From assembly GCA_001874255.1 (NCBI GenBank), contig MPDC01000001.1, positions 124,001 through 188,000 on the forward strand: a stretch of 64,000 nucleotides of DNA. Reading direction: 5' to 3'. Shown here piece after piece: positions 1 through 64,000 of the stretch (its first letter is position 1; every line of letters begins with the position of its first letter). The notes below the pieces were generated by a model. The model saw only the letters and a list, made by a program, of their open reading frames with translations. It was not told the DNA's origin and did no database searches. Source of the DNA: Alphaproteobacteria bacterium MedPE-SWcel (GTDB lineage: Bacteria > Pseudomonadota > Alphaproteobacteria > Rhodobacterales > Rhodobacteraceae). Both the position numbers and the translations under genes were made by a program.

Positions 1-37
1 CGGCGACAGCTCCCAGCAAAAGCGTTTTAAGTTTCAT
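1..37 (-). CDS. Exported protein, 5' end only
   Basis: Only the first twelve codons lie in the window (MKLKTLLLGAVA), reading leftwards off the edge from an ATG at 37-35. A strong ribosome binding site, AAGGAGAG on the minus strand (50-43), fixes the start. Two lysines followed by a hydrophobic run look like the beginning of a Sec signal peptide or lipoprotein leader. The gene is divergent from the ABC ATPase gene at 420. A periplasmic binding protein would fit the neighbour, but twelve residues cannot show that. Confidence 0.6.
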   Translation of the reverse strand, partial: MKLKTLLLGAVA

Positions 38-419
38 TGCACTCTCCTTGTCGGTACCGACGTAGTGTTTTTGTATTGCAGGCTGCACCTGTTCAGATGG
101 CGCAGCCAGAACCGCGGATGCGGAATCGTTTGGAAACCGCAGATGCGGTTTGGACATGCGTCCACCCAAGGTTTTCAGGATGTCGAAAAAGTCCCGTGCG
201 TGTCGCACCGGATGCATGGGTCCGGTTTTTGCGGACCTGTTTTAATAACCCCCTGTCGCCTTTGGCGTTCACTGCCTTTATCGAAGCAGAGTTTTCAGAA
301 AATGCAAGAGCCCGCGCACAGGAAAAGACGTCGGGGGTTTGACGGGTCCGGCTGCTTCGGCTTAGATCTCGCATCAAAGGGCGCCCAGGGTGCCACCAGA
401 AAACAGACAGGATAGACGG
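38..419. other. Divergent intergenic region
   Basis: This 382-base region separates the leftward exported-protein gene from the rightward ABC ATPase gene and must hold both promoters. It contains a perfect 10-bp palindrome TCGGTACCGA at 51-60, just upstream of the leftward ribosome binding site, and the direct repeats listed separately at 110-151. I saw no convincing gene in it. Confidence 0.5.
110..151. promoter_or_regulatory. Candidate operator: two direct repeats, one of them palindromic
   Basis: AACCGCGGATGCGG at 110-123 recurs as AACCGCAGATGCGG at 135-148, 25 bp start to start with one mismatch. The second copy is extended into an inverted repeat AAACCGCA-GA-TGCGGTTT (134-151). Two similar dyads between divergent genes are typical of a dimeric regulator binding site. 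No regulator gene is adjacent in this window, so the cognate protein is unknown. Confidence 0.35.
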
Positions 420-2240
420 ATGCTGGACCAGCCCATTGCACAGATCAAAGGCCTTCGGGTTGAGTTTCAAACCAAGGACGGTCCGGTCGTCGGAGTGGAG
501 AATGTTTCGTTCGAGGTGCAGGCCGGTGAAACATTGTGCATCGTGGGCGAGTCCGGATCAGGTAAATCTGTCTCTTCGCTCTCTTTGATGCGTCTGGTCG
601 AATATGGCGGCGGCGCCATTGCGGGCGGCGAATTGCTGTTTGACGCCGGGGACGGCGCGCCGGTGGATCTCGCCAAAGCCGAGTCGGATCTGATGCGGCA
701 GATTCGCGGAAACCAGATCGGGATGATCTTTCAGGAGCCGATGACGGCGCTCAATCCGGTATTTACCGTGGGGCGCCAGCTGACAGAAGGCCTGCGCATT
801 CACAAAGGATTGACTAAAAAAGAGGCAGCTGCCCGCGCAATCGAGATTTTGCGCGAGGTCCGCATCCCCGAAGCGGAGCGCCGGATGACGCAATATCCGC
901 ATGAGTTGTCCGGCGGCATGCGTCAGCGAGTCGTGATCGCCATGGCAATGGCCTGCGAGCCGCGCCTGCTGATCGCCGACGAGCCGACCACCGCGCTCGA
1001 CGTGACCATCCAGGCCGAGATCCTGGCTCTGATGGACCGGCTGAAGCGGGAAACCGGCACGGCCGTGATGTTCATCACCCATGACATGGCGGTTGTGGCG
1101 CAGATGGCCGACCGGGTGGTCGTGATGTACCGCGGCAACAAGGTCGAAGAGGGCACGGTCCACGAGATCTTCGAGGCGCCAAAGCACGACTATACCAAGG
1201 CGCTGCTGGCGGCGGTGCCGAAGCTGGGCGAAATGCGCGGCAAGGACTACCCCGAGCCGATGAAGCTGTTGGGGGTCGATCAGGGCGAGATCAAGCCGAT
1301 CGTCGGATCGGACAAGGTACTGCTGGATGTCGAACATCTGGTCACCCGCTTTCCGGTCAAGGGCGGGGTGTTGCGCCGCACGGTGGCGCAGGTGCATGCG
1401 GTCGAGGACGTGTCCTTCAAGGTCTACAAGGGCCAGACGCTCAGCCTCGTGGGGGAATCGGGCTGCGGCAAATCCACCTGCGGGCGCTCGATCCTGCGGC
1501 TGGTCGAACCCAACGAAGGGTCGATCCGCTTTGAAGGTCGCGACATCCGCGCCCTCAACCAGCGCGACCTGCACAAGGCGCGGCTGGACATGCAGATGAT
1601 CTTTCAGGATCCCTTTGCCTCACTGAACCCGCAGATGCAGCTGCAGGATCAGGTGGCCGAGCCGATGAAGAACTACGGGATCGCCTCCGGGTCGGAGCTG
1701 CAGGACCGGGTGGCGGCGCTGTTTGACCGGGTGCATCTGCCGCGAAGCTTCATGCGCCGCTTTCCGCATGAGATGTCCGGCGGCCAGCGGCAACGGATCG
1801 CCATTGCCCGGGCGCTGGCCCTGAACCCGAAGCTGATCGTCGCCGACGAGGCGGTTTCGGCGCTGGATGTGTCGGTGCAGGCGCAGGTGCTGAACCTGAT
1901 GATGGAGCTGCAGGCGGATCTGGGCCTGTCGTTCCTGTTCATCAGCCACGATATGGCGGTGGTTGAACGGGTCAGCCATCAGGTCGGGGTGATGTATCTG
2001 GGCCGTCTGGTGGAGATCGGCCCGCGCGCCCGCGTGTTCGAGAACCCGGCCCATGCCTATACGCAGGCCCTGATGAAGGCGGTGCCCATTGCCGACCCGA
2101 AGCAGCGCAAGAGCGAGAAGGATCTGAACTTCAAACCGATCCCGTCGCCGATCCATGATCTGTCCTACCAACCCGAACCCTCGCAATATATCGAGGTCGA
2201 GCCGGGGCATTTCGTGCTGACCACCGACTCGGGCTATTGA
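420..2240 (+). CDS. Peptide-type ABC transporter ATPase, two fused nucleotide-binding domains (DppD-DppF-like)
   Basis: This cytoplasmic ATPase would power import of di/oligopeptides or related opine-type substrates. At 606 aa it is about twice a single DppD or DppF. NBD1 has Walker A GESGSGKS (43-50), signature LSGGMRQRV (about 162) and Walker B with DEPTTALD (about 185). NBD2 has Walker A GESGCGKS (about 345), signature MSGGQRQRI (about 451) and Walker B DEAVSALD (about 474). Each domain is followed by the C-terminal segment typical of oligopeptide-transporter ATPases. ATG 420 is preferred because AGGA lies at 409-412; the in-frame GTG at 390 has no such site. No permease or binding-protein gene is adjacent on this strand. 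The deacetylase gene follows 2 bp after the stop, so the products probably act on imported substrate. Confidence 0.93.
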
Positions 2241-2242
2241 GC

Positions 2243-3412
2243 ATGGCCGCCGAGCGCCTGACGCCGCTGGAGATCATGACCCGGCTGGTGTCCTTTCCGA
2301 CCGTCAGCCGCGACACCAACCTGCCCTTGATCGACTGGGTGGCGGCCTATCTGGCCAGTCACGGCATCACACCCCATATCTGGATCGATCCGGATCAGCC
2401 CGAAAAGGCGGGGCTTTATGCCCATGTGGGCCCCGAGATCGAGGGCGGCGTGCTGCTGTCGGGTCACACGGATGTGGTGCCGGTCGACGGGCAGGACTGG
2501 TCCGGCGATCCCTTTGTGGTCGCGGAACGGGACGGCAAATACTATGGGCGTGGCTGCGCCGACATGAAGGGCTTTGACGCGCTGGCGCTCTGGGCACTGG
2601 TCGAGGGGCACTCTCGCGGGCTGACGCGGCCCCTGCAGCTGGCCTATACCTTTGACGAGGAAATCGGCTGCACCGGCGCGCCGCCTCTGATTGAGGAAAT
2701 GCAAAAACACCTGCCGCGGGCAGAGGCGGTGATCGTCGGCGAACCCTCCTTGCTGAAGGCGGTGACCGGTCACAAGGGGGGCACCGGCTTTGCCACGCGG
2801 GTGGTTGGCCATGAGGTCCACAGCTCGCTGATGCACGAAGGGGTCAGCGCCATCATGGAGGGCGCGCGGCTGATCGACTGGGCGAACCAGCGCAACGCGG
2901 AAAACCGGGCCAAGCCCGCCACGGAGGTGGCTGCGATGTTCACGCCGCCCTGGACCACATGCCATGTGGGGATGATCTCTGGCGGCACGGCGCATAATAT
3001 CACCGCCGCAGAGTGCCGCTTCTGGATGGATTTCCGGGTTGTCCCGGGCGAGACACCGGCGCAATGGGAAGCCGCCTACCGGGCCGAGGTCGACCGGGTG
3101 CAGGCCGAGATGCAGGCGGTGGCTCCGGAGACCCGAATCGAGGTGGAACCGGTCTTCCGCGTGCCGGGACTGGTGCCCGAAACGGACGGCGCGGCAGAAT
3201 CGCTGGTGCGCAGCCTGACGGGCGACAACGGCAGCCATGTTGTCAGCTACGGAACCGAGGCAGGCCAGTATCAGGAGGCGGGCTATTCCGCCGTGATCTG
3301 TGGCCCCGGCGATATCGCGCAGGCGCATCAGGCGGATGAGTTCATCACCGTGGCGCAATTCGAGGCGGGCCATCAGCTGATGCGCGACCTGCTGGCGCGA
3401 CTGGCGGCCTGA
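2243..3412 (+). CDS. argE: Acetylornithine deacetylase/ArgE-type M20 metallopeptidase
   Basis: A zinc amidohydrolase of the M20 family that removes an acyl group from an amino acid; the closest named family is acetylornithine deacetylase. Visible motifs are GHTDVVPVDG (about 74), GRGCADMKGF (about 102), DEEIGC (catalytic Glu, about 138), GEPS (about 166) and a C-terminal AQAHQADEF (about 360) carrying the last metal-ligand-type histidine. Length 389 aa is normal for ArgE. ATG 2243 lies 2 bp after the ABC ATPase stop; an in-frame TTG at 2237 would overlap that stop. Because it is translationally close to a peptide-type transporter and followed by two more M20 genes, a catabolic role on imported acylated amino acids is at least as likely as arginine biosynthesis. 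Confidence 0.85.
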   Translation: MAAERLTPLEIMTRLVSFPTVSRDTNLPLIDWVAAYLASHGITPHIWIDPDQPEKAGLYAHVGPEIEGGVLLSGHTDVVPVDGQDWSGDPFVVAERDGKYYGRGCADMKGFDALALWALVEGHSRGLTRPLQLAYTFDEEIGCTGAPPLIEEMQKHLPRAEAVIVGEPSLLKAVTGHKGGTGFATRVVGHEVHSSLMHEGVSAIMEGARLIDWANQRNAENRAKPATEVAAMFTPPWTTCHVGMISGGTAHNITAAECRFWMDFRVVPGETPAQWEAAYRAEVDRVQAEMQAVAPETRIEVEPVFRVPGLVPETDGAAESLVRSLTGDNGSHVVSYGTEAGQYQEAGYSAVICGPGDIAQAHQADEFITVAQFEAGHQLMRDLLARLAA

Positions 3413-3527
3413 GAACTGGCTGCCTGATCGCAGGGCGGCCTGATCGCGGGGCGGCGCGAAACCGGGCGCCTGAGACCGGGCTGCCTGAGACCGGGCTGTC
3501 TGAGACCGGGCAGCCCGAGATCCGGGG
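3410..3527 (+). repeat. Degenerate tandem repeat starting at the argE stop codon
   Basis: From the TGA at 3410 the sequence runs as GCCTGA-phased units. Two 16-bp units GCCTGATCGC(A/G)GGGCG occupy 3422-3437 and 3438-3453. Four 15-bp units of the form GCCTGAGACCGGGCT occupy 3468-3482, 3483-3497 (identical), 3498-3512 and 3513-3527 (degenerate). The units resemble the last codon plus stop of the preceding gene (GCC TGA). Confidence 0.85.
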
Positions 3528-3655
3528 GACGACTGCCGTGTCACTGATGAAAGGCCGGGCAGTTGTGTCGCTCTGTGGTTCATCTGTGCAGTTGCGCTTG
3601 CGTTCGGCGCTGCCTTGGGTCAGAGATTTCGGTAACACGTTAAGGAAGGTGCCCT

Positions 3656-4822
3656 ATGCCTGTCAGAAATCGCTTTGCCGAGCTTTTGCCCGAAATCACC
3701 GAATGGAGACATGATTTCCACGAACACCCCGAGCTGATGTATGATGTCCACCGCACCGCCGGTCTGGTGGAAGAGCGGCTGAAATCCTTTGGCTGTGACG
3801 AGGTGGTGCCGGGGGTCGGCAAGACCGGCGTCGTGGGCATCATCAAGGGCCAGAGCACCGCGTCGGGCAAGGTGATCGCGCTGCGCGCCGATATGGATGC
3901 GCTGCCGATCCATGAGGAAACCGGGCTGGACTATGCCTCCAAGACGCCGGGCAAGATGCATGCCTGCGGCCATGACGGCCACACCTCGATCCTGCTGGGG
4001 GCGGCGAAATACCTCGCCGAGACGCGCAATTTCAATGGCACCGTGGTGCTCTTGTTCCAGCCCGCCGAAGAAGGCGGAGCCGGCGGCAAGGCGATGGTCG
4101 ACGATGGCGTGATGGACCGCTGGGGCGTGCAGGAGGTCTATGGGCTGCACAATACGCCCGGGCTGCCGGTCGGCCATTTTGCCACCCGGGTCGGCGGGCT
4201 TCTGGCCTCCTCGGATGAGTTCGAGATCGAAGTGACCGGCCAGGGGGGGCATGCGGCGGCGCCCCATGAGGCGATCGACACCACATTGGTGGCGGCGCAG
4301 ATCGTGGTCTCGCTGCACAGTATCGTGTCGCGCAACGTCGACCCGATTCACCGCGTGGTGCTGACCGTGGGGACGTTTGAAACCGACAGCACAGCGTCGA
4401 ATGTGATTGCCCACCGGGCAAAGCTGAAGGGCACCGTGCGCACGCTGGATACCGAAAACCGCAAGCTGGCCGAGGCGCGGGTGCGGCGGGTTGCCGAGGA
4501 CACCGCCTCGGCCTTCGGGGCCACGGCAAAGGTCACTTGGGACCCGGGCTATCCGGTGACCGAGAACACGGCCGAGGAAGTGGCCCATGCGGTCGAGGCC
4601 GCCCGCGCCGTCAGCGACCATGTCGATGGCGACGCCGACCCGATCATGCCCTCGGAGGATTTTTCCTATATGCTGGAAGCGCGTCCCGGCGCCTATATCT
4701 TTCTGGGCAACGGCGACACTGCGGTGTGCCACCATCCGGCCTATCAATTCGATGACAGCGCGATCCCGTTTGGCTGCAGCTGGTTCGTTGAACTGTGCGA
4801 GCGCCGGATGCCAACCGCCTGA
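3656..4822 (+). CDS. M20 amidohydrolase (hippurate hydrolase/IAA-amino acid hydrolase type), copy 1
   Basis: Predicted metal-dependent hydrolase of N-acyl amino acids (subfamily M20D: hippurate and IAA-amino acid hydrolases). The M20D metal motif ACGHDGHT is at about 103, the Glu pair in EEGGAGGK at about 138, HN at about 165, and the C-terminal metal-ligand motif SEDFSYML at about 333. Length 388 aa is normal. The start is supported by AAGGAAGGT (3642-3650). Its closest relative in the window is the next gene: both share MPVKNRFAEL-like starts and identical blocks such as ALPIHEETGLDYASKT, so they arose by tandem duplication. True substrate unknown. Confidence 0.88.
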   Translation: MPVRNRFAELLPEITEWRHDFHEHPELMYDVHRTAGLVEERLKSFGCDEVVPGVGKTGVVGIIKGQSTASGKVIALRADMDALPIHEETGLDYASKTPGKMHACGHDGHTSILLGAAKYLAETRNFNGTVVLLFQPAEEGGAGGKAMVDDGVMDRWGVQEVYGLHNTPGLPVGHFATRVGGLLASSDEFEIEVTGQGGHAAAPHEAIDTTLVAAQIVVSLHSIVSRNVDPIHRVVLTVGTFETDSTASNVIAHRAKLKGTVRTLDTENRKLAEARVRRVAEDTASAFGATAKVTWDPGYPVTENTAEEVAHAVEAARAVSDHVDGDADPIMPSEDFSYMLEARPGAYIFLGNGDTAVCHHPAYQFDDSAIPFGCSWFVELCERRMPTA

Positions 4823-4894
4823 CCTCAGGTTCCCCGCGACCGGATTGCCCGTGCATCCGGTCCCGGATTTTTTTGAACGACAAGGAGAAGACCA

Positions 4895-6058
4895 ATGCCC
4901 GTCAAGAACCGTTTTGCCGAACTGCAGGCAGAAATCACCGAATGGCGACGAGACATTCACGAGAACCCGGAAATCCTGTTTGACACCCATCGCACCAGTG
5001 CGCTGGTGGCGGAAAAGCTGACCGGTTTCGGCTGCGACGAGGTGGTCACGGGCATTGGCCGCACGGGCGTCGTGGCGGTGATCAAGGGCAAGACCGACAC
5101 ATCCGGCAAGGTGATCGGCCTGCGCGCCGATATGGACGCGCTGCCGATCCACGAGGAAACCGGTCTGGACTATGCCTCCAAGACCGCCAATGCGATGCAT
5201 GCCTGCGGCCACGACGGCCATACGGCGATGCTGCTGGGGGCGGCGAAATACCTCTCCGAGACGCGCAATTTCGACGGCACCGTGGTGCTGATCTTCCAAC
5301 CCGCCGAAGAAGGCGGCGGCGGCGGCAAGGAAATGTGCGACGACGGCATGATGGACCGCTGGAACATCCAGGAAGTCTACGGCATGCACAATTGGCCGGG
5401 CCGCCCCGTGGGCAGCTTTGCCATTCGTCCGGGGGCCTTCTTTGCGGCAACAGACCAGTTCGATATCACCTTTGCCGGCCGGGGCGGCCATGCGGCCAAA
5501 CCGCATGAAACCATCGACACCACCGTGATGGCCGCGCAGGCCGTGATGTCCCTGCAGACCATTGCCTCGCGCAATGCGGATCCGGTGCATCAGATCGTTG
5601 TGTCCGTGACCTCCTTCGAGACCTCGTCGAAAGCGTTCAACGTGATTCCGGCGCGGGTTCAGATCAAGGGCACGGTCCGCACCATGTCGCCCGAGATCCG
5701 GGATCTGGCCGAACAGCGGATCAAGGAGATCTGCGCCGGTGTCGCGGCGACCTTTGGGGGCGAGGCCGAGGTCACCTACTACCGCGGCTATCCGGTGATG
5801 GTGAACCACGAAGAACAGACCGATTTCGCGGCCAAGGTAGCGCGGGATGTCTCTGGCGGCTGTGACGAAGCGCCTCTGGTGATGGGCGGCGAGGATTTCG
5901 CCTTCATGCTGGAGGAACGTCCGGGCGCCTATATTCTGGTGGGCAACGGCGACACCGCTGCCGTGCATCACCCGAAGTACAACTTCACCGATGAGGCGAT
6001 CCCTGCCGGGTGCAGCTGGTGGGCGGAAATTGTCGAGCAGCGGATGCCTGCGGCCTGA
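4895..6058 (+). CDS. M20 amidohydrolase (hippurate hydrolase type), copy 2
   Basis: Tandem paralogue of the gene at 3656, 387 aa, with the same layout: ACGHDGHT at about 103, EEGGGGGK at about 138, and GGEDFAFML at about 331. Start ATG 4895 follows a strong AAGGAGAAG (4882-4890). The 72-bp gap to copy 1 has no terminator, so co-transcription is likely; the transcript should end at the hairpin at 6093-6118. The copies differ mainly in the middle (dimerisation) domain and around the C-terminal ligand, where SED becomes GED, which may mean different acyl or amino-acid preference. Retention of both copies after an ABC ATPase gene points to catabolism of imported conjugates. Confidence 0.88.
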   Translation: MPVKNRFAELQAEITEWRRDIHENPEILFDTHRTSALVAEKLTGFGCDEVVTGIGRTGVVAVIKGKTDTSGKVIGLRADMDALPIHEETGLDYASKTANAMHACGHDGHTAMLLGAAKYLSETRNFDGTVVLIFQPAEEGGGGGKEMCDDGMMDRWNIQEVYGMHNWPGRPVGSFAIRPGAFFAATDQFDITFAGRGGHAAKPHETIDTTVMAAQAVMSLQTIASRNADPVHQIVVSVTSFETSSKAFNVIPARVQIKGTVRTMSPEIRDLAEQRIKEICAGVAATFGGEAEVTYYRGYPVMVNHEEQTDFAAKVARDVSGGCDEAPLVMGGEDFAFMLEERPGAYILVGNGDTAAVHHPKYNFTDEAIPAGCSWWAEIVEQRMPAA

Positions 6059-6092
6059 CGCGGGCCCACTCGCCAATATATTTGCCAATCGG

Positions 6093-6118
6093 AAAAGGGG
6101 GCCAGTGGCCCCCTTTTT
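6093..6118. terminator. Bidirectional intrinsic terminator
   Basis: Perfect 11-bp stem AAAAGGGGGCC (6093-6103) and GGCCCCCTTTT (6107-6117) with an AGT loop; T-run on the plus strand and A-run at the 5' side, so it can serve the M20 gene ending at 6058 and the convergent small gene ending at 6160. Confidence 0.9.
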
Positions 6119-6159
6119 ATTTGCTGTGTCAGACTGCCCGGCGATCCGGGCGTGTGACG

Positions 6160-6543
6160 TTATTTCACGAAGGTCTGACCGATCAGGGCGCAGCGTTCAA
6201 ACCCGTCGGGCAGGTTGGCCTCACATTGGCTCATCGCGGCGATATCTGCGGCCTTTTGATCATCAAAGCCCCAGGACTGGCCGACAGGCAAGACGGCTGC
6301 GGGCTCGGCACAATCGAGGGTGACGCTGGCGGGATAGACCGGCACGGCGTAGGCGCCGCGGCCGTCGACGGTGGCAGCCCAGGACGCCATGTCCTGCTTT
6401 GCACTGTCGCAAATGCTGGCATCAACGCGCAGCACGCGGATGTCCTTGTCGACCATCGGCGGGGTGTTCTGGGCAAAGGCGGGGGCGCTCAGGGCAACAG
6501 CGGAACCCAGGGTCACAGCGGCGAGTGTCAGTGTCTTATACAT
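6160..6543 (-). CDS. Small secreted protein of unknown function, four cysteines
   Basis: A 127-aa protein I do not recognise. ATG 6543 is preferred over an in-frame upstream start at 6570 because AAGGAGG lies just 5' of it and the resulting N-terminus is a clean Sec signal peptide (MYKTLTLAAVTL..., predicted cleavage after SAPAFA). The mature part of about 100 residues has four cysteines in ICDSA, LDCAE, SQCEA and RCALI, consistent with two disulfides in the periplasm, and no transmembrane segment. It is monocistronic, convergent with the M20 gene and shares its terminator. Confidence 0.7.
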   Translation of the reverse strand: MYKTLTLAAVTLGSAVALSAPAFAQNTPPMVDKDIRVLRVDASICDSAKQDMASWAATVDGRGAYAVPVYPASVTLDCAEPAAVLPVGQSWGFDDQKAADIAAMSQCEANLPDGFERCALIGQTFVK

Positions 6544-6719
6544 TGGAACCTCCTTGTCATGGATGACCATGACTTCAGTACATTTAAATCGGCGTCGTGT
6601 GGCGCCGTCTGACTGAACAACGTGGCGAGGCCGGGAAAGGTTCCGATAAATTTATACGTTTGAGGGGGTGTTTGGGCGGATATTTGTTTTTGTGATGTTA
6701 AATCAGTCGATTACAAGCT

Positions 6720-7784
6720 TCATGTTGCGCTCAGGAGGCTGCGATACACTGCGGTGATGGCCTGCGCTTCCCCCTCCAGGCGGAAATGTTCGGTGACATG
6801 ATCGCGCGCGGCCTGCGCCATTTGATGAAGCTGGTCTTCATCTGAGAGACAGTCGATGATATCGGCGGTGATCTTGTCGAGATCCTCGATCTCGCAGAGG
6901 GTGCCGGTCTCGCCCGGCACGATCAGCTCTTCAAAGGCGCCGACCCGTGTGGCCACGGCCGGTGCGCCGCAGGCCATCGCTTCGAGCGGGGTCAGGCCAA
7001 AGCCCTCCCAGCGTTGCGGCGCCACATAGAGATCCAGCGCCTGAAAATGGCGGGGAACCTCTGCCACCGGGACTTCGTCGCGAAACAGGATGCGATCCGA
7101 CAGGTCGGCCGCCGCGACCTCCGCCTTGAGCGCCTGCAGGAATTCGGCGTTGTCGGCGGTGGCCCGCCCCATCATCAGCGCGTGCACCTTGGGATTGGCG
7201 CGACAGGCGGCAATCATGGCTTTGACAAACAGATCATTGCCCTTTTGGTGGCGGATACGGCCGAAACAGCCCACCAGCAGACCCTCCGGCGGCAAGCCCA
7301 GCTCTGCCCGCAGGGCGGCGCGGTCCGCGACGGGGCAGAACAGCGCGCAATCGATGCCATGGCGGATCACGGTGGCCTCACGTTCAAGATAGCTGGCGGA
7401 TTTGGCGGAGGTGGCGATCACGGCATCCATGCGCCGGATCAGCCAGCGCGTGAACCCGGTATGGCGACGCTGCGCCGCCGAGGTGAACAGCAGCTTCAGC
7501 TTCTTGCCGAGGATGTATTTCAGCACCAGCCCCGCGACCATTTCGTTGTTGCGGCGGGCGTGCCAGACGCGGGCGCCGCCGGAGGGACCGCTGCGGGACA
7601 TGGTCCAGAGCGCGCCCGGTTTCACTTGCGGCACCTCGGCGGGAAGATCGGGGGCCGCGGCGCAAATCGCGATGTCGCGGGCCTGCAGCGGGACCAGCCG
7701 GATCACGGTCGAGGTGACGCCGGAGTAGCGTTTCTTGAAATTCGGGGCGATCACATCGATCTGCCGGAGGTCAGTGTGGTGCAT
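6720..7784 (-). CDS. Glycosyltransferase family 4, probably LPS core
   Basis: Predicted GT-B retaining glycosyltransferase using a nucleotide sugar, 354 aa. The C-terminal donor-binding region has the GT4 hallmark EGFGLTPLEAMACGAP followed by VGAFEELI; the central GCFGRIRHQKGNDL is the usual start of the second Rossmann domain. ATG 7784 lies inside the end of waaA (14-bp overlap), which indicates translational coupling, and MHHTDLRQIDVIAPNF looks like a natural start. The much longer open frame upstream overlaps waaA codons and is proline/serine-rich, so I excluded it. Coupling to waaA suggests that it adds a sugar to the Kdo-lipid A core; the acceptor and donor are not determinable here. Confidence 0.85.
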   Translation of the reverse strand: MHHTDLRQIDVIAPNFKKRYSGVTSTVIRLVPLQARDIAICAAAPDLPAEVPQVKPGALWTMSRSGPSGGARVWHARRNNEMVAGLVLKYILGKKLKLLFTSAAQRRHTGFTRWLIRRMDAVIATSAKSASYLEREATVIRHGIDCALFCPVADRAALRAELGLPPEGLLVGCFGRIRHQKGNDLFVKAMIAACRANPKVHALMMGRATADNAEFLQALKAEVAAADLSDRILFRDEVPVAEVPRHFQALDLYVAPQRWEGFGLTPLEAMACGAPAVATRVGAFEELIVPGETGTLCEIEDLDKITADIIDCLSDEDQLHQMAQAARDHVTEHFRLEGEAQAITAVYRSLLSAT

Positions 7785-9117
7785 GGGGGGCGTCTCTATC
7801 GGGGGGCGGCAGATGGGTGAGGAGGGTCGAAAGGGTCTGGTCCATCCGGTCTGACTGCCGGGCGAGAAATTCCCGCCCCCGGGCCTGGGCTGCCTCCAGG
7901 GTGGCGGGCTGCCGGAGCCAGCTGTCGAGGGCCGCCGCCAGCGTGTCGGCGCCGGTGATCTCGACGGCGGCGCCAAGGGAGGTCAGCTCGGCAAAGGATT
8001 CGGCAAAGTTATAGGCGCCGGGACCGGTCAGCACTGCGCCCCCGGCCTGGATCACTTCGAACGGGTTGTGGCCGCCGATGTCATGCAGGGATCCGCCGAG
8101 GAACACCAGCGGACAGAGCGCATACCAGGTGCCGACCTCGCCGAGGGTGTCGGCCAGATAGACCTGGGTGCCGGGCTCGGGCAGGGGGGCATCGGGGGGC
8201 GGCTGGATGCTGCGGCGGGCGCAGGAGAGGCCCGCATCCGCTACCAGAGCAGCGACCGCATCCCCTCGGTTGGGATGACGCGGGGCCAGCAGCAGCAGCA
8301 GATCGGGGTGGTCGGACAACAGGGCCTTGTGGGCGGCCAGAACGGTTTCTTCCTCGCCCGCATGGGTGGAGGAGGCGATCCAGACAGGGCGCCCGGCCAG
8401 AGCCTCTTGCATCTGCGACAGCGTGTCCTGATCGACCGGTAGGGGATCGGAGACCGCCTTGAGGTTGCTGCCTTCCTCTACGCGTTCGGGCGCGGCGCCA
8501 ATGCTGCGCAGGTTCTGTGCGGTCGCGGCATTCTGGGTCAGCATCAGGGTGAACTGGTCCAGCAGGAACCGCGCGGTGGCGGGGCGTTTTTGCCACCGGG
8601 CCACCGATTTCGGCGAGAGCCGCGCGTTCAGCAAGACCAACGGCACGCCCGCGCCGCGCGCCCGCACCAACATATGCGGCCAGAGTTCGCTTTCGACAAA
8701 AATGCCGAGATCGGGCTGCCAATGGTGCAGAAACCGGTCCACCGCGGCGACGGAATCGAGCGGCGGGAACTGGTGCCGGGTGCGGGGCGGCAGGCGTTTG
8801 GCGATCAGCTCTGCCGAGGTCGGCGTGCCCGAGGTGATGAGGAATTCGAGATCCGGCGCGGTCTGGCCCAGTCGGTGGATGAGGGTCAGGACCGACAGGC
8901 TCTCGCCGACGCTGGCAGCGTGGAACCACACCAGCCGCCCCTCTGGGCGCGGCAGCGAGGCATGGCCGAGGCGTTCGCGCACACGGGCCTCGGGCAGACC
9001 GTAGTCCCGCAACTTGGCCGCGACCTTGGTCCAGGCCAGCGGCGCCATCAGCGCAGTCGCGCCGCAATAGAGATGATAGAGCAGGGTGGGGCGGACCTGC
9101 TGCGGTGATCGGGACAT
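7771..9117 (-). CDS. waaA: 3-deoxy-D-manno-octulosonic acid (Kdo) transferase
   Basis: Transfers Kdo from CMP-Kdo to lipid IVA on the cytoplasmic face of the inner membrane (GT30). At 448 aa it has the family layout: an N-terminal hydrophobic anchor (LYCGATALMAPLAW), then FHAASVGESLS with the family's conserved Glu, ITSGTPTSAELIAKRLP, FVESELWPHML and the C-terminal GGSLHDIGGHNPFE. Start ATG 9117 is 14 bp from the end of moaA, which lies upstream on the same strand. It overlaps the downstream glycosyltransferase gene, giving a moaA-waaA-GT4 run. Whether moaA shares the transcript is inference. Confidence 0.95.
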   Translation of the reverse strand: MSRSPQQVRPTLLYHLYCGATALMAPLAWTKVAAKLRDYGLPEARVRERLGHASLPRPEGRLVWFHAASVGESLSVLTLIHRLGQTAPDLEFLITSGTPTSAELIAKRLPPRTRHQFPPLDSVAAVDRFLHHWQPDLGIFVESELWPHMLVRARGAGVPLVLLNARLSPKSVARWQKRPATARFLLDQFTLMLTQNAATAQNLRSIGAAPERVEEGSNLKAVSDPLPVDQDTLSQMQEALAGRPVWIASSTHAGEEETVLAAHKALLSDHPDLLLLLAPRHPNRGDAVAALVADAGLSCARRSIQPPPDAPLPEPGTQVYLADTLGEVGTWYALCPLVFLGGSLHDIGGHNPFEVIQAGGAVLTGPGAYNFAESFAELTSLGAAVEITGADTLAAALDSWLRQPATLEAAQARGREFLARQSDRMDQTLSTLLTHLPPPDRDAPHAPH

Positions 9118-9131
9118 CGCGATACTGTGCC

Positions 9132-10139
9132 TCAGCCGCCGGTATGGCTCATGTGGCGGGTCATCTGACCGTCCACCGACTGGCGGGAATAGTCAAAATC
9201 GTGCCCCTTGGGTTTGAGCGAAATGGCGGCCCGGATCGCGTCTTCGAGCGGCGCTTCGGTGTCGGGGTGATCGCGCAGGGGCGCGCGCAGGTCGGCCATG
9301 TCTTCCTGTCCCAGACACATATAGAGTTCGCCGGTGCAGGTCAGGCGCACCCGGTTGCAGCTCTCGCAGAAGTTATGGCTGAGCGGCGTGATGAACCCGA
9401 TCTGCTGGCCGGTCTCTTCCAGCCGCACATAGCGCGCCGGGCCGCCGGTGCGCTCTGCCAGATCGGTGACCTGATAGCCGGCCTCATAGGCCTTGCGCAC
9501 ATCCTTGAGCGACCAATATTGCCCGAGCCGGTTTTCATTGCCGATATCGCCCATCGGCATGACCTCGATCCAGGTCAGGTCAATACCGCGCGAGGCGCAC
9601 CATTGCGTCATGGAGAACAGCTCGTCCTCGTTGAAGTCCTTGAGGGCGACGGCGTTGATCTTCACCCGCAGGCCCGCAGCCTGTGCCGCATCGATGCCAC
9701 GCAGCACCTGCGGCAGACGGCCCCAGCGCGTGACCTCGGCGAATTTGGCCTCGTCCAGCGTATCAAGCGACACATTCACCCGCCGCACCCCCGCATCAAA
9801 GAGCGCCTGCGCATGTTTCTCGAGCTGGCTGCCATTGGTGGTCAGGGTGAGTTCCTTCAGCGCACCGCTGTCGAGATGGCGGGTCATGGCGCGAAAGAAT
9901 GTCATGATGTCCCGGCGCACCAGGGGTTCGCCGCCGGTAATGCGCAGCTTTTCCACCCCGAGGCCGACAAAGGTCGAACACATCCGGTCCAGCTCTTCCA
10001 GCGTCAGCAGCTCTTTCTTGGGCAGGAAGGTCATGTTTTCGGACATGCAGTAAACGCAGCGAAAATCGCAGCGGTCGGTGACCGAGACCCGAAGGTATGT
10101 GATGGCGCGCGCGAAGGGATCAATCAGAGGTGCTGTCAT
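9132..10139 (-). CDS. moaA: GTP 3',8-cyclase MoaA (molybdenum cofactor)
   Basis: Radical-SAM enzyme that converts GTP to 3',8-cyclo-7,8-dihydro-GTP in molybdopterin synthesis. The SAM-cluster motif is CDFRCVYC near residue 25, and the second-cluster motif is C-ES-C with a third Cys after RVRLT. The protein ends in the essential GG. At 335 aa it matches the family. ATG 10139 gives [19 protein letters not shown], which aligns with the usual MoaA N-terminus; an in-frame TTG at 10175 would add twelve residues and has AGGA 11-12 bp upstream, so it cannot be ruled out. No other moa or mob gene is nearby. Confidence 0.96.
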
Positions 10140-10268
10140 GGAACCATAGGTAAGGGGGGAATGCGAATAGGACAATAGAGTTGCGTCCTACAAATGCTGC
10201 CATTGTGGTGATGGGGCTCAGCCGCATTGTCTCTGGCCTCCCCGGCATCCGGTCGCTAGGGTCGCCGC

Positions 10269-10916
10269 ATGACACGATATCTGACTCGACGCGCCTTCAA
10301 ATACCTGTCTTTCGCGGCTGTGGTGGCCGGCGGCGTCTCCGCCTGTAACGGGCTGGGAGGTGTTCATCTCAATTCCCAGGTTCTTCAGGGGCTTGGCACG
10401 GGGCTGCAGCTGGAACCGATGACGCCGGTGTCGCCGGATGCGCCGCCCGCTGTCGAGACTGAAACGCTGGAGGCCGCCGGGTCAAAGCCGTGGTCCTCGC
10501 CGCCTTCGAGCCCGGCTTCGACACAGGATACCACTGCAGTGGCGACCCCGGTGCCGAGCACGGCCGCGTCGGCCCCTGTGGTGGCGGAACTTGCACCGCG
10601 GCCTGTCGCCACACCGCAGGCGGCCGCCGGTGCCAGCCCGACGCCGGTTGTGGCCTCGGCCCCGTCCTTTGTTGGCCAGAAGATGACGGTCGTTGGATTG
10701 GGGGATCCGGGACGGGACGGGTTGTGGATGGAAACACCGCTGGTTTCGGCCCGGCGCAACGCCCGGCTGCGCGCGCCCAATGGCAAGACGGTGGTGGTCA
10801 CGCTGGAGCCCATCGCAGGCGATGCGGGGCAGGGCAGCCGCCTGTCGATCGGCGGCATGCGGGCGCTGGGCTTGCCGCTGACGGAGCTCGTCGAGATCCG
10901 TGTCGGGCCTGTTTGA
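10269..10916 (+). CDS. Lipoprotein with proline/alanine-rich linker and C-terminal RlpA-like barrel (tentative)
   Basis: A 215-aa envelope protein. The N-terminus has twin arginines (TRRAF) and a hydrophobic stretch ending in VSAC, a plausible lipobox with Cys26. Residues about 45-130 are rich in Ala, Pro, Ser and Thr and probably form a flexible linker. The last about 85 residues include ARLRAPNGKTVVVTLEP and a closing LTELVEIRV, which resemble the double-psi beta-barrel of RlpA-type proteins, but the catalytic Asp and His of lytic members are not evident. I do not recognise a specific function. The gene is divergent from moaA and convergent with the AlkD-like gene; its stop codon is the first base triplet of a tandem repeat. 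Confidence 0.65.
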   Translation: MTRYLTRRAFKYLSFAAVVAGGVSACNGLGGVHLNSQVLQGLGTGLQLEPMTPVSPDAPPAVETETLEAAGSKPWSSPPSSPASTQDTTAVATPVPSTAASAPVVAELAPRPVATPQAAAGASPTPVVASAPSFVGQKMTVVGLGDPGRDGLWMETPLVSARRNARLRAPNGKTVVVTLEPIAGDAGQGSRLSIGGMRALGLPLTELVEIRVGPV

Positions 10917-10973
10917 TCCGGCCTGAATTCACCTGAACCAGCCCGATCCGGCCCGATCCGACCTGATCGTGGC
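10914..10973 (+). repeat. 10-bp tandem repeat starting at the stop codon of the lipoprotein gene
   Basis: Six consecutive 10-bp units beginning with the stop TGA: TGATCCGGCC (10914), TGAATTCACC, TGAACCAGCC, CGATCCGGCC, CGATCCGACC and TGATCGTGGC (ending 10973). The period is exact and the units are degenerate. Confidence 0.88.
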
Positions 10974-10999
10974 GACCCGCTCTGGCCGCCCGGTTTCGG

Positions 11000-11130
11000 G
11001 TCTGGTCAGTTTTTGGACACAGACCAGCTTAGGTACGGGCCAGTTTGGAACCAGGCCAGTTTGGAACCAGGTCAGTGTCAGGCAGGCCAGATGGGAAACA
11101 GGCCAGTGTCAGACAGGTCAGTTTCGGGCC
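11000..11130 (-). repeat. 15/16-bp degenerate tandem repeat behind the AlkD-like gene
   Basis: Two identical 16-bp units GGCCAGTTTGGAACCA (11038-11053, 11054-11069) are followed by related 15/16-bp units at 11070-11084, 11085-11100, 11101-11115 and 11116-11130; traces extend left to about 11000. Read on the minus strand the array starts about 10 bp after the stop of the gene ending at 11139, in units closing with TGACC or TGGCC. Confidence 0.85.
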
Positions 11131-11138
11131 CGAGCGGA

Positions 11139-11873
11139 TCAGCTGCCCAGGTGTTTTGCGGCTTCCTTGCGGGCAAAGACCTTCATCTGGTCGCCATGGG
11201 TCCCGAGAAAGGCGCGGGTGGCGTCGGGGTCGTGTTTGGACAGATCGCGCAGCCACCAGCCGATGGACTTCTGAATGAACCACGCGCGATCGGGCACATA
11301 GGTTGCAGCCCAGCCCAGAATTCGCGTCCGCGCGCCCCGGTCGGCCGGTTTCGGATTGGCCAGCTTGGCCCAGGGCAGGGTCGACACCAGAGCCGCGCGC
11401 CGGGTCCACAGGTGCTCGGAACTGGTCCAGCCCTCCACCACCTCGAGCCGCGCTGGGTCGGCCAGCAGCCGTTTCGAGATTGCCGTCGCCGCGTGGTCGG
11501 CTATCGCCCAGCTGTCGAAATCGGGCACCCAGCTCTGCAGCAGGTCCCAGACTGCGGCGTCGGGAGAGATCCGGGCCTGTGTCAGCAGCTTGGCGGCAAG
11601 TATGCGGGCCTCAAAGATGTCGCTGGTCCAGAGCTCTGACGCGAGGGTGACGCGGGCGTCCAGATCCAGGTCCTGCCGCAGGTCGCGCGACAGGGTATTG
11701 AGCCGGTCGTTGCCGACGCCCAGAACCGGACGGGTCTGCTTGTGATAGGCGGTCATCTGGGTGGCGCGGTCGGGATCTGTTGCGGCGCGCAGCTGGGCCA
11801 GAACCTCTTCTGTCCGAGGCGACAGCGGGCCGGCGCTTGGGGGCTGGGGGGGGCTCATTCCGGGGGTGCTCAT
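11139..11873 (-). CDS. AlkD-like DNA alkylation repair protein (HEAT-like repeats)
   Basis: Predicted non-base-flipping DNA glycosylase or related DNA-binding protein of the AlkD superfamily, 244 aa, all-helical. Family features are ELWTSDIFEARILAAKLL, the DSWAIADHAA segment carrying the Trp-x3-Asp pair expected at the catalytic position, LWTRRAALVSTLPWAK and the hallmark FIQKSIGWWLRDLSK. It would excise bulky or cationic alkylpurines. The start ATG 11873 overlaps the glmS stop as ATGA, so it is translationally coupled to glmS, an unusual partner. A second start five codons on (MSPPQPPS) is possible. Confidence 0.86.
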   Translation of the reverse strand: MSTPGMSPPQPPSAGPLSPRTEEVLAQLRAATDPDRATQMTAYHKQTRPVLGVGNDRLNTLSRDLRQDLDLDARVTLASELWTSDIFEARILAAKLLTQARISPDAAVWDLLQSWVPDFDSWAIADHAATAISKRLLADPARLEVVEGWTSSEHLWTRRAALVSTLPWAKLANPKPADRGARTRILGWAATYVPDRAWFIQKSIGWWLRDLSKHDPDATRAFLGTHGDQMKVFARKEAAKHLGS

Positions 11874-13678
11874 TCGACAGTCACCGATTTGGCGAGGTTG
11901 CGCGGCTGGTCCACATCGGTGCCCTTGGCGATGGCGGTGAAATAGGCGATCTGCTGGGCGGGGATCGCATAGAGGATCGGTGCCAGCGCATCCGGAACCT
12001 GTGGCATGGTGATGACCTCGGCCGTGCCGTCGGATGCGCTGCGCGCGCCATCGGCGTCCGTCACCAGAATCACCCGACCGCCGCGGGCCATGACCTCCTG
12101 CATATTGGAGATGGTCTTTTCAAACAGGGCGTCGCGCGGTGCCATGACGATCACCGGAACGGTCTCGTCGATCAGGGCGATGGGGCCGTGTTTCAACTCG
12201 CCCGAGGCATAGCCCTCGGCATGGATATAGCTCAGCTCCTTGAGCTTCAGCGCCCCTTCGAGCGCCAGCGGATAGAGCTGGCCGCGCCCGAGAAAGATGA
12301 TGTCGCGGGCATCGGCGAGATCGCGGGCGGCGCGGGCGATCTGCGCCTCGGAGGCCAGCGATTGGTGGATCAGGCCGGGCAGGGCGCGCAGGTCATCGGG
12401 CATCCCGTCGGGCAGTGGCAGCCCGCGCACCTGGGCCGCCTTCAGGGCGAGCATCAGCAGGACGGTCAGCTGACAGGTGAAGGCCTTGGTCGAGGCGACG
12501 GAAATCTCGGGGCCTGCGTGGATCGGCAAGACCACATCGCTTTCGCGCGCGATGGTGCTCTCGGGGACATTGACCAGCGCCGCGATCACGGCGGCCTTGT
12601 CCTGCATGTACTTGAGTGCTGCGAGCGTGTCGGCGGTCTCGCCCGATTGCGACACGAACAGGGCCAGCGTGCCGGGGGCGACGGGCGGCTCCCGGTAGCG
12701 GAATTCCGAGGCCACATCGACCTCGACCGGCAGGCGGGCGAGGGTTTCGAACCAATATTTCGCCACCATACAGGCATAGTAGGCGGTGCCGCAGGCGACC
12801 AGAGTGAGGCGCTCGATCCCGGAGAAATCGAGACCGTCGGGCAGGGTGATGGTGCCGGTGTCATCCAGATAGGCCCCGAGCGCCTTGTCGACGGCAACGG
12901 GCTGTTCGGCGATCTCCTTGGCCATGAAATGCTTGTGGCCGTCCTTGTCGATGCGGGTGTTTTCCAGCGTGATCTGACGCATTTCGCGGTTGGCGAGCGT
13001 GCCCCTGGCGTCGCGGATCTCGAGGCTGCTGCGGGTGAGGACGGCAAAGTCGCCCTCGTCCAGATAGGTGATGCGGTCGGTCATCGGCGCCAGCGCAATG
13101 GCATCGGAGCCGACATACATCTCGCCATCGCCGTGCCCGATGGCCAGCGGCGAGCCCTTGCGGGCGGCGACAATCAGATCGTCCTCGCCGTCAAACAAGA
13201 AGGCCAGCGCAAAGGCGCCTTCCAGCTGGGCCACGGTCTTGCGCGCGGCCTCTGCGGCGCCGGTGCCATCGCGCATGTGATATTCACAGAGCAAGGCCAC
13301 GGTTTCGGTGTCGGTCTGGGTGACAAAGGTGATCCCATGGGCGGCCAGCTCGGCGCGCAGCTCCTTGAAATTCTCGATGATGCCGTTGTGCACCACCGCG
13401 ACCCGGCCCGCCTGATGGGGATGCGCGTTGCTGACGGTCGGCGCACCATGGGTGGCCCAGCGGGTGTGGCCGATGCCGGATTTGCCCGGCAGCGGGTCAT
13501 GCACCAGCGCGTCCGACAGGTTGATCAGCTTGCCCACGGCGCGGCGGCGGTCCAGCCGACCGGCGTTGACGGTAGCAATCCCCGCGCTGTCATAGCCGCG
13601 ATATTCCAGCCGTTTCAGCGCCTCCACCAGAATGGGGGACACCTCGTGGCTGCCCAGAACTCCTACGATACCGCACAT
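11870..13678 (-). CDS. glmS: Glutamine-fructose-6-phosphate aminotransferase (isomerizing)
   Basis: Makes glucosamine-6-phosphate from fructose-6-phosphate and glutamine, the committed step to UDP-GlcNAc for peptidoglycan and LPS. It begins MCGIVGVLGSHEV, with Cys2 as the glutaminase nucleophile after Met removal. The class II amidotransferase domain covers about 1-220, followed by two SIS sugar-isomerase domains with SQSGETADTLAALKY and STKAFTCQL, and the protein ends DQPRNLAKSVTVE as usual. Length 602 aa is typical. It starts 2 bp after the glmU stop, so glmU-glmS-alkD form one transcription unit. Confidence 0.97.
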   Translation of the reverse strand: MCGIVGVLGSHEVSPILVEALKRLEYRGYDSAGIATVNAGRLDRRRAVGKLINLSDALVHDPLPGKSGIGHTRWATHGAPTVSNAHPHQAGRVAVVHNGIIENFKELRAELAAHGITFVTQTDTETVALLCEYHMRDGTGAAEAARKTVAQLEGAFALAFLFDGEDDLIVAARKGSPLAIGHGDGEMYVGSDAIALAPMTDRITYLDEGDFAVLTRSSLEIRDARGTLANREMRQITLENTRIDKDGHKHFMAKEIAEQPVAVDKALGAYLDDTGTITLPDGLDFSGIERLTLVACGTAYYACMVAKYWFETLARLPVEVDVASEFRYREPPVAPGTLALFVSQSGETADTLAALKYMQDKAAVIAALVNVPESTIARESDVVLPIHAGPEISVASTKAFTCQLTVLLMLALKAAQVRGLPLPDGMPDDLRALPGLIHQSLASEAQIARAARDLADARDIIFLGRGQLYPLALEGALKLKELSYIHAEGYASGELKHGPIALIDETVPVIVMAPRDALFEKTISNMQEVMARGGRVILVTDADGARSASDGTAEVITMPQVPDALAPILYAIPAQQIAYFTAIAKGTDVDQPRNLAKSVTVE

Positions 13679-13680
13679 GG

Positions 13681-15033
13681 TCAGTTTCCTTTGTTCTGGC
13701 GGGCTTTGCGCGCGCGCAGCATATCCATCAGCTTTTCTGCGCGGCCCGGTTTGTTCACCTGCGGGACCCGGGCGATGGCAAGATCGCCGTCACCGACGTC
13801 CTTGGTGATCACCGCGCCCGAGGCCGTCATTGCCTCATGGCCGACCCGCACCGGGGCCACCAGCATGGTGTTCGACCCGATGAAGGCCCGGGCGCCGATT
13901 TCGGTCCGGTGCTTCAGGACGCCGTCGTAGTTGCAGGTGATGGTGCCGGCGCCGATATTGGTCGCCTTGCCCACCGAGGCATCGCCGATATAGCTCAGGT
14001 GGTTGACCTTGGCGCCCTCGCCGATCTCGGCGTTCTTGATCTCGACGAAATTGCCGATATGGGTGTCCTCGGCCAGTTCGGCGCCGGGGCGCAGGCGGGC
14101 GTAGGGGCCGACTCTGGCGCCGCGCGAGACGTGACAGCCCTCCAGATGCGAAAACGCCCGGATCAGCGCGCCCGACTCGACCGTGACGCCGGGGCCGAAG
14201 ACCACGTTGGGTTCCACCACCGTGTCGCGGCCAATATATGTGTCAAAGGCCAGATAGACCGTTTCGGGCGCCATCAGGGTGACGCCGAGGTCCAAAAGCG
14301 CGGCGCGGGCGCGCGATTGGAACACCGCGTCCGCCGCCGCCAGATCGGCGCGGGAATTGATCCCGAGGGTTTCCTCTTCCGGGCAGGCCACTGCGGTCAC
14401 GCTGCGCCCTTCGGCGCGGGCCAGCTCCGCCAGATCGGTGAGGTAGTATTCACCGGAGGCATTGTCATTGCCGACCTTTTTCAGCAGGCGGAACATCACC
14501 GCCGCATCGGCCGCCATCAGGCCGGAGTTGCAGAAGCTGATGGCGCGTTCGTCCTCGGTGGCGTCCTTGAATTCGACAATGCGGTCAAGGCTGTCGCCCT
14601 GCATCACCAGGCGGCCATAGCGGGCGGGATCTGTGGCCTCGAAGCCGAGGATCACCAGATCGGCGCGGCTGCGGGCCTCGATCATGCGCTCCAGCGTGTC
14701 TTGGGACACGAAGGGGGTATCGCCATAGAGCACGACCACATCGCCCTCGAACCCTAGGAGCGCGTCGCGGGCCTGCAGAACCGCATGGCCGGTGCCGAGC
14801 TGCTCGGTCTGCAGGACAACCGTTGCCTCCGCGTCGATCTCGGCGACGGCGGCGCGCACCTGTTCGGATTCGTGTCCGGCGACGACCACGGTGCGCGCGG
14901 GATCGAGCGCGCGGCCTGCCGTCATGGCGTGTTCCAGCATGGACGCCTGAGCGATCGGATGCAGAACCTTCGGCAGATCGGAGTTCATCCTGCTGCCTTT
15001 GCCTGCGGCGAGGATGACGAGGGCGATGCTCAT
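13681..15033 (-). CDS. glmU: Bifunctional GlmU: GlcN-1-P acetyltransferase / GlcNAc-1-P uridyltransferase
   Basis: Catalyses the last two steps to UDP-GlcNAc. The N-terminal pyrophosphorylase has LAAGKGSRM with Lys in SDLPKVLHPIA, plus VLYGDTPF for Mg-UTP binding. The C-terminal half is a left-handed beta-helix acetyltransferase with hexapeptide repeats and the conserved NHLSYIGDASVG and NIGAGTITCNYDG. Length 450 aa is normal. It is first in the minus-strand glmU-glmS-alkD run and divergent from gph; the 133-bp gap to gph contains both promoters. Confidence 0.97.
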   Translation of the reverse strand: MSIALVILAAGKGSRMNSDLPKVLHPIAQASMLEHAMTAGRALDPARTVVVAGHESEQVRAAVAEIDAEATVVLQTEQLGTGHAVLQARDALLGFEGDVVVLYGDTPFVSQDTLERMIEARSRADLVILGFEATDPARYGRLVMQGDSLDRIVEFKDATEDERAISFCNSGLMAADAAVMFRLLKKVGNDNASGEYYLTDLAELARAEGRSVTAVACPEEETLGINSRADLAAADAVFQSRARAALLDLGVTLMAPETVYLAFDTYIGRDTVVEPNVVFGPGVTVESGALIRAFSHLEGCHVSRGARVGPYARLRPGAELAEDTHIGNFVEIKNAEIGEGAKVNHLSYIGDASVGKATNIGAGTITCNYDGVLKHRTEIGARAFIGSNTMLVAPVRVGHEAMTASGAVITKDVGDGDLAIARVPQVNKPGRAEKLMDMLRARKARQNKGN

Positions 15034-15166
15034 GTGGTGTTTTCTCTTTGAGTTTTTGGTGTCCCCGTTTTATCCACTAACGGGCGGCGCGCAAGGTGTG
15101 AGCCCATAAACTTCGGTTGCGACTTGCAATATGTGACGGCGAATTCACGCCGAAGGGGGAAATTCC

Positions 15167-15844
15167 ATGCGCACGGTGATCTTTGACCTCGACGGCACGC
15201 TTGCCGATACCTCGCTCGATCTGCTGGCGGCGGCGAACCATTGTTTCCGGGTCATGGGGCTGGGCGACATGCTGAGCCCTGCCACCGACGCAAAGGTCGC
15301 CCTGCGCGGGGCCAAGCGGATGCTGACCGAGGGTTTGACGCGGGCCGGGCAATTCAAGGCAGACACGGTCGAGGAATACTATCCGCTGCTGCTGGCGGCC
15401 TATCGCGACGCAATCGCCACCCATACGGTGATGTACCCCGGCGCAATGGAGGCGGTCGAGGCCCTGAAGGCGGTGGGCTACGGCGTCGGCATCTGCACCA
15501 ACAAACCCGAAGCCCTGGCGGAGCAGTTGATGCAGCAGCTTGGCGTGCGCGATGCCTTTGCCTCCCTGGTGGGGGCGGACACGCTGCCGGTGCGCAAACC
15601 TGATCCCGCCCCCCTGTTCGAGGCCGCGCGCCGGGCGGGGGGGGCGCCAAAGATGTGCGTGCTGATCGGGGACAGCGATACCGACCGCGACACTTCGGCC
15701 AACGCGGGCGTGCCCTCGGTTCTGGTGACATTCGGACCGGCCGGAGAGGATATGGCGGCGCTGGAGCCGGAGGCCCTGCTGCATGACTACGCCGATCTGC
15801 CCGCGCTCGTGACCGCCCTGATCGGGCGCAACCCGCTGGCCTGA
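15167..15844 (+). CDS. gph: Phosphoglycolate phosphatase-like HAD hydrolase
   Basis: A cytosolic Mg-dependent HAD phosphatase of 225 aa. Motif I is FDLDGTLADT (residues 5-14, nucleophile and general-acid Asp), motif II ICTNKPE with Thr, motif III the Lys in RKPDP, and motif IV GDSDTDRDTSANAG. The helical cap between motifs I and II is the Gph-type C1 cap. Glycolate-2-phosphate is the family substrate, from the Rubisco oxygenase reaction or DNA repair ends, but other sugar phosphates are possible. It stands alone on the plus strand, divergent from glmU. Confidence 0.88.
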   Translation: MRTVIFDLDGTLADTSLDLLAAANHCFRVMGLGDMLSPATDAKVALRGAKRMLTEGLTRAGQFKADTVEEYYPLLLAAYRDAIATHTVMYPGAMEAVEALKAVGYGVGICTNKPEALAEQLMQQLGVRDAFASLVGADTLPVRKPDPAPLFEAARRAGGAPKMCVLIGDSDTDRDTSANAGVPSVLVTFGPAGEDMAALEPEALLHDYADLPALVTALIGRNPLA

Positions 15845-15962
15845 GGGTCGCGGGGGGCGGGGCGCTGTGCGGTGCGTGTCTCCCCTGACAGGGGCAACGT
15901 CCGGTGCTGTTTTGCCGCCGGACCCCTCACGCCCGCTCTTGACCTCTGTGGGGCGGCGGATC

Positions 15963-17183
15963 ATGACTTTGCCCATGACAGAGCATTCGACAGAGCATTT
16001 TACCGGCAGTTTCACCCAGCAGGAACCGATCCCGGAGGAGGCCATCGAGGCCGCCGTCGCGGTCCTGCGGCACGGGCGTCTTCACCGCTATAACCTCGTG
16101 GAGGAGGAGGCGGGCGAAGTGGCGCTGCTGGAGCAGGAGTTTGCCGCCATGACGGGGGCGAAATACTGCCTCGCCGTGGCATCCGGGGGCTACGCCATGG
16201 CAACCGCGTTGCGGGCGATTGGGGTCGGGCAGGGCGAGGCGGTGCTGACCAACGCCTTTACGCTGGCGCCGGTGCCGGGCGCGATTGCGTCGGTGGGCGC
16301 GGTGCCGGTCTTTGTCGGCGTTACCGAGGATCTGACCATTGATCTGGAGGATCTCGTGGCCAAGGCGGGGCAGGCCCGGGTTCTGATGCTGAGCCATATG
16401 CGGGGCCACCTGTGCGACATGGACCGGTTGATGGAGATCTGTGCCGAGGCCGGGCTGCGTGTGATCGAAGATTGTGCCCATACGATGGGGGCAAGCTGGA
16501 ACGCTGTGCCATCGGGGCGTCATGGCCTTGTGGGGTGCTATTCCTGCCAGACCTACAAACATGTGAACTCTGGCGAGGGGGGGCTTTTGATAACCGATGA
16601 TGCAGAGGTCGCGGCGCGGGCGATCATGTTGTCGGGGTCCTATATGCTCTATCCGCGTCATCTCGCGGCGCCGGGCCCCGAGGTGTTTGAGCGGGTGAAA
16701 TACGACACGCCCAATATTTCCGGCCGGATGGACAATTTGCGCGCGGCGATCCTGAGACCGCAATTGCGTGATCTGGACCGGCAGGTGCAGCGCTGGAATG
16801 AGCGGTATCGGGTGCTGGAGGACGGTCTGCGGCAGACGCCGGGCTTGACGGTGGTCGAGCGTCCCGCCGCCGAGGGGTTTGTGGGGTCCTCGCTCCAGTT
16901 CCTCTTGCTGGACTGGTCGGCGGCGGCGGTCCAGTCCGTGCTGGCGCGCTGTGCCGCGCGAGGTGTGGAGCTGAAATGGTTCGGCGTGCCGGAACCCGTG
17001 GCCTTTACCTCGCGATACGACAGCTGGCGCTATGCGCCGACACAGCCGCTGCCAAAAAGCGACCGTATCCTGGCTGGTATTGTCGACATGCGCGTACCTT
17101 TGACGTTCAGTCTGGACGATTGCGCGCTGATCGCGCGGATCATTCGCGCCGAAGTCAGCTCTGTCTGGCAAGGCGGCGTCTGA
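15963..17183 (+). CDS. DegT/DnrJ/EryC1/StrS-family PLP aminotransferase
   Basis: A PLP enzyme of the sugar-aminotransferase (AHBA synthase) family, 406 aa from ATG 15963. PLP anchors are visible: VIEDCAHTMGA (Asp to the pyridine N) and SCQTYKHVNSGEGG with the Schiff-base Lys. Family members usually transfer the Glu or Gln amino group to keto-sugars or cyclitols. A second in-frame ATG at 15975 is an equally good start. The longer open frame to 15867 lacks a ribosome binding site and its extra residues do not match the family. No sugar-nucleotide genes are next to it, so the substrate is unknown. The following 400 bp are non-coding. Confidence 0.85.
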   Translation: MTLPMTEHSTEHFTGSFTQQEPIPEEAIEAAVAVLRHGRLHRYNLVEEEAGEVALLEQEFAAMTGAKYCLAVASGGYAMATALRAIGVGQGEAVLTNAFTLAPVPGAIASVGAVPVFVGVTEDLTIDLEDLVAKAGQARVLMLSHMRGHLCDMDRLMEICAEAGLRVIEDCAHTMGASWNAVPSGRHGLVGCYSCQTYKHVNSGEGGLLITDDAEVAARAIMLSGSYMLYPRHLAAPGPEVFERVKYDTPNISGRMDNLRAAILRPQLRDLDRQVQRWNERYRVLEDGLRQTPGLTVVERPAAEGFVGSSLQFLLLDWSAAAVQSVLARCAARGVELKWFGVPEPVAFTSRYDSWRYAPTQPLPKSDRILAGIVDMRVPLTFSLDDCALIARIIRAEVSSVWQGGV

Positions 17184-17472
17184 GTTTCTCCTGTATTTTC
17201 TCGGATCATTGGATCTGCCAAATGGTGTCGCGCCCCGATGGGGCACGACGCTCATTTTGGTGATTTGCCGATGCAAATCCCCGGATGAGGTCTTGCGCTT
17301 TGCTCTGCAAATCGCGGTGGCAGGCCGCGCCTTCGGCGCGGCCTGCCCGGCCCAAGGGGCACGCAGGCATTTCAATGCAGGCGGGGTGCGCGGGAGGTCC
17401 CCCCGTCCTGTTCGGTCGGGGGCAGGGCGCTGACTGACAGGGGCATTTGGAACTGTGCCAACGCCGAGGGGC
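17184..17472. other. Intergenic region with several dyads
   Basis: Between the aminotransferase gene and the ivd promoter. Besides the palindromic element listed separately, it holds GCCCC-GAT-GGGGC (17232-17244) and a GATTTGC-CGAT-GCAAATC inverted repeat (17262-17279), neither followed by a T-run. No gene is supported. Confidence 0.5.
17321..17396 (+). repeat. Dispersed palindromic element, copy A
   Basis: Hairpin with perfect 11-bp arms (17321-17331 and 17335-17345, loop TTC), immediately followed by CCCGGCCCAA (17346-17355) extended as GGGGCACG, then CAGGCGG (17378-17384) and TGCGCGGGAG (17387-17396). The same ordered parts recur at 60964-61042 (same strand), 51306-51387 and 61150-61223 (minus strand). 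Confidence 0.75.
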
Positions 17473-17516
17473 TTGACGGATCCCCCTTGATCGGCCCATA
17501 AATGAACAAGTGTTCA
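17473..17516 (+). promoter_or_regulatory. Predicted ivd promoter with TetR-type operator
   Basis: TTGACG at 17473-17478 and CATAAA at 17497-17502 (18-bp spacer) look like -35 and -10 boxes. Directly downstream lies the inverted repeat TGAACA-AG-TGTTCA (17503-17516), placed to block transcription start. Its form suits a TetR-family repressor such as those controlling acyl-CoA catabolism. The regulator gene is not in the window. Confidence 0.55.
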
Positions 17517-17589
17517 ATAAATGTTGAGACTCGACCTCAGTGATCGGATACGGTCACCTGAACATGGGCTCTCGGGAGGAGATAGGCAG

Positions 17590-18753
17590 ATGTTCAACGC
17601 AAGCATGACATTCGATCTGGGTGAAGACGTAAACGCGTTGCGCGATATGGTGCATCGCTGGGCGCAGGATCGTGTCAAGCCGATGGCGCAGGAGATTGAC
17701 CAGACCAATGAATTCCCCGCCGCGCTCTGGCAGGAGATGGGCGAGCTGGGGCTTTTGGGCATCACGGTGGATGAAGACTTTGGCGGTGCGGGCATGAGCT
17801 ATCTCGCCCATACCGTTGCGGTGGAGGAAATCGCGCGGGCCTCGGCTTCGGTGGCGCTGTCCTATGGGGCCCACTCGAACCTTTGTGTCAACCAGATCAA
17901 ACTGAACGGCACGACCGAGCAGAAGGCTCGGTATCTGCCGGGCCTGATTTCTGGCGCGCATGTGGGCGCCTTGGCAATGTCGGAGGCCGGCGCGGGGTCT
18001 GACGTGGTGTCAATGTCGCTGCGGGCTGAAAAGCGCAATGACCGGTATGTATTGAACGGCAGCAAATACTGGATCACCAACGGTCCGGATGCCGACACTC
18101 TGGTGGTTTATGCCAAGACCGACCCGGAGGCCGGATCCAAGGGCATGACGGCTTTCCTGATCGAGAAGACGTTCAAGGGGTTCTCGACCTCGCCCCATTT
18201 CGACAAGCTGGGGATGCGGGGGTCGAACACGGCCGAGCTGGTGTTCGAGGATGTCGAGGTTCCCTTTGAAAACGTGCTGGGCGAGGAAGGCAAGGGCGTG
18301 CGCGTCCTGATGTCGGGTCTGGATTACGAGCGGGTGGTTCTGGCGGGGATCGGCACGGGCATCATGGCCTCCTGCATGGATGAGATGATGCCCTACATGG
18401 CGGAGCGCAAGCAATTCGGCCAGCCGATCGGGAGCTTTCAGCTGATGCAGGGCAAGATCGCGGATATGTACACGGCGATGAATTCGGCCCGCGCCTATGT
18501 CTACGAGGTCGCGAAGGCCTGTGACAAGGGAACCGTGACCCGACAGGATGCGGCGGCCTGCTGTCTCTATGCATCCGAAGTGGCGATGACTCAGGCGCAT
18601 CAGGCGGTGCAGGCCTTTGGCGGCGCGGGGTATCTGAGCGACAATCCGGTTGGCCGCATTTTCCGCGATGCCAAGTTGATGGAGATCGGGGCGGGGACGT
18701 CGGAAATCCGGCGCATGCTGATCGGTCGCGAATTGATGACTCATATGGTCTGA
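17590..18753 (+). CDS. ivd: Isovaleryl-CoA dehydrogenase
   Basis: FAD enzyme that oxidises isovaleryl-CoA to 3-methylcrotonyl-CoA and passes electrons to ETF; first dedicated step of leucine degradation. 387 aa with acyl-CoA dehydrogenase signatures [14 protein letters not shown] and [22 protein letters not shown]. The Glu in [11 protein letters not shown] (about 247) sits where isovaleryl-CoA dehydrogenases carry their catalytic base, rather than at the C-terminal position used by other members. ATG 17590 follows GGAGGAGA (17575-17582). It heads the operon ivd, acyl-CoA synthetase, mccB, mccA, hmgL, liuC behind the operator at 17503-17516. Confidence 0.95.
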
Positions 18754-18830
18754 CACGGGTGATCCGACGAGGCCCGTCAGACATGTCCGTTCTATTGCGC
18801 GAGAAGGCAAACCTGACGGACAGGCACGCG

Positions 18831-18878
18831 GACCGTTGGGCTGACCGGTGGGCTGGCCGGTGGTCTGACTGGCGCCTG
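18831..18878 (+). repeat. 12-bp degenerate tandem repeat between ivd and the acyl-CoA synthetase gene
   Basis: Four units: GACCGTTGGGCT (18831), GACCGGTGGGCT (18843), GGCCGGTGGTCT (18855), GACTGGCGCCTG (18867-18878). The preceding 20 bp (GACGGACAGGCACGCG) look like a more degraded extension. The array lies in the 180-bp gap inside the operon, about 78 bp after the ivd stop. Confidence 0.75.
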
Positions 18879-18933
18879 GGGACGCACAGCCGACGTGAAC
18901 GGGACCGCGAAACGGCCTGGGGGAGGAAGAAAC

Positions 18934-20463
18934 ATGAACGATAGGCAAGCGGGCCCCGGACTGACGGAGGCGGGCGACTGGATTTTGCCAGAGCGTCTGA
19001 ACATGGCGGCGCAGGTGCTTGATCACCCCCGGCACGATCTGGCGGTGATTGACCTTACCGGCGACAAGCGGCGCGACGTCAGCTATGGCGCATTGACCGA
19101 TATGGTCGATGGGCTTGCGCGGGTGCTGCTGACGAAAGTCCTGCCCGGAGATCGGGTCGGAGTGTTGCTCAGCCAGTCGCCATGGTGCGCCGCGGCGCAT
19201 CTGGCGATCTGGAAAATCGGCGCGATTTCTGTCCCGCTGTTCAAATTGTTCAAACAGGATGCATTGGCCAGCCGGATCGGGGATGCGGGGGCGGATTATG
19301 TGCTGACCGACCGGGAGGGCGCGCTTCAGCTTGGCGATCTGGCGCGGCCACTGCTGGCGGCAGAGGTCGGGGTCGACGGAGATGCAGTGCCCTTTGCCGC
19401 GACCGGACCCGACGATCCGGCGGTGCTGATCTATACGTCCGGCACGACCGGCAAACCGAAGGGCGCTCTGCATGGCCATCGGGTGCTGACGGGGCATCTG
19501 CCGGGGGTTTCGATGAGCCATGACCATCTCGGTCAGCCGGGCGACTGCCTCTGGACGCCTGCGGATTGGGCCTGGATCGGCGGGCTGTTTGATGTCGCCA
19601 TGCCGGGGCTTGCGCTGGGCGTGCCGGTGGTGGCGGCGCGGCTCGACAAGTTCACGGCGGAGACCTGCGCCGAGGTGATCGCTACAGCAGGCATACGCAA
19701 CGTGTTCTTTCCCCCCACAGCGCTGCGCATGTTGAAAGTGGCGGGGCAGGGGCTCGCCGGTCTGCGGTCCGTTGCCTCCGGCGGAGAGCCCCTGGGCGCA
19801 GAGATGCTCGCTTGGGGCCGGCGTGAGCTGGGGGTCACGATCAACGAATTTTATGGCCAGACCGAATGCAATATGACGGTCTCCTCCTGCGCGGCGGCGT
19901 TTCCGGTGCGACCGGGCTGTATCGGGCAGCCGGTGCCCGGCCATGTGGTGGAGGTGATCGACGCAGAGGGCAATCCCACCCGGGCCGAAGGCGACGTCGC
20001 CGTCCGGCGGGGCTCTGCCGCGATGATGCTGGCCTATTGGAACCGCCCCGAGGCCACGGCCGAGAAATTCCGGGGCGAGTGGATGGTGACCGGAGATCGC
20101 GGGATCTGGGAGGAGGGCTATCTTCGCTTTGTCGGGCGCGAGGATGACGTGATCACCTCTGCGGGCTATCGCATCGGGCCGTCCGAAATCGAGGACTGCC
20201 TGATGACCCACCCCGCCGTAGCGACGGTTGGTGTCGTCGGCAAACCCGATGCCCTGCGGACCGAGATCGTGAAGGCCTATGTGGTGTTGAAACCCGGCGC
20301 CGAGGCCAGCGGGCAGTCGCTGCAGGACTATGTCAAATCACATCTCGCCAGCTATTCCTACCCGCGCGAGATCGCGTTTCTCGACGCTCTGCCAATGACC
20401 GTCACGGGCAAGGTGATCCGCAAGGACCTGAAGCTGCGGGCGGCGGCGGAGGTCCCCTCATGA
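18934..20463 (+). CDS. AMP-forming acyl-CoA synthetase
   Basis: Activates a carboxylic acid to its CoA thioester through an acyl-adenylate. 509 aa with the ANL motifs in order: P-loop [16 protein letters not shown] (about 170), FYGQTECN (A5), TGDRG (A7) and [10 protein letters not shown] (A8), ending with the catalytic Lys in [19 protein letters not shown] (18921-18930) fixes ATG 18934; thirteen extra upstream codons are excluded. Position between ivd and mccB suggests acetoacetate, isovalerate or a related branched acid as substrate, but the sequence does not decide. The long gap to ivd holds a tandem repeat. Confidence 0.9.
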
Positions 20464-20539
20464 CAGGGTCGGCCCTCCCGACGGCCTGTGCCGACCGACC
20501 GCTGACATTGCCTGCCAACTCCAAAAGGATGCCGCACTC

Positions 20540-22144
20540 ATGAAACTTAATTCCAAGGCGATGCCCTCCTCCGAGGGTTTCAAACAAAACGTCACCGCTC
20601 ATCTCGAGGCCCTGTCGGGCGTTGCGGCCGCGGCTGAGGCGGCGCGCATGGGCGGCGGCGAAGCCTCGCGCGCGCGCCACGAAAGCCGGGGCAAGATGCT
20701 GCCGAGGCGGCGCGTGGCCAACCTGTTGGATCCGGGCTCGCCCTTCCTTGAAATCGGTGCGACGGCAGCATTCGGGATGTATGATGACGCCGCTCCGGCG
20801 GCCGGGGTGATCGCGGGCATCGGCCGCGTCGAGGGGCAGGAGGTCATGGTGGTCTGCAACGACGCCACCGTGAAAGGCGGCACATACTTCCCGATGACGG
20901 TCAAGAAACACCTGCGGGCCCAGGAAATCGCGGCGGAAAACAATCTCCCCTGTGTTTATCTGGTGGATTCGGGCGGCGCGAACCTGCCGCAGCAGGACGA
21001 GGTCTTTCCGGACCGGGATCACTTTGGCCGTATCTTCTACAATCAGGCCCGGATGTCGGCCCGGGGCATCCCGCAGATCGCCGTGGTCATGGGCTCCTGC
21101 ACGGCGGGCGGCGCATATGTCCCCGCGATGTCGGACGTCACCATCATCGTCAAGGACCAGGGCACGATCTTCCTGGCCGGACCACCGCTGGTCAAGGCGG
21201 CCACCGGCGAGGTGGTCTCGGCCGAGGATCTGGGCGGCGGAGATGTGCATACGCGGCTCTCGGGGGTGGCGGATTATCTGGCCGAGGATGACGCCCATGC
21301 GCTGGCCCTGGCGCGGCGCGCGGTCAGCCACCTCAACCGCCGCAAACCTGACGGCGTCACCTGGCAAAGCCCGGAAGACCCCGCCTATGACCCCGAAGAG
21401 ATCCTCGGTGTGGTGCCGGGTGACCTGCGTACTCCCTACGACATCCGCGAGGTCATCGCGCGGCTGGTGGATGGCTCGCGCTTTGACGAGTTCAAACCGA
21501 GGTTTGGCGAAACGCTGGTCACCGGCTTTGCCCATGTCAAAGGCTGCCCCGTGGGGATCGTCGCCAACAATGGGGTGTTGTTTTCCGAGGCCGCCCAGAA
21601 AGGCGCGCATTTCGTCGAGCTCTGCTCGCAACGCAAGATCCCGCTGGTGTTTCTGCAGAACATCACCGGCTTCATGGTCGGGCGCAAATACGAAAACGAA
21701 GGTATCGCCCGCCATGGCGCCAAGATGGTGACGGCGGTGGCCTCGACCAATGTGCCGAAGATCACGATGCTGGTCGGCGGCTCGTTCGGAGCGGGAAACT
21801 ACGGCATGGCCGGACGCGCCTACAGCCCGCGGTTCCTCTGGACCTGGCCCAATTCGCGGATTTCCGTCATGGGCGGCGAACAGGCTGCCGGCGTCTTGGC
21901 CACCGTGAAACGCGACGCCATCGAACGACAGGGCGGTGAATGGAGCGCCGAGGCAGAGGCGAAATTCAAACAGCCCACCATCGACATGTTCGCCGAACAG
22001 AGCCATCCGCTCTACGCCTCCGCCCGGCTCTGGGACGATGGCATCATCGATCCGCGCAAATCCCGCGATGTGCTGGCGCTGTCGCTCTCGGCGGCCCTCA
22101 ATGCACCGATCGAGGATACCCGCTTTGGCGTGTTCCGGATGTGA
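20540..22144 (+). CDS. mccB: Methylcrotonyl-CoA carboxylase, carboxyltransferase (beta) subunit
   Basis: Transfers CO2 from carboxybiotin on MccA to 3-methylcrotonyl-CoA, giving 3-methylglutaconyl-CoA. 534 aa, the standard length, with the two crotonase-like carboxyltransferase lobes. Typical segments are [21 protein letters not shown] shortened here as [51 protein letters not shown] and [19 protein letters not shown]. The 3' end TRFGVFRM is the normal terminus. It lies 76 bp after the acyl-CoA synthetase gene, in the leucine operon. Confidence 0.96.
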
Positions 22145-22230
22145 CGCCTCCGGTTTCATCTTTTTACAAATATCTCGGGGGTCCGGGGGCAGAGCCACCG
22201 GTCCGACGTTCCAGACAAAGGACCCGCCCC

Positions 22231-24177
22231 ATGTTCCACAAGATCCTGATTGCAAACCGCGGCGAAATCGCATGCCGTGTGATCGAAACCGCCCGACGCC
22301 TCGGCGTGCGGACGGTGGCCGTATATTCCGATGCGGACCGCAATGCCAAACATGTCGCCATGGCGGATGAAGCGGTGCGCATCGGCCATGGCCCGGCGCC
22401 TGCCGACAGCTACCTGCTGCAGGACGAGATCCTGACAGCGGCCAAGATGACCGGCGCCGAGGGGATCCATCCCGGCTACGGGTTTCTGTCCGAAAACCCC
22501 GATTTCGTCGAGAAGGTCGAGGCCGCGGGCCTGGCCTTCATCGGCCCCTCCGCCACAGCGATCCGCGCCATGGGCCTGAAGGATGCCGCCAAGGTCCTGA
22601 TGGAGGAGGCGGGTGTGCCGGTGGTGCCGGGCTATCATGGCAGCACTCAGGACGCGGATTTCCTCGCCGAGCAGGCGGCGGCCATCGGATACCCTGTGCT
22701 GATCAAGGCGGTGGCAGGCGGGGGTGGCAAGGGCATGCGGCTGGTCGAGGAGGCCCGCACATTCGCCGATGCGCTGGCCAGCGCCCAGGGCGAGGCGACA
22801 ACGGCCTTTGGCAACCCTGCCGTGCTGATCGAGAAATACATCCAGAAACCGCGCCATATCGAGGTGCAGGTCTTTGGCGATGGCACCTCGGCGGTCCATC
22901 TCCTCGAACGGGATTGTTCCTTGCAGCGCCGCCACCAGAAGGTGATCGAGGAAGCCCCGGCCCCCGGCATGACCCCGGAGATGCGCCAGGCCATGGGCGA
23001 GGCGGCCGTGCGCGCAGCCGAGGCCATCGGCTATGCGGGGGCGGGCACCGTGGAATTCATCGTCGACGGGTCAGACGGTCTGCGCAGCGATGGCTTCTGG
23101 TTCATGGAAATGAACACCCGGCTGCAGGTCGAACATCCGGTGACCGAGGCCATCACGGGCGTCGATCTGGTGGAATGGCAGCTTCGGGTGGCCTCGGGAG
23201 AGGGGCTGCCCTGCGCGCAGGAAGAGCTGCAGATCACCGGTCACGCATTCGAGGCCCGTCTCTATGCCGAAGACGTCCCCAAGGGGTTCTTGCCGGCCAC
23301 CGGCACCCTGTCGCATCTGGTCTTTCCCGACGGGGTGCGCGCCGACAGCGGCGTTCGCGCCGGAGACAGCATCAGCCCCTGGTATGATCCGATGATTGCA
23401 AAGGTGATCGTGCATGGGCCCACGCGCGGCGCGGCGCTGCGCCAGCTCGACGATGCGCTGGCCCGCACCGAGGTCGCGGGCACGGTGACGAACCTTGCCT
23501 TCCTCGGCGCGCTGGCCCGACACGCGGGTTTTGCGGCGGGAGAGGTGGATACCGGACTGATTGCCCGCGACCTCGACAGGCTCGCGGCGGCGCCCGAGCC
23601 CGGCGTCGCCCATCGGGTGGCCGCGGCCATGGTGGCGCTTGATCTGATCGCGCCGGGGCCGGAAACCGGCTTCACCCTCTGGGCGGATCTGCACCGCTCG
23701 GTCACCCTTGCCTGGCAGGGCGCGCCCTTTGAGGCCACGGTGGCGGTCGAGGGGCCTGACGCGCAGACCTGGACCATCGGTGAGGCCAGCGTCCGCGCCC
23801 GCCGCTTCGGGCAGGACTGGCAGATCGGCGATCTGCGGCTGCCGACAGTGGCGCGCGCGGGCGAGCAGATCACCGTGTTTGACCGCTACGGCCTGACATT
23901 CACCCTGCTGGATCCGCTGGACCGTGACGGCGGTGCCGTCGGCGACGGCAACCTGATCGAGGCGCCGATGCCCGGTCTGGTCAAGGCGATCTTTGCCACC
24001 GCCGGGCAGGAGGTGAAGGAAGGCGACCGTCTGGCCATCCTCGAGGCCATGAAGATGGAGCACTCTCTTCTGGCGGCGCGCGATGGCACCGTTGCGGAAA
24101 TCCTTGCGCAAACGGGCGATCAGGTGGAGGCTGGGGCAGCGCTGGTGCGGCTTGAGGAGGCCGGGACCGACGCCTAA
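22231..24177 (+). CDS. mccA: Methylcrotonyl-CoA carboxylase, biotin carboxylase/BCCP (alpha) subunit
   Basis: Carboxylates its own biotin with ATP and bicarbonate for MccB. 648 aa. The biotin carboxylase domain spans about 1-450 with KILIANRGEIACRVI at the start, the ATP-grasp glycine loop GGGGKGMRLV and FMEMNTRLQVEHPVTE. A middle domain joins it to the C-terminal biotinyl domain with EAMKMEH; the biotin-accepting Lys is residue 608. The start MFHKILIANRG at ATG 22231 is family-typical; the longer open frame upstream overlaps mccB and is rejected. Biotinylation would depend on BirA, encoded at 43116. Confidence 0.96.
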   Translation: MFHKILIANRGEIACRVIETARRLGVRTVAVYSDADRNAKHVAMADEAVRIGHGPAPADSYLLQDEILTAAKMTGAEGIHPGYGFLSENPDFVEKVEAAGLAFIGPSATAIRAMGLKDAAKVLMEEAGVPVVPGYHGSTQDADFLAEQAAAIGYPVLIKAVAGGGGKGMRLVEEARTFADALASAQGEATTAFGNPAVLIEKYIQKPRHIEVQVFGDGTSAVHLLERDCSLQRRHQKVIEEAPAPGMTPEMRQAMGEAAVRAAEAIGYAGAGTVEFIVDGSDGLRSDGFWFMEMNTRLQVEHPVTEAITGVDLVEWQLRVASGEGLPCAQEELQITGHAFEARLYAEDVPKGFLPATGTLSHLVFPDGVRADSGVRAGDSISPWYDPMIAKVIVHGPTRGAALRQLDDALARTEVAGTVTNLAFLGALARHAGFAAGEVDTGLIARDLDRLAAAPEPGVAHRVAAAMVALDLIAPGPETGFTLWADLHRSVTLAWQGAPFEATVAVEGPDAQTWTIGEASVRARRFGQDWQIGDLRLPTVARAGEQITVFDRYGLTFTLLDPLDRDGGAVGDGNLIEAPMPGLVKAIFATAGQEVKEGDRLAILEAMKMEHSLLAARDGTVAEILAQTGDQVEAGAALVRLEEAGTDA

Positions 24178-24193
24178 CGGGAGGAATGTGGAC

Positions 24194-25060
24194 ATGAAAG
24201 AGCGCGTCGAGATTTTTGAGGTGGGCCCGCGCGACGGGCTGCAGAATGAAAAACGCGATATTGCGGTGGCGGATAAGGTGGCGCTGGTGGATTGCCTGAG
24301 CCGCGCCGGCTTCTCGCGCATCGAAGTGGCGAGTTTCGTCTCTCCGAAATGGGTGCCGCAGATGGCGGGCAGCGGCGAGGTCCTGCGCGGCATCACCAAG
24401 GCCAAGGGCGTGCGCTACGCGGCGCTGACGCCGAATATGCGCGGATATGAGGATGCGCGCGTCGCAGGCGCCGATGAAATCGCCATCTTTGCCTCGGCGT
24501 CGGAAGGGTTCTCGCAGGCCAATATCAATGCCTCCATCGATGAGAGCATCGACCGGTTTGCCCCCATTCTGGAAGCGGCGCGTCATATCGATCTGCCGGT
24601 GCGCGGCTATGTGTCCTGCGTGACCGACTGCCCCTATGACGGACCGACCGCACCGGAGCGGGTGGCCACGGTGGCCGACCGGCTGTTTTCCATGGGCTGC
24701 TATGAAATCTCGCTCGGGGACACGCTCGGCAAGGCGACGCCGGACAGCACCGCGCGGATGCTGATGGCGGTCAAGGATGTGGTGCCGGTGACCCGGCTGG
24801 CGGGGCATTTCCACGACACCAACGGGCGGGCGCTGGACAATATCGATGCAGCGCTTGCGCTTGGAGTCCGGGTGTTCGACGCGGCCGTTGGCGGTCTGGG
24901 CGGCTGTCCCTTTGCCCCCGGAGCGGCGGGCAATGTCGCCACCGAGGTGGTGCAGGCCCATCTGACCCGGCTGGGCTATGAGACGGGGCTCGATGCTGCG
25001 GTGCTGCAGGAGGCGGCCGCGATGGCGCAGGCGCTGCGGCCGGTCTCTGCTGACGCCTGA
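24194..25060 (+). CDS. hmgL: Hydroxymethylglutaryl-CoA lyase
   Basis: Cleaves HMG-CoA to acetoacetate and acetyl-CoA, the last step of leucine degradation. 288 aa TIM barrel of the HMGL-like family: EVGPRDGLQNEK (catalytic Arg and metal Asp), VSCVTDCPYDG, GDTLGKATP, HFHDTNGRALDN (metal His) and the signature GGLGGCPFAPGAAGN with the active-site Cys (about 238). ATG 24194 is preceded by GGGAGGAA and lies 16 bp after mccA. Also called mvaB or liuE. Confidence 0.96.
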   Translation: MKERVEIFEVGPRDGLQNEKRDIAVADKVALVDCLSRAGFSRIEVASFVSPKWVPQMAGSGEVLRGITKAKGVRYAALTPNMRGYEDARVAGADEIAIFASASEGFSQANINASIDESIDRFAPILEAARHIDLPVRGYVSCVTDCPYDGPTAPERVATVADRLFSMGCYEISLGDTLGKATPDSTARMLMAVKDVVPVTRLAGHFHDTNGRALDNIDAALALGVRVFDAAVGGLGGCPFAPGAAGNVATEVVQAHLTRLGYETGLDAAVLQEAAAMAQALRPVSADA

Positions 25061-25088
25061 CCCCCCATCTATCACGAAGGATTCGACC

Positions 25089-25874
25089 ATGTACGACACT
25101 CTGGATCTGGCCTGCGACGACCGCGGTGTCGCGACGCTGACCCTCAACCGTCCCGACAAGCACAACGCCATGTCGGGGCAGATGCTGCAGGAGTTGCAGG
25201 CGACCGCCCGCGCGCTGGCGGCGGACAGATCCGTGCGGGTGGTGGTCCTGACCGGGGCCGGCAAGAGCTTTTGCGCCGGCGGCGATCTGAACTGGATGCA
25301 GGCGCAGATGCAGGCCGACGCCGAGACGCGGGCGCGCGAAGCGCGGGTGCTGGCCGAGATGCTGAACCTTCTCAATCTGTTGCCGCAACCGCTCATCGGG
25401 CGGTTGCAGGGCAATGCGTTCGGCGGCGGTGTCGGCATGGCCTCGGTCTGTGATGTGGCGATCGGGGCGGACCATCTGAAAATGGGGCTGACCGAGACCC
25501 GTCTCGGGCTGATCCCGGCGACCATCGGCCCCTATGTGATCGCGCGGATGGGCGAGGCCCGGGCGCGACGGGTCTTCATGTCCGCGCGGCTGTTCGGCGC
25601 CGCCGAGGCGGTGGATCTGGGGCTCTTGGCGCGGGCTGTTCCGGCCGACTCACTTGACGCCGCGGTCGAAGCAGAGGTGCTTCCGTATCTCGATTGTGCG
25701 CCCGGTGCGGTCGCAGAGGCCAAGGCTCTGGCCCGTGCGCTGGGGCCAAAGATTGATAAATCCGTAATCGATTTTACCATTTCTGCGCTGGTGACCAGAT
25801 GGGAAAGCCCCGAGGCCGAAGAGGGCATCGGCGCCTTCTTTGAAAAACGGCGTCCGTTCTGGCAAGGGAAATAA
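25089..25874 (+). CDS. liuC: Enoyl-CoA hydratase, probable methylglutaconyl-CoA hydratase
   Basis: Crotonase-fold hydratase, 261 aa. Start NRPDKHNAMS, first oxyanion-hole segment GKSFCAGGDLNWM, second segment GNAFGGGVGMASVCD; the catalytic Glu positions fall in TETRLGLIPA. Within the leucine operon the missing step is hydration of 3-methylglutaconyl-CoA to HMG-CoA, so this is the likely role. That assignment rests on context, since crotonases are hard to separate by motif. It is the last gene of the operon, followed by a terminator at 25891-25919. Confidence 0.88.
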   Translation: MYDTLDLACDDRGVATLTLNRPDKHNAMSGQMLQELQATARALAADRSVRVVVLTGAGKSFCAGGDLNWMQAQMQADAETRAREARVLAEMLNLLNLLPQPLIGRLQGNAFGGGVGMASVCDVAIGADHLKMGLTETRLGLIPATIGPYVIARMGEARARRVFMSARLFGAAEAVDLGLLARAVPADSLDAAVEAEVLPYLDCAPGAVAEAKALARALGPKIDKSVIDFTISALVTRWESPEAEEGIGAFFEKRRPFWQGK

Positions 25875-25890
25875 GGGCTTTTCTGCCGCT

Positions 25891-25919
25891 CGGGCGTGAC
25901 GCATTTACGCTCGTTTTTT
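25891..25919 (+). terminator. Intrinsic terminator after the leucine operon
   Basis: CGGGCGT (25891-25897) pairs with ACGCTCG (25907-25913, one G-T wobble) over a 9-nt loop, followed by six T residues (25914-25919). Confidence 0.6.
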
Positions 25920-26114
25920 GCGCATTTAAATCCGACAAAAATCATCGGTTTTTAAGGTGTTGTTGCCGAACTGCGAGCGAGTTGAACAAAGCGTTTCCCA
26001 TTAACTCTGCCTTGGTTGACGGTGGTGGGGGACGGGAGTAGTAACGGCTCAAGTCAACACGCCAATTGACGGCGCGCGTGCAGGACATGCCGTGTGCGCG
26101 GAAAGGAGCCACTC
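25920..26114 (+). other. Upstream region of the nuo operon
   Basis: This interval must carry the nuo promoter. An AT-rich stretch at about 25920-25960 and a TTGACGG at about 26034 stand out from the GC-rich surroundings, but I could not assign -35 and -10 boxes. AAAGGAGCC (26102-26110) is the nuoA ribosome binding site. Confidence 0.4.
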
Positions 26115-26480
26115 GTGGAAGAGATGTTGCGGGAGTACCTCCCGATCCTGGTGTTTTTGGCCGTGGCAATCGGTCTTGGCCTCGTTCTAGTTCTGGCCGC
26201 GGTGATTGTAGCGGTGCGCAACCCCGACCCCGAAAAAGTCAGTGCCTATGAATGTGGCTTCAACGCATTTGACGATGCGCGGATGAAGTTCGACGTGCGC
26301 TTTTATCTGGTGTCGATCCTGTTCATCATTTTCGATCTGGAGATCGCCTTCCTGTTTCCCTGGGCCGTCGGCTTCAAGGATATCAGCGACACGGGGTTCT
26401 GGTCGATGATGGTGTTCCTCGGAGTGCTGACCATCGGCTTTGCCTATGAGTGGAAGAAGGGGGCGCTGGAATGGGAATGA
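26115..26480 (+). CDS. nuoA: NADH-quinone oxidoreductase subunit A
   Basis: Small membrane subunit of complex I at the junction of the arm and membrane parts. 121 aa with three transmembrane helices; conserved [16 protein letters not shown] (loop with the Cys that takes part in the active/deactive switch in mitochondria) and [13 protein letters not shown]-type segment (here [16 protein letters not shown]). The start is GTG 26115, giving [10 protein letters not shown], with AAAGGAGCC just upstream; a farther GTG at 26094 lacks this spacing. The stop overlaps the nuoB start. Confidence 0.96.
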
Positions 26481-27004
26481 TGACCGGGAGCAATACGGCG
26501 GGTGTCGACAAGGAAGTCGTCACACAGGCGCTGAATGCGGAGCTGCAGGACAAGGGCTTCCTGCTGACCTCTGCCGAGGACATCATCAACTGGGCCCGGA
26601 CGGGGTCCTTGCACTGGATGACATTCGGTCTGGCCTGCTGCGCCGTCGAGATGATGCATACCTCGATGCCGCGCTATGATGCCGAACGCTTCGGCATCGC
26701 GCCGCGCGCCTCGCCGCGCCAGTCCGACGTGATGATCGTTGCGGGGACGCTGACCAACAAGATGGCTCCGGCCCTGCGCAAGGTCTATGACCAGATGCCG
26801 GAACCGCGCTATGTGATCTCGATGGGATCCTGCGCCAATGGGGGCGGGTATTACCACTACAGCTATTCCGTTGTGCGCGGATGCGACCGGATCGTGCCGG
26901 TCGATATCTACGTGCCCGGCTGCCCGCCGACGGCCGAGGCGTTGCTGTATGGTCTGATGCAGTTGCAGCGCAAGATCCGCCGCACCGGCACTCTGGTACG
27001 CTGA
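26471..27004 (+). CDS. nuoB: NADH-quinone oxidoreductase subunit B
   Basis: Carries cluster N2, the last electron donor to quinone. 177 aa with the N2 ligands visible: tandem CC in [10 protein letters not shown], Cys in [16 protein letters not shown] and Cys in [15 protein letters not shown] 26471 overlaps nuoA by 10 bp; ATG 26480 (MTGSNTAG) is nearly as good and would remove three residues. Confidence 0.96.
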
Positions 27005-27020
27005 GGGGCAGGAGAGACAG

Positions 27021-27626
27021 ATGAGCGAAGCATTGCAAGAACTGGGACACCAGATCGAAGCCAAGCGCCCGGACTGTGTCCTGTCCTGGGATATTGCCCA
27101 GGGCGAGCTGAACGTCGACGTCAAGGCCAGCAATATTGCGGGCCTGATGGAGTTCCTGCGCACCGACCGTGCCTGCAAATTCTCCACTCTGGTGGATATC
27201 ACGGCGGTGGACTACCCCGAACGCACAAAGCGGTTCGATGTGGTCTATCATCTGCTGTCGATGTATCAGAACCAGCGCATCCGCCTGCGGGTTGCGGTGC
27301 GCGAAGAGGACATGGTGCCTTCGATCGTCGATGTGCACCCCTGCGCCAACTGGTTCGAACGCGAAGTCTTTGACATGTTCGGCATCCTCTTCACCGGTCA
27401 CCCGGATCTGCGCCGCCTGCTGACGGACTATGGCTTCCGTGGCCACCCGCTGCGCAAGGATTTCCCGACCACCGGCTACACCGAAGTGCGCTATGACGAG
27501 GCGCAAAAGCGCGTGGTCTACGAGCCGGTGAAACTGGTTCAGGAATACCGCCAGTTTGACTTCATGAGCCCATGGGAGGGTGCCGACTACATCCTGCCCG
27601 GTGACGAGAAGGAGGGGGCGCAGTGA
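27021..27626 (+). CDS. nuoC: NADH-quinone oxidoreductase subunit C
   Basis: 30-kDa peripheral-arm subunit, 201 aa, separate from NuoD (not fused as in enterobacteria). Family signature [20 protein letters not shown], followed by [26 protein letters not shown] precedes ATG 27021; the stop TGA shares a base with the nuoD ATG, indicating coupling. Confidence 0.96.
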
Positions 27627-28840
27627 TGGACGGCTCCAAAGGTTTCGACGACGCCCAGACGGGCGAACAGAAGATCCGCAATTTCAACATCAACTTCGGC
27701 CCGCAACACCCTGCGGCGCACGGGGTGCTGCGTCTGGTGCTGGAGCTGGACGGCGAGATCGTGGAACGCTGCGATCCCCATATCGGCCTGTTGCACCGCG
27801 GCACCGAAAAGCTGATGGAAAGCCGCACCTACCTGCAGAACCTGCCGTATTTCGACCGCCTCGACTATGTGGCGCCGATGAACCAGGAACACGCTTGGTG
27901 CCTGGCCATCGAAAAGCTCTGTGGTGTCGAAGTGCCGCGCCGGGCCTCGCTGATCCGGGTGCTCTATTCCGAGATCGGCCGCATTCTGAACCACCTGCTG
28001 AACGTGACGACGCAGGCCATGGACGTGGGTGCGCTGACGCCGCCGCTCTGGGGCTTTGAGGAACGCGAAAAGCTGATGATCTTCTACGAACGCGCCTGTG
28101 GCGCGCGTTTGCACGCGGCCTATTTCCGTCCCGGCGGCGTGCATCAGGATCTGCCGGACGAGCTGCTCGATGATATCGAGGAATGGGCGATCGAATTCCC
28201 CAATGTCATGGCCGATATTGACGGGCTGCTGACCGAGAACCGCATCTTCAAACAGCGCAACGCCGATATTGGCGTGGTGACCGAAGACGACATCCAGAAA
28301 TACGGGTTTTCCGGTGTGATGGTGCGCGGCTCCGGTCTGGCCTGGGATCTGCGCCGCGCGCAGCCCTATGAATGCTACGACGAGTTCGATTTCCAGATCC
28401 CCGTCGGCAAGAACGGCGATTGCTATGATCGCTATCTCGTCCGTATGGAAGAAATGCGCCAATCGCTGTCGATCATCCGGCAGGCCATCCACAAGCTGCG
28501 CGAGGCCACCGGCGACGTCATGGCCCGCGGCAAGCTGACGCCGCCGAAACGCGGCGACATGAAGACCTCGATGGAGAGCCTGATCCACCACTTCAAGCTC
28601 TATACCGAAGGCTTCCACGTGCCAGCGGGCGAGGTGTATGCCGCCGTCGAGGCGCCGAAGGGTGAATTTGGCGTCTATCTTGTCGCCGATGGCACCAACA
28701 AACCCTATCGCGCCAAGCTGCGCGCCCCGGGGTTCCCGCATTTGCAGGCCATGGACTATGTCGCCAAGGGTCACCAGCTCGCGGATGTCGCCGCCATCAT
28801 CGGCACCATGGATATCGTTTTTGGAGAGATTGACCGCTAA
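27626..28840 (+). CDS. nuoD: NADH-quinone oxidoreductase subunit D
   Basis: 49-kDa subunit that forms the quinone pocket with NuoB; 404 aa. The conserved [10 protein letters not shown] loop holds the quinone-binding His, and [24 protein letters not shown] and [13 protein letters not shown] are family blocks. ATG 27626 overlaps the nuoC stop by one base and has AAGGAGG about 10 bp upstream; the in-frame GTG at 27623 is less likely. The stop overlaps the nuoE start by one base. Confidence 0.97.
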
Positions 28841-30003
28841 TGCTCCGTCGTCTGTATTCCGAACAACCCGACAGTTTTGCCTTCACGCCCGCCAATCAGG
28901 CCTGGGCCGAAGCGCAAATGACCAAATACCCCGAAGGTCGTCAGGCCTCGGCCGTGATTCCGTTGTTGTGGCGGGCGCAGGAGCAGGAAGGCTGGGTCAC
29001 CAAGCCGGCGATTGAATATGTCGCGGACATGCTCGGCATGGCCTATATCCGCGTGCTGGAAGTCGCCTCCTTCTATTTCATGTTCCAGCTGCAGCCGACC
29101 GGGTCCGTGGCGCATATTCAGGTCTGCGGCACCACCTCCTGCATGATCTGCGGCGCCGAGGATCTGATCGCGGTCTGCAAGGAAAAAATCGCCCCCAAGG
29201 CGCATGTGGTTTCGGCCGATGGCAAGTTCTCCTGGGAAGAGGTGGAATGCCTCGGATCCTGCACCAATGCGCCGATGGCGCAGATCGGCAAGGACTACTA
29301 CGAGGATCTGACCACCGAGAGCTTTACCAAGCTGCTGGACGATCTGGCCGCCGGTGTTGCCGTGGTGCCGGGGCCAAAGAATGGCCGGTATGCCGCAGAG
29401 CCGAAATCGGGCCTGACCTCGCTGACCGAATATGAGGCGGGCAAGCCGCAGTATAATGCCTCGGCGGCGCTGGCGACAGAAATCGGTGATGGTGTGAAGC
29501 GCATTCAGGGCGACGAAGTGCCGCTTCTGACGCCCTGGATCGGCAAGGATGGTCTGGTGGCCGGCCGCACGGCTGCAGATCCGACGCCGCCCGCGCCGGA
29601 CCGCCCGATGCCTGCGGTGAAGCAGGCCGCCGAGAAGAAGGCGCCCGCAAAGAAATCCGCCGCCGCGACCCCGGCCCAACCCGAAGCCGCCGCCGCCGCT
29701 GTGACCGTCGAAGAAGAGCCGGAGACGCTCTCGGCCGCGCGCAATGGCAGCCCGGATGACCTGAAGCTGCTGAAGGGCGTCGGTCCCAAGCTGGAAGCGA
29801 CCTTGCATGAGCTGGGTTTTTTCCACTTTGACCAGATCGCCAAATGGACCGAAGCCGAAGTGGCCTGGGTCGATGCGCGCCTGAGGTTCAAAGGCCGCAT
29901 CGAACGCGACGGCTGGATCGAACAGGCCAAGCTGCTGGCCGCGGGCGAGGAAACAGAATTTGCGAAGTCGGCCAAAAAGGACGGCCGCTACAGCGATAAG
30001 TAA
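28840..30003 (+). CDS. nuoE: NADH-quinone oxidoreductase subunit E with long C-terminal extension
   Basis: 24-kDa subunit holding [2Fe-2S] cluster N1a. The core (about 1-170) has the ligand set C-GTTS-C-MI-C ... [10 protein letters not shown]. At 387 aa it is more than twice the E. coli length. The extra part is an Ala/Pro/Lys-rich linker (about 240-295) and a C-terminal module (about 305-375) with [18 protein letters not shown], which resembles helix-hairpin-helix/DUF4332-type motifs otherwise seen in nucleic-acid-binding proteins. Long NuoE forms are known from Rhodobacter relatives; the role of the extension is not known. Confidence 0.94.
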
Positions 30004-30062
30004 CCGACGTATGCTCTGGTCCGCCGGGTCGGGCCTGGGGCTGCGACGGCGAGGATGACCGG

Positions 30063-30122
30063 ACCGGATGGACAGGGACCTGATGAGCAGGGACGCAGGA
30101 GACAGGAACACGCAGGACAGGG
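30063..30122 (+). repeat. 15-bp tandem repeat encoding the DUF5337 protein N-terminus
   Basis: Four 15-bp units at 30063, 30078, 30093 and 30108, each containing GA(C/G)-type codons followed by AGG: ACCGGATGGACAGGG, ACCTGATGAGCAGGG, ACGCAGGAGACAGGA, ACACGCAGGACAGGG. In frame they read as five-residue repeats MDRD / LMSRD / AGDRN / TQDRA. Confidence 0.75.
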
Positions 30123-30340
30123 CCATCGCGGCCAAGGGGCGGCATGTCGCCCTGGTGATTGCCGGCACGATGGTCACATGGCTGATCCTGTCGCTTTTTG
30201 TCGGCCCGGCGATCGGGCTGCCCGGGCGCTACGCGCTGTTGTTTGATTTTGCCGCACTTGCGGGCATGGTCTATGCAGCGATCAATATTTTTCAACTCTG
30301 GCGCCTGCGTCAGGCCACTGAACAAGAGAACCAAAGGTAG
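30068..30340 (+). CDS. DUF5337 small membrane protein in nuo operon
   Basis: A 90-aa protein of the family I recognise as DUF5337, found between nuoE and nuoF in Rhodobacteraceae. Two transmembrane helices (about 27-47 and 58-77) follow a basic segment RAIAAKGRHVALVIAG; the C-terminus IFQLWRLRQ is family-typical. The first 19 residues derive from a 15-bp DNA repeat, so the N-terminus is probably variable and the functional part may start at about residue 18. ATG 30068 and ATG 30083 are both possible. Location suggests a complex I assembly or accessory role; no function is established. Confidence 0.8.
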   Translation: MDRDLMSRDAGDRNTQDRAIAAKGRHVALVIAGTMVTWLILSLFVGPAIGLPGRYALLFDFAALAGMVYAAINIFQLWRLRQATEQENQR

Positions 30341-30346
30341 GCAGAC

Positions 30347-31645
30347 ATGCTGAAAGACCAGGATCGGATCTTTACCAACCTTTACGGGATGCATGAGCGC
30401 ACGCTGGCGGGCGCCCAAAAGCGCGGCCATTGGGACGGGACGTCGGATCTCATCGGCAAGGGACGCGACTGGATCATCCAGACGATGAAGGATTCCGGCC
30501 TGCGCGGGCGCGGGGGGGCGGGCTTTCCCACCGGTCTGAAATGGTCCTTCATGCCAAAGGAAAGTGACGGGCGTCCGGCCTATCTGGTGATCAACGCCGA
30601 TGAATCCGAGCCCGGCACCTGCAAGGACCGCGAAATCATGCGTCACGATCCGCATACGCTGATCGAAGGGGCGCTGATTGCCAGTTTCGCCATGCAGGCG
30701 CATACCTGCTATATCTATCTGCGCGGCGAATATATCCGCGAGCGCGAGGCGCTGCAGGCAGCCATCGACGAGGCCTATGACAAGGGGCTTCTCGGGCGCA
30801 ATGCCGCCGGATCGGGCTGGGATTTCGACGTCTTCCTGCACCATGGCGCCGGGGCCTATATCTGCGGTGAGGAAACCGCCCTGATCGAGAGCCTCGAAGG
30901 CAAGAAAGGCATGCCCCGGATGAAGCCGCCGTTCCCGGCGGGCGCGGGGCTCTATGGCTGTCCGACCACGGTGAACAACGTGGAATCCATCGCGGTGGTG
31001 CCGACCATCCTGCGTCGTGGCGCGGAATGGTTTGCGGGCTTTGGCCGTCCCAATAACGCGGGCACCAAGCTGTTCGCGATTTCCGGTCACGTCAACAATC
31101 CCTGCGTCGTCGAAGAATCCATGTCGATCCCCTTTGACGAGCTGATCGAGACCCACTGCGGCGGTATTCGCGGCGGCTGGGACAATCTGCTGGCGGTGAT
31201 CCCCGGCGGCTCCTCGGTGCCCTGCGTGCGCGGCGAGAAGATGAAAGACGCGATCATGGATTTCGACTATCTGCGCGGCGAGCTGGGTTCCGGCCTCGGC
31301 ACCGCGGCAGTCATCGTGATGGACAAGCAGACCGATATCGTCAAAGCGATCTGGCGGCTGTCGAAGTTCTACAAACACGAAAGCTGCGGCCAGTGCACGC
31401 CGTGCCGCGAAGGGACCGGCTGGATGATGCGGGTGATGGACCGTCTGGTCCGGGGCGAGGCGGAGATCGAGGAAATCGATATGCTGTGGGATGTGACCAA
31501 ACAGGTCGAAGGCCACACTATCTGTGCCCTGGGCGACGCGGCCGCCTGGCCGATCCAGGGTCTGATCCGCAACTTCCGCGAGGAAATCGAAGACCGTATC
31601 AAAGCGCAGAAATCGGGCCGTATGGGCGCGATGGCGGCGGAATAA
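30347..31645 (+). CDS. nuoF: NADH-quinone oxidoreductase subunit F
   Basis: 51-kDa subunit with the NADH site, FMN and cluster N3; 432 aa. [16 protein letters not shown] is the NADH/FMN glycine-rich loop, [13 protein letters not shown] the FMN region, and [16 protein letters not shown] with a later C ([11 protein letters not shown]) supplies the N3 cysteines. ATG 30347 lies 6 bp after the DUF5337 gene. Confidence 0.97.
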
Positions 31646-31651
31646 CCGGAC

Positions 31652-32011
31652 ATGAAGATGCACGCTGGTTTCACCCTTTCCCTGATTGTCGCGGCGGGCC
31701 TTGGCCTGACCGCCTGCGGTTCGCTGAAGGAAGACCGACGCCCGAAATTCAATGGCGTCCCGTTTCAGGCGCGCGTCAAGGCGATCGACAAGCGCGCCAC
31801 TCTGGCGGATTTTCGGGTCGAGGTCGGCGATGCGACCCGCTCGCAGACGGGGGCATTGCTGGCGGCGGATCACGAGGCGAAACGCTACTGCATCGAGAAT
31901 TTCGGCAGCTCCCGGTTCGACTGGACCAATATCACCGTCGGTGCCGAAGGCGACTACAGCCTGCAGCTGGATCGCGGCGACGGCATCTTTACCGGGACCT
32001 GCACACCGTGA
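31652..32011 (+). CDS. Small lipoprotein in nuo operon
   Basis: A 119-aa predicted lipoprotein I cannot assign to a named family. The signal MKMHAGFTLSLIVAAG is followed by the lipobox LTAC (Cys22), and then a mature region with basic and acidic residues. The mature part ends DGIFTGTCTP and contains Cys in KRYCIENF, so one disulfide is possible. It starts 6 bp after nuoF and is therefore in the operon. The outer- or inner-membrane periplasmic face would be its location, away from the cytoplasmic arm of complex I. Confidence 0.75.
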   Translation: MKMHAGFTLSLIVAAGLGLTACGSLKEDRRPKFNGVPFQARVKAIDKRATLADFRVEVGDATRSQTGALLAADHEAKRYCIENFGSSRFDWTNITVGAEGDYSLQLDRGDGIFTGTCTP

Positions 32012-32157
32012 TTTTACGCGCGGCATATCCTCGCCCATGCGGCGGTTTTGCGGCAGCGCCAATGCCGGAGGCTGCGGGCTCTTGCCGTGGCACCACTGCT
32101 GTCGCGGCGCAGATAGCCGTGGCTGAGACTCGGCCTGAGGCGCGCGTCGCTCCGGGG

Positions 32158-32592
32158 ATGTCTGCCGTCTGGGGGGGCGTCTGGGGGCTGATGATTGCTG
32201 TCCTGATGGTGGCCGGTTTGATGGCGGCCAGTGCGACGGCAGGCGAGGCGCGGCCGTCGCTGCGCGATGTGCCGGAGATCGAAAACCCGCTCTTTGCGGT
32301 GGCGGTGGCCAGCGAGGTCGCAGAGACCTGTGACCAGCTGGCGCCCCGGACCCTGAAAGGGCTGAACCAACTTTACAAGATCCGGTCGCGGGCCAATGCG
32401 CTTGGCTACAGCGATAACGAGATCAAGGCCTATGTCAAATCGGACCAGGAAAAGGCCCGCATGCGGGCCAAGGGCACGCGCCTGCTGATGCAGGAAGGGG
32501 TCAAACTGGACCAACCGGAAACCTTCTGCACCTACGGGATGGCAGAGATTGAGAAAAACAGCGCGATCGGCGTGTTACTGAGGGCGAAATAG
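32158..32592 (+). CDS. DUF5333-type exported protein in nuo operon
   Basis: 144 aa; the C-terminal part (LKGLNQLYKIRSRANALGYS, then DNEIKAYVKSDQEKARMRAK and NSAIGVLLRAK) matches what I know as DUF5333, a Rhodobacteraceae family next to nuoG. A hydrophobic segment (about 8-28, MIAVLMVAGLMAASATAG) ends in a signal-peptidase-like site. The start is uncertain: ATG 32158 gives a compact signal peptide, but the frame is open back to GTG 32008, which overlaps the previous stop as GTGA and would add 50 residues. Two cysteines (ETCDQ, TFCTY) suggest a periplasmic disulfide. Function unknown. Confidence 0.75.
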   Translation: MSAVWGGVWGLMIAVLMVAGLMAASATAGEARPSLRDVPEIENPLFAVAVASEVAETCDQLAPRTLKGLNQLYKIRSRANALGYSDNEIKAYVKSDQEKARMRAKGTRLLMQEGVKLDQPETFCTYGMAEIEKNSAIGVLLRAK

Positions 32593-32595
32593 ACC

Positions 32596-34578
32596 ATGTC
32601 TGACCTCCGCAAAGTCAACATTGACGGAACCGAGATCGAAGTCGACGGGGCCATGACCCTGATTCAGGCCTGCGAGCAGGCGGGTATCGAAATCCCGCGC
32701 TTTTGCTATCACGAGCGCCTGTCGATTGCCGGCAATTGCCGGATGTGCCTGGTCGAAGTCGTCGGTGGCCCGCCGAAGCCCGCCGCCTCCTGCGCCATGC
32801 AGGTCAAAGACTTGCGTCCCGGTCCCGAGGGGCAGGCCCCTCAGGTCAAGACGAATTCGCCGATGGTGAAAAAGGCGCGCGAAGGCGTGATGGAATTCCT
32901 GCTGATCAACCACCCGCTGGACTGCCCGATCTGCGATCAGGGCGGTGAATGCGATCTGCAGGATCAGGCGATGGCCTATGGTGTCGATTTCTCGCGTTTC
33001 CGCGAGGCCAAGCGGGCGGTGGATGATCTCGACCTTGGACCGCTTGTCGGCACCGCGATGACCCGCTGCATCTCCTGTACCCGCTGCGTGCGCTTCACCT
33101 CCGAGGTCGCAGGTATCACCCAGATGGGCCAGACCGGCCGGGGCGAGGATGCGGAGATCACCTCCTATCTGAACGAGACATTGGATTCGAACCTGCAGGG
33201 CAACATCATCGACCTTTGTCCGGTTGGGGCGCTGACCTCGAAACCCTACGCGTTCTCCGCCCGCCCCTGGGAGCTGACCAAGACCGAAACCATCGACGTG
33301 ATGGATGCGCTCGGGTCGAATATCCGGGTCGATACCAAGGGCCGCGAAGTGATGCGGATCCTGCCGCGCAACCATGATGGCGTCAACGAGGAATGGATTT
33401 CCGACAAGTCCCGCTTTGTCTGGGACGGGCTGCGCCGTCAGCGTCTGGACCGTCCCTATGTGCGGGTCGATGGCAAGCTGAAGCCCGCGACATGGCCCGA
33501 AGCGCTGGAGGCGGCCGCCGCCGCGATGCGTGGCAAGACGGTTGCCGGGCTGATCGGGGATCTGGTCTCTGTCGAGGCGGCCTATGCGCTGAAACAGCTG
33601 ATCGAGAGCCTCGGCGGCAAGGTCGAGGCGCGCACGGACAATGCTCGTCTGCCGATCGGCAATCGGGCGGGATATGTCGGAACCGCCTCCATCGAGGATA
33701 TCGATACCGCCAGGGAGATCATCCTGATCGGGACCAATCCGCGCGATGAGGCACCGGTTCTGAATGCCAGGATCCGCAAGGCGTGGCTCAAGGGCGCGAC
33801 GGTGAAACTGGTGGGACCGGCCGTTGATCTGACATTTGACTACGACCACCTCGGCACGGACCGCGCCGCACTGGACGGGCTGACCGCCGGGGAGGATGCG
33901 CTTGTTATCGTGGGGCAGGGCGCCCTGCGCGAGGCGGATGGTCTGGCGGTTCTGGCCAAGGCACAGAGCCTTGGTGCCATGCTGGTTCTGCACAGCGCGG
34001 CGGCGCGCGTCGGTGCGATGGATATCGGCGCCGTCACCGAAGGCGGAATGGCGGCGGCCATCGACGGGGCCGAGGTGATCTACAACCTCGGCGCGGATGA
34101 GGTCGATATCGCTCCGGGGGCCTTCGTGATCTATCAGGGCAGCCACGGCGATCGCGGCGCGCACCGCGCCGATGTGATCCTGCCGGGCGCGGCCTATACC
34201 GAAGAAAACGGCCTGTTCGTCAACACCGAAGGTCGCCCTCAGCTTGCCATGCGGGCCAGCTTTGCGCCGGGCGAGGCCAAGGAAAACTGGGCGGTGCTGC
34301 GGGCGCTGTCGGCGGAATTGGGGGCCAAGCTGGCCTATGACAGCCTGGCGCAACTGCGCAGCGCCTTGATCAAAGACGTGCCGCATCTGGCAAAAATCGA
34401 CACGGTCATCGAAAACGACGGCGAGGCGCTGCCGCCGGAGCCACTGGGGACCGCGGACTTCCTGCCGACGGTTCGGGATTTCTACCTGACCAACCCGATC
34501 GCGCGCGCCTCCCAGCTGATGGCGGACCTGTCGGCCCAGGCGCTGTCGCGTCGTGACACGAAGATCGCGGCCGAGTGA
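32596..34578 (+). CDS. nuoG: NADH-quinone oxidoreductase subunit G
   Basis: 75-kDa subunit, 660 aa, of the mitochondrial-type length. It carries N1b ([19 protein letters not shown]), N5/N4 ligands ([18 protein letters not shown] and [10 protein letters not shown]) and a C-terminal molybdopterin-oxidoreductase-like domain that is non-catalytic in complex I. It starts 3 bp after the DUF5333 gene; its TGA overlaps the next start as GTGA. Confidence 0.97.
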
Positions 34579-34967
34579 TCCGGGCTCTGCTCATATTCTG
34601 TCTGGGCTTCGGCCTTGCGGCCTGTGGCGATGCCTCCGGCAGCAAGGTCAGCCGTGCGGCGCCTGAATACCTGGGTGTCGGCACCAGTCTGCTGGAGGGG
34701 GATCTGGTGCAGTTCCACCTGTCGATGGACCGGCTGGGCAGCGCAGAAGAGCTGAACGACTATGCGGATTGCGCGGCGGCCCAATATGCGCTGATCCGCG
34801 GCTATGGATTTGCGCGTCACGTGCGCACAAAAATGAAACAAGAGGCTGGCATTTGGGAGGCAGATGCTGTCTACACCATCTCGCCAGCTCTCCCGCGCGG
34901 TTTGCGCACCATCGACGCCGAAGTCGTGGTCGCGAATTGCGAGGCAAACGGAATACCTACGGTGTGA
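34575..34967 (+). CDS. Small lipoprotein between nuoG and nuoH
   Basis: 130 aa, GTG start at 34575 overlapping the nuoG stop (GTGA), so coupled translation. [17 protein letters not shown] is a short lipoprotein signal with lipobox LAAC (Cys17). The mature part has Cys in ADCAAAQ and ANCEANG, a possible disulfide, plus [13 protein letters not shown]; no catalytic motif is visible. It ends 6 bp before nuoH. A family restricted to related bacteria is likely; function unknown. Confidence 0.75.
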
Positions 34968-34973
34968 GGACCA

Positions 34974-36011
34974 ATGGCTGATTTCTTTAACACCCCCGGC
35001 GGCATTGCTGTCATTATTCTGGCGCAGACCCTTGCGGTTGTTGCCTTTGTGATGATTTCACTGCTTTTCCTGGTCTATGGCGACCGAAAGATCTGGGCTG
35101 CGGTGCAGATGCGACGCGGCCCCAATGTGGTTGGCCTCTTTGGCTTGCTGCAAACCGTTGCGGACGCCTTGAAATATGTCGTCAAAGAGGTCGTCATCCC
35201 GGCCGGCTCCGACCGGACGGTCTTCATCATGGCGCCGATCACCTCCTTTGTTCTGGCGATGATCGCCTGGGCAGTGATCCCCTTCAGTGACACCTGGGTT
35301 CTGAGCAATATCAACGTCGCCATCCTCTATGTCTTCGCGGTCTCCTCGCTGGAGGTCTACGGCGTGATCATGGGCGGCTGGGCGTCGAACTCGAAATACC
35401 CGTTCCTCGGCTCGCTGCGCTCTGCGGCGCAGATGATCTCCTACGAGGTCTCGATCGGCCTGATCATCATCGGCGTGATCCTGTCGACCGGATCGATGAA
35501 CTTTGGCGACATCGTGCGGGCTCAGGACGGCAATGCAGGCCTGTTCAACTGGTACTGGCTGCCGCATTTCCCGATGGTCTTCCTGTTCTTCATCTCGGCG
35601 CTGGCAGAGACCAACCGGCCACCGTTCGACCTGCCGGAGGCGGAATCGGAACTCGTGGCGGGCTATCAGGTGGAATATTCCTCGACGCCGTTCCTGCTGT
35701 TCATGGCGGGCGAATATATCGCCATTTTCCTGATGTGCGCGCTGACCTCGCTGCTGTTCTTCGGCGGCTGGCTGTCGCCGATCCCGTTCCTGCCGGACAG
35801 CCCGTTGTGGATGGTCGCCAAAATGGCGTTCTTCTTCTTCCTCTTCGCGATGGTCAAGGCCATCACGCCGCGCTACCGCTATGACCAGCTGATGCGTCTG
35901 GGCTGGAAGGTCTTCCTGCCGTTCTCGCTGGTCTGGGTGGTGTTCGTGGCCTTTGCCGCACGTTTCGATTGGTTCTGGGGCGCATTCGCGCGCTGGAGCA
36001 CAGGAGGCTGA
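34974..36011 (+). CDS. nuoH: NADH-quinone oxidoreductase subunit H
   Basis: Membrane subunit that joins the quinone chamber to the proton-pumping arm; 345 aa with eight predicted helices. Conserved blocks are [19 protein letters not shown] near the N-terminus, [20 protein letters not shown] and [20 protein letters not shown], the acidic loop lining the quinone tunnel. ATG 34974; nuoI starts one base after its stop. Confidence 0.97.
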
Positions 36012-36012
36012 T

Positions 36013-36507
36013 ATGACGCAGATCGACTATACCCGCGCCGCCAAATACTTCCTGCTGCAGGACTTCTGGGTGGGCATGAAACTGGGGCTGAAGTATTTCT
36101 TCGCCCCCAAGGCGACCCTGAACTACCCGCATGAAAAAGGTCCGCTCTCGCCGCGGTTCCGGGGCGAGCATGCGCTGCGCCGCTATCCCAACGGCGAGGA
36201 GCGCTGCATTGCCTGCAAGCTCTGCGAGGCGATCTGCCCGGCGCAGGCCATCACCATCGATGCCGAACCGCGCGAGGATGGCAGCCGCCGCACCACGCGC
36301 TACGACATCGACATGACCAAATGCATCTATTGCGGATTCTGTCAGGAAGCCTGCCCGGTGGATGCCATTGTCGAGGGCCCGAACTTTGAATTCGCCACCG
36401 AAACCCGCGAGGAGCTGTTCTACAACAAGGACAAGCTGCTGGCGAATGGCGAACGCTGGGAAGCCGAGATTGCCCGCAACCTCGAACTGGACGCGCCGTA
36501 CCGATGA
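36013..36507 (+). CDS. nuoI: NADH-quinone oxidoreductase subunit I
   Basis: Two-[4Fe-4S] ferredoxin-like subunit (clusters N6a and N6b), 164 aa: [13 protein letters not shown] and [13 protein letters not shown] with [10 protein letters not shown] between. ATG 36013 is preceded by AGGAGG (36002-36007); the longer open frame from 35953 overlaps nuoH and is discarded. The stop overlaps the next start as ATGA. Confidence 0.97.
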
Positions 36508-36914
36508 ATGATGCGCCGCAAAACCCTTTCGAGGCCATGATGGCTCAGGCGCAGGAGATGGCGAAGGCGCTGAACCCGGCGCTCGAGAGCTTTTCCCCGA
36601 AAGGCTTCGAGGCGCTCTGGCCGACCATGCCCAAAGAGGTCATGGAAATGATGTTTGGCAATGCCGTCAACAAGGACGGTCTTGACGCCAAGACCCGGTT
36701 GTTGCTGACGCTGGCCGGACTGACCATGCAGGGCGCGCAGGCCGATACCGCCGTGCGCCAGACCGTGCGTCATGCCCTTGCGGCGGGCGCCAAGAAACAA
36801 GAGATCGTCGAGACGATCGGACAGATGTCGGTCTTTGCCGGCATTCCGGCCATGACCCGCGCCATGGAGCTGGCGCAGGAGGTCATGGGCGACAAAGGGG
36901 ACGATGAGACATGA
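36504..36914 (+). CDS. Carboxymuconolactone decarboxylase-like protein without cysteines
   Basis: 136 aa, alpha-helical, with the CMD/AhpD-like pattern [40 protein letters not shown] and [15 protein letters not shown]. The CxxC redox pair of AhpD-type members is absent and there is no cysteine at all, so a peroxidatic function is unlikely. It is coupled by ATGA overlaps both to nuoI (36504-36507) and to nuoJ (36911-36914), so it is made in step with complex I. An assembly or structural role is inference. The first 50 residues are methionine-rich. Confidence 0.82.
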
Positions 36915-37513
36915 GCGTGTTTGCCTTTTACCTCTTCGCCATCAGCGCCATCAGCGGCGGGCTGTTCACCGTGGTGAGCCGCCAGCCGGTGCATTCGGTG
37001 CTGTGGCTGATCCTTGCCTTCATATCGTCGGCCGGGTTGTTCGTGCTGCTGGGGGCGGAATTCGTCGCCATGCTGCTGGTGATCGTCTACGTGGGGGCGG
37101 TTGCGGTACTGTTCCTCTTCGTGGTGATGATGCTGGACGTGGACTTTGCCGAGCTGAAGGCCGAAATGGCGCGCTACATGCCGCTGGCCTTGCTGATCGC
37201 GCTGGTGATCCTGATGCAATTCGTGATCGCCTTCGGGTCCTGGGAAAGCGCCGAGGCCGTGGCCCAGAACCTGAGCCAGCCGGTGCCCGAGGGGCGCCAC
37301 AACACCGAGGCGCTTGGCCTCATTATCTATGACCAATATTTCCTTCTGTTCCAGCTTGCGGGTCTGATCCTTCTGGTGGCCATGATCGGTGCCATCGTTC
37401 TGACCCTGCGCCATCGCCAGGACGTGAAGCGCCAGGACATCCTGGCGCAGATCTACCGCGATCCGGCCACCGCGATGGAGCTGAAGGACATCAAACCGGG
37501 GCAGGGGCTTTGA
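36911..37513 (+). CDS. nuoJ: NADH-quinone oxidoreductase subunit J
   Basis: Membrane subunit (ND6 homologue) of complex I, 200 aa, five helices. The conserved [20 protein letters not shown] holds the pi-bulge helix that changes state during turnover. The start overlaps the CMD-like gene as ATGA; nuoK follows after 7 bp. Confidence 0.96.
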
Positions 37514-37520
37514 GAAGACA

Positions 37521-37826
37521 ATGATCGGACTTGAACATTATCTGACCGTCGCGGCGACGCTGTTCGTCATCGGCATCTTCGGGCTCTTTCTGAACCGCAA
37601 GAACGTGATCATCCTTCTGATGAGCATCGAATTGATGCTCTTGGCGGTGAACATCAATCTGGTGGCCTTTTCGTCCTTTCTGGGGGATCTGGTCGGGCAG
37701 GTCTTCACCCTCTTCGTGCTGACCGTTGCCGCCGCCGAGGCCGCCATCGGGCTTGCGATCCTGGTCTGCTTCTTCCGCAACCGCGGCACCATCGCGGTCG
37801 AAGACGTCAACGTGATGAAGGGCTAA
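37521..37826 (+). CDS. nuoK: NADH-quinone oxidoreductase subunit K
   Basis: ND4L homologue, 101 aa, three transmembrane helices with the buried glutamates expected in [12 protein letters not shown] and [13 protein letters not shown]. It sits between nuoJ (7 bp upstream) and nuoL (6 bp downstream). Confidence 0.97.
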
Positions 37827-37832
37827 GTCACC

Positions 37833-40013
37833 ATGGAAACCATCCTCCTCTTTGCCCCGCTCGTGGGGGCGGTGATCTGCGGTTTCGGCCACAAGATCAT
37901 TGGTGAAAAAGCGGCCATGTGGACCGCCACCGGCCTCTTGTTCCTGACGGCGCTGCTGTCCTGGATCACCTTCCTGACCTTCGGCGGCAAGACCGAAGTG
38001 ATCGAGATCTTCCGCTGGATCGAAAGCGGCAGCCTGTCGACCTCCTGGGCGATCCGGCTTGATCGTCTGACCGCGATCATGCTGATCGTGATCTCGACGG
38101 TCTCCGCGCTGGTGCATCTCTACTCCTTCGGCTACATGGATCACGATCCGCAGTGGAAGGACGGCGAGAGCTACAAGCCGCGGTTCTTTGCCTATCTGTC
38201 CTTCTTCACCTTCGCGATGCTGATGCTGGTGACGTCGAACAACCTCGTGCAGATGTTCTTCGGTTGGGAAGGCGTCGGCGTGGCCTCCTATCTTCTGATC
38301 GGGTTCTACTACCGCAAGCCCTCGGCGGGCGCGGCGGCGATGAAAGCCTTCATCGTCAACCGGGTCGGCGACTTCGGCTTTGCGCTCGGCATCTTTGCCC
38401 TGTTCCTGCTGACCGACAGCATCAACCTGCCGGATATCTTTGCGGCGACGCCGCAACTGGCGGAGACCACGGTGTCCTTCCTGTGGTCCGAGTGGAACGC
38501 CGCCAATCTGATCGCCTTCCTGCTGTTCGTCGGCGCCATGGGGAAATCGGCGCAGCTGTTCCTGCACACCTGGCTGCCGGATGCGATGGAAGGCCCGACC
38601 CCGGTGTCGGCGCTGATCCACGCGGCCACCATGGTGACTGCGGGCGTGTTCCTCGTGTGCCGCATGTCGCCGCTGATGGAAGTCGCCCCCGAGGCAACCG
38701 CCTTCATCACCATCATCGGCGCCACCACTGCATTCTTTGCTGCCACCGTGGGTCTGGTGCAGACCGACATCAAACGGGTCATCGCCTATTCCACCTGTTC
38801 GCAGCTGGGCTACATGTTCGTGGCGGCTGGCGTCGGCATGTATTCGGCGGCGATGTTCCACCTGTTCACCCATGCCTTCTTCAAGGCGATGCTGTTCCTG
38901 GGCGCGGGCTCGGTGATCCATGCCATGCACCACGAGCAGGACATGATGAACTACGGCGGTCTGCGCAAAAAGATCCCCTATACATTCGCGGCGATGATGA
39001 TCGGCACATTGGCAATCACCGGCGTCGGCATTCCCCTGACGCAGATCGGGTTCGCAGGCTTCCTGTCCAAGGACGCGATCATCGAGAGCGCCTATGCCGG
39101 CGGGTCGATGTATGGCTTCTGGATGCTGGTGATCGCGGCGGCCATGACCTCCTTCTACAGTTGGCGGCTGATCTTTCTGACCTTCTACGGCAAGCCGCGC
39201 GGCGACAAGCACACCCATGATCACGCGCATGAAAGCCCCATGGTCATGTTGATCCCGCTTGGCGTCCTGGCGCTGGGGGCGGTGTTCTCGGGGATGCTCT
39301 GGTACAACAGTTTCTTCGGTCACGCCGACAAGGTTGGCAAATTCTACGGTATTCCGGTCGCCGAAGCCTCGGCTGCGGAACACGGAGCGGCCACGGACCA
39401 TGGCGATGACGACCACGCGGCAGAGGCAGCGGTTGCTGACACGGACCATGGGGCCGAGACGTCCCACGGCACCGATACAGGCACAGATGCAGGCACGGGT
39501 TCAGGCCACGACGAAGTGGCCGGAGCAGGGGGGCATCACTATGTGTTTACCGGTGCCCCGGGCGAAGGCGCGCTGTATATGGCGCCGGACAACCACGTGC
39601 TCGACGATGCCCACGCCACCCATTGGCTGGTGAAGACGGCCCCGTTCTTTGCGATGTTGCTCGGTCTGGTACTGGCGGTGCTGTTCTATATCGTGAACCC
39701 GGAGCTGCCCAAACGTCTCGCCCAGCAGCAGCGTCCGCTTTATCTGTTCCTCAAGAACAAGTGGTACTTTGACGAGCTGTATAATGTGGTTTTTGTCAAA
39801 CCCGCGCTGGCGATCGGTAAATTCCTGTGGAAGAAGGGCGATGGCGGGACCATCGACGGCTTCCTGAACTGGATTGCGCTCGGTGTCGTGCCCTTCTTCA
39901 CCCGTCTCGCTGGCCGGGCCCAGTCTGGCTACATCTTTACATACGCGTTCTACATGGTGCTGGGCATTGCCGCCCTGGTCACCTGGATGTCGATCGGCGG
40001 AGGATCGCACTGA
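37833..40013 (+). CDS. nuoL: NADH-quinone oxidoreductase subunit L with His/Asp-rich insertion
   Basis: Distal antiporter-like proton-pumping subunit (ND5), 726 aa. Conserved [39 protein letters not shown] with pumping Lys, and the lateral helix toward the C-terminus (HWLVKTAPF onward). It is over 100 residues longer than E. coli NuoL; much of that is a loop at about 510-570 rich in His, Asp, Thr, Ala and Gly (for example [19 protein letters not shown]), not hydrophobic. It shares one base (TGATG) with nuoM. Confidence 0.96.
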
Positions 40014-41578
40014 TGGACAATATCCTTTCCATCGTCACCTTTATCCCTGCGCTGGCGGCGGCTGTCATGGCCCTGCTGATGCGTGGCGAGGATGAGGCGG
40101 CACAACGCAACGCCAAATATGTGGCGTTGCTGGCGACCACGATCACCTTTCTGGTCAGCCTGTTCATCTACTTCGGCTTTGACGCCTCCAATACCGGCTT
40201 CCAGTTCGTCGAAGAGGCCGAATGGATCTTTGGTTTGAAATACAAGATGGGCGTCGACGGCATTTCGGTGCTGTTCGTGATGCTCACCACCTTTGTGATG
40301 CCGCTGACCATTTTGGCGAGCTGGACCGTCTCGACCCGGGTCAAGGAATACATGATCGCCTTCCTGGTGCTGGAGACGCTGATGCTTGGCGTCTTCATGG
40401 CGCTGGATCTGGTGCTGTTTTACATGTTCTTCGAAGCAGGCCTGATCCCGATGTTCCTGATCATCGGCATCTGGGGCGGCAAGGACCGGATCTACGCCTC
40501 GTTCAAATTCTTCCTCTACACCTTCTTCGGCTCGGTGCTGATGCTGGTGGCGATGGTGGCGATGTATTTCGATGCGGGCTCCACCGACATTGTCATGCTG
40601 TTGTCGCATGAGTTCTCCTACACCAGCTTTGACGTGCTTGGCGTCCATGTGCTGGGCGGCATGCAGACCCTGCTGTTCCTGGCGTTCTTTGCCTCCTTCG
40701 CGGTGAAGATGCCGATGTGGCCGGTCCATACCTGGCTGCCGGATGCGCACGTGCAGGCGCCCACGGCCGGATCCGTGGTGCTGGCGGCGATCCTGTTGAA
40801 AATGGGCGGCTACGGCTTCCTGCGGTTCAGCCTGCCGATGTTCCCCGTCGGCTCCGAGGTGATGACGGATGTGATCCTGTGGATGTCGGCCATCGCCATC
40901 GTCTATACCTCGCTGGTGGCGATGGTGCAGGAAGATATGAAAAAGCTGATCGCCTATTCCTCGGTCGCGCATATGGGGTTTGTCACCATGGGTATCTTTG
41001 CTGCGAACCAGCAAGGGGTCGATGGTGCGATCTTCCAGATGCTGAGCCACGGCTTCATCTCGGCGGCGCTGTTCCTCTGTGTGGGCGTGATCTACGACCG
41101 TATGCACACCCGTGACATCGAGGCCTATGGCGGGCTGGTGATCCGGATGCCCGCCTATGCGCTGGTCTTCATGTTCTTCACCATGGGCAATGTCGGCCTG
41201 CCGGGCACCTCCGGGTTCATCGGCGAATTCCTGACCCTGATGGGCACCTTCCAGGAAAACACCTGGGTGGCCTTTGTGGCGACCTCCGGGGTGATCTTCT
41301 CGGCGGCCTATGCGCTCTGGCTCTATCGCCGGGTGGTGTTCGGGGATCTGATCAAGGAAAGCCTGAAGGCGATCAAGGATATGAATGCCCGCGAGAAATG
41401 GATCTTTGCGCCGCTGGTTGCCATGACCCTGTTGCTGGGGATCTATCCCTCCGTTGTCACCGATGTGATCGGCCCCTCGACCGAAGCACTGGTGACCTCT
41501 GTCAATACGGCCGTTGCCAACGCCGACTTCCTTGCGGAAGCGGCCGAGGTCGACGTTGCCACCACAAATTCCCACTAA
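40013..41578 (+). CDS. nuoM: NADH-quinone oxidoreductase subunit M
   Basis: ND4 homologue and antiporter-like proton pump, 521 aa. Conserved [18 protein letters not shown] with the key Glu of TM5, and [19 protein letters not shown] with pumping Lys. ATG 40013 gives [14 protein letters not shown] and overlaps the nuoL stop by one base; the upstream in-frame extension lies inside nuoL. Confidence 0.97.
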
Positions 41579-41590
41579 GGAGCCGCTCAG

Positions 41591-43027
41591 ATGCAAGCTG
41601 ATCTCTCCGTGATCCTGCCCGAGATCGTCCTCGCCATCTATGTGATGCTGGCGTTGATCGGGGCGGTTTACACTTCCAAGGACAAGCTCGCGCCGATGCT
41701 CGTGTGGGTCACCGCCGCGCTGATGGCGGTGCTGGGGATCTGGATCGGAACCTCCGGCTCCGGCTCCACCGAGGCGTTTGGCGGCATGATCGTCGACGAT
41801 GCCTTCTCGCGCTTTGCCAAGGTCGCGATCCTTTTGTCCGCCGCTGCTGTCATGGTGATGGGGCAGGACTATATGTCCAAACGGGGCATGCTGCGGTTCG
41901 AATACCCGCTGCTGGTGGCGCTCTCGACGATCGGCATGATGGTCATGGTCTCGGCGGGAGATCTGATGGCGCTCTACATGGGGCTGGAGCTGCAGTCCCT
42001 GGCGCTCTACGTCGTCGCCTCCCTGCGTCGGGACAGCGTCAAATCCACCGAGGCGGGGCTCAAGTACTTTGTGCTCGGCGCGCTGTCCTCCGGTCTGCTG
42101 CTCTATGGGGCGTCGCTGGTCTATGGGTTTGCCGGAACGACATTGTTCTCCGGGATCATCGAGGTCGCACAGCATGGCGAGGTGACCATCGGTCTGTTGT
42201 TCGGGATCGTCTTCCTGATCTCCGGCCTCGCCTTCAAGGTCTCGGCGGTGCCGTTCCACATGTGGACGCCGGACGTCTACGAGGGCGCACCGACACCGGT
42301 CACGGCCTTCTTCGCCTCCGCACCCAAAGTGGCGGCGATGGGTCTCTTCGCCCGCGTGCTGCATGATGCCTTTGGTCATGCGGTGCAGGACTGGAGCCAG
42401 ATCGTGGCGCTGCTGGCGCTCTTGTCGATGTTCCTCGGCGCGGTTGCGGCCATTGGCCAGACCGACCTGAAACGCCTGATGGCCTATTCCTCGATCGCCC
42501 ATATGGGCTATGCGCTGATCGGTCTGGCGGCGGGGACGGAGCTTGGTATTCAGGCCTTGCTGATCTACATGTCGATCTACGTCGCCATGAATATCGGGAC
42601 CTTTGCCTTTATCATGATGCTGCATCGCGACGGCAAGCCGGTGACCGATATCGGCGCGCTGAACCAATATGCCAAGCGTGAACCCGGGCGGGCATTGGGG
42701 ATGCTGGTCCTGCTGTTCTCGCTGGCCGGCGTGCCGCCGATGCTGGGCTTCTTCGGCAAGTTCTTCGTCCTGCGCGCAGCGGTGGAGGCCGATATGGCCT
42801 GGCTCGCCATTGCCGGGGTGGTCGCCTCGGTGATCGGCGCCTACTATTATCTGCGGATCGTGTTCTTCATGTACTTCGGCTCTGACGGGACAGAGGTGGA
42901 AACATCCCGCTCGCCGGTGCTGCTTGCCTTTTTCTCGGCGGGCGCGGCGCTCATGTTGATCGGTGTGATCTCGACCTTCGGTCTGGAAGGCGCGGCCTCT
43001 GCGGCAGCGGCGATGTTGGTCCACTGA
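41591..43027 (+). CDS. nuoN: NADH-quinone oxidoreductase subunit N
   Basis: ND2 homologue and third antiporter-like subunit, 478 aa. Blocks [20 protein letters not shown] (pumping Glu) and [20 protein letters not shown] are visible. SD AAGGAGCC precedes ATG 41591. It is the last nuo gene; the strong terminator at 43050-43081 ends the operon. Confidence 0.97.
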
Positions 43028-43049
43028 AACCGGCGATCAATAAATTTGC

Positions 43050-43086
43050 AAAAGGCCTGGTCCGAAGCGACCAGGCCTTTTGCCTT
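43050..43086 (+). terminator. Intrinsic terminator of the nuo operon
   Basis: Perfect 13-bp stem AAAAGGCCTGGTC (43050-43062) / GACCAGGCCTTTT (43069-43081) with loop CGAAGC, followed by GCCTTTT. Confidence 0.92.
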
Positions 43087-43115
43087 TTGCAGGAACGGGT
43101 GATAGAGGGGCGCCT

Positions 43116-43865
43116 ATGACAGATTGGCCAATCGGATATGGGCGTCGTGTGCTGGACGAAGTGGACAGCACGCTGGACGAAGCAGCCCGCATAGCACCGA
43201 CCCTCACCAGGCCGGAGTGGATTCTGGCGCGGCGCCAGACCAAAGGGCGTGGTCGGCGTGGTCGCGCCTGGACCGATCCCACCGGCAATTTCGCGGGCAC
43301 GCTGGTGTACCATCCAAAGGGGCGCCCCGATCAGATTGCCTTGCGCAGCTTCATCGCGGCGCTGGCTCTTTATGATGCGGTGGAAACTGTGACCGGGCGG
43401 AGCCGGGGGCTGGCGCTGAAATGGCCGAATGATGTGCTGCTGAATGGCGGCAAGCTGGCCGGGATCCTGTTGGAGAGCGCGGGAACCAAGGACGGTGTGG
43501 CCTATCTGTCGATCGGGATCGGTGTGAACCTGAGCGAAACGCCGATGACGGAATGGCTGGAGCCGGGGGCTGTCTGGCCGGTGTCTCTGCTGTCTGAAAT
43601 GGGCATGAAGGTGGAGCCGGAGACCTTTCTGGCGGCCTTGGCCATCGCCTTTGCCACCTATGAGGATCAGTTCACCACCTACGGGTTTGACCCGATCCGA
43701 ACCGCCTGGCTGGGCCGTGCGGCCAAACTGGGAGAGGTCATCACCGCGCGCACCAGCCGCGAAGAGATCTCGGGCACTTTTGAAACGATCGACAGTTCGG
43801 GCAACCTCGTTCTGGCAACTGCCGAGGGACCCGTCGCGATCCCGGCGGCGGACATCTTCTTTTGA
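43116..43865 (+). CDS. birA: Biotin-[acetyl-CoA-carboxylase] ligase, no DNA-binding domain
   Basis: Attaches biotin to carboxylase lysines such as MccA Lys608. 249 aa: RQTKGRGRRGRAWTDPTGNF is the biotinyl-AMP loop, KWPNDVLLNGGKLAGILLE the central motif, and a C-terminal SH3-like part ends the protein. It lacks the N-terminal helix-turn-helix of E. coli BirA, so it is a ligase only, not a repressor. ATG 43116 follows AGAGGGG; twelve upstream in-frame codons overlap the terminator T-run. It starts a birA-coaX-rnj group after the nuo terminator. Confidence 0.95.
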   Translation: MTDWPIGYGRRVLDEVDSTLDEAARIAPTLTRPEWILARRQTKGRGRRGRAWTDPTGNFAGTLVYHPKGRPDQIALRSFIAALALYDAVETVTGRSRGLALKWPNDVLLNGGKLAGILLESAGTKDGVAYLSIGIGVNLSETPMTEWLEPGAVWPVSLLSEMGMKVEPETFLAALAIAFATYEDQFTTYGFDPIRTAWLGRAAKLGEVITARTSREEISGTFETIDSSGNLVLATAEGPVAIPAADIFF

Positions 43866-43881
43866 CGGGGGCCGGTGATCC

Positions 43882-44658
43882 ATGCTTCTGGCAGTAGACT
43901 GCGGCAATACCAATACGGTATTTGCAATCTGGGACGGTGATGAAATCATCGGACATTGGCGGACCTCGACCGAATGGCAGCGCACGGCGGACCAGTATTA
44001 TGTCTGGCTGTCGACGCTGATGAACCTGCAGGGCATCAAGGCGAAGATCACCGATATGATCATCTCCTCGACCGTGCCGCGTGTGGTCTTCAACCTGCGG
44101 GTCCTGTCAGACCGATACTTCAATACGCGGCCGCTGGTGGTGGGAAAGCCGGAATGCGCGCTGCCGGTTGCGGTGCGCGTCGATGCGGGCACCACAGTGG
44201 GGCCTGACCGGTTGGTCAATACGGTTGCAGGCTTTCACAAATACGGCGGCGACCTGATCGTGGTCGATTTCGGCACCGCCACCACCTTTGACGTGGTGGC
44301 CGCGGATGGGGCCTATGTCGGAGGCGTCATCGCGCCGGGCGTGAACCTCAGTCTCGAGGCGCTGCACCACGCGGCCGCTGCCCTGCCGCATGTGGACATC
44401 ACGAAGCCTCAGAATGTCATTGGCACCAACACGGTGGCCTGCATGCAATCGGGCGTGTTCTGGGGCTATGTCGGCCTGGTTCGCGAAATCTGTGATCGCA
44501 TCAAAGCCGAGGCCAATGTGCCAATGAAAGTAATCTCGACGGGCGGGCTGGCGCCGCTCTTCCAGCAAACAGCAGACCTATTCGACGCATTTGAGGATGA
44601 CCTGACCATGCAAGGTCTCAGGCTCATTCACGAACATAACAAGGAAATCGGTACGTAA
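43882..44658 (+). CDS. coaX: Type III pantothenate kinase
   Basis: First step of CoA synthesis, phosphorylating pantothenate in an ATP- and monovalent-cation-dependent manner. 258 aa ASKHA-fold protein with LAVDCGNTNTVFAIWDG at the N-terminus (phosphate-1 loop), GPDRLVN, and IVVDFGTATTFDVV (catalytic Asp region) plus GGVIAPGVNLSLEAL. It begins 16 bp after birA and ends 2 bp before rnj. Confidence 0.96.
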   Translation: MLLAVDCGNTNTVFAIWDGDEIIGHWRTSTEWQRTADQYYVWLSTLMNLQGIKAKITDMIISSTVPRVVFNLRVLSDRYFNTRPLVVGKPECALPVAVRVDAGTTVGPDRLVNTVAGFHKYGGDLIVVDFGTATTFDVVAADGAYVGGVIAPGVNLSLEALHHAAAALPHVDITKPQNVIGTNTVACMQSGVFWGYVGLVREICDRIKAEANVPMKVISTGGLAPLFQQTADLFDAFEDDLTMQGLRLIHEHNKEIGT

Positions 44659-44660
44659 TC

Positions 44661-46328
44661 ATGAGCAGTGAACGTTTGATCTATCTGCCCCTCGGTGGGG
44701 CAGGTGAAATTGGTATGAATGCCTATGTCTATGGCTATGGGAAACCGGGCAAGGAACGCCTGATCCTCGTGGACCTAGGCGTGGCATTCCCCGACATGGA
44801 CACGACGCCCGGCGTCGATCTCATCATGCCGGACATCACCTGGCTGGCCGATCGGGCCGACCAGCTCGAGGGCATTTTCATCACCCATGCCCACGAAGAC
44901 CACATTGGCGCCGTTGCGCATCTCTATTCGCGTCTGAATGTGCCGGTCTATGCCCGGGCCTTTACCGCCAATATTGCCCGCCGCAAGATGGATGAACACG
45001 GGCTCGACCCGGAGGTGGTGACGACCATCTCAGCCTGGCCCGAGGTCACAAAGCTCGGCCCCTTTACCGTTGGTGCGGTGCCGATTTCGCATTCCATTCC
45101 CGAAAGCGGTGGTCTGGTGATCGATTCCCCGGCGGGGCGGGTCGTGCACACGGGCGACTTCAAACTGGACGAAAACCCGATTGTCGGCGAAGCCTTCGAT
45201 CCGGAGCTTTGGGCGGATATCTCAAAGGACGGCGTGCAGGCATTGGTCTGCGATTCGACCAATGTGTTCTCGCTCAACCCCGGTCGCTCCGAGAGCGAGC
45301 TTGGCGACAATATCACCAAGCTGATCTCCGAGGCGTCGGGGATGGTGGCCGCCACGACATTTGCCTCCAACGTGGCGCGGGTGAAAACGCTGGCCGAAGC
45401 AGGCGAGCGGGCCGGGCGGTCCATTGTCCTTCTCGGGCGCGCGATGAACCGGATGATCGAAGCCTCGGTCGAGACGGGTGTGCTCCGGAATTTTCCCGCC
45501 GTGATCCGCCCGGAAGATGCGGGGGATATTCCGCGCGAAAACCTGATGCTGATCACCACCGGCAGCCAGGGCGAACGCCGCGCCGCCTCGGCTCAGCTGG
45601 CGCGGGGTAAATTCCGCGGTCTGGAGTTGAAAGAGGGCGATCTCTTCCTGTTTTCCTCCAAGACGATTCCCGGCAATGAAAAGGGTGTCATCTGGATCAT
45701 CAACCAGTTCTCGGAACGCGGTGTGGATGTGGTCGACGACAGCTCCGGCCTGTATCACGTGTCAGGCCACGCCAACCGCCCCGACCTGCAACAGATGCAT
45801 GAGATCGTGAAGCCGAAGATGCTGATTCCGATGCATGGCGAGCATCGCCACCTGCGCCAGCATGCCCGTCTGGGCGAGGAAAAGGGCATCGCCTCGACCA
45901 TCGCCGTCAATGGCATGATGGTCGATCTGACCGGGGATCGCCCGACCGTGGCCGAGTATATCGACACCGGGCGGACCTATCTGGACGGTTCGGTCAAGGT
46001 CGGAGCCATGGACGGTATCGTGCGTGATCGGATCCGGATGGCGCTGAATGGTCATGTGGTCGTCACGGCGATTCTGGACGAGCAGGACGAGCCGCTGGGC
46101 GAGCCTTGGGTCGATCTCAAGGGATTGGCGGAAACCGGCAAGTCCAATGCGGCTCTGGTCGAGATCATGGAGGAGGATCTGAACCAATTCCTGATGCGGG
46201 CGGGCAAGAAAACGCTGAAGGATGACGACAAGCTGGAGCAGGAGCTGAAACGGATTGCACGTCAGTCGGCCCAGTCCGAGATCGGCAAGAAGCCCGAGGT
46301 CACGGTGGTTGTCAGCCGCATGCGCTGA
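44661..46328 (+). CDS. rnj: Ribonuclease J
   Basis: Metallo-beta-lactamase/beta-CASP ribonuclease with 5'-3' exonuclease and often endonuclease activity in rRNA maturation and mRNA decay. 555 aa with the zinc motif HAHEDHIGA (about 75-83), VHTGDFKLDENP, beta-CASP segment SGHANRPDLQQM and the C-terminal MHGEHRHLRQHA. Typical for alphaproteobacteria. It is the last gene of birA-coaX-rnj and ends before the bidirectional terminator. Confidence 0.96.
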   Translation: MSSERLIYLPLGGAGEIGMNAYVYGYGKPGKERLILVDLGVAFPDMDTTPGVDLIMPDITWLADRADQLEGIFITHAHEDHIGAVAHLYSRLNVPVYARAFTANIARRKMDEHGLDPEVVTTISAWPEVTKLGPFTVGAVPISHSIPESGGLVIDSPAGRVVHTGDFKLDENPIVGEAFDPELWADISKDGVQALVCDSTNVFSLNPGRSESELGDNITKLISEASGMVAATTFASNVARVKTLAEAGERAGRSIVLLGRAMNRMIEASVETGVLRNFPAVIRPEDAGDIPRENLMLITTGSQGERRAASAQLARGKFRGLELKEGDLFLFSSKTIPGNEKGVIWIINQFSERGVDVVDDSSGLYHVSGHANRPDLQQMHEIVKPKMLIPMHGEHRHLRQHARLGEEKGIASTIAVNGMMVDLTGDRPTVAEYIDTGRTYLDGSVKVGAMDGIVRDRIRMALNGHVVVTAILDEQDEPLGEPWVDLKGLAETGKSNAALVEIMEEDLNQFLMRAGKKTLKDDDKLEQELKRIARQSAQSEIGKKPEVTVVVSRMR

Positions 46329-46397
46329 TCCGCTTTTCGGCTGCGCGGCGTCATGATGATCCTGTTGTGATGTCGGCGGGCCGTGACCGAAATGAAC

Positions 46398-46435
46398 AAA
46401 AAGCGCCCGGGCCATTGTTGGTCCGGGCGCTTTTT
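46398..46435. terminator. Bidirectional intrinsic terminator
   Basis: Stem AAAAAGCGCCCGG (46398-46410) / CCGGGCGCTTTTT (46423-46435), extendable by GCC/GGT to leave loop ATTGTT. T-runs on both strands serve rnj and the convergent small gene at 46484. Confidence 0.9.
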
Positions 46436-46483
46436 GTTGTGCAGGATCAGGTCAGGTTCGACCTGCGGCAGGCCTGGGCGTTT

Positions 46484-46657
46484 TCAAGCCACGCGGGGGC
46501 GCGTGATTAGCAGCGCCGAGCGTTTGGCCATACGCAGCAGCGTTGACCCAACGCCGGAGAACAGCGCGGCAACGGCCTGTGCCCGCATCTGGCGGGCCCG
46601 CAGTTCGATATCTTTCATTTCATCGCTGAGCAGCGCAACGGGGAGATTGGGTTTCAT
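46484..46657 (-). CDS. Small helical protein, DUF1127-like/RSP_7527-like (tentative)
   Basis: 57 aa, mostly one amphipathic helix: LSDEMKDIELRARQMRAQAV followed by AALFSGVGSTLLRMAKR. The motif IELRARQMRAQA resembles short regulatory-type proteins of Rhodobacteraceae that carry an ArgX-MetArg core and sometimes act with RNA. ATG 46657 is preceded by AGGTGAT; an in-frame ATG at 46693 lacks a binding site. It is monocistronic between two terminators, and its family assignment is uncertain. Confidence 0.6.
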   Translation of the reverse strand: MKPNLPVALLSDEMKDIELRARQMRAQAVAALFSGVGSTLLRMAKRSALLITRPRVA

Positions 46658-46791
46658 AACATCACCTAAGGGGTACAACTCTTCTGCTGTCATCTAGGCC
46701 ATCGCGTGCCCTGTGACATCGCACAGCTTGGCATTGCCGCTATGCCGCTGTCGCAAGACATGCGGGGGTCGGAGCGCACAGAGGCGCACAG

Positions 46792-46823
46792 AAAAACCGC
46801 CCGGACCGAATGGCGGGCGGTTT
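46792..46823 (-). terminator. Intrinsic terminator of the helicase gene
   Basis: AAACCGCCCG (46794-46803) pairs with CGGGCGGTTT (46814-46823), 10-nt loop; on the minus strand the hairpin is followed by TTTTTC. Confidence 0.75.
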
Positions 46824-46877
46824 CTCGAAACTCTCACTTGGGTGAGGGGGCGTCTGAGATGAGGCCCCCCTGAGCCG

Positions 46878-48395
46878 TCAGCCTGCGCGTCGCTCTGCAA
46901 AGCTGAGGGCGATGAAGCTGGGCATATGGTCGCCCATGCCGACGACGGTTCGGTCGTCACGGCGATCTTCCTTGCGGCCCCGCGACCGGGACTTGCCGGA
47001 TTTGTTGCCGGTGCCGCCCTCCTGCCGTTCGGTGGCTTTCTGAGGGGCCGGTTTTTCCTCTGCGGGGCTTTGAGCCGCGGCAACGGGGGCCTCTGCGGGT
47101 GCGGTCGCGGGCGCTGCCGCCGTGTCAGTCGCCGTATCCGCTGCCGGGGCGGTCGCGGTCGTCCGGCTGCGCGTGCGGCGGGCCGGACGGGCGGGTTTGG
47201 TGTCCGGCGTGTCGCTTGCGGCGTCAGCCTTGCGCGGAGTGGCCGGTTTGACCGGGTTGTCCAGACGGGTGATTTCCTTCTGAACCAGCCCTTCGACGGC
47301 GCTCAGGTTCTTTTCATCCCGAAGGCTGCAGATGGTGATGGCCTTGCCTGAGCGACCGGCCCGGCCGGTGCGACCGATCCGGTGCACATAGTCCTCGGCG
47401 TGGCCCGGGACATCGAAATTGAACACATGGCTCACCGAGGGGACGTCCAGACCGCGGGCGGCCACATCGGAGGCCACCAGAATCTTGAGGTTGCCATCGC
47501 GGAAGCCATCCAGCGTCTTCGTGCGCTGGCTCTGGTCCAGATCGCCATGGATCGGCGCCGCGTCATAGCCGTATTTCTTCAGCGATTTGGCGACGGCATC
47601 CACGTCGGTCTTGCGATTGCAGAAGATGATCGCGTTGGACATGGCATCGCCTTCCTGATCGATCAATTCGCGCAGCACCCGGCGTTTTTCCGTCGATTCG
47701 CGATCCTTGCGGGAGGCCTTGAACATCACGACGGCCTGGTCGATCGTCTCCGATGTGGTTGCCTGGCGCGCGATCTCGACCCGCTCGGGCGCAGAGAGGA
47801 ACGTATTGGTGATCCGCTCGATTTCCGACGCCATGGTGGCAGAGAAGAACAACGTCTGGCGCGTGAAAGGCGTCAGCGAGAAGATGCGTTCGATATCGGG
47901 GATAAAGCCCATGTCGAGCATCCGGTCCGCTTCGTCAACGACCATGATCTCGATGCCGGTCAACAGCAGTTTGCCGCGCTCGAAATGGTCCAGCAAGCGG
48001 CCGGGAGTCGCGATCAGAACGTCAACGCCGCGGTCGATCAGCGCGTCCTGTTCCTTGAAGGAAACCCCACCAATCAGCAGCGCTTTGGTCAGTTTCACGT
48101 GTTTTGCGTAGGTATCAAAGTTCTCGGCGACCTGAGCCGCAAGTTCGCGGGTCGGGCAGAGCACCAGAGAACGCGGCATCCGGGCACGGGCGCGTCCACG
48201 TGCCAGACGGGTGATCATGGGCAGTGTGAAAGATGCGGTTTTGCCGGTGCCCGTCTGAGCGATCCCGAGGACATCCCGGCCTTCGAGCGCGGCAGGAATG
48301 GCGCCTGCCTGAATCGGTGTGGGGGTTTCGTATCCTGCTTCCTCAATCGCTTTGAGGACCTTGGGATTCAAGTTCAGATCGGAGAATTTTGTCAT
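46878..48395 (-). CDS. rhlE: DEAD-box RNA helicase, RhlE type
   Basis: ATP-dependent RNA helicase, 505 aa. Motifs in order: Q motif TPIQAGAIPA, Walker A AQTGTGKT, Ib TPGRLLDH, VDEADRMLDMGF (DEAD), SAT, and HRIGRTGRAGRSG in the second RecA lobe. Residues from about 390 are an Ala/Pro/Thr-rich tail that becomes strongly basic (NKSGKSRSRGRKEDRR) and probably binds RNA, then a conserved-looking end VGMGDHMPSFIALSF. Likely roles are ribosome assembly and cold-adapted mRNA turnover, which suits rnj nearby. Confidence 0.93.
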   Translation of the reverse strand: MTKFSDLNLNPKVLKAIEEAGYETPTPIQAGAIPAALEGRDVLGIAQTGTGKTASFTLPMITRLARGRARARMPRSLVLCPTRELAAQVAENFDTYAKHVKLTKALLIGGVSFKEQDALIDRGVDVLIATPGRLLDHFERGKLLLTGIEIMVVDEADRMLDMGFIPDIERIFSLTPFTRQTLFFSATMASEIERITNTFLSAPERVEIARQATTSETIDQAVVMFKASRKDRESTEKRRVLRELIDQEGDAMSNAIIFCNRKTDVDAVAKSLKKYGYDAAPIHGDLDQSQRTKTLDGFRDGNLKILVASDVAARGLDVPSVSHVFNFDVPGHAEDYVHRIGRTGRAGRSGKAITICSLRDEKNLSAVEGLVQKEITRLDNPVKPATPRKADAASDTPDTKPARPARRTRSRTTATAPAADTATDTAAAPATAPAEAPVAAAQSPAEEKPAPQKATERQEGGTGNKSGKSRSRGRKEDRRDDRTVVGMGDHMPSFIALSFAERRAG

Positions 48396-48579
48396 ATGCG
48401 TCCGTTATTGCGGACACTGACCTGGCCCGCGCGTGTGTGTTTATGCCGGTATCAGTCGAACATCTGCGCCTGCAGATCGTCCCCGGATGCCGCGGCACAT
48501 AGCAAAAATGCGTGATATGGTCAAATGATCGCGAATATTCCCCGGAGTTCCGGCTTGTTTGCAGTATTTGGGAAACAGT

Positions 48580-49533
48580 TTATCCGTATTTCGGGAATTG
48601 CCGCTGCCGCGCCTGCATTTTCGCAAGCGCTCGGCTTCGAAACAATCCCTCCGCGTCCAATCTGGCCCGCAGGTCCGGGCTGTCGGCGCAGATCTCGTCA
48701 AAAAACAACCGCAGGCCAGATTCGCCCGACTCGGCCTCGAGGCTGGTCAGCAATTGGTGCAACGTCACGCCGCCTGCCGCGTGGCTGCGCGCCGGTTTCA
48801 GGTCGGCGCGGTAGGAGCCTTTGGCGAGCCGGTAGCGGTAGTGCTCCAGCCAGCTGGCCCAGGTCGCCGCATGCAGATGACACAGGTCGACCCCCGGCAA
48901 GTCCTGCTGGCCGGGATTTTCCTCACCGCCGACAAACGCATTGTGGATGCGGAGCTCCACATCACTCAGACCGGTCCGCAGGAAGAGCTTGCCCTGCACG
49001 TGGCTGACAAACCCGCCTCTGAGGTAGCTGCCAAACCGGGGATAGAGGCGGGCGGCGATGCGATCCTGATCGGGGCCGGGCGGGATCGGGGCCTTGAAGC
49101 CGTCGAAGCCGCCTGCCAGCGCCTCAAGTGGGCGCGCACGGGCACATAGCACCTGATCCGGCAACGCGGCGAGTGTCGTCGCCAGACCGCCCTCCGACCA
49201 AAGAAATTCGTCAACGTCGAGATGGATCAGCCAGTCCAGGTCACCGGCCTGGCGGCGATAGGCGCGGGTGGCGTTCAGAGCCTGGCGGACCTGATGCTTC
49301 TGCGGCCTGCCGCCCCGGCGTTTTTGCCAATGGGCGCGGTCTGTCTCGATCACCCGGATCTTGGGATGCGCTTTCAGATGGGGCACTGCGTCGGGGCAGG
49401 GGGTATCAAGATAGAGAAACAGCCGGTGCGCGCCCCGATCCAGATGCCAGGCGGCAAAGTCGAGAATGTCCGCGGCCTCGGCCTTGATGGTCGAGACAAG
49501 TCCCCAGGTCGATGTTCGCACGCCCCCTTGCAT
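48580..49533 (-). CDS. Family 2-type glycosyltransferase
   Basis: 317 aa, resembling the GT2/GT92-like group in which an opening STIKAEAADILDFAAWHL (mover of KNE-type) is followed by HLDVDEFLW, the metal-binding DxD. HNAFVGG and DLCHLHAATW lie toward the C-terminus. It would transfer a sugar to a cell-surface acceptor; donor and acceptor are unknown. ATG 49533 has GGGCAGAG upstream. It lies 69 bp downstream of prfC on the same strand, but the hairpin at 49572-49595 separates them. Confidence 0.8.
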   Translation of the reverse strand: MQGGVRTSTWGLVSTIKAEAADILDFAAWHLDRGAHRLFLYLDTPCPDAVPHLKAHPKIRVIETDRAHWQKRRGGRPQKHQVRQALNATRAYRRQAGDLDWLIHLDVDEFLWSEGGLATTLAALPDQVLCARARPLEALAGGFDGFKAPIPPGPDQDRIAARLYPRFGSYLRGGFVSHVQGKLFLRTGLSDVELRIHNAFVGGEENPGQQDLPGVDLCHLHAATWASWLEHYRYRLAKGSYRADLKPARSHAAGGVTLHQLLTSLEAESGESGLRLFFDEICADSPDLRARLDAEGLFRSRALAKMQARQRQFPKYG

Positions 49534-49571
49534 CTCTGCCCGGCTCCCACGGCTGTCGTCGCATCTGAAAC

Positions 49572-49595
49572 GGGCGCCCGGGCAACCGGGCGCCC
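49572..49595 (-). terminator. Hairpin terminator after prfC
   Basis: Perfect 10-bp stem GGGCGCCCGG (49572-49581) / CCGGGCGCCC (49586-49595), loop GCAA. On the minus strand only GTTTC follows, so termination may be partial. Confidence 0.6.
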
Positions 49596-49602
49596 CGCAT
49601 GG

Positions 49603-51210
49603 CTATACCATCATTTCCTTGGTCGCGGAGAGGGTCAGATCGGGGTAATCCCGTTCGACCCGGTCAATGTCCCATTGCAGCCGCGTCAGGTAGACCACAT
49701 CGCCGTCATTGTCGTAGGCGATATGCTGCTTGTTGGCGTTGACGAATTTGTCGAGCGCAAGCCGGTCACCATGCACCCAGCGGGCCGAGGTGAACTGCGA
49801 CGCTTCGAACCGCACCGGCAGACCGTATTCCATCTCGATCCGGGAGGCGAGCACTTCGAATTGCAACTGGCCGACCACGCCGACGATGAAACCGGACCCG
49901 ATGGAGGGTTTGAAAACCTTGGCGGCGCCTTCCTCGGCGAATTGCATCAGCGCCTTTTCCAGGTGCTTGGCTTTCATCGGATCGCCCGCGCGCACCCCCT
50001 GCAGCAGTTCCGGGGCAAAGGAGGGAATGCCCGACACCCGAAGCGCTTCGCCTTCGGTCAGCGTGTCGCCGATCCGCAGCTGGCCGTGGTTGGGAATGCC
50101 GATGATGTCACCGCCCCAGGCCTCTTCCGCCAGTTCCCGGTCAGAGGCGAGGAACAGCACCGGGCTGGAGATCGCCATGGGTTTTTTCGTGCGCACATGC
50201 GTGAGCTTCATGCCGCGTTTGAAATGGCCCGATGCGAGGCGCACAAAGGCCACCCGGTCGCGGTGCTTGGGGTCCATATTGGCCTGAACCTTGAAGACGA
50301 AGCCTGCGACCTTGGTTTCTTCGGGGGCGATATTGCGCGGCTCGGCCGATTGGATCTGCGGTTTGGGGCCATAGGTGCCGATGCCGTCCATCAGCTCTTT
50401 CACGCCAAAGGAATTGATCGCGGAGCCGAACCAGATCGGGGTCATATGGCCCTCAAGGACCGATTGCGGATCGAGCCTGGGCAGCAGCTCGCGCGCCATT
50501 TCGACCTCTTCGAGGAATTTTTCAAGCAGATGCGCCGGGACATGCTCGGCCAGTTTGGGATCATCCAGACCCTCGATGGCGATGCTCTCGGCGATCTTGT
50601 TGCGGTCGGCGCGGTCCATCAGTTCCAACCGGTCGCGCAGCAGGTCGTAGCAGCCGATGAAATCGCGTCCGACCCCGATGGGCCAGCTGGCAGGCGTCAC
50701 GTCGATTGCCAGCATCTCCTGGATTTCGTCGATGATCTCGAAGGTATCGCGGCTTTCGCGGTCCATCTTGTTGCAGAAGGTCAGGATCGGCAGGTCGCGC
50801 AGGCGGCAGACTTCGAACAGCTTCTGGGTCTGGCTCTCCACGCCCTTGGCACCATCGATCACCATGATCGCCGCATCAACGGCCGTCAGAGTGCGATAGG
50901 TGTCCTCGGAAAAATCCGAGTGGCCCGGGGTGTCGACCAGATTGAACCGCAGGTTCTGATAGTCGAAGGACATTGCCGAGGCCGAGACGGAAATGCCCCG
51001 GTCCTTTTCCATCTGCATGAAGTCGGATCTGGTGCGGCGGGCCTCACCCTTGGCGCGCACCTGACCTGCCATCTGGATGGCGCCACCGTAGAGAAGGAAT
51101 TTTTCCGTCAATGTGGTCTTGCCGGCATCCGGGTGCGAAATGATCGCAAAGGTGCGGCGCCGCGCGATTTCCGGCGGCAATTCAGGGCGGGTCTGAGCGG
51201 TGTCCAACAT
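49603..51210 (-). CDS. prfC: Peptide chain release factor 3
   Basis: GTPase that recycles RF1/RF2 from the ribosome after termination. 535 aa: G1 SHPDAGKTTLTEK, switch GISVSAS, G3 DTPGHSDF and G4 NKMD, followed by two beta-barrel domains and the RF3 C-terminal domain ending LTLSATKEMMV. Start ATG 51210 gives MLDTAQTRPELPPEIARR; a much longer in-frame extension to 52002 runs through the repeat-rich intergenic region and is rejected. Upstream gap is unusually rich in hairpins. Confidence 0.96.
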   Translation of the reverse strand: MLDTAQTRPELPPEIARRRTFAIISHPDAGKTTLTEKFLLYGGAIQMAGQVRAKGEARRTRSDFMQMEKDRGISVSASAMSFDYQNLRFNLVDTPGHSDFSEDTYRTLTAVDAAIMVIDGAKGVESQTQKLFEVCRLRDLPILTFCNKMDRESRDTFEIIDEIQEMLAIDVTPASWPIGVGRDFIGCYDLLRDRLELMDRADRNKIAESIAIEGLDDPKLAEHVPAHLLEKFLEEVEMARELLPRLDPQSVLEGHMTPIWFGSAINSFGVKELMDGIGTYGPKPQIQSAEPRNIAPEETKVAGFVFKVQANMDPKHRDRVAFVRLASGHFKRGMKLTHVRTKKPMAISSPVLFLASDRELAEEAWGGDIIGIPNHGQLRIGDTLTEGEALRVSGIPSFAPELLQGVRAGDPMKAKHLEKALMQFAEEGAAKVFKPSIGSGFIVGVVGQLQFEVLASRIEMEYGLPVRFEASQFTSARWVHGDRLALDKFVNANKQHIAYDNDGDVVYLTRLQWDIDRVERDYPDLTLSATKEMMV

Positions 51211-51305
51211 GACGCTGGCCTTAGACAGAAACGACCGGGGAGGCAAGGAAAAGCCGATTGGGCGGCGTTGCGCGGTGGGGGGCGGTGTCTGCCTGGTCGG
51301 TTGCG

Positions 51306-51387
51306 CTCCCGCCCATCCGACCCTGCGCCCCGTCGGGCCACAGGGCGTTCGGTTGGGCCGGGCGCCGGGCCTGACAGGCCCGGCGCC
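51306..51387 (-). repeat. Dispersed palindromic element, copy C
   Basis: Read on the minus strand: hairpin with perfect 13-bp arms (51387-51375 and 51373-51361, one central base), overlapping CCCGGCCCAA (51362-51353), then CGAACGCC and GGGCGGGAG (51314-51306). Same order of parts as copies A, B and D. Confidence 0.72.
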
Positions 51388-51416
51388 GCCCTCTGCCCCC
51401 GGTGGGGGCAGAGGGC
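51388..51416. repeat. Perfect hairpin next to element C
   Basis: 13-bp arms GCCCTCTGCCCCC (51388-51400) and GGGGGCAGAGGGC (51404-51416), loop GGT, no T-run on either side. It abuts the element C hairpin. Confidence 0.8.
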
Positions 51417-51627
51417 CATGCCCAACTCCGGGGGTGTCTTGTCGGCAGGCAAGGTCACCCCCGGCGGCGGGAGAGCCACCGTGTTTTGCATGCTCGGTGA
51501 CAGTGATCACGGACGGCAAAGCTGACACATGACGCAGAAGATATCCGGTTTTTTCGGCCATATCGGAACAAATGCGATCCGGGCACGTTGCATCTGTGAA
51601 CACGATCAAAACTGAAGGAGCTGTCCC

Positions 51628-51942
51628 ATGCCCAAAGATCAATCCGCCCCCACTGCCGAAGACATTGCGACCCAGATGGAAATTCTGCGCTCTGACATTT
51701 CCGCGCTGACCAATACCGTGTCCGACCTGGCGAAGGATCGTGCGACCGTTGCGAAGGACCGCGCCATTCAGGTGGGCGAGGCCGCCCGCGAGACCGCGCG
51801 GCAACAGACACAGGCCCTTGCTGATGGTGCGACACAGATGACGCGCCAGGCTGAAGACGCCGTGCGTGCCCAGCCTCTGGCTGCGACCGCCATTGCAGCC
51901 GGACTGGGCTTCGCGCTGGGTTATCTCAGCAATCGTCGTTGA
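51628..51942 (+). CDS. DUF883 (ElaB/YqjD)-type membrane protein
   Basis: 104 aa: a long charged helix rich in Ala, Thr, Gln (about 10-78, AKDRATVAKDRAIQVGEAAR) and a single C-terminal transmembrane helix AATAIAAGLGFALGYLSN with Gly-x3-Gly. ElaB/YqjD-like proteins are tail-anchored in the inner membrane and bind ribosomes in stationary phase in E. coli; whether that holds here is not shown. ATG 51628 follows AAGGAG. The next gene starts 4 bp later and is another small membrane protein. Confidence 0.82.
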   Translation: MPKDQSAPTAEDIATQMEILRSDISALTNTVSDLAKDRATVAKDRAIQVGEAARETARQQTQALADGATQMTRQAEDAVRAQPLAATAIAAGLGFALGYLSNRR

Positions 51943-51946
51943 TCCG

Positions 51947-52333
51947 ATGCTGTTCAACCTCAAATCCAAAGCCCGGCGCGGCGCGCGCCGGGTCCTGTTC
52001 ACCGCTTTGTGTGCCGCCAGCGCTGCGGTCGGTGCAGGTTTTGCCTCGGCCGCGCTCTATGCTGCCCTGCAAGAGACCGGGCAAACTCCCGCAATGGCAG
52101 GTCTGATCCTTGCCGCCCTGTGGTTCGGCCTTTCGGGGCTGTTTCTGCTGGTGAAATCCGTGACAGATCAGGGTGGCGAGAGCGGGTCGCACAAAGACCA
52201 ATACGGCCCGCGTACCGGCTCGGAGCAACCATGGCAGGGTGACATGCGGGCGGCCAACTCCCCCTCGGTGGCCGAAGCTTTTGCCGCCGGGCTGAATGAA
52301 GGCGCGGGATTCGCGCGCAGTCAGCACCGGTGA
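51947..52333 (+). CDS. Small membrane protein with two helices, DUF883 partner (holin-like family)
   Basis: 128 aa. Basic N-terminus KSKARRGARR, two hydrophobic helices (about 17-42 and 50-72), and a hydrophilic C-terminal tail of about 55 residues without recognisable motif. DUF883 genes are often followed by such phage-holin-superfamily-like (DUF1469) genes, and the layout fits, but the sequence similarity is limited. No lysis enzyme is nearby, so lysis is unlikely; envelope stress or membrane-shape roles have been suggested for such pairs. Confidence 0.7.
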   Translation: MLFNLKSKARRGARRVLFTALCAASAAVGAGFASAALYAALQETGQTPAMAGLILAALWFGLSGLFLLVKSVTDQGGESGSHKDQYGPRTGSEQPWQGDMRAANSPSVAEAFAAGLNEGAGFARSQHR

Positions 52334-52407
52334 ACCCAACTGATGGACCCGTCTGAAACCATCGCAGACGCACCGACCACAAGGTTCGGCTCACCGGCCC
52401 GTGGGTC

Positions 52408-53415
52408 TCAGCGCAGTGAGGCGTGCTTCAGGAGGTCCACCAGATCTAAGCGGTCCAGCATCCCAGGGGTGACATCAAACCCGTGATCGGATCGTGCCCC
52501 ATGCCGGGGCAGGACCTGCAGCTGATCCACCACGGAGTCCGGCAAGGCCGTCTGTGTCACGGGATCGAGCAGGAGGGATTCTGCGGCAATTCCCTCGGCG
52601 TAGATAATGTGATGTTGGTCGAAGAGGATCTGAAAGTAGTCCACAAATCCGCCACGCTGGACCACCACGGTCTCGCCGTTCACCAGATCCCGCGCGCGCA
52701 CCAAAATCTCTGATGCGCCGACGCCAATGGCATCGGTGCGCTGATACACCATCAGCCGATGGTCCGGACTGACCAACAGATCGCGCTCGTTATTCAGTGC
52801 GCCCGCGCGGATCAGGATGGGCGCCATGGCCCCTGTTGCCCGCGCCGTCGTGCGACCGATCCAGGTGACGGGCTGAATGCCGCTGTCGCGGGTGAGGACC
52901 CGGTCGCCGGGCTGCAGCGTCTCGATCGCGACTTGCGCGCCGGTCCCCAGGGTTATCCGGGTGCCGCGGGTGAAGGAGACGCAGGCCAGTTCGGCGAGGC
53001 CGCGCCGGGCGCGTTCGGGGTCGGCGCTCAGCAACCGGTAGCCGGTCCGAGACGCAAGCGGAGCCTGCGGTACCAGATAGATCGCATCAATCAGGCACTC
53101 GCTCTCTACCTCCACCATGATCAGCGCCTCGATACTCTCGCCCACCTCGGGCATCAGCGTTATGGCGCAATCCAGATGCAGACTCGATCCGGCGCGTCCC
53201 AGATCGGTGTCTTGATGTACCGCAAGGGAGCCATCCTCCCATGCCTCCAGGCCGAGGCGACGGGGCTGGCGCGCGTCTTGCAGCTCATAGACGTCATCCA
53301 GCACCAAATCTTCCAGTACGCCCAAGGGATCGCCGGCGTTGACGCCGAATTCCACGCGGATCTGATCGGCGGGGTAGGCCTGGACCGACTGGACGGATGA
53401 TGCGGTAGGGGCCAA
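52408..53415 (-). CDS. Hint (Hedgehog/intein)-domain protein
   Basis: 335 aa. A C-terminal Hint module starts near residue 143 with ACVSFTRGTRITLGTG and continues QVAIETLQPGDRVLTRDSG, GIQPVTWIGR and LLVSPDHRLMVYQ. Cys at the module start is the expected autocleavage residue and the HRL His is conserved. The N-terminal about 140 residues are unassigned and may be processed off. Such proteins are common in Roseobacters, often secreted by type I systems. The start is uncertain: the only canonical start in the open frame before residue 87 is TTG 53415, without a ribosome binding site, and a stop lies about 20 codons farther up. Confidence 0.72.
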   Translation of the reverse strand: MAPTASSVQSVQAYPADQIRVEFGVNAGDPLGVLEDLVLDDVYELQDARQPRRLGLEAWEDGSLAVHQDTDLGRAGSSLHLDCAITLMPEVGESIEALIMVEVESECLIDAIYLVPQAPLASRTGYRLLSADPERARRGLAELACVSFTRGTRITLGTGAQVAIETLQPGDRVLTRDSGIQPVTWIGRTTARATGAMAPILIRAGALNNERDLLVSPDHRLMVYQRTDAIGVGASEILVRARDLVNGETVVVQRGGFVDYFQILFDQHHIIYAEGIAAESLLLDPVTQTALPDSVVDQLQVLPRHGARSDHGFDVTPGMLDRLDLVDLLKHASLR

Positions 53416-53662
53416 GGTGGTGGGACTTTCGCAATTGGAGGCAGCACGGGGTGGGGATATATGCCTGCGCCGGAGCCGGTCGCTGCGCAGGCCTCAAATC
53501 GCGTCAAGTCTGGTCCCAGAGTGGTAAACAATCGGTTGACACTGCCGCGAGATCCGGCCGGCAAGGGCAAAAAACTTGCCCCCGCCTTCGCAAGGTCTCT
53601 GGTCAAGTCGAAGTCCGGCTGGCAAGTTCCGGGCACTGTTGGGCGATCTGGGGAGGATCAGG

Positions 53663-54442
53663 ATGGATCTGGGTATTCGTGGCAAACGCGCGCTGGTTTG
53701 TGCATCAAGCAAAGGTCTGGGGCTGGGCTGTGCCGAGGCACTGGCCGAGGCGGGCGTGGATCTGGTGATGAATGCACGCGGCGCACCGGCGCTGGACGCG
53801 GCCGCCGATGATATTCGCACCCGCTTCGGGGTGACGGTGGCGACCTGCGCCGGTGATGTCACCGAGGCCGCCGCGCGCACGGAGTTGATCGCGGCGGCGC
53901 AGGACGTCGATATTCTCGTCACCAATGCAGGCGGGCCACCACCGGGCCTTTGGAGCGACTGGGACCGGGAGGATTTCATTGCCGCCCTCGATGCCAATAT
54001 GCTCACCCCGATCGCACTGATGAAAGCGCTGATGCCTGCGATGATCGCGCGGGGCTGGGGGCGGGTGGTCAATATCACCTCGCAGTCGGTCAAGGCACCG
54101 ATCGCGGTGCTGGGCCTGTCAAATTCGGCCCGCGCCGGGCTGACGGGCTATGTGGCCGGCACCTCCCGTCAGGTGGCTGGCAAGGGCGTCACCATCAACA
54201 ATCTGTTGCCGGGCATCCATGCCACCGACCGCGCCGACTCGCTGGACAGCGGGGTCGCCGAGGCCCGCGGGATTACCCTTGCCGAGGCCCGCACGCAGCG
54301 CGCCGCGACCATTCCCGCGGGGCGCTATGGCAGCCGTGAGGAATTCGGGGCCGCCTGCGCCTTCCTCTGTTCCCAGCACGCAGGTTTCATCGTCGGGCAG
54401 AATATCCTGCTGGATGGCGGCGCCACCAATATGACGATCTAG
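53663..54442 (+). CDS. Divergent SDR-family protein lacking the catalytic tetrad
   Basis: 259 aa, 3-oxoacyl-ACP-reductase-like Rossmann protein. Glycine motif ASSKGLGLG replaces TGxxxGIG, NAGGPPPG is present, and ITSQS provides the Ser region, but the usual Tyr-x3-Lys is replaced by SNSAR (LGLSNSARAGLTGY). A described SDR subgroup with an imperfect cofactor motif and no Tyr/Lys pair exists (BKR-like); this fits it. Activity is therefore doubtful. SD GGGAGGATCAGG precedes ATG 53663. alkC starts 6 bp after the stop, so the two are probably co-expressed. Confidence 0.82.
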   Translation: MDLGIRGKRALVCASSKGLGLGCAEALAEAGVDLVMNARGAPALDAAADDIRTRFGVTVATCAGDVTEAAARTELIAAAQDVDILVTNAGGPPPGLWSDWDREDFIAALDANMLTPIALMKALMPAMIARGWGRVVNITSQSVKAPIAVLGLSNSARAGLTGYVAGTSRQVAGKGVTINNLLPGIHATDRADSLDSGVAEARGITLAEARTQRAATIPAGRYGSREEFGAACAFLCSQHAGFIVGQNILLDGGATNMTI

Positions 54443-54448
54443 GTCCCG

Positions 54449-55567
54449 ATGGCAGAGCCGGTCTTGCTCAAGGAGCAGCTCTTCAATCTGACAAAGCTCC
54501 GCTATCTGGCGGGGCTTTTCGCGGCGGCTGACCCGGCCTTCGCCGCGCAGGACTTTGAGACGGCGGTGATGTCCCGGCTGCCTGCGCTGGAATTGAAGGC
54601 GCGGATCCACTGGATCGCCGAGCAAATGGCGCAGCATGTTCCGGGGTCTCTGGCTGACGTCGCCCCGCTGATCCTGCGGGCGCTGCCGCCGCCGCTGGAC
54701 CCGGCGCTCTGCGATGATGACTTTGGAGATTTCATCTTTGCCCCCTTGGGGGAATGGGTGACGGCGCTGACACGTGACGACAGCGACCTGCCTTTGGCGC
54801 TGGATCTGTTGCAGGAGCTCACCCAGCGATTTTCAATGGAATATGCCATTCGCCCGCTTTTGAAACGCTGGCCGGATGCGGTGCTGGCAGAGATGGCCGA
54901 ATGGGCGCGTCACGACAGCTACCACGTCCGCAGATTGGCGAGCGAGGGCAGCAGGCCACGTCTGCCGTGGGGGATGGGCGTGGATCTGCCGCTGCGGGCG
55001 ACCTTGCCGATCCTCAATCAGCTGCACGCGGATCCGGCCCGTTTCGTCACCCGTTCGGTGGCCAACCATCTGAACGATATCGCCAAGAAAGAGCCCGAGA
55101 TCGTCATTGACTGCCTGACCGATTGGCAAGGGCGCGCAGTGCAGGCGCAGAAAGAGCTGGACTGGATGACGTCGCATGCGCTGCGGGGGCTGGTCAAGGC
55201 AGGCGATCCCCGTGCCCTGCGGCTGCTGGGCTATGATCCCGATCTGGCGCTGAGCGCCCGGCTGACGCTCCCGCAGACGGTGCGTATCGGTGGCACGCTG
55301 GATCTCGGCTGCCATCTGACGGGCCGCTCCGGGGCGCGGGTGCTGGTGGATTATGCCGTCACCTTTCAGCGGGCGGGCGGCAAGTCCGCGACCAGGGTTT
55401 TCAAGTGGAAGACCGCAGTGCTTGGCGGCGAGGGGTTGACGCTGAAGAAGGCGCATCCCTTGCGGGCACAGGCGTCGACATTCACCCTGTTGCCCGGTGC
55501 CCATGTGGTGACGCTGCTGGTCAATGGCCGCCCCCGCGCCGAAGCGGTGGTGGAGTTTCTGACCTGA
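54449..55567 (+). CDS. alkC: AlkC-type DNA alkylation repair glycosylase
   Basis: 372 aa, HEAT-like repeats followed by an Ig-like C-terminal domain (about 265-372, beginning LSARLTLPQTVRIGGTLDL). The hallmark HVRRLASEGSRPRLPWG of AlkC and RFVTRSVANHLNDIAKKEP are clear. AlkC removes 3-methyladenine and 3-methylcytosine without flipping the base. A distinct AlkD-like protein is encoded at 11139, so the strain has both branches. It follows an SDR gene by 6 bp. Its stop codon begins a 16-bp tandem repeat. Confidence 0.9.
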   Translation: MAEPVLLKEQLFNLTKLRYLAGLFAAADPAFAAQDFETAVMSRLPALELKARIHWIAEQMAQHVPGSLADVAPLILRALPPPLDPALCDDDFGDFIFAPLGEWVTALTRDDSDLPLALDLLQELTQRFSMEYAIRPLLKRWPDAVLAEMAEWARHDSYHVRRLASEGSRPRLPWGMGVDLPLRATLPILNQLHADPARFVTRSVANHLNDIAKKEPEIVIDCLTDWQGRAVQAQKELDWMTSHALRGLVKAGDPRALRLLGYDPDLALSARLTLPQTVRIGGTLDLGCHLTGRSGARVLVDYAVTFQRAGGKSATRVFKWKTAVLGGEGLTLKKAHPLRAQASTFTLLPGAHVVTLLVNGRPRAEAVVEFLT

Positions 55568-55612
55568 CCTTGCGGGAGCCTCACCTTACGGGGGCTTGAC
55601 CGTGCGGGGCCC
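55565..55612 (+). repeat. 16-bp tandem repeat starting at the alkC stop codon
   Basis: Three units beginning with the TGA stop: TGACCTTGCGGGAGCC (55565), TCACCTTACGGGGGCT (55581) and TGACCGTGCGGGGCCC (55597-55612). Confidence 0.85.
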
Positions 55613-55625
55613 GGTGCCGCTGGTG

Positions 55626-55647
55626 CCGCTCCGGGCGGCCGGAGCGG
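55626..55647 (+). terminator. GC hairpin downstream of alkC
   Basis: 9-bp stem CCGCTCCGG (55626-55634) / CCGGAGCGG (55639-55647), loop GCGG, no T-run; possible factor-assisted terminator for the SDR-alkC pair. Confidence 0.45.
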
Positions 55648-55732
55648 CGGGCGTGCTTGCGCGGGCCTGTCCCCCTTGGTATCAGCGCAGAATTCAGATG
55701 TTGCGCCCGAAAATCAGCACAAGGCCCCCAGA

Positions 55733-56878
<1,146 letters not shown>

Positions 56879-56996
56879 TCGGGTGCATCCAGTGCCCGCC
56901 TGCGCCGGAGATGGGCAGAAAGAGCTGGAGCGATAAAGTTGGGCAGGGATCCGATCTTTGCGATCACCCGTTTCAAATTGGGCTGGGCGGCGCCTT

Positions 56997-57683
56997 CTAC
57001 TCGTCAGCCGCCCGCCGGTCCGGGACGTAATCCTGCAGTCGCTTGCCGGGTTCATCGACGAAGAGTTCCGGAAGCGCCTGCGCGTCTTCGATCAGATCGA
57101 CGCGGAACACCCGAAAATCCTGGCGCAGCTCGCACCAGGCCGTCAACATCCAGACGCGCCCCCAATATTCCATGTGAAGCGGCCGGATCACGCGTTCGCT
57201 GAGTGTCCCGTCGGTGCGCCGATAGGCCAGCGACAGCTTTTGCCGTGCCTTGATCGCGGCGCGCAGGGTGGGCATCTGGGCAAAGCCTCGCGCCGCATTG
57301 GCGAACGGGTAGACCGCGAATTTCCACGCGTCGGCGGCGGCGACCGTCTCAACAGGCAGGACCGCATCGACCTTGGCCGCGAGCGATTCTGCGGCGGCTT
57401 TCAAATCCGCATCCGCAGCCTCTGCCACAATCGCCATGCCGAGGTTCAGCGCTTCCAGCTCTGCCGGGGTCAGGGTCAACGGCGGCAGGGCGATCGCCTC
57501 GTGGACCGTATAGCCGACCCCGCGTGCACCCTCGACCGGCACGCCCGAGGCCACCAGCGTATCCATGTCGCGATAGATAGTGCGCGTGGAGACCTGCATC
57601 CGTGCGGCAATGTCCTGTGCCCGGTGCAATTTGCCGTCGCGCAGGATCTGGAGGATTTCAAAGAGGCGGTCGGTACGGCGCAT
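56997..57683 (-). CDS. HTH/WYL-type transcriptional regulator (YafY-like)
   Basis: 228 aa. N-terminal helix-turn-helix MRRTDRLFEILQILRDGK to STRTIYRDMDTLVASGVPVEG (DeoR-like HTH_11), then a WYL-type ligand domain whose core reads YWGRVWMLTAWCEL, with the WYL triad degenerate. This family usually represses one adjacent, divergent gene of the VOC or YciI type. No such gene is present upstream. A perfect inverted repeat at 57930-57953 is a candidate binding site. Confidence 0.88.
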   Translation of the reverse strand: MRRTDRLFEILQILRDGKLHRAQDIAARMQVSTRTIYRDMDTLVASGVPVEGARGVGYTVHEAIALPPLTLTPAELEALNLGMAIVAEAADADLKAAAESLAAKVDAVLPVETVAAADAWKFAVYPFANAARGFAQMPTLRAAIKARQKLSLAYRRTDGTLSERVIRPLHMEYWGRVWMLTAWCELRQDFRVFRVDLIEDAQALPELFVDEPGKRLQDYVPDRRAADE

Positions 57684-57782
57684 GGCACCAGCTTTCGCCC
57701 AGTCTGTACCGAAAGGTCAAGTCGCGGCAGTCCCCCGCGGGCACCGGACACAGCCATGTCTGATGATCGATCTCGCGCGGGT

Positions 57783-57842
57783 TTCTCGTGCCCAGCCTTC
57801 CCCTGCCCAGCCTTCTCTCGCCCAGCCTTCTCCCGCCGCGCC
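57783..57842 (-). repeat. 15-bp tandem repeat
   Basis: Four units of TTCTCxxGCCCAGCC type at 57783, 57798, 57813 and 57828-57842 (third position variants TTCTCGT, TTCCCCT, TTCTCTC, TTCTCCC; last unit GCCGCGCC). No stop codon of a gene adjoins it. Confidence 0.85.
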
Positions 57843-57929
57843 TGATCGGGCTTTGCGGTGGCGGGCAATGTCGGTTTTCCTGTGCCCCGCCGGGCCGCAT
57901 CATGCGCTCGGGGGCATCTACGGAAGGGG

Positions 57930-57953
57930 CTACTGACATTAACCTGTCAGTAG
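57930..57953. promoter_or_regulatory. Perfect 9-bp inverted repeat, candidate WYL-regulator operator
   Basis: CTACTGACA (57930-57938) and TGTCAGTAG (57945-57953) separated by TTAACC. It lies about 160 bp upstream of tatA and 247 bp from the WYL regulator start. The TGACA-N6-TGTCA core is a plausible dimer site; there is no T-run, so it is not a terminator. Confidence 0.5.
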
Positions 57954-58115
57954 TGGGGCGGGCACCCGAAATTCGACCCGCTCCGGTGATCTCTGTCGCT
58001 GTTGATGTCTGCATGGGCTTTGCGTCGGGGGCTGCAGGCCGTATCACTCAGGGCAGGATTAATGGACACCGGTGCGCCCCCAACGGCCGCCGCGTATACA
58101 AGAAAGGCACATCAC

Positions 58116-58331
58116 ATGCTCAACAACATCGGCCTTCCCGGCATTCTTCTGATTGCTGTCGTCGTTCTGGTTCTTTTCGGTCGTGGCAAGATCTCATCGC
58201 TGATGGGAGAGGTCGGCAAAGGCATCACCTCGTTCAAGAAGGGCATCAGCGAGGGCAGCAAAGAGCTGGAAGAGGATATCGCGGATGGCGCCCGCGACGT
58301 GACCCCGGATGCCGAAAAAGACAAGGCGTAA
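58116..58331 (+). CDS. tatA: Twin-arginine translocase subunit TatA
   Basis: 71 aa; forms the protein-conducting assembly of the Tat pathway. Short N-terminus, transmembrane helix [17 protein letters not shown], the hinge [17 protein letters not shown] with Phe-Gly, and a charged amphipathic helix and acidic tail. ATG 58116 follows AAGAAAGG. tatB starts 7 bp later. Confidence 0.95.
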
Positions 58332-58338
58332 GATCTAG

Positions 58339-58815
58339 ATGTTCGATCTTGGCTGGACCGAGCTTCTGGTCATCGGCGTTGTCGCCCTGATTGTCGTGGG
58401 TCCGAAGGATCTGCCCGTGTTGTTCCGCAACGTGGGCCGGTTCGTCGGCAAGGCGCGCGGAATGGCACGCGAATTCAGTCGTGCCATGAGCGATGCCGCC
58501 GATGAGGCAGGTGTCAGCGACATCCAGAAGACCTTCAAATCCGCGACCAATCCGATGGGCGCGGCGATGGATAGTATGAAAGACGCCACCCGAGAGCTGA
58601 CGTCCTCGCTCGATCCCACGAAGCTGGACCCCGAGAGCGAGACCGGGAAGCTGGCCGCGGATCGGGCCGAAAGCGCGAAGAAAATTCAGGCCGCCACGGC
58701 GCGGGCCGCCGCCGAGCGCAAGGCCAAGGAAGCGGCTGAAGCTCTGGCCAAGGCAGAAGAGGCAGAGGCGGCCATCGCGCCCCCGGCCGCCACCGACAGT
58801 GAGACCAAGGCATGA
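58339..58815 (+). CDS. tatB: Twin-arginine translocase subunit TatB
   Basis: 158 aa. Begins [20 protein letters not shown] with the Glu of the TatB transmembrane helix and [20 protein letters not shown]; then a long amphipathic/Ala-Lys-Glu-rich coiled-coil tail. It binds Tat signal peptides with TatC. The stop overlaps the tatC start (ATGA at 58812). Confidence 0.95.
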
Positions 58816-59699
58816 GCCAGACCGAAGATATCGACGATTCCACAGCTCCGCTGATCGAGCATCTGGCAGAGTTGCGCAGCCGTCTCATCCGGGCGGTGAT
58901 CGCCTTTGCGGTGGGGATCATCCTGGCGTTCATGGTGGCCGAACCGATCCTGCAGTTTCTGGTGCATCCGATCGAGGCGACCCTGCGCGAGCTGGGGGAC
59001 CCGTCGCCGACGCTCCAGTATACCTCGCCGCAGGAATATCTGTTCACCCTGTTCCGGATCTCGATGGTGTTCGGGTTTGCCCTGTCGTTTCCGGTGATCG
59101 GCTTCCAGCTGTGGCGTTTCGTGGCGCCGGGGCTCTACAAGAGCGAAAAGGGCGCCTTCATGCCGTTCCTGGTCGCCTCCCCATTCATGTTCCTGCTGGG
59201 GGCCTCCTTCGCGCAATTTGTCGTGACGCCACTGGCAATGCAGTTCTTTCTGGGCTTTGCGGATGTGAGTTCGATCTTTGCCGACCTGCTGTCGCGCGCC
59301 TCGGGCGAGGTGCCGGTGGATGTCGCGGTGGTGCCGGAGACCAGTGAAGGCATCAAGATCACGTTCTTTGGCAAGGTCAACGAGAGCCTCGACATTACGC
59401 TGAAGTTCATCATGGCCTTTGGTCTGTGCTTTCAGCTGCCGGTGCTGCTGACCCTGATGGGCAAGGCCGGGCTGGTCAGCGCGGCGGGTCTCGGCGGGAT
59501 GCGCAAATATGCGGTGGTGGCGATTTTGCTGCTGGCCGCGGTGGTGACGCCGCCGGATGTAATCACCCAGCTCATCCTCTTCACGGTTGTCTACGGGCTC
59601 TACGAGGTTTCGATATTCCTGGTCGGTCGGGTTGAAAAGACGCGCGAGGCCAAACTGCGTGCCGAAGGCTACTATGACGATGAGGTCGATGGCGAATAG
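58812..59699 (+). CDS. tatC: Twin-arginine translocase subunit TatC
   Basis: 295 aa, six transmembrane helices. The family start [18 protein letters not shown], loop [18 protein letters not shown] with the essential Glu and [13 protein letters not shown] are present. The first periplasmic loop has the conserved PxE-type segment. The C-terminal tail is acidic. It ends the tat operon before the terminator at 59726. Confidence 0.96.
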
Positions 59700-59725
59700 C
59701 CACCGCCCTGTACCGTGACCATCAG

Positions 59726-59761
59726 ATGGCGCGCCGCATTGCTGGCGCGCCATTTTCTTTT
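59726..59761 (+). terminator. Intrinsic terminator of tatABC
   Basis: 10-bp stem ATGGCGCGCC (59726-59735) / GGCGCGCCAT (59744-59753), loop GCATTGCT, then TTTTCTTTT. Confidence 0.9.
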
Positions 59762-60104
59762 CGCTGACGGGCCGCTAGTTTGTGAGCATGTCAGGGCAGG
59801 GTCAACATGGTGCCGTGGTGCGATGGGCGGCATGCATGATCCGCCGATTTGATCGCGGCGGGAGCGGAATTCGTCGCGATTGGGCGATCCGCAAAGGCAT
59901 CACCCTCTCCCTCGCCCAAACCGGTTGGACGCAGCCGGGTGGCAAAGCTGATGGCCCCCGAACTGGATCTGTTCTCATGGGCTGATTTCAGCGGTCTCCT
60001 TGCCGGGCAATCCTTGCTGAGTATTCACGGCGCCCGTCCTGAGGGTTGCCGCCTCCGGCGGAACATGGTTTGTCATCGCGCAACGAATGAAGGAGGACGG
60101 CGGA
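59762..60104 (+). other. Gap between tatC terminator and the DUF815 gene
   Basis: About 340 bp with open frames that have neither ribosome binding sites nor family-like sequence. No repeat or dyad stood out. AAGGAGGACGG at 60090-60100 is the binding site of the next gene; its promoter should lie in this gap. Confidence 0.45.
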
Positions 60105-60947
60105 ATGGATCTGGACATGCTGAAGCGGATCGCAGAGGCGTTGGAGCGTATGGCACCCGCGCCCTTGTCAACGCCCGAGTTTACGGCAGCTTCGGGGTTC
60201 GTCTGGCATGTGGCTCCGGACAGGCTGGAACCGGTGCTGGACATCAGCCGGGTTGAGCTGAAGCTCTTGCTGGGGATTGATCGGTCCCGTGATACCTTGC
60301 TGGAGAACACCCGCCGGTTCGCGGCCGGACATGCGGCAAATAACGCCCTGTTGTGGGGCGCGCGCGGGATGGGAAAGTCGTCACTGGTGAAGGCGATCCA
60401 TGGCGCGCTTATTGCCGAGTATCCAGATCTGAAGCTGGTAGAGTTGCAAAGAGAGGATTTGCCGACGGTGGCCCGGCTGTTGAACCACCTGCGGGGGGCG
60501 CCCTATCGTTTTATTCTGTTCTGTGATGATCTGTCCTTCAGTCACGATGACCAGCACTACAAGAGCCTGAAGGCGGTGCTGGACGGGGGGATCGAAGGGC
60601 GACCGGAAAACGTCGTGTTCTATGCGACCTCCAACCGTCGCCATCTGATGCCACGCGACATGATCGAGAATGAGCGGTCCTCGGCGATCAATCCGGCCGA
60701 GGCGGTCGAGGAAAAGGTGTCTCTGTCCGACCGGTTCGGGCTGTGGCTCGGGTTTCATCCCTGCAATCAGGATGCCTATCTGGCGATGATTGACGGCTAT
60801 TGCGAGGCCTATGGGCTGGTGGTCGATTCAGATGAGTTGCGGGCCGAAGCCATTGAATGGCAGGCGACACGAGGCGCGCGCTCGGGACGGGTTGCCTGGC
60901 AGTTCTTTACCGATCTGGCGGGGCGACACGGGGTTTCTTTGCGCTGA
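60105..60947 (+). CDS. DUF815 P-loop ATPase
   Basis: 280 aa AAA+-like ATPase of the DUF815 family. Walker A GARGMGKSSLVKAI (about 85), Walker B RFILFCDDLSF (about 142), and sensor-like NVVFYATSNRRHLMPRDM (Arg after Asn). DUF815 proteins are widespread and uncharacterised. AGGAGG at 60091-60096 selects ATG 60105 (MDLDMLKRIAEALERM) over ATG 60087. No partner gene is adjacent on the same strand; it is followed directly by palindromic element B. Confidence 0.88.
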   Translation: MDLDMLKRIAEALERMAPAPLSTPEFTAASGFVWHVAPDRLEPVLDISRVELKLLLGIDRSRDTLLENTRRFAAGHAANNALLWGARGMGKSSLVKAIHGALIAEYPDLKLVELQREDLPTVARLLNHLRGAPYRFILFCDDLSFSHDDQHYKSLKAVLDGGIEGRPENVVFYATSNRRHLMPRDMIENERSSAINPAEAVEEKVSLSDRFGLWLGFHPCNQDAYLAMIDGYCEAYGLVVDSDELRAEAIEWQATRGARSGRVAWQFFTDLAGRHGVSLR

Positions 60948-60963
60948 CATGCGGTCTGTCGCA

Positions 60964-61042
60964 CGCGGTGGCGCCCTTCGGGCGCCACCGCGCCCGGCCC
61001 AAGGAGCACGAACGCCGATCAGGCGGCAGTCCTGCGCGGGAG
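60964..61042 (+). repeat. Dispersed palindromic element, copy B
   Basis: Hairpin with 11-bp arms (60966-60976 / 60980-60990, loop TTC; two more base pairs outside), then CCCGGCCCAAGGAGCACG (60993-61010), CAGGCGG (61020-61026) and TGCGCGGGAG (61033-61042). 17 of 18 bases after the hairpin match copy A. Confidence 0.78.
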
Positions 61043-61149
61043 AGCGACCTGTTTCCGGGCGCAGGGCTTGCTGTCACATCGTTGCCGCAGGTGAAGGCCT
61101 TGGGCCGAAGCAGGGTGTTCACATAAAACAGCGCCAAGAAAGCGTGGTG

Positions 61150-61223
61150 CTCCCGCCCGGTGCGCCGCCTTTGCAAAATGCACCACACCCGTTGGGCCGG
61201 GCGCCGGGCCTGGCGGCCCGGCG
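61150..61223 (-). repeat. Dispersed palindromic element, copy D
   Basis: On the minus strand: hairpin of 9-bp arms (61223-61215 / 61210-61202, loop GCCA), CCCGGCCCAA (61201-61192), a GGCGG at about 61170-61166 and GGGCGGGAG (61158-61150). Confidence 0.72.
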
Positions 61224-61250
61224 GGGTCGGTCCCGGGAACGCCTGCCGCG

Positions 61251-62498
61251 TTATTGCAGATAGGGCAGTGGGTCGACGCTGTCGAAACCGTCGCGCACCT
61301 CAAAATGGACGTAGGCGTCTTCGGGGCTCTCGCGCAATTGAGCGATGGTTTGGCCGCGGTTGACGCGATCGCCCTTGGTGACCTTGATGCCGTCTACATT
61401 GGCGTAAACCGACAACAGGTTCCGATCATGCCGGACCACGATGATCGGGATCTTGTTCGAATCTGCAGTGATTGCCGCGATCGTGCCGGCCTCAGCGGCC
61501 TTGACGGCGCTGCCGGGGGGGGCGGAAATGTCGATCCCGTCGTTCTTGCCCTTTGAGTAGGTGCGAATGATCTTTCCCGTGACCGGATAGGCCATGGCGC
61601 TTTGCGACGCGCGGGTGGGGGCTTCGATCTCGACGGTCGGTGCGGGTTCGGCGCGGGCTTCGGCGGCGGGGGTGACATCTTCGTCCGGCAGCGGCTGCGC
61701 GGCACTGGGAGGCGTCGGGGTCGCGCTGCCGACGCCGGGGGCCGCAACAGCCACATCAGAAGACTGAGCCCGGGCCGGAGCGGTCTGGTCTTTCAGTGGG
61801 ATCAGCAGATACTGCCCTTCGCGCACGGTGAATTCGCTGTTGAGACCGTTCCATTCCGCCAGCGACTTGACCGAAATCTGGTAGAGCCGCGCGATGGTAT
61901 AGGCGGTTTCGCCTCGCGTGACCTTGTGGCGCACCGGCTCGGGGCCCTCCTGGACCTGAACGGGCGTGGATTTTGCAGGCGTGTTCTGAAGCGTGGTGGT
62001 CGTCACGGAACCGGGGTTCGGGGAGGTCGCAGGCGCGCGGGCAATGGCGTCGCCTGCCAGAGATGCGATATCGACGCCGCCGGGGCTGCTGCTGTTGCTG
62101 TTGCTGTCGCGCGGGGAGGTTTCTGGCGCGCGTCGGGGCAAGACCAGAACCTCGCCGTTGCGCAGGGCGTCTTCGGTTTCGACCCCGTTGAAGCGCGCAA
62201 CCTCATTGGCAGGCAGCCCGATGCGCGCTGCAAGGTCTGACACGCTGTCGCCGCGTTGAGCCACCGCCACCTGATAGGAGGGATATGTGATCAAACCACG
62301 GGCGTCGGGTGCGGGGCGCGCCTCGGTCGCGGACTGGGCTGCGGTGGTGGTGTTGAAGGCACCGATCTGGCCACGCAGATCATAATCCAGCGGTGCGCTG
62401 CAGGCAGCCGCCAGCAGCACCAGGGGCACAAGGGCGGCGATTTTGCGGCGCGCAGGCCGAAAGCCAATGGGGCGAAGGACCGTACGGGGGCGGGTCAT
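61251..62498 (-). CDS. nlpD: NlpD-like LysM/LytM lipoprotein, probable amidase activator
   Basis: 415-aa predicted outer-membrane lipoprotein: basic start, hydrophobic run and lipobox AAAC (Cys33); two LysM modules (about 75-122 and about 188-235, VRHKVTRGETAYTIARLYQI) joined by Ser/Thr/Ala/Pro-rich linkers; C-terminal M23/LytM domain (about 300-412). The zinc site is degenerate: KNDGIDIS lacks the first His of HxxxD and YANVD replaces the usual YAH, though YVHFEVRDG remains. This is what E. coli NlpD shows, so it should activate an amidase at division rather than cut peptidoglycan. GAGGAGAG precedes ATG 62498. It follows surE-pcm. Confidence 0.9.
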   Translation of the reverse strand: MTRPRTVLRPIGFRPARRKIAALVPLVLLAAACSAPLDYDLRGQIGAFNTTTAAQSATEARPAPDARGLITYPSYQVAVAQRGDSVSDLAARIGLPANEVARFNGVETEDALRNGEVLVLPRRAPETSPRDSNSNSSSPGGVDIASLAGDAIARAPATSPNPGSVTTTTLQNTPAKSTPVQVQEGPEPVRHKVTRGETAYTIARLYQISVKSLAEWNGLNSEFTVREGQYLLIPLKDQTAPARAQSSDVAVAAPGVGSATPTPPSAAQPLPDEDVTPAAEARAEPAPTVEIEAPTRASQSAMAYPVTGKIIRTYSKGKNDGIDISAPPGSAVKAAEAGTIAAITADSNKIPIIVVRHDRNLLSVYANVDGIKVTKGDRVNRGQTIAQLRESPEDAYVHFEVRDGFDSVDPLPYLQ

Positions 62499-62641
62499 GT
62501 CTTTGCTCTCCTCGAATTATGTCTCCTGTCAGGCGGAGACTTGGTCGGCAGCGATATCCAGCGTCCCGCACAGGGCGCCGGAGCGGACCGGCAGATCGCT
62601 CTGGCGCGACAACAACGGGGCTGTTCCCGGCATAGGACAGC

Positions 62642-63289
62642 TCAGGTGTCTTTTCCAAGCCCTTCCAGCAAAGGAACAAAGCGAACCGGGCGCAATTCGT
62701 CGTATTCAAGCCCGATTTCGGTCTTTCGCACACGAATGAGGGTTTGGACGGCATCGGACTGCCCCACTGGGACGACCATGATGCCGCCCACCTTGAGCTG
62801 GCTCAGCAGCGGGCCCGGCGGATCCTCGGCAGCGGCAGTGACGATGATTCGATCAAAAGGGGCCTGATCCGGCAGGCCATAGCTGCCGTCGCCCACCAGC
62901 GAGGTGATATTGGCAAGGCGCAGCGACTGGAAAACCTGCCGCGCCTCGCGGACCAGCCGGTTGTGACGGTCGATCGTATAGACCCTACGGGCCAGTTTGG
63001 CGAGGATAGCGGCCTGGTAGCCGGAGCCGGTTCCCACCTCAAGGACGGTATCACGGGGCGAGACCTGCAGGGCCTGTGTCATCAAGCCGACCACCGAGGG
63101 TTGCGAGATCGTCTGGCCGCAGGCAATCGGCAGCGGCACATCTTCATAGGCCCGGCTGGAAAAGATGCCCCGCAGGAACATCCCTCTGTCCACGGCTTCC
63201 ATAGCCTCGAGCACAGAAGCGTCGGTCACCCCGCGCGAGCGCAGGGCGAAGAGGAATTGCATCTGTGTTTCTGCGTCAGGGGCTGTCAT
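62642..63289 (-). CDS. pcm: Protein-L-isoaspartate O-methyltransferase
   Basis: Repairs isoaspartyl residues with S-adenosylmethionine. 215 aa: [23 protein letters not shown] motif [16 protein letters not shown], and post-motifs [18 protein letters not shown] and GGIMVVPVG. The start ATG overlaps the surE stop (ATGA, 63286-63289), so it is translationally coupled. Gene order surE-pcm-nlpD is conserved widely. Confidence 0.96.
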
Positions 63290-64000
63290 TCGATTGATTT
63301 CAGAGCGTCCAGCGCATCGTGAGCGGTCAGATCGGCCCGCATCGGGGTCACGGAGATATAGCCGTCGAGGTTGGCGTGGGCGTCGCTTCCGGGCGCCGTG
63401 GCGATCTGCTGATCGCCGCCGCGGATCCAGACAAAGCGGCGCCCATTGGGGGAGAGTTGCTCCTCGGCGGAAAACCCGGTCCCGGGACGCTGGCCCTGCC
63501 GCGTGACCCGCAGGCCTTTCACCTCTGCTGCGGCAACGGGCGGGAAGTTGATATTGTAGAACAGTCCGTAGTCCTCGGCGTTCTCGGGCTGGGAGGCCAA
63601 GAGTTTCTGCAGGACCGGGGCGCCATGGTTGCGGGCGGCTTCGAACGGGTCGTGAAGGTCGCGGTTCCCGGCGCCATAATACTGCGACAGGGCCATTGCC
63701 GGCAGGCCCTGCAGGGCGCCTTCCATGGCGCCACCAAGCGTGCCGGAATAGAGCGCGTTCTCCGCCGAGTTATTGCCCCTGTTGACGCCGGACAAGACCA
63801 GATCGGGGCGATGGTCCCGCATCACCACATGCAGGGCCGCCAGCACACAATCGGCGGGAGATCCTTCGGCGGCGAACCGGCGCGGGCCGAGTTCGGAGAT
63901 CATCGAGGGGTGCGTGTAGCTGATGCAATGGCCAACCCCGGATTGTTCAAAGGCGGGGGCCACGGTCCAGACTTCGCCGATGGGGCCGGCCAGGGCTGTG
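63286..64000 (-). CDS. surE: 5'/3'-nucleotidase SurE, 5' end missing
   Basis: Stationary-phase survival nucleotidase; 237 codons present and the N-terminus lies beyond the right edge, including the metal-binding Asp-Asp. Visible: [40 protein letters not shown] (Ser/Asn metal-phosphate loop, here given up to 20 residues as [20 protein letters not shown]) and a C-terminal part with [12 protein letters not shown] and [14 protein letters not shown]. The reading frame stays open to base 64000 without a convincing start. Confidence 0.93.

Follow-up and report, generated by a model that had tools for sequence, protein, structure and literature searches.

Clade-restricted excess of short tandem arrays in permissive DNA of MedPE-SWcel and its sister Phaeobacter sp. 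B1627

The intergenic DNA of Alphaproteobacteria bacterium MedPE-SWcel and its sister, Phaeobacter sp. B1627, is rich in short degenerate tandem arrays, with 75 in 131.5 kb versus 6 in 180.6 kb for ten other members of the genus (17.2-fold excess, binomial P ~1e-21), and in our sample of 12 genomes the excess is confined to these two. This phylogenetic restriction was the unexpected part of the analysis, beyond the reach of reading one window. The original prediction, made from such a window, had described recurrent arrays anchored at stop codons; the arrays and their recurrence above chance were borne out, and stop anchoring as a general rule was not. We consider it probable that tandem duplication proceeds at a raised rate throughout the clade, with selection deciding where its products persist.

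Results

Arrays in the window and the genes beside them

The window is the whole stretch of DNA that was analyzed, 64,000 nucleotides of MedPE-SWcel (G000:C1:124001-188000), whose genome comprises 4.08 Mb in 54 contigs. Arrays had been claimed at 3410, 10914, 11139 (minus strand) and 55565 of the window, and they are present at those places, strong at 3410-3526 and 11038-11124 and weak and degenerate at 10914 and 55565. The first (3410..3527, plus strand) consists of degenerate 15-16-bp units, several of them bounded by GCC-TGA, and its first unit opens with the stop codon TGA (3410-3412) of an M20 peptidase gene (PF01546, PF07687; 2237..3412, plus strand). By sequence inspection it extends to ~3526, and Tandem Repeats Finder reported it as 3418-3455 (16 bp, score 62) and 3461-3526 (15 bp, score 95). 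Three M20-family peptidase genes follow one another on the plus strand here (2237-6058). Judged by the M20 protein, the closest named relatives of MedPE-SWcel are Phaeobacter sp. B1627 (93%), Epibacterium sp. Ofav1-8 (88%) and Tritonibacter horizontis (87%). The same gene end bears weak TGA-bounded 10-bp units of its own in the sister species and 13-bp units in T. scottomollicae, both below the score cut-off.

The weak 10-bp array (10914..10973, plus strand) starts at TGA 10914-10916, the stop of the ORF at 10269-10916. Tandem Repeats Finder detected it at 10941-10968 (10 bp, score 42), and it falls below the cut-off in our ungapped score, where the best match at 10916 is the adjoining 16-bp array. 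Between convergent genes, a 15-16-bp array on the minus strand (11038..11124) lies ~15 nt behind the stop 11139-11141, with a gene of the DNA alkylation repair family (PF08713; 11139..11873, minus strand) upstream of it on its strand; Tandem Repeats Finder gave 11038-11107 (16 bp, score 77) and 11052-11124 (31 bp, score 104). The degenerate 16-bp array at 55563..55609 (plus strand) includes the stop TGA 55565-55567 (Tandem Repeats Finder: 16 bp, score 59, 77% matches), with an ungapped score at 55567 of 10, less than the cut-off of 14; at the matching gene end the sister species carries a different array with a 24-bp period. Two further plus-strand arrays are a 12-bp array (18831..18869), which begins ~80 nt past the end of a gene at 18753 and leaves that gene's stop untouched, and a 15-bp array (GCCCAGCCTTCTCCC) reported by Tandem Repeats Finder at 57790..57837.

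Abundance above chance and variety of units

Tandem self-similarity was scored without gaps (match +1, mismatch -2, period 6-39 bp) around genes called with a simple codon-usage caller trained on MedPE-SWcel DNA, which is not curated and may perform worse in other genera. The MedPE-SWcel sample amounted to about a quarter of the genome. In 864 kb of it, 55 of 464 3' flanks scored at least 14, while none of 250 base-shuffled flanks did; where two genes converge, one array may enter this count twice, once per side. Across all sampled intergenic gaps of at least 30 nt, 66 chunks with strong tandem self-similarity were found in 114.6 kb, and none in shuffles that keep dinucleotides.

The units were profiled in 130 arrays of the two clade genomes (score at least 12, scan range 6-59 bp, one duplicate row dropped). 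Their periods have a median of 15 bp and cluster at 12-16 bp, with 75% in 10-18 bp, and only 55 of the 130 arrays have a self-identity of at least 93%. The units stand head to tail within ~10-60 bp, as is the rule for bacterial minisatellites (VNTR). The GC content of the arrays was 0.640, versus 0.594 in MedPE-SWcel intergenic DNA. Two intergenic loci of MedPE-SWcel stood out: a 28-bp unit repeated 4.5 times with 95% identity (L123, ~16588-16715), which exceeds the usual period, and 4.7 perfect copies of a 9-bp unit (L116, 16533), ~160-200 nt behind a gene within a 1.6-kb intergenic gap.

The repetition itself, and nothing further, would speak for the spread of a single mobile or MITE-like repeat element, or of a few such elements, an origin that we regard as highly improbable. 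Units and periods differ among the 45 best-scoring 3' flanks, and an exact search of 341 loci with the unit of the 3410 array found it at 1, the locus of that array, in agreement with the original prediction that units differing between loci are not copies of one mobile element. A dispersed repeat of the REP, MITE or TAACTGA type was likewise rejected as a class for the arrays, as neither the 45 best-scoring flanks nor the one unit searched gave a sequence common to many loci.

Distribution over permissive DNA and reading frames

Arrays cover 2.8-7.7% of the sequence lying no more than 100 nt from stops, 0.3-1.2% up to 100 nt upstream of starts and 1.7-4.2% beyond. Coding DNA and the ~100 nt in front of starts are avoided, and arrays return farther upstream. 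Coverage reaches 7-8% at 40-80 nt behind stops, versus 1.9-4.5% at 100-200 nt, and this residual peak is not foreseen by the permissive model. By gene orientation, array density in MedPE-SWcel is 1.27/kb in convergent, 0.52/kb in codirectional and 0.31/kb in divergent regions.

Tandem repeats also occur inside MedPE-SWcel genes: 723 kb of coding sequence contained 15 that scored at least 16. The period is divisible by 3 in all 15, with 12- or 15-bp units in 11, whereas 35 of 78 intergenic periods are divisible by 3. In MedPE-SWcel, the duplication process thus acts inside genes too and is filtered by frame. The ten other genus members yielded 3 coding repeats in 980 kb (periods 27, 36 and 42), and the sister 1 in 188 kb, with a period divisible by 3 (1/1), a number not above that of some relatives.

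The stop codon as a supposed anchor

An early test appeared to favor anchoring, as the stop-codon context recurred downstream at 7 of 233 gene ends, versus ~0.5 with permuted contexts. This signal was removed by a control in which 8-mers elsewhere in the 3' flank recurred about equally often. Along the 3' flanks of 415 gene ends of the clade, 8-mer recurrence is flat: 2.1% for stop-spanning 8-mers, then 1.8% (+1 to +15), 2.2% (+16 to +30) and 1.7% (+31 to +42). For comparison, coding DNA gives 0.3% and the DNA upstream of starts 0.2-0.6%. Stop-spanning arrays numbered 15 of 73, and random placement in permissive DNA would give 13.2 ± 2.8; the left edges of codirectional arrays fell within -6..+2 in 3 of 47. 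Arrays anchored at stop codons as a rule, as originally proposed, are therefore contradicted by neutral placement and a flat flank. Against a background of permissive DNA, arrays are not enriched at stops, an outcome that the original prediction had itself named as refuting it. In the ten relatives (431 gene ends), 8-mer recurrence was 0.36-0.48% along the 3' flank and slightly higher, 9 of 1293 (0.70%), for 8-mers containing the whole stop, a small signal on the side of stop anchoring.

The original prediction had also suggested that duplication begins at the gene end or stop codon itself, for instance at a replication- or transcription-linked break site. Such a hot spot would account for the several clear arrays that span stops, for the convergent regions being the densest, for the residual peak 40-80 nt behind stops and for the slight whole-stop excess in the relatives. 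It is nevertheless very unlikely in our judgement, even more so than selected 3' elements (below), given that the clade's stop-spanning arrays are at neutral expectation, that recurrence along its 3' flanks is flat, that array coverage is similar more than 100 nt upstream of starts, and that coding repeats are kept in frame.

Restriction to the clade

The contrast with the genus rests on relative samples of 54-121 kb of DNA each for nine of the ten genomes and of 400 kb for the tenth, G009, which alone gave 2 arrays in 61 kb of intergenic DNA. In the wider family, 78 of 80 loci (those longer than 8 kb) held 10 arrays in 159 kb, a set that takes in the sister and six other genus members.

The same excess could arise at an ordinary rate of duplication if the clade purged neutral or slightly harmful duplications less well, through weaker selection or a smaller population. 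In keeping with this, the excess is seen solely as standing sequence, and the arrays occupy DNA where selection is expected to be weakest. On the other side, the intergenic DNA of the clade is not generally swollen: gaps of at least 30 nt make up ~13% of the MedPE-SWcel sample and ~12% of the sister's, within the ~10-33% of the ten relatives. Intergenic gap events are not raised either, with 265 in 21,159 aligned positions between MedPE-SWcel and its sister (12.3% substitution, ~0.10 per substitution) versus 128 in 4,705 between G009 and G005 (18.5% substitution, ~0.15 per substitution). A 17-fold rise limited to tandem duplications is hard to obtain by relaxed purging alone, and we regard retention as unlikely, though it is the most serious of the rivals to a raised rate.

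Species-specific arrays and their births

Among 68 orthologous 3' flanks compared between MedPE-SWcel and its sister, with one genome per species, 8 carried arrays only in MedPE-SWcel, 9 only in the sister, and none in both. The two species differ by 0.285 at four-fold sites, so that arrays older than the split would mostly be too diverged for detection; zero sharing is what is expected of arrays born after the split, and thus does not by itself prove unusual turnover.

For 5 of the 17 species-specific arrays, the unit could be traced in the flank of the other species (P ≤ 0.05; ~1 expected by chance), 2 of the five surpassing all 200 shuffles, and for the other 12 no source unit was recognized there at this threshold. 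The clearest birth lies in the sister (L242), where a 15-bp unit including TGA stands twice without mismatch and MedPE-SWcel has one diverged copy. In another sister case (L245), a TGA-containing 8-bp unit is repeated 4.6 times without mismatch, while MedPE-SWcel has TAA and no repeat; the unit search gave P=0.18, and the case rests on reading the sequence. Together with L241, these sister-species cases uphold the original argument for neutrality of the gene end, where a further stop does not alter the protein. Taken as a whole, the earlier interpretation held for varied units, for local duplication as the origin of the arrays and for the neutrality of the position, and failed for the stop or gene end as a break site.

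In alignments of the two species, protein indels of 3-12 aa were tandem-like in only 2 of 8, and 3 of 107 aligned intergenic gaps of 7-40 nt scored as tandem-like, by a global alignment and gap classifier that are weak on arrays.

A role in termination or transcript stability had been raised as well. The arrays might be selected 3' elements, such as Rho-dependent or bidirectional terminators or stability elements that accept any repeated sequence, and they are indeed enriched behind genes, most of all between convergent ones. Folding shows a weak bias, with z averaging -0.99 over 24 codirectional arrays and lying below -2 in 25% of them. We find such a role improbable, as not one array is common to the sister species across the 68 gene ends and no excess of C over G was detected (C minus G 0.009 in arrays versus 0.015 in array-free flanks, P=0.75). 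It also fits poorly with the few arrays in relatives and with the repeats inside MedPE-SWcel coding sequence.

Replication and repair genes

Matches above the cut-off were present in 12 of 12 genomes for polA, mutS, recJ, ligA, IMS-type polymerases, mutL, RNase HII and xseA, and in 0 of 12 for family B polymerase; no gene loss limited to the clade was found among these nine replication and repair families in the 12 genomes.

PolA carries nine changes common to MedPE-SWcel and its sister at columns invariant in the ten genus relatives. Eight of the nine fall in the 5'-nuclease part, versus 13 of 81 single-genome changes, or 13 of 57 without G011, whose polymerase part contributes 22 of the 81. 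The stem branch is 0.067 long for the nuclease part and 0.026 for the rest. Beyond the nine families, the analysis covered 13 genes of one region. PolA had the highest stem-to-background ratio (1.76; next 0.82) when set beside the genes of a single region that gave over 150 aligned columns, 12 genes in all. Stem changes at invariant columns were 4 of 622 in mutS, 2 of 387 in ligA, 4 of 484 in mutL (8 genomes only) and 0 of 115 in RNase HII, with 3 in recJ. Two of the PolA changes, A102S and E257A, affect residues from which just one of 39 other sequences departs; the remaining six nuclease-part positions vary in the family. The motifs that we take to be catalytic look intact in the clade. PolA is a lead and not a demonstrated cause, because other genera also carry changes at conserved PolA positions (0-9 each), several of them as many or more.

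Two other features of repair genes were recorded. The MutL linker of MedPE-SWcel (L292) has an extra ~20 aa with a loose AY..HP repeat, absent from seven other aligned genomes, so that a mismatch-repair protein has itself been hit by an insertion. Because xseA sits in unusually long open frames in the two clade genomes (974 and 915 aa), a fusion was considered; it was dismissed, as XseA itself aligns normally and the extra part of the frame lies upstream, where the opposite strand carries a long, presumably purD-like open frame. This upstream stretch (L330 and L331) has more than 380 stop-free codons in both clade members and could mimic a fusion in automatic output.

Discussion

We infer that a raised rate, and not selection, drives the excess of arrays in this clade, and that behind it would lie a heritable mutator for tandem duplications or something equivalent. 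In the ancestor common to both species, a replication or repair protein may have undergone a heritable change that caused short duplications, mostly with 10-18-bp units, to arise genome-wide far faster than in other genus members. The route could be replication slippage or template switching, possibly at the ends of Okazaki fragments. Duplications that disrupt reading frames or promoters would be lost. Survivors would lie in the 3' flanks of genes, well upstream of starts and, kept in frame, within proteins, and their copies would later diverge through mutation. The stop codon would then be the left border of a harmless zone. Since a unit containing the stop is harmless, arrays may start at or just before it, and the stop thus came to resemble an anchor. 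More generally, a mutational process limited by selection can mimic a gene-end mechanism targeted to a sequence.

Several observations count against a raised rate. They are the single coding repeat of the sister in 188 kb, the residue 40-80 nt behind stops, the 12 of 17 arrays without a recognized source, the scarcity of tandem-like indels and gaps, the search for a causal gene, in which eight replication and repair families had a match in 12 of 12 genomes, and the small samples of nine of the ten relatives.

As to the protein concerned, flap-endonuclease mutants of yeast (rad27) have flap-processing defects, and the fast change in the PolA 5'-nuclease on the clade stem would fit defects of this kind, as a lead by analogy. 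We tentatively raise the possibility that MedPE-SWcel and Phaeobacter sp. B1627 form a heritable tandem-duplication mutator clade with a rad27-like outcome, in which altered Okazaki-fragment or flap processing would produce 12-16-bp duplications and PolA would be the candidate. If the rate is truly raised, the array-rich sister strain and array-poor relatives such as T. mobilis would make a natural pair for learning why bacteria normally have so few short tandem duplications, and for observing how minisatellites and in-frame repeats of proteins are born.

None of the titles found in a literature search describes tandem repeats of the MedPE-SWcel/B1627 clade, which does not prove their absence from print. 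Bacterial minisatellites, or VNTR loci, are head-to-tail repeats of ~10-60-bp units, known as a handful of typing loci. The arrays described here share the head-to-tail units and are largely noncoding and lineage-specific; they differ in forming a clade-wide burst with a mode of 12-16 bp and ~17-fold the density of close relatives. The direct repeats of Beggiatoaceae resemble them in being abundant, short and intergenic, but they are one heptamer, TAACTGA, throughout, which mostly points toward downstream starts and has been proposed to serve as a regulator site (PMC4679880). With no common sequence and depletion near starts, our arrays are of a different kind. For T. mobilis, published work reports 98 tandem repeats in the 3.12-Mb genome of AK171 by Tandem Repeats Finder, with settings not matched to the present scan (PMC11225332), and indels at short repeats (PMC10090143).

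The closest published pattern that we found is that of the tandem repeats of Borg elements, which originate independently, evolve fast and occur both between and within ORFs, where their units are divisible by three (PMC9879509). They are described there as rare in the host, with perfect, A-rich units, on archaeal extrachromosomal elements (PMC9879509), whereas many units here are degenerate and not A-rich and lie on bacterial genome contigs. Like the Borg repeats (PMC9879509), our arrays arose independently and are rare in close reference genomes, their speed of evolution being only bounded since zero sharing is expected, and the units inside ORFs are divisible by three in both systems (15/15 in MedPE-SWcel, 1/1 in the sister).
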